Positions 1 through 14,442 of a stretch of 14,442 bases of DNA are shown in pieces; position 1 is the stretch's first letter, and every line of letters starts with the position of its first letter. The notes beneath the pieces were generated by a model, which was not told the DNA's origin, ran no database searches, and was given only the letters and a program-made list of their open reading frames with translations. The position numbers and the translations under genes were made by a program. The stretch lies in NCBI GenBank assembly GCA_027028665.1, contig JALVIU010000137.1, forward strand, positions 1 to 14,442, written 5' to 3'. Source of the DNA: Candidatus Atribacteria bacterium. GTDB taxonomy: Bacteria > Atribacterota > JALVIU01.

Positions 1-204
1 CTTGAAGGAAATATATACATAGTACCATGCCTTGTAGATGTAAATTACTGTGACAATTTATCTACCTGTGCAACAAGAAAGTTATGGAAGAAAATCAATG
101 ATGAAATGCTAAAGATCCTTGATTCTTATACACTTTATGATCTTACAAAAATGGAAGGAAATGGGAAAGAAAGGACTCCTGGATCACTCCAGGAAGTCCT
201 TTAA
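1..204 (+). CDS. Rrf2-family transcriptional regulator, C-terminal part (partial)
   Basis: An open frame enters at base 1 and stops at TAA 202-204, giving the last 67 residues of a protein. The visible part has the Rrf2/IscR cysteine cluster (C10, C17 and C23 in window numbering, with C-x5-C between the last two). It is followed by the family's Arg-Lys-Leu-Trp segment and a helix ending in a Thr-Leu-Tyr-Asp-Leu motif. In IscR-type members such cysteines bind an Fe-S cluster that senses redox state or cluster supply; that role is inferred here. The DNA-binding winged helix would lie upstream of the window. The last 21 bases overlap the end of rpoD on the other strand. About 20 residues after the family core are low in similarity to anything I know and are encoded by the terminator hairpin. 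The family call is fairly secure; the target genes are unknown. Confidence 0.8.
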
Positions 205-210
205 TATTTT
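171..210. terminator. Bidirectional hairpin terminator inside two overlapping gene ends
   Basis: AAGGACT (171-177) pairs with AGTCCTT (195-201), and CCTGGA (178-183) with TCCAGG (188-193). This leaves a 4-base loop TCAC and one bulged A at 194. On the + strand the stem runs into TTAATATTTT; on the - strand it is followed by CTTTCTTTCCC. The rpoD stop (complement of 184-186) lies in the loop and the Rrf2 stop (202-204) directly follows the stem, so the hairpin is coding sequence for both genes. Confidence 0.7.
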
Positions 211-1302
211 ACTTCTGCTGGGGTGTTTTAATTTTCTTAGCGCCTTTGCTTCTATCTGCCTTATTCTTTCTCTTGTTACATTAAACTTTTTCCCTACTTC
301 TTCCAGGGTATGTGGGTGTCCATCCTCAAGTCCAAACCTTAATTTTAGTACATCCCTTTCCCTCTCAGATAAACCGCTCAAAAGTTCTTCCAGATGCTCC
401 CTTAATAAGATATTTGATGTAACCTTTGGGGGAGCAGGAGAATCTTCATCTGGCAAGAAATCACCCAGGTGGCTATCCTCTTCCTTTCCTATCGGTTTTT
501 CAAGAGATATGGGTTCCTGTGCTATTTTTAAGATGTCTTTTACTTTTTGCTCTGATAATCCCATTCTTTCTGCAATTTCCTTTGGCGTAGGCTCTCTCCC
601 TAGTTCTTGAACCAGCTCTTTTGATATTCTCATAAGTTTATTGATGGTTTCTACCATATGTACCGGGATTCTTATGGTTCTTGCCTGATCCGCAATAGCT
701 CGCGTTATAGCCTGCCTTATCCACCATGTGGCATATGTAGAGAATTTGTAACCCTTTCGATAGTCAAACTTCTCTACAGCTCGTAGGAGCCCGAGGTTTC
801 CTTCCTGGATAAGATCTAAAAACAAAAGACCTCTTCCCACATACCTCTTTGCTATACTTACAACAAGTCTGAGATTTGCCTTCATGAGCTTATCTTTTGC
901 TTCTTGATCGCCCTTTTCGATTCTCTTTGCAAGTTCAATTTCTTCCTCTGGAGTAAGAAGACCAATCTTTCCAATCTCTTTAAGGTAAAGCTTTACAGGG
1001 TCATCTATTCCTACCTCTTCTCCCAATTGTAATTCATTGAAATCTGTTCTCTCTACCATATTTATATCTTCATTTTTCCCATTTCCCTTTTCTTCTTCAT
1101 GCTCAGTTCCAGGTACCCCTTTCACATGTATCCCCTCTTCCATCAATTTAATATAAACTTCATCAATCTTATCAGAATCTATAACCTCCTTTGGAAGAAC
1201 CTCAGAAAGTTCATTGATAGAAAGTTGATTATTATTTTTCTTTGCCTTTTTTATGAGTTTTTTTACTGCCTTATTAATAGCTTCTTTTTCTTTTTTATTC
1301 AT
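184..1302 (-). CDS. rpoD: RNA polymerase primary sigma factor (sigma-70)
   Basis: Housekeeping sigma factor of 372 residues that directs RNA polymerase to -10/-35 promoters. A short Lys-rich region 1.1-like segment (about residues 1-60) and an acidic linker come first. Region 1.2 starts near 100 ([11 protein letters not shown]). Region 2 covers about 143-213, with the [17 protein letters not shown] core-binding and -10 recognition helix. Region 3 covers about 215-300. Region 4 covers about 305-368, with the TLEEVG...[10 protein letters not shown] helix-turn-helix that reads the -35 box. It is compact compared with the 613-residue E. coli protein because the non-conserved insert is absent, as in many bacteria. 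I chose the ATG at 1302 because AGGTGA (complement of 1311-1316) lies 8 bases upstream; a GTG at 1314 would add four residues but has no good ribosome site. It starts 19 bases after the dnaG stop, so the two are probably co-transcribed. The TTGACA/TATAAT-like promoters in this window fit such a sigma factor. Confidence 0.97.
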
Positions 1303-1321
1303 ATTTTTGCTCACCTACTTA

Positions 1322-3037
1322 CTAAACTTTTATTTTGGATTTCTTTAAAAATACTTGAAGTACTTTTGAGTCTACCTCTCCCCTTTTTATTTTATCCAAA
1401 ATATCAAGGTACTCTTGCTTTTCTTTATACTCTTTGATTGCCTTAATAAAACCAAATAAGGCATGGGCAGGCTCTGTAAATATTGCTGCCTCTTTCATTG
1501 CCTTACCCACTATCTCCCTTTCATTATCACTAAGGGAAAAATATATATCTTCAGCCTTTTTTCCTATTATAGCCAGTTCTTTTATCTTTGTAAAGATATC
1601 TTTGTAGATACGAGTAGGAAAGTCTTTCTCATTAAGGCGAGAAAGGGCGATATCCTTTGCCTCCTCATCAGACATCATGATCCCTAATATAGCCTCTTGA
1701 GTTTTCTCTATACCGTCCCTCTTCGCCTCTTCTATTTTTTCTTTTTCTTTTGTCTTTCTTTTCTTTAGTTTCGATAGCTCATTATACAATACTCTTTCTT
1801 CTACATCAAATCTTTCTCCTATAGTCTTTATATAACTTGTAATCTCCAGTTCATCAGATAGTCCCGATATATCCCTTATAAGTTCTCGAATAAATTTTAT
1901 TCTACCTTCTGGATTGGATAGATCATAATCTTTTTTTCGTACATCTATTAAAAAATCAAGGAGATTTCGAGATTTTTCCCTGAGAGCCAAAAAAGCAGAT
2001 CTTCCATACTTTTTAAGAAATGTATCTGGATCCTCTCCTTCCGGGATTTCTATAATCCCTACATCCATACCCTGTTTTTTAAAAATATCTATACCTCTGA
2101 GTGTTGCCTTATTTCCTGCCTTGTCTCCATCATATGAGATAAATGTTTTGTGGGCAAAACGTTTTAAAATTCGTGCCTGACTTATGGTAAGAGAGGTCCC
2201 AAGGGTAGCCACACTATTCTCTATTCTATTTTTATGCATAGCTATAAGGTCCATGTATCCTTCTACAATGAATACTTCTTTGCGCTTTTTGATGAAATCC
2301 TTTGCAACATCTATACCATATAGAATTTCACTCTTTTTAAATACCGGAGTTTCTTTTGTATTTAGATATTTTGGCTGACTATTTCCTAATACTCTACCAC
2401 CAAATCCAACTACCCTTCCCTTTACGTCCCTTATAGGGAACATAATCCTGCCGCGAAAATAATCGATATATCTACCATCTTTTGTCTTGTGTATAAGCCC
2501 ACTTTCTACGAGGGTCTCTTTTGTATAACCCCTCCTTTCGGCCTCAGCACCAAGTGTATATTCGGCAAAAGGTGCCCATCCTATACTGAAGGTCTCTATA
2601 ATAGGAGGAGTTACACCTCTTTTGATAAGATAGGCATATGCCTCTTTACCTGCTTCTCTCCGAAGGAGTTTTTTATAAAAAAGTGCGGCAAATTCAAGAA
2701 TTCCATATATTAGTGCTTTTTTCCTCTCTGTCCCTTTATCTTCTTTCTCTTCAAGAGGTACACCTGCCTCTTTGGCAAGCATTTTTACTGCTTCTACAAA
2801 ACTTATATTTTCTATCTTTTGAACAAAGTTTATGACATTTCCCGATGCACCACAACCAAAACAGTGGAATATCTGTTTTTCCGGACTTACTACAAATGAT
2901 GGGGTTTTTTCGTCGTGAAAAGGGCAGAGTGCTTTAAAATTGCTTCCAGATGGTCTTAGGTCTATATATCGTGAGACAACATCCACTATATCTAACTTAT
3001 CTCTTATTTCTTCAAGGGTCTTCTCCGGAATCTTCAT
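1322..3037 (-). CDS. dnaG: DNA primase DnaG
   Basis: Primase of 571 residues that makes RNA primers at the replication fork in partnership with the DnaB helicase. The N-terminal CHC2 zinc ribbon is complete (C38, H41, C59, C62). The RNA-polymerase core holds a Toprim domain with the catalytic Glu in VEGYMD (E259, D263), the metal-binding YDGD (D303, D305) and an EGEDPD loop near 333-338. The last ~130 residues form the helical helicase-binding domain, and total length is typical (E. coli 581). Start: the ATG at 3037 has GGAG (complement of 3045-3048) 7 bases upstream. A longer in-frame start ten codons earlier would overlap the promoter -10 box and has no ribosome site. It is the first gene of a dnaG-rpoD unit; rpsU, the usual third member, is not next to it here. 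Confidence 0.97.
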   Translation of the reverse strand: MKIPEKTLEEIRDKLDIVDVVSRYIDLRPSGSNFKALCPFHDEKTPSFVVSPEKQIFHCFGCGASGNVINFVQKIENISFVEAVKMLAKEAGVPLEEKEDKGTERKKALIYGILEFAALFYKKLLRREAGKEAYAYLIKRGVTPPIIETFSIGWAPFAEYTLGAEAERRGYTKETLVESGLIHKTKDGRYIDYFRGRIMFPIRDVKGRVVGFGGRVLGNSQPKYLNTKETPVFKKSEILYGIDVAKDFIKKRKEVFIVEGYMDLIAMHKNRIENSVATLGTSLTISQARILKRFAHKTFISYDGDKAGNKATLRGIDIFKKQGMDVGIIEIPEGEDPDTFLKKYGRSAFLALREKSRNLLDFLIDVRKKDYDLSNPEGRIKFIRELIRDISGLSDELEITSYIKTIGERFDVEERVLYNELSKLKKRKTKEKEKIEEAKRDGIEKTQEAILGIMMSDEEAKDIALSRLNEKDFPTRIYKDIFTKIKELAIIGKKAEDIYFSLSDNEREIVGKAMKEAAIFTEPAHALFGFIKAIKEYKEKQEYLDILDKIKRGEVDSKVLQVFLKKSKIKV

Positions 3038-3055
3038 AGTAAGTCTCCAATTTAT

Positions 3056-3065
3056 ATTATACCAC
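3056..3065 (-). promoter_or_regulatory. dnaG-rpoD promoter, extended -10
   Basis: Read on the - strand, TGG-TATAAT gives a perfect -10 hexamer (complement of 3056-3061) with the TG of an extended -10. No good -35 box is seen 16-18 bases upstream, which extended -10 promoters tolerate. The dnaG start is about 19 bases downstream, leaving a very short leader. Confidence 0.6.
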
Positions 3066-3076
3066 AAGGAAAAAAG

Positions 3077-3105
3077 TTGACTTTGAGAATTTAAAGAATT
3101 ATACT
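3077..3105 (+). promoter_or_regulatory. Sigma-70 promoter for the glycosyltransferase gene
   Basis: TTGACT (3077-3082), a 17-base spacer and TATACT (3100-3105). Transcription would start near 3112. The promoter is back-to-back with the dnaG promoter; the two -10 boxes are only about 38 bases apart, so the polymerases may compete. Confidence 0.7.
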
Positions 3106-3133
3106 TTCTTTAAGAATTCTAATGGAGGAAGGA

Positions 3134-4228
3134 ATGGCAAATATAGGGATATTTGTATCCTATAATGAAAGACCAGGTATATATATCCAGATAGAGAATT
3201 GGAAAAGAGTGTTTGAAAGATTAGGCTATAATACCTATATCTTTTCCTCTACTGTCCTACCTGAGTCTCTTTTCCATTATTCCATTACTAAAAATATATA
3301 CAAAAATGCCCTTATAAAATTAACTGATTATAATGAAATAGAACTTTTAACTATTATAGAAAAAATAAAAGAAAGAATAAAACATCGGGTAGAGCTATTT
3401 ATTAAGAACAACGATATTGATATATTGATCTTGGAAAATATACTATCTGGCGCAAGTGATATCCCTTATGGTATGGCCCTTGTTGAGGTTATCAACTCAG
3501 CATCCCTATATACTATAGGACATCATCATATCTTCTGGTGGGAGGTGCCAGGACTTAGACCTACCTGTAGTGGGATAAGAGAGCTAATGGATAAATACTT
3601 TCCACCTACTGCCCCCAACATTGTACATGTTACTGTGAATAGCATAGCTCAGGCAACATTAAGAAAGAGAAGAGGTATATCTTCACGTATTATACCTTAC
3701 ATGGTAGATCTTGATAAGATTCCACCACATACCGAGAATAAAGATAATACCACTCTTTCCCTTTTTTATCCATATTATGGGGAAGAGGATGAAGGGATAA
3801 AAATAGCATCAGAAATAGCCAGGAGAATGGAGAAAAGTAGAGTCTTAAAATCCCTTAATAAATCAGGGGTTACACTCCTTACCCAGCATTTCTCTCCCGA
3901 TATAGATTTCCTCCTATATACAAAGACATACGAACCCTGGGGGGATTATCTACTTGAGGCTATAAAGTTAGGTATCCCTACCCTGGTGTATCCTTATAAG
4001 GTATTTAAGAGAGATATTAGTCATTTTGAGTTTGACCTTATAATATTTCAGGATATAGATAATGCTATATCAAAGATGGAGGAATTTCTTCTGGATAAAA
4101 GGCGTCAAACTCAGATGAAAAGGCATAACCTTTCTATATTAAAGAAATGCTTTTCTCTTGATATGCTGGAGAAATACCTGTCTTCCCTATTAAAGGATCA
4201 AAAGACCCATAAATTCACCGCTAAGTAA
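3134..4228 (+). CDS. GT-B-type glycosyltransferase-like protein (GT4/mannosylglucosylglycerate synthase-like)
   Basis: Soluble protein of 364 residues with no signal peptide or membrane segment. I see features of GT4-type retaining glycosyltransferases: a Rossmann-like N-terminus (MANIGIFVSY), an aromatic/His segment GHHHIFWWE at 129-137, and YFPPTAPNIVHVTVNS at 155-170. A C-terminal E-x7-E motif (E267, E275) lies in YEPWGDYLLEA, the usual nucleotide-sugar site. The combination recalls the mannosylglucosylglycerate synthase/glucosylglycerate group, but this is from memory. The Arg/Lys donor-phosphate pair normally found near 210-220 is replaced by FYPYYGEEDEG, so donor use may differ or activity may be lost. 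The ATG at 3134 has GGAGG five bases upstream; the ATG at 3122 has no ribosome site and sits only ~10 bases after the predicted transcript start. It is transcribed alone and does not share an operon with the next gene, which has its own promoter. Substrate unknown. Confidence 0.7.
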   Translation: MANIGIFVSYNERPGIYIQIENWKRVFERLGYNTYIFSSTVLPESLFHYSITKNIYKNALIKLTDYNEIELLTIIEKIKERIKHRVELFIKNNDIDILILENILSGASDIPYGMALVEVINSASLYTIGHHHIFWWEVPGLRPTCSGIRELMDKYFPPTAPNIVHVTVNSIAQATLRKRRGISSRIIPYMVDLDKIPPHTENKDNTTLSLFYPYYGEEDEGIKIASEIARRMEKSRVLKSLNKSGVTLLTQHFSPDIDFLLYTKTYEPWGDYLLEAIKLGIPTLVYPYKVFKRDISHFEFDLIIFQDIDNAISKMEEFLLDKRRQTQMKRHNLSILKKCFSLDMLEKYLSSLLKDQKTHKFTAK

Positions 4229-4258
4229 ATTTTTTATAAAATAAATTTGTCTTTCCTC

Positions 4259-4288
4259 TTGACAATCGACTGAACAGTCAGTTATAAT
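4259..4288 (+). promoter_or_regulatory. Consensus sigma-70 promoter of the export operon
   Basis: TTGACA (4259-4264), an 18-base spacer and TATAAT (4283-4288); both hexamers are perfect. An intrinsically strong promoter with operators on top of it suggests control by repression. Confidence 0.85.
4268..4280. promoter_or_regulatory. TetR-type operator 1, in the promoter spacer
   Basis: GACTGAACAGTCA is an imperfect inverted repeat (GACTG/CAGTC arms) between the -35 and -10 boxes. It matches operator 2 at 11 of 13 positions. A protein bound here would block RNA polymerase. The likely ligand is the TetR regulator encoded last in this operon; that pairing is inferred. Confidence 0.65.
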
Positions 4289-4302
4289 ATAAATCGTAAA
4301 TT

Positions 4303-4315
4303 GACTGACCGGTCA
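4303..4315. promoter_or_regulatory. TetR-type operator 2, just after the transcription start
   Basis: GACTGACCGGTCA, extended as TTGAC-N6-GTCAA (4301-4316), starts 35 bases after operator 1. That is a little over three helical turns, so two dimers could sit on nearly the same face. It falls about +8 to +21 from the predicted start site. Confidence 0.65.
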
Positions 4316-4344
4316 AATCTATGTAATATATAAGGAGGTTGTAT

Positions 4345-7122
4345 ATGAGGAAGTTGGCAGAATTCATTACAAAATATGCATGGCCCATACTTATAGTTCT
4401 TCTAATAATTACAGTGTATGCAGGGGTAAATGCAAGGAATCTAAGCGTGAATGATGATATTACTCAATATATTTCACAGGATGACCCTGAGATAAAATTC
4501 TATACAGAGGTTTCTGAGAAATTTAGCGGGCCTCAAGAAAATATGTCCATGATTGCTATAGAATACGATGATCTTTTCACTCTCGATCATCTAAAAAGGT
4601 TTAAGACCATTGTAGATAAGTTAGAAGATGCCCCATTTGTTGTTTCCCTTAATTCTTTCTTAAATATGCCAAAGATCGTCTCTACAGATGAGGGCATGGA
4701 GGTAAAGGATACTGTAGAGGTATTTCCTAAGACAGAGGAAGAGGCAAAAGAACTCAAAAAATCACTTCTTGCCGACAGCATGATAAATGGAAAATTTATT
4801 TCCCCTGATGGAAAAGTAGGTCTCATAATGGTAGAGACAAAAGAGGGAATGGATGGGACAAAACTTAAAAAGGCATTTAAGGATATAGTAGAGCCTCTAA
4901 AGGGTGATGCAGTAAAGGTTGTGTATTTTGGGATGCCTCTTATATCTGCAGAGATAGCTGAGAGTTCCACTGATACCATGAGATTGAGTTTTATATCTGC
5001 ACTTGTCATTTTACTTGTCCTGTACTTCTGTTTTAGAAGTCTAAGGGGTGTATTTTTGCCAATACTTGTTGCATTCCTTGCATCTATTTGGGTAATGGGT
5101 TTTGTAGGTGCAACAGGAAAATCAGTTACCATGATGATATCTACTATCCCTGTACTTATGATATCCCTTGCCACAGCTTATGGCATCCATTTCTTAAGTA
5201 GATATTATGAGGAGCGTCACAACCTTGGACCTATCGATGCTGTAAAGATGACAATAGAAGATACATTTGTCCCTATATTCATGAGTGCCCTTACAACAAT
5301 GGCTGGTTTTGCATCACTTATGACAGCTGCTATAAGACCTATGACAGAGTTTGGTATCTTCTCTACACTTGGTGTATTTTTTGCATTTGTACTTGCCACA
5401 TTTTTCCTGGGTTCTCTATATAGAGTTTTTCCTCCAAAAAAGGTGCATGAAAAGTTTTCTTATGAATCAAATGACATAATAACAAGGCTTCTTAGAATGC
5501 TTTCAAATTCTATTTTGAATAAAAAAGGCTTAATAGTTGTATTTTTTATTGTAATGATTGGACTCTCTATCTTTTACGGTATAAAGGTAAGACCTGAGTC
5601 CTCTATTGAATCAAGGCTTGGTAAAAATAACCAGATAGTAAAAACTATGGACTATTTTAAGGATAAATTTGGTGGTGTTGATTTCTTGTATGTCTATGTA
5701 AAATCAGAAAATGTAAAAAATCCCTATGTCTTAAGAAAGATAGAGGATATAGAGAAATACTCAGAACACCTTCCTGCTCTTCGTGAACCATCATCTATTG
5801 CAGATTTTGTAATACAATTAAATGATGCTATGGAAAATAAGAGGATTATACCGGCTGACCCTTCTAAAATAGATAACCTATGGTTCTTTGCAGGTAGCAA
5901 CAAGTATATTACCTCTATGATCGGGGATAAGGATGAAGATACCATCGCCCAGATAAGAACACGGGAAATGACTTCAAATGCACTTACAGAGGCAATTGAT
6001 AAGTTAAATAAGTTTATTGCAAAGATTCCTAAAAAGGTAAAGGCGGTGGATCTACCAAGCTTGGATGAAAATGAGCGGAAAAAGTACTATCCATATATTG
6101 CAGATGAGATTATAGATGCGCTCTCTGTAAGAGGTGTAAAAATAAAGGATAAGGATGGTTTGAAAAAAGAGCTTGTAAGTCTTATGGCCAAACCACTTTC
6201 TGGCTTTAAAAATACCCAGGATAGCTTTATTGATAAGATAATAGCATATTCATCATTAGAATTAGAGGATATGGGAATAGATAAAAAAGAGTTAAAACCC
6301 ATACTCATTCAGTATATAAAGGATAACAAGACTGAAGATGAACTCCTTAAGATGCTTGTAAACAAATTCGAACTCTCAGATGATGATGCAGATTATCTTG
6401 TAGGTGTACTTACCGATTCTGAAGAGATGGCCCTTGAAAGAGAAAAGGTAAAGGCTGCAAAGACTATGACAGAGAAATATATAGGCCAGAAGTTAGAGGA
6501 TGATATAGGGGATATCCTCTGGTATGTTATGGATAATGTGGCATATGTCCCTGATTTAAATGGGAATATAACCCTTTCCTTTAAGCTAACAGGTATCCCT
6601 GTTATTACAAATAGGATAAATGATAGTTTATTGCGAAGCCAGATTAAGAGTATGGGTATTGCCTTTGTAGCAGTATTTTTGATGCTCTCCTTCCAATTTG
6701 GTTCACTATTTATAGGAATTCTGACCATCATTCCAATACTTCTTACAATAGTTACATCATTTGGGCTTATGGGTCTTTTACATATCGACCTGAATATAAG
6801 TACAATAATGGTTGCAAGTATTGCTATAGGTGCAGGTATAGATTATACTATACACTATGTGACAAGATATAAAAATGAACTACAGAGAAGATCTAAAATA
6901 GATGCATTAAAGATTACAATGACAGGTACAGGGCGTGCCATAGTATTTAATTCTATATCTGTTGCAGCAGGGCTTTATGTACTTTCATTCTCCACCATTC
7001 GTATGATGGCCGTATTTGGTGAACTTATTGGAAGTGTTATGCTTATAAGTGTAGTTTATACACTTTTGTTATTACCTATATTATTAAACTACGCAAATTT
7101 TAAAGAGGAGGTAAAAAGATGA
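4345..7122 (+). CDS. RND/MMPL-family exporter permease (HAE-3-like)
   Basis: Inner-membrane proton-driven exporter of 925 residues with the RND duplicated layout. TM1 is at about 12-30, periplasmic loop 1 at 31-211, a TM2-TM6 block at 212-~365, TM7 at about 395-413, periplasmic loop 2 at 414-~769, and a last TM block at 770-~918. It has no N-terminal adaptor partner nearby and is shorter than AcrB, so it fits the HAE-3/MMPL-like group linked to hopanoid, lipid or sterol-like cargo. The TM10 motif GIDYTIH keeps D833-Y834, the likely proton relay by analogy with MmpL3. The equivalent TM4 position reads TAYGIH (A278-Y279) and lacks the Asp. Loop 2 is nearly twice loop 1, with a charged helical stretch at about 545-720. 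Start: the ATG at 4345 has AAGGAGG (4332-4338) 6 bases upstream; a TTG at 4339 abuts that site and is rejected. Its ATGA overlap with the LolA-like gene implies coupled translation. Cargo is unknown. Confidence 0.9.
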   Translation: MRKLAEFITKYAWPILIVLLIITVYAGVNARNLSVNDDITQYISQDDPEIKFYTEVSEKFSGPQENMSMIAIEYDDLFTLDHLKRFKTIVDKLEDAPFVVSLNSFLNMPKIVSTDEGMEVKDTVEVFPKTEEEAKELKKSLLADSMINGKFISPDGKVGLIMVETKEGMDGTKLKKAFKDIVEPLKGDAVKVVYFGMPLISAEIAESSTDTMRLSFISALVILLVLYFCFRSLRGVFLPILVAFLASIWVMGFVGATGKSVTMMISTIPVLMISLATAYGIHFLSRYYEERHNLGPIDAVKMTIEDTFVPIFMSALTTMAGFASLMTAAIRPMTEFGIFSTLGVFFAFVLATFFLGSLYRVFPPKKVHEKFSYESNDIITRLLRMLSNSILNKKGLIVVFFIVMIGLSIFYGIKVRPESSIESRLGKNNQIVKTMDYFKDKFGGVDFLYVYVKSENVKNPYVLRKIEDIEKYSEHLPALREPSSIADFVIQLNDAMENKRIIPADPSKIDNLWFFAGSNKYITSMIGDKDEDTIAQIRTREMTSNALTEAIDKLNKFIAKIPKKVKAVDLPSLDENERKKYYPYIADEIIDALSVRGVKIKDKDGLKKELVSLMAKPLSGFKNTQDSFIDKIIAYSSLELEDMGIDKKELKPILIQYIKDNKTEDELLKMLVNKFELSDDDADYLVGVLTDSEEMALEREKVKAAKTMTEKYIGQKLEDDIGDILWYVMDNVAYVPDLNGNITLSFKLTGIPVITNRINDSLLRSQIKSMGIAFVAVFLMLSFQFGSLFIGILTIIPILLTIVTSFGLMGLLHIDLNISTIMVASIAIGAGIDYTIHYVTRYKNELQRRSKIDALKITMTGTGRAIVFNSISVAAGLYVLSFSTIRMMAVFGELIGSVMLISVVYTLLLLPILLNYANFKEEVKR

Positions 7123-7892
7123 AAAACTTAAGAAATTTAGGTATTTTAGTAGTTATGCTTATCGTTGTGGTTTTTTCTGGGCTGGCCTATGCTATTACTG
7201 CAGATGAAATAATAGACAAAATGAATCAGGCAGCCCCTGATTTTACTACACAAAAGGCTATATCGAAGATGATCCTTATCGACAAAGATGGTAAGGTAGA
7301 AGAGGAAAGATCTATGCTTATGTTTTCTAAAAAAGAGGGTGATGAGACTACATCTCTTATGAGATTTCTTTCTCCTAAATCTGTAAAAGGTGTGACACTT
7401 CTCAATATAAAGGGTGGAGAAAAGATCTACCTCTATATGCCTGCATATAGGAAGCCAAGAAGGATAGCAGGTTCATCCAAAAGTGAGAGCTTTATGGGTT
7501 CAGACCTTTCATATGAAGATCTGAGTATGGACTATAAGGATAAGAAAAAATATGAAAGCAAACTTGTAAAAGAAACAGATACAGAATACATATTAGAAGT
7601 ACATTCACTGGATAAGGATACATCTTATGATAAGATAATGCTTTTTGTGGATAAAACACACTTTTATGCAAAGAAGGTGGAATTATACAAAAAGGGTGAG
7701 CTTTCTAAGATTATTCAGATGTTAAATGTAAAGATAGATGATAATGGAAAGGTAACACCTATGGAGATTGTGGTAGAGGATGCAAAAACAGGACATAAAA
7801 CAAAGATGGTGATGGAGAGTATAGAGTATAATATAAAATTACCATCCAATTTCTTTAGTATAAGAACACTTAAAAAACCTAAATTACAGTAA
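7119..7892 (+). CDS. LolA-like periplasmic protein (outer membrane lipoprotein-sorting family)
   Basis: Secreted protein of 257 residues. A signal peptide covers about 1-25 (KNLR start, hydrophobic core, AYA before ITADEI). The mature part begins with a helix containing ADEIIDKM and then alternates strands, with the family's central MRFLSPKSVKGVTLL and YLYMPAYRKPRRI segments (roughly 85-122) and FMGSDLSYED (about 126-135). Proteins of this LolA-like group have an unclosed barrel with a hydrophobic cavity and are usually encoded beside MMPL/RND permeases. I infer that it ferries the permease's hydrophobic cargo across the periplasm. There is no lipobox, so it should be soluble. It is not a true LolA of the LolCDE system, since no LolCDE genes are nearby. 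AGAGGAGG (7104-7111) lies 7 bases before the start, and the ATG overlaps the permease stop (ATGA). Confidence 0.85.
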   Translation: MKNLRNLGILVVMLIVVVFSGLAYAITADEIIDKMNQAAPDFTTQKAISKMILIDKDGKVEEERSMLMFSKKEGDETTSLMRFLSPKSVKGVTLLNIKGGEKIYLYMPAYRKPRRIAGSSKSESFMGSDLSYEDLSMDYKDKKKYESKLVKETDTEYILEVHSLDKDTSYDKIMLFVDKTHFYAKKVELYKKGELSKIIQMLNVKIDDNGKVTPMEIVVEDAKTGHKTKMVMESIEYNIKLPSNFFSIRTLKKPKLQ

Positions 7893-7969
7893 TTACCATC
7901 CTCCAAAGAGTGTGGGCAGGCTTGAAGAGAGGTTGGCATTTTAATACAATAAAATAAGGAGAAAGAATA

Positions 7970-8314
7970 ATGAATAGAAATCAATTAATTACATTGATTT
8001 GTGTGGCAATTGCAGGGCTTATATTTATCCCATCTGTTATATTTGCTATGCCACTAATTGCACTTTTTGGTGCGTTTTTTGATTGGCTACCTCTTTTTAC
8101 AGGATGGATGAAAACCGGACACATTGTTAACAAATTGCTCCTTATACTGCATACAGTAGTTACTATAATAGCATATATATTTTTTGTAGTATGGGTAATT
8201 ATGAAAGGAAATAGATTAATGGGTTTTACGTTCCTGGAAATATGGTGGATAGCAGTTATTCTGGGAGTATTGATGATAACATATAGAGGAAAAAGAAACA
8301 TTCAGGAGGTATGA
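7970..8314 (+). CDS. Small hydrophobic membrane protein of unknown function
   Basis: I do not recognise this 114-residue protein. It has about three membrane segments: a long one at roughly 5-37, one at about 50-77 and one at about 82-103. The loops are short and the C-terminus (RGKRNIQEV) is basic, so it would face the cytoplasm by the positive-inside rule. A GHIVNK segment at about 50-55, just before the second TM, holds a His that could matter. AAGGAG (7956-7961) lies 8 bases before the ATG. It sits 77 bases after the LolA-like gene and 3 bases before the barrel gene, all on one transcript, so I infer an accessory role in the exporter, perhaps as a small permease subunit. Codon use looks like its neighbours. 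That it is a real gene is well supported; the function is unknown. Confidence 0.75.
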   Translation: MNRNQLITLICVAIAGLIFIPSVIFAMPLIALFGAFFDWLPLFTGWMKTGHIVNKLLLILHTVVTIIAYIFFVVWVIMKGNRLMGFTFLEIWWIAVILGVLMITYRGKRNIQEV

Positions 8315-8317
8315 TAA

Positions 8318-9547
8318 ATGGAAAAAAGCAAAACCTTTATATTTATAATTTTTCTTATACTAATTACCACTTATGCATATGCAGGAGAATTTTCAGGCAC
8401 ATTTACTTACACTGGAGGTTATAATCTTCAAACTAATAAGTTAAACAATACACTGAAATTAGAACTTAAATATACAGAAAACTTCACAGATGAATTATTT
8501 GTAGAGGGTGATTTTGTATTAAAGTATACAGATAAACCTTTTGCACCACCTTTTATATTTATGCCAAAGGAGGCCTATCTTGGTGCATATGACCTTATTT
8601 CAAATCTCGATCTGAGGGCAGGTTTTCTCATTATATCGTGGGGAGCATCTGATATGTTCAGTCCCCTTGATAACTTTAATCCAATACCTCCTGAGATGTC
8701 AATTGGTAGCCTACCAGAAAAGAGAGGGGTACTTGGTGTCGATGCTACATATTATATAGATGACGATACATATCTTCAGGTAGTATATTTACCTAAATTT
8801 GCTCCATCAATGATGCCACCAGAGGCAGAGGAGAATATGTATCTTGGTATGTTTGCACCACAGTTTGCATCACAGGGTATCAATATAACCTCTGTAAATA
8901 TTACCCATAATACCCCACAAGGTCCTGCATGGGGTATAAAACTTGCCAGAAGTTTTGAATCATTTGATGCCGCACTCTCCTACTACAATGGATATTATAT
9001 GAGTTCATTTGTCCACTCTATGGTCCCAGACCCTGCCACAGGTACCCTGGATCTGACACTCTCTAACCCCAAAAAACAGGTTTTTGGGCTCGAATTTCAG
9101 GGGGACTTTCCAGGAATAGAGGGTGCCACACTTAGAGGTGATATCGCATATATAATACCCCAGCCATGGCAGTTAAATGGACAGGATGTGCTAAAGGATC
9201 CTTATGTTAAGGCATCTATTGGCGCAGATTATAAAACATCTTCTGACCTTTATATAAATCTTGGATATATGTATGGATTTATGACAGAAGAGGGGGATAA
9301 GTGTTCACCATACATGTATCTTATACTAAAACAGCCAATAAAGGATACAGATCTTACACCTATATATACAGGCCTTATAAGCCTTAAGGATGGAAGTATG
9401 CTCCATTCTATAGGGGTAGAATACAAGGTAACAGATGACCTTTCTATTACATTATCATATGTAAAGGTGCTTGGAGATGATACATCCAAATTAGGTGCCA
9501 TGAAACGTGCAGAAGGTATATATCTTTCAGGAGAGTGGTCTTTTTGA
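8318..9547 (+). CDS. Outer-membrane beta-barrel protein, DUF1302-like
   Basis: Exported protein of 409 residues. A signal peptide covers about 1-22 (AYA before GEFSG). The rest alternates polar and hydrophobic residues in short strands with Tyr/Phe belts, and the last residue is Phe (SGEWSF), the usual BAM recognition signal. The segment LIISWGASDMFSPLDNFNP (104-122) resembles the WG-x-SD...D-x-x-NP hallmark of DUF1302-type barrels, which are commonly encoded with RND permeases and LolA/LolB-like proteins. I infer that it is the outer-membrane exit or receiving site for the exported molecule. AGGAGG (8303-8308) lies 9 bases before the ATG. Its TGA overlaps the ATG of the TetR gene by one base (TGATG), so the two are translationally coupled. 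It is not TolC-like: there is no coiled-coil tunnel sequence. Confidence 0.8.
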   Translation: MEKSKTFIFIIFLILITTYAYAGEFSGTFTYTGGYNLQTNKLNNTLKLELKYTENFTDELFVEGDFVLKYTDKPFAPPFIFMPKEAYLGAYDLISNLDLRAGFLIISWGASDMFSPLDNFNPIPPEMSIGSLPEKRGVLGVDATYYIDDDTYLQVVYLPKFAPSMMPPEAEENMYLGMFAPQFASQGINITSVNITHNTPQGPAWGIKLARSFESFDAALSYYNGYYMSSFVHSMVPDPATGTLDLTLSNPKKQVFGLEFQGDFPGIEGATLRGDIAYIIPQPWQLNGQDVLKDPYVKASIGADYKTSSDLYINLGYMYGFMTEEGDKCSPYMYLILKQPIKDTDLTPIYTGLISLKDGSMLHSIGVEYKVTDDLSITLSYVKVLGDDTSKLGAMKRAEGIYLSGEWSF

Positions 9548-10119
9548 TGGATAAGAGGGAAAAGATCCTGAAAGCCGCTATCGATGTATTTTTTCAAAAG
9601 AGCTTTTATGATGCTACTATGGAGGATATAGCAGAGGCATCAGGTGTAAAAAAATCCACTATATATTATTATTATACTTCAAAGATGGATCTTGTTTTTG
9701 AGCTTTTGAAGGATAGCATAAATATACTATTTACAAATCTTGAAGAGATCCTGAAAAATACAGAAGAGGCCAAAAGCAAGGTAAAAAGCATTATAGATTT
9801 CTATATTAAGATGTATAAGGAAAATTACAAACTCTTTATCGTTTTTCAAAGAATTGGGTATGATTTTATGAAATCTAAAGATGAAAAGGCAAGAATAAAT
9901 GAGTTTTTTGAGAATTTAAGAAAAGAGAAAAAGAAACTTACTTCTCTTTTTGGGGATGTAACTTTATCAAGTGGAAAAACTTTAAACGGAGAGGTATTTG
10001 TAGGTGCCCTTATGGGTGCACTGGGAAGAGTGATATTTGAACATATATCACAAGGTAAAGACCCAAAGGAGAAAGAATTAAGAGATATTGGAGAGATATT
10101 TATAGCAGCACTTAAATAG
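9547..10119 (+). CDS. TetR/AcrR-family transcriptional repressor of the export operon
   Basis: Regulator of 190 residues. The N-terminal helix-turn-helix is classic TetR (about 1-50): REKILKAAIDVFFQKSFYDATM, then EDIAEASGVKKSTIYYYYTSK, where the recognition helix and Tyr-rich cap match the family. The C-terminal ~140 residues form the helical ligand pocket and dimer surface, rich in Phe, Ile and Leu, consistent with a hydrophobic ligand. It is last in the operon it probably represses, through the two operators at 4268-4280 and 4303-4315; induction would come from the transported compound. Start: the ATG at 9547 overlaps the stop of the barrel gene. AGGAG at 9529-9533 is 13 bases away, somewhat far, so coupling is likely; GTG 9535 and TTG 9544 are weaker choices. 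Auto-repression is inferred. Confidence 0.88.
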   Translation: MDKREKILKAAIDVFFQKSFYDATMEDIAEASGVKKSTIYYYYTSKMDLVFELLKDSINILFTNLEEILKNTEEAKSKVKSIIDFYIKMYKENYKLFIVFQRIGYDFMKSKDEKARINEFFENLRKEKKKLTSLFGDVTLSSGKTLNGEVFVGALMGALGRVIFEHISQGKDPKEKELRDIGEIFIAALK

Positions 10120-10141
10120 ATAACACCTTATCAAATAAACC

Positions 10142-10174
10142 AAAAAGGTCCGAGATAATTCTCGGACCTTTTTT
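10142..10174. terminator. Strong bidirectional terminator
   Basis: AAAAAGGTCCGAGA (10142-10155), loop TAAT, then TCTCGGACCTTTTT (10160-10173): a perfect 14-base-pair stem ending in a T run on both strands. It lies 22 bases after the TetR stop and 6 bases past the end of the converging gene, so it can stop both transcripts. Confidence 0.92.
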
Positions 10175-10179
10175 ACTAC

Positions 10180-10746
10180 TTATTTTAAGCTATCTATCAT
10201 ATAATCTATAGTCTTTTTGTATCCTGCATATTTGTCTTTAGGTAAATATACAATAAGCGCTAAGCTTTTTTCATTTTTTATTGTTACATACATAGTAAAA
10301 TAATACTGCTTTTTCTCTCCCTCTGTTTTTTGTTTAGATGGGAAAGGTGGCTCAGAGGTCTCTGCTAACAGACTTAAACCATTTTTATATTTTTTTGGTC
10401 CATCAACTATCTTGCCATTTCCTTTTTCTACTATATCCTTTGCTGCCTGGTCAACCTGTTTTTTAAGATACTCCATATCTACCTTTACATCATCACCTTC
10501 TCCAAAGAGTTTTACTCCTGCTGCAATGATCATATCTACCTCTGGGCTTCCATAAAGAACTCCTTCTTTATGTTCTTTTAAAAGAGGCACCCCTTTAGGG
10601 ATAGCTATTTCAAATAGTCCTTTGGGGGATTTGTACACAATAAAATTATCAGGATTTGGTGTAGGTGTATCCTCTGCGTATAAAATAGTGGTAAAAACAG
10701 AAAGTAAAAGCACAGTAAATAATCCTAAAACTAAGAATTTTCGCAT
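10180..10746 (-). CDS. Secreted protein of unknown function
   Basis: I do not recognise this 188-residue protein with certainty. It has a clear signal peptide (MRKF, hydrophobic core 4-21, cleavage likely after LYA at 24) and no lipobox, so it is probably periplasmic or released. The mature part opens with a Pro/Thr-rich linker and a strand pair (NFIVYKSPKGLFEIAIPKG, about 33-51). It ends with IKNEKSLALIVYLPKDKYAGYKKTIDYMIDSLK-type strand-helix elements. Short strands around an 'FEIAIPKGW'-like start and a final YMIDSLK helix recall PsbP/Mog1/DUF1795-fold proteins, but the resemblance is weak. AAGGAG (complement of 10756-10761) lies 9 bases before the ATG. It is transcribed alone from its own promoter and shares a terminator with the export operon. 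A functional link to that operon is possible but not shown. Confidence 0.8.
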   Translation of the reverse strand: MRKFLVLGLFTVLLLSVFTTILYAEDTPTPNPDNFIVYKSPKGLFEIAIPKGVPLLKEHKEGVLYGSPEVDMIIAAGVKLFGEGDDVKVDMEYLKKQVDQAAKDIVEKGNGKIVDGPKKYKNGLSLLAETSEPPFPSKQKTEGEKKQYYFTMYVTIKNEKSLALIVYLPKDKYAGYKKTIDYMIDSLK

Positions 10747-10776
10747 TTTTTCACACTCCTTTTTAAGTTATATAAA

Positions 10777-10805
10777 AGTATATCATTTATTACTGAATAA
10801 GTCAA
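10777..10805 (-). promoter_or_regulatory. Sigma-70 promoter of the secreted-protein gene
   Basis: Read on the - strand: TTGACT (complement of 10800-10805), 17 bases, TATACT (complement of 10777-10782). The hexamers and spacing are the same as in the promoter at 3077-3105. Confidence 0.75.
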
Positions 10806-10824
10806 ATTTATCTTTTAAGAGCAA

Positions 10825-10860
10825 AATAAAGGGTCAGATCTTGAAATGTAAATCTGGTTA
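10825..10860. repeat. Possible mobile-element end or REP-like scar
   Basis: AAGGGTCAGATCTTGAAAT recalls the conserved GGGTCAG(A/G)TCTTGAAAT-type motif I associate with ends of REP-associated or IS200-like elements; this is from memory. An imperfect hairpin pairs CAGAT-c-TT (10835-10842) with AA-ATCTG (10850-10856). No transposase gene lies in the window. It sits in a gene-poor gap next to a gene fragment, which fits a decayed insertion. Confidence 0.35.
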
Positions 10861-10936
10861 ATACTTTGGATATAAAAAGATAATAATTCAAGAATCAAGG
10901 CCTAACCCCTATACCTTTTAAATATAGAAATTTACC

Positions 10937-11113
10937 TTACCTTGTAATATCTTCAGGGACCTTTGCATCTATTATTCTATCCTTTATTCTCTCAAGCTCT
11001 TTCAGATCGTCTATGTCTTTTATATATCTATTGTAGAATATAATTCCCCCTCCACCAAGCTTTACCTCAAGTACAGCAGTGTCAACTTTACTTCTGGTTG
11101 AAATATATCCCAC
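10937..11113 (-). pseudogene. Remnant of an unidentified gene (58 codons)
   Basis: On the - strand an open frame from GTG 11113 to TAA (complement of 10937-10939) encodes a protein-like sequence. It runs from VGYISTRSKVDTAVLEVKLG through GGGIIFYNRYIKDIDDLKEL to a charged helix ending KVPEDITR. Composition and codon use (AGA, ATA, GAG, AAG) match real genes here, unlike the AT-rich bases beside it. There is no ribosome site before the GTG, and two in-frame TAG codons lie just upstream, so it looks like the C-terminal end of a lost gene. A short intact gene is less likely. I cannot name the family. Confidence 0.5.
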
Positions 11114-11346
11114 TATCTACTACAAAAAACTATGTTAGAAATTTTTAAGAGAAAGATCAGAAGAATATTTATAAAAACACTTATTTAGTAATTTCTTAGT
11201 TATTAGATATATTGTAGTTTTGACAGAATGTTTATAGATTGAAGAGTGAATGGTTTGAACATGTGTATTTAGACACTATTTTGTAATTGGGAATTAAGCT
11301 ATATCCTTTTATTTTAGTATTTATTTTTACAAATTTCGAAAAAAGC
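11114..11346. other. AT-rich non-coding stretch
   Basis: Very AT-rich, without a convincing gene on either strand. Isolated stop codons break all frames and no ribosome site precedes any ATG. A TTGACA at 11220-11225 lacks a partner -10. I see no tRNA, rRNA or riboswitch structure; in particular no cobalamin-riboswitch B12 box precedes the metal transporter. Confidence 0.6.
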
Positions 11347-11375
11347 TTGACAAAATCCAAAATTTGTATTATTTT
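11347..11375 (+). promoter_or_regulatory. Probable promoter of the nickel/cobalt transporter operon
   Basis: TTGACA (11347-11352), 17 bases, then TATTTT (11370-11375), a weak -10 partner for a perfect -35. The region between the hexamers and the gene is nearly all A/T. Confidence 0.5.
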
Positions 11376-11384
11376 TTATACAAA
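11363..11384. promoter_or_regulatory. Inverted repeat over the -10 box, candidate metal-regulator operator
   Basis: TTTGTAT (11363-11369), 8 bases, ATACAAA (11378-11384): perfect 7-base arms covering the -10 of the cbiM promoter. The arms and spacing do not match the NikR (GTATGA-N16-TCATAC) operator. In such AT-rich DNA it could be chance. Confidence 0.35.
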
Positions 11385-11421
11385 AATATGAAAAACTTAA
11401 AATCTCAAAGAGAGGGATAAT

Positions 11422-12069
11422 ATGCATATACCTGATGGTTTTTTAGATGTGAAAACATGGACTACTTTATGGGGCATATCAGGAATTGGAGTAAGTTATG
11501 CGATTAAAAAAGTAGAAAAGGAATTTGATAGAAAAAAGATTCCGCTCATAGGAGTAAGTGCTGCATTTGTATTCGCCTCTCAAATGCTTAATTTTCCAGT
11601 TGCTGGGGGCACATCAGGACATTTTGTAGGAGGTGTTCTTGTTGCTATACTTCTTGGGCCATGGGCAGGGCTTTTAGTTATGACCCAGGTGCTTGCGATA
11701 CAATGCTTTATATTTCAAGATGGTGGACTTACTGCGCTTGGTGCAAATATTTTTAATATGGGTATAGTGGGAAGTGTTTTTGGATATTATATTTATAAGT
11801 TTTTTATAAAGATTATGAGAAATATACAAAACAATGTATTTATATCTGCTTTTTTAAGTTCATGGATAACTATCATATTTTCTGCATCTTTCTGTGCAAT
11901 TGAACTTTCAATATCTGGTACTTCTCCACTTTCCCTTGTTCTTCCTATGATGGCAGGAGTGCATGCTCTTATAGGTATTGGTGAAGGACTTATTACTATT
12001 TTGGTTTTGAACTTTATAAAAAAAGTAAGGGTTGATCTTTTAAGATTGCAAGGAGGTTATGGGATATGA
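11422..12069 (+). CDS. cbiM: ECF transporter substrate-binding subunit CbiM/NikM (Ni2+ or Co2+)
   Basis: Inner-membrane S component of 215 residues with about six to seven membrane segments; it captures Ni2+ or Co2+ for import. The diagnostic N-terminus MHIPDGFL is intact. In structurally studied NikM the free amine of Met1, His2 and a later His form a planar metal site; here H67 in GGTSGHFVGG is at the matching place. Other family blocks are FQDGGLTALGANIFNMG (about 95-113) and VHALIGIGEGLIT (about 180-192). No deletion is visible. The N-terminus must not be extended, since Met1-His2 bind the metal; GAGAGG before ATG 11422 supports this start. It overlaps the next gene by 4 bases (ATGA). Whether the cargo is Ni or Co cannot be decided from these residues. 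No B12 riboswitch or cobalamin gene is adjacent. Confidence 0.92.
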   Translation: MHIPDGFLDVKTWTTLWGISGIGVSYAIKKVEKEFDRKKIPLIGVSAAFVFASQMLNFPVAGGTSGHFVGGVLVAILLGPWAGLLVMTQVLAIQCFIFQDGGLTALGANIFNMGIVGSVFGYYIYKFFIKIMRNIQNNVFISAFLSSWITIIFSASFCAIELSISGTSPLSLVLPMMAGVHALIGIGEGLITILVLNFIKKVRVDLLRLQGGYGI

Positions 12070-12353
12070 AACACTTTCTTTTAATAGGATTTCTCATCTC
12101 TTGTGTTCTTGCTTTTTTCTTTTCTCCTTTTGCTTCATCTTTTCCAGATGGACTTGAAAGAGTATCAAAAGAACTTGGATTTTTTCATAAAGAAATAGAG
12201 CCCATTATTAAGAGCCCTATCCCTGACTACAGTAGTCCCTTTATAAAAGATGGAAGACTTGCTACATCATTTGCAGGACTTATGGGAACTCTATTTACAT
12301 TTATTCTTGCATATAGTACAGGATATATTATAAAAAAGTTTAAAAAGAAATGA
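12066..12353 (+). CDS. PDGLE-domain accessory subunit of the Ni/Co ECF transporter (CbiN/NikN type)
   Basis: Small protein of 95 residues. It has an N-terminal TM or uncleaved signal at about 4-20, the PDGLE motif at 27-31, an extracytoplasmic loop (about 32-65) and a second TM at about 66-88 ending in KKFKKK. The PDGLE domain marks the N subunit or N domain of NikMN- and CbiMN-like transporters, where the two-helix N protein holds the metal-loading loop of the M subunit in place. It is separate here but often fused to the M protein elsewhere. AAGGAGG near 12050-12056 serves its start. It overlaps cbiM and cbiQ by four bases at each end (ATGA), implying coupled synthesis. Confidence in the domain is high; the Ni/Co choice is open. 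Confidence 0.88.
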   Translation: MKHFLLIGFLISCVLAFFFSPFASSFPDGLERVSKELGFFHKEIEPIIKSPIPDYSSPFIKDGRLATSFAGLMGTLFTFILAYSTGYIIKKFKKK

Positions 12354-12973
12354 AAGGACAATGTGCTCATAGAAAGATAATAATAGCTTTTTTATCCATT
12401 TTATTATTAATGCTTGTGCCTCCAGAAAATTATATTATTTTTATAGGTTATATTTCTGTTGTAGGTATATTCTCTATATATTTACTTCCTCTTTCGGTAA
12501 TTATAAAGAGAACACTTTCGCTTTTTCCTTTTGTAATCCTTTTAATTATTTTTCTTCCTTTTAAAAAGGGAAGTATCCCTATGTTTAAATGGTATAATGT
12601 AATTATATACTATGAGGGAAGTATGCTATTTTTGTCAATTTTATTGAAAGCATGGATATCTATTATGATACTTACACTTTTGTATTTTTCCTCTCCTTTT
12701 CCTGAAATTATAAAAGGGTTTAAGTTTCTTGGTATTCCAAATATATTTATACTTCTTACATCTATTATGTATAGATATATTTACTTATTTGTAGACCTTG
12801 CAAAAAAAATGGAAACAGCACGTAAACTTAAGTATTTTGGAAAAAACCGTAATCTTTATATAAAAATGTATGCAAGTAGTATAGGTCTTCTTTTTATAAA
12901 AGCTTACGAAAAAGGTGATCAGATATATAATGCAATGATACTTAGAGGCTTTGATGGAGAAGAAAATAATTGA
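12350..12973 (+). CDS. cbiQ: ECF transporter transmembrane subunit CbiQ (T component)
   Basis: Membrane scaffold of 207 residues that couples ATP hydrolysis by CbiO to metal release by CbiM. There are about four to five TMs: roughly 9-25, 29-50, 53-72 and 88-115, with a further hydrophobic part near 127-147. The conserved cytoplasmic coupling helices follow, with AKKMETARKLKYFG (about 151-164) and the AM-x-x-RGF motif (about 195-201), the second EcfT Arg signature that docks into the ATPase. It is shorter than typical CbiQ (about 225-260), mostly at the N-terminus and in loops, but both coupling regions are present. There is no strong ribosome site, and the ATGA overlap with the previous gene suggests re-initiation. 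It overlaps cbiO by 20 bases. Confidence 0.85.
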   Translation: MKGQCAHRKIIIAFLSILLLMLVPPENYIIFIGYISVVGIFSIYLLPLSVIIKRTLSLFPFVILLIIFLPFKKGSIPMFKWYNVIIYYEGSMLFLSILLKAWISIMILTLLYFSSPFPEIIKGFKFLGIPNIFILLTSIMYRYIYLFVDLAKKMETARKLKYFGKNRNLYIKMYASSIGLLFIKAYEKGDQIYNAMILRGFDGEENN

Positions 12974-13658
12974 AGTAAAAAATTATACATTTAAGTACCC
13001 AGATGGTAGAGAAGTATTATCTAATATAAATTTTAGTGTAATGCAGAAAGAGTGTTTTGGAATAATAGGCGCAAATGGTGCAGGTAAAACTACATTACTC
13101 CTTTCTATGGTAGGCATTTTGAAAGGAAAAGGGTTAATAAAAATAGATGGGCTTATTCTTTCTGAAAAAACCTTAAAAGAAATAAGGAAAAAGGTAGGCT
13201 TTCTATTTCAAGATCCCGATGTACAACTTTTTTCTCCAACTGTATATGAAGATGTAGCATTTGGTCCAATAAATCTTGGCCTACCCCCTGATATTGTAAA
13301 AAATAAAGTAGAGCATGCTCTTTCAAAGGTAGGGCTTTCTGGATTTGAAAACAGAATATCTCATCATTTAAGCATTGGAGAAAAAAGGAAAGTAGCTCTT
13401 GCTGGAATACTTTCTATGGAACCAGACATGTTATTACTTGATGAACCGTCATCTGGTCTTGACCCTCGTGCAAGAAGAGAGCTTTTAAAACTTTTATTTA
13501 ATTTGGAGAAAACTAAAATAATAGCCACCCATGATCTTGATCTTGTGAATATCCTCTGTGATCGACTCATGATACTTAAAAAAGGGATAGTGGTATGGAT
13601 AGGTAAGCCATCTGATATTTTAGAGAAAAAGAAAATATTGGAAGAGTATGGTTTATAA
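12954..13658 (+). CDS. cbiO: ECF transporter ATP-binding subunit CbiO
   Basis: Cytoplasmic ABC ATPase of 234 residues that acts as a dimer to power Ni2+/Co2+ import. All motifs are intact: Walker A GANGAGKTTL (about 38-47), a Q-loop FQDPDVQLFSPTVYEDVAFGP typical of ECF ATPases, signature LSIGEKRKVALAG, Walker B MLLLDEPSSGLDP and H-loop ATHDLDL. The signature reads LSIGE rather than LSGGE, a common variation in this family. I chose ATG 12954 over TTG 12951; AGAGG (12944-12948) is 5 bases upstream and lies inside the cbiQ frame. It is the last gene of the four-gene unit; no regulator gene follows. Confidence 0.93.
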   Translation: MEKKIIEVKNYTFKYPDGREVLSNINFSVMQKECFGIIGANGAGKTTLLLSMVGILKGKGLIKIDGLILSEKTLKEIRKKVGFLFQDPDVQLFSPTVYEDVAFGPINLGLPPDIVKNKVEHALSKVGLSGFENRISHHLSIGEKRKVALAGILSMEPDMLLLDEPSSGLDPRARRELLKLLFNLEKTKIIATHDLDLVNILCDRLMILKKGIVVWIGKPSDILEKKKILEEYGL

Positions 13659-13683
13659 TTATAAACGGAATTTTTCTGTTTTC
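13651..13683 (+). terminator. Weak candidate terminator with 16-base palindrome at the cbiO stop
   Basis: GTTTATAATTATAAAC (13651-13666) is a perfect palindrome that contains the cbiO stop (TAA 13656-13658). An overlapping alternative pairs AAACGGAA (13663-13670) with TTCTGTTT across a 3-base loop (one G-T pair), followed by a few Ts. Both are AT-rich and weaker than the hairpin at 10142. Confidence 0.35.
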
Positions 13684-13817
13684 TGAAGGATAGATAAAAT
13701 AGAAATTAACCATTTGTTATTCATAATAAATTCCCTTTATGCCCTTCTTATTGTGTTCTTTAAAATTTTTACCCCTTTTATCAATTAAAAACTTTTACTT
13801 TTCATGGTAAAATCTAA

Positions 13818-13846
13818 TTGACAAGGATGAGAAAATTGGGTATACT
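13818..13846 (+). promoter_or_regulatory. Consensus sigma-70 promoter of the dehydrogenase gene
   Basis: TTGACA (13818-13823), 17 bases, TATACT (13841-13846). Transcription should begin near 13853, leaving a leader of about 43 bases with AAGGAGG (13883-13889) 6 bases before the ATG. Such a strong promoter and ribosome site suggest high expression when not repressed. Confidence 0.85.
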
Positions 13847-13857
13847 ATTTCTGTAAT

Positions 13858-13875
13858 CGATAACGGAAACGATAA
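13858..13875. promoter_or_regulatory. Triple tandem hexamer CGRWAA, candidate operator
   Basis: CGATAA, CGGAAA, CGATAA run head-to-tail over 18 bases, about +6 to +23 from the predicted transcript start. The position is right for a repressor roadblock. LacI- or ROK-type sugar regulators would fit a polyol gene, but no regulator is in view. Confidence 0.4.
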
Positions 13876-13895
13876 TTATATAAAGGAGGCGTATT

Positions 13896-14442
13896 ATGGC
13901 TCAAAAGATGAAAGCCGTTGTGCTTCATGCAAAGTGGGACCCCAAACCTGAATTTAGCCTTGGCCCTAAAGATGTTGATGGGAAACTTACATATCTTGGA
14001 AACAAGGTGTGGAGATATCCAGAGGTAAGAGTGGAAGAGGTGGATGTACCACAGATCGAAAAACCTACAGAGGTGATCATTGAGGTAAAGGCAAGCGGTA
14101 TATGTGGTAGTGATGTACATATGGCACAGGCAGAAGAGGATGGGTATATTTTCTATCCAGGGCTTACCGCATTCCCCACTATCTTGGGACACGAGTTCTC
14201 AGGTATAATCAAAGAGGCAGGAGATGAGGCAATCAATAAGAGGACAAGAAAGAGATTTGAACCAGGAGAGCCTGTAATGGCAGAGGAGATGCTCTGGTGT
14301 GGACACTGTAAACCATGTGTAGATGGTTATCCCAATCACTGTGAAAATCTCCAGGAACTTGGATTTAGTGTACCAGGCTCTTTCGCCCAATACCTAAAGG
14401 TAGATGCAAAGTATGTATGGAGCCTACATGAGCTTACAAAGA
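13896..14442 (+). CDS. iolM: Zinc-dependent MDR dehydrogenase, scyllo-inosose 3-dehydrogenase-like (partial, 5' part)
   Basis: The first 182 residues of a medium-chain zinc dehydrogenase; the gene runs off the window and should be about 395 residues. Seen: C70 in SGICGSDVH and H99-E100 in GHEFSG (catalytic zinc region), plus four structural-zinc cysteines C135, C138, C141 and C149 in CGHCKPCVDGYPNHC. The NAD-binding fold is beyond the end. An N-terminal extension not found in most MDR enzymes (KWDPKPEFSLGPKDVDGKL, about 13-31, then VWRYPEVRVEEV) matches my memory of Thermotoga maritima TM0412 (IolM), which oxidises scyllo-inosose in myo-inositol breakdown. Substrate assignment rests on that resemblance; another polyol dehydrogenase or a threonine-dehydrogenase-like enzyme remains possible. 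The start is fixed by AAGGAGG 6 bases upstream. No inositol partner genes are visible upstream. Confidence 0.75.
   Translation, partial: MAQKMKAVVLHAKWDPKPEFSLGPKDVDGKLTYLGNKVWRYPEVRVEEVDVPQIEKPTEVIIEVKASGICGSDVHMAQAEEDGYIFYPGLTAFPTILGHEFSGIIKEAGDEAINKRTRKRFEPGEPVMAEEMLWCGHCKPCVDGYPNHCENLQELGFSVPGSFAQYLKVDAKYVWSLHELTK

Follow-up and report, generated by a model that had tools for sequence, protein, structure and literature searches.

A conserved TetR-controlled permease-carrier-barrel cassette in Atribacterota, probably a little-studied export route for a lipid

The window analysed here, a stretch of 14,442 nucleotides, is the whole of C137, one of the 413 contigs of a 1.79 Mb MAG that is 90% complete. 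Its host lineage is a deep-branching, uncultured anaerobe of the phylum Atribacterota, and among the 49 other phylum members listed there is no second genome of the MAG's own family. Five open reading frames, each preceded by a good Shine-Dalgarno sequence, lie on the + strand between positions 4345 and 10119. They encode an MMPL/HAE3-like RND permease of 925 amino acids (4345..7122; the start is probably the ATG at 4345 rather than the TTG at 4339), a LolA-like periplasmic carrier of family PF17131 (7119..7892), a 3-TM protein (7970..8314), a DUF1302-type outer-membrane barrel (8318..9547) and a TetR-family repressor (9547..10119; start probably the ATG at 9547). The genes of the permease and the carrier share 4 nt in an ATGA overlap, a 77-nt gap separates the LolA-like gene from the 3-TM ORF, and the barrel stop and TetR start overlap by 1 nt (TGATG). 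A sigma-70 promoter, TTGACA-N18-TATAAT (4259..4288, + strand), which matches at 12 of 12 positions and has an 18-nt spacer, precedes the genes, and a bidirectional intrinsic terminator (10142..10173), a hairpin with a 14-bp stem and T-runs on both sides, follows them. All five genes predicted by an earlier sequence-only reading are thus present, bracketed by the one strong promoter and one strong terminator which it had described. The intergenic gaps hold no intrinsic terminator-like site, and the five genes are probably carried on a single transcript.

Upstream of the operon, ORFs on the opposite strand point to a primary sigma factor together with a primase of the DnaG type. On the + strand, a glycosyltransferase-like gene (3122-4228) ends 31 nt 5' of the promoter; it was rejected as an operon member, no homologue of it being found beside other cassettes. 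At the 3' side a gene on the - strand (10180-10746) is convergent with the TetR gene across the common terminator and encodes a secreted orphan protein of 188 amino acids with 0 Pfam and 0 NCBIfam matches; beyond it lie CbiM and the ABC ATPase of a cobalt-type transporter.

The permease matches the MMPL family PF03176 in two stretches with 156.5 bits (cut-off 20.5), which agrees with the inner-membrane pump proposed before. Its best NCBIfam model is HAE3 (TIGR00921), with 269.5 bits against a curated cut-off of 351.9, and the protein is HAE3-like and no certified HAE3 member. A structure search with its AF2 model (pLDDT 87.5) returned the lipid, siderophore and sterol transporters MmpL4/5, MmpL3, HpnN and NPC1, with MmpL4/5 as the best fold matches; identity to HpnN, MmpL3 and MmpL4/5 is 12-15% over the structural alignments. 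To our knowledge, none of these last three is accompanied by a LolA-like carrier or a DUF1302 barrel. Asp833, His837 and His282, located in the TM10 and TM4 regions, are invariant in the permease alignment, and their positions appear to coincide with those of the proton-relay residues established for the RND family. The second periplasmic loop contains a helical insertion of ~170 residues (about 557-735, corresponding to window positions 6013-6549), which is present in 37 long relatives and absent from 18 short ones. MmpL4/5 likewise carry a helical insertion in this loop; in the model of the window permease the insertion consists of short helices and a single longer one of 35 residues, is built of shorter helices than theirs and forms no long coiled coil. 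It is possible that this insertion is a docking site for the carrier or another partner. The permeases as a whole split into a long class of about 925-990 amino acids and a short class of about 750, many of the latter from Bacteroidota.

The carrier, with a Sec signal peptide and no lipobox, scores 155.1 bits with LolA_like PF17131 (cut-off 30) and has relatives with a solved LolA fold (9tp6, 3bk5, 4z48 and 3buu), in keeping with the suggested soluble carrier with a lipid-binding fold. The assignment of the next partner as an outer-membrane barrel is supported by a DUF1302 match of 27 bits (cut-off 23.2), a Sec signal peptide, a C-terminal Phe and an AF2 model of a barrel (pLDDT 92); DUF1302 was matched by 43 of 52 aligned barrel relatives. 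Fold searches with this model yielded OprD/MOMP/AlgE-like barrels at Z about 21-22 and, among the matches listed, no FadL-type barrel. The most conserved stretch, around W108-G109-D112 and situated between strands, may form a plug.

Judged by gene content, the core cassette is composed of the MMPL/HAE3-like permease, the PF17131 LolA-like carrier, the DUF1302 barrel and TetR. The first three occur together in 26 of the 27 other Atribacterota permease loci with enough flank, as counted by hand from the locus table; the only exception, L056, misses the barrel, and TetR adjoins most of the 27. At L063, L066, L067 and L074 the LolA-like gene had been dropped by the ORF caller; a PF17131 match is listed for all four, and in L063, L067 and L074 the reading frame was seen on inspection. 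The cassette is present in most Atribacterota families. Among fully flanked loci outside the phylum, picked solely by carrier similarity, permease and barrel were each found in 23/23 and TetR in 15/23; these loci come from many phylum-level groups, among them KSB1, WOR-3/Stahlbacteria, Bacteroidota, Eisenbacteria, Cloacimonadota, Spirochaetes, Krumholzibacteriota, Marinimicrobia and Deltaproteobacteria (groups named from record titles). Comparison is thus what shows the gene set and order, the families, the folds and the conserved operator. Neither a TolC-type factor (PF02321) nor an adaptor is encoded in the cassette, so the HAE1-type tripartite scheme does not apply, and the notion of a trans-envelope set without periplasmic adaptor or TolC stands for these four co-occurring families. 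The co-occurrence originally envisaged for five families does not extend to the 3-TM protein.

This 3-TM protein, encoded between carrier and barrel, has no Pfam domain, and permissive Pfam and PHROGs scans returned nothing significant. It is absent from the 49 other Atribacterota genomes, and the LolA-barrel gap of five relatives from family f5 contains no 3-TM-like ORF. Real homologues (40-47% identity) exist outside the phylum in a handful of genomes. They occupy unrelated neighbourhoods there, never next to a carrier, barrel or TetR gene; in one case a distant member of the MMPL family is encoded about 6 kb away. We therefore rejected it as a core part, and its supposed place in the export system fell with the finding that its homologues are scattered relative to the permease. 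The gene is best read as a local accessory insertion, judging from its distribution; insertions between carrier and barrel are common in other phyla. It belongs to an undescribed family of ~100-aa membrane proteins, scattered over a few phyla, with invariant D-x-L-P-L and G-W motifs and at most 3 copies per genome (members at L160:8117-8413(-), L161:7763-8059(-), L162:7860-8156 and L164-L172).

The regulator (9547-10119) matches TetR_N of Pfam with 53 bits. Two operators are predicted for it on the + strand: operator 1, TCGACTGAACAGTCAGTT (4266..4283), an imperfect inverted repeat that fills the promoter spacer, and operator 2, TGACTGACCGGTCAAA (4302..4317), just 3' of the -10 element. The core that they share, GACTGAMCRGTCA, has two exact matches in the 1.79 Mb assembly, namely these two sites, a count that shows only the lack of further copies because the pattern was derived from the sites themselves. 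An independent test is provided by the loci of relatives. The 18-mer TCGACTGAMCRGTCAGTT was found with at most 3 mismatches 5' of the permease gene in 17 of 18 other Atribacterota loci outside family f2, which do not represent 17 independent events because some of the genomes are closely related; the eighteenth locus, L057, has a weaker site with 4 mismatches. When each of these upstream regions was shuffled 100 times, no shuffle equalled the real match. In the f5 relatives L044, L047, L064, L065 and L075 the operator again occupies the spacer of the promoter, TTGAC(A/T)-N18-TATAAT, as it does in L055, where the -10 element is TAAAAT. The site is missing from all seven f2 loci, five of which have a TetR gene, located upstream and belonging to a different, more distant subfamily. 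Site and regulator thus vary in step, a strong indication that repressor and operator form a dedicated pair; an exception is L070, with a perfect 18-mer site and no TetR recognised nearby. The earlier claim of TetR control, now backed by a TetR gene and a conserved predicted operator at the promoter, accordingly gains strong support: by these comparisons the cassette would be controlled by its own TetR through these sites.

The reading we favour, with somewhat better than even confidence, is that of a self-contained, TetR-repressed and pmf-driven exporter. The MMPL/HAE3-type permease would use the pmf to extract a hydrophobic, probably acylated molecule from the inner membrane, the soluble LolA-fold carrier would ferry it through the periplasm, and the porin-like DUF1302 barrel would take it at the outer membrane. 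TetR, bound to the two operators over the promoter, would repress its own operon, its release presumably being triggered by the transported molecule or a relative of it. Direction of transport, pmf coupling, carrier hand-off, cargo and inducer are what we infer for this route. A lipid-like cargo is favoured by association with the 38 genes inserted in cassettes of other phyla, among which are 11 GT2, 9 patatin, 3 acyltransferase and 2 KAS-III genes, one PEMT domain and one LPG-synthase domain, counts that are not independent, the inserted lipid genes being concentrated in a few related lineages. Genes flanking the cassettes are more mixed and include acyltransferases, methyltransferases and one MlaE. 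Against this reading, the window cassette holds no lipid-synthesis gene, so that the case for a lipid cargo draws on remote relatives; the nearest solved barrel folds are mostly uptake porins; and RND proteins of the same fold, such as NPC1, can also move lipid inward. On balance, we take the well-conserved and hardly explored cassette for a real export route, probably one for a lipid, that harbours a fifth gene unrelated to it.

We found no paper on the exact set of MMPL, LolA and DUF1302, and nothing relevant in the literature on Atribacterota with RND proteins and an outer membrane. Calling the set poorly described is fair for its mechanism and overlooks the close analogues on record, AmeABCD, PG1178-1181 and ApeLMN. 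AmeABCD of Castellaniella defragrans also unites an HAE3 RND permease, a LolA-superfamily carrier and a DUF1302 outer-membrane protein in one cassette; a deletion mutant is less tolerant of monoterpenes and accumulates more Nile Red, a phenotype suggesting export, and the description consulted names no TetR within the cassette (PMC6394551). Differences are that AmeB is a DUF1329 carrier, whereas PF17131 is the only carrier family found with the window cassette; that the extra periplasmic AmeC has no equivalent in 4259-10174; and that the Ame permease measures 787 instead of 925 amino acids in an OMP-first gene order. As the closest tested analogue, AmeABCD lends weight to a detoxification pump that would rid the cell of hydrophobes of foreign or metabolic origin, such as solvents, terpenes or hydrocarbons, instead of placing a lipid of its own in the outer membrane, the toxicant being sensed by TetR. 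Such repressors commonly sense pump substrates, which fits as well. The genes inserted in other phyla, however, make or modify lipids, and the spread through most Atribacterota families suggests a housekeeping cargo; we regard detoxification as an unlikely explanation that nevertheless deserves some weight.

PG1178-PG1181 of Porphyromonas gingivalis and their Prevotella intermedia counterparts, strongly induced without hemin or iron, comprise a co-regulated TetR, MMPL transporter, 'outer membrane lipoprotein-sorting protein' and hypothetical protein (PMC10434189, PMC10470040). By analogy they appear to form a comparable unit, differing in having the regulator first, adjoining ABC genes, induction by iron/hemin starvation and a hypothetical protein that may or may not correspond to the barrel. 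This induction resembles that of uptake systems and, together with the likeness of the barrel to the uptake channels OprD/Occ and MOMP, could point to import, with barrel and carrier bringing a hydrophobe in and the RND protein loading the inner membrane as NPC1 does. Siderophore exporters, among them the MmpL4/5 proteins that are the best fold matches, are also encoded by starvation-induced operons, and the MmpL, HpnN and Ame relatives are exporters, which makes import quite improbable.

In the aryl polyene clusters, ApeL-ApeM-ApeN likewise pair a LolA-like carrier with an RND permease, proposed to deliver an acylated pigment to the outer membrane; they differ in a LolB-like acceptor instead of a barrel and in lying among biosynthesis genes, of which the window cassette has none (PMC8253772). 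In Borrelia BBJ25-28 a LolA-like protein is paired with an ABC transporter and Omp85. With the Lol lipoprotein system the cassette shares the LolA fold; the carrier belongs to PF17131 and not to PF03548, and the cassette lacks LolCDE and LolB, so it is not a canonical Lol system. The MAG encodes a BamA-type Omp85 and LptD_N/OstA domains, and therefore very probably has an outer membrane. Its single MMPL and single LolA_like protein both come from the operon. The MAG gave no match to OEP/TolC (PF02321), though such a match exists in 46 of the 50 phylum members, none to MlaD or LolA PF03548, and one sub-threshold FtsX match with no clear LolCE; these absences are leads because 10% of the genome is missing. 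The lack of a PF03548 LolA and the lone sub-threshold FtsX match would suit a substitute lipoprotein sorting route, in which the LolA-like protein carries lipoproteins from the RND protein in place of LolCDE-LolA. The MAG is, however, just 90% complete, other Atribacterota possess in addition a LolCDE-like ABC set that comes with a further LolA-like protein, Bacteroidota retain the ordinary Lol system alongside the cassette, and we know of no lipoprotein function for PF17131/MMPL pairs, so that we give this idea hardly any credence. Very unlikely, too, is a general lipid (perhaps even lipoprotein) route to the outer membrane formed by the pmf-driven pump, carrier and barrel in a lineage devoid of TolC, LolA-LolCDE and Mla, with the 3-TM protein as lineage-specific pump modulator.

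The cassette matters beyond this contig, as it recurs across many phyla in nearly fixed composition and only distant analogues have been tested so far. Its operator footprint makes the Atribacterota cassette directly testable, and TetR binding or inducer screening could reveal the cargo. The cassette is also a small system in which to study how RND proteins work together with LolA-fold carriers and barrels in the absence of adaptor and TolC, and bears on how deep-branching diderms build their outer membrane.

PF17131 proteins were also seen in other settings. In f2 and f5 Atribacterota a second PF17131 protein follows an ABC ATPase and two MacB/FtsX permeases in a LolCDE-like set (L036:928-4951, where the domains were checked, and also L040, L042, L045, L046 and L051), so that this carrier family has an ATP-driven partner as well. 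In a third arrangement (L039:1444-4959, L043 and L054) a PF17131 protein precedes a divergent MMPL protein of ~906 amino acids, related to the window permease at E about 1e-24, without a barrel. Finally, the gap between LolA-like and barrel genes in L047, L055, L064, L065 and L069 consists of 176-330 nt of noncoding DNA that begins with a shared TAGTGAATAGTATTTAGT-like word, also present at other loci of the same genomes, and looks like an interspersed repeat.
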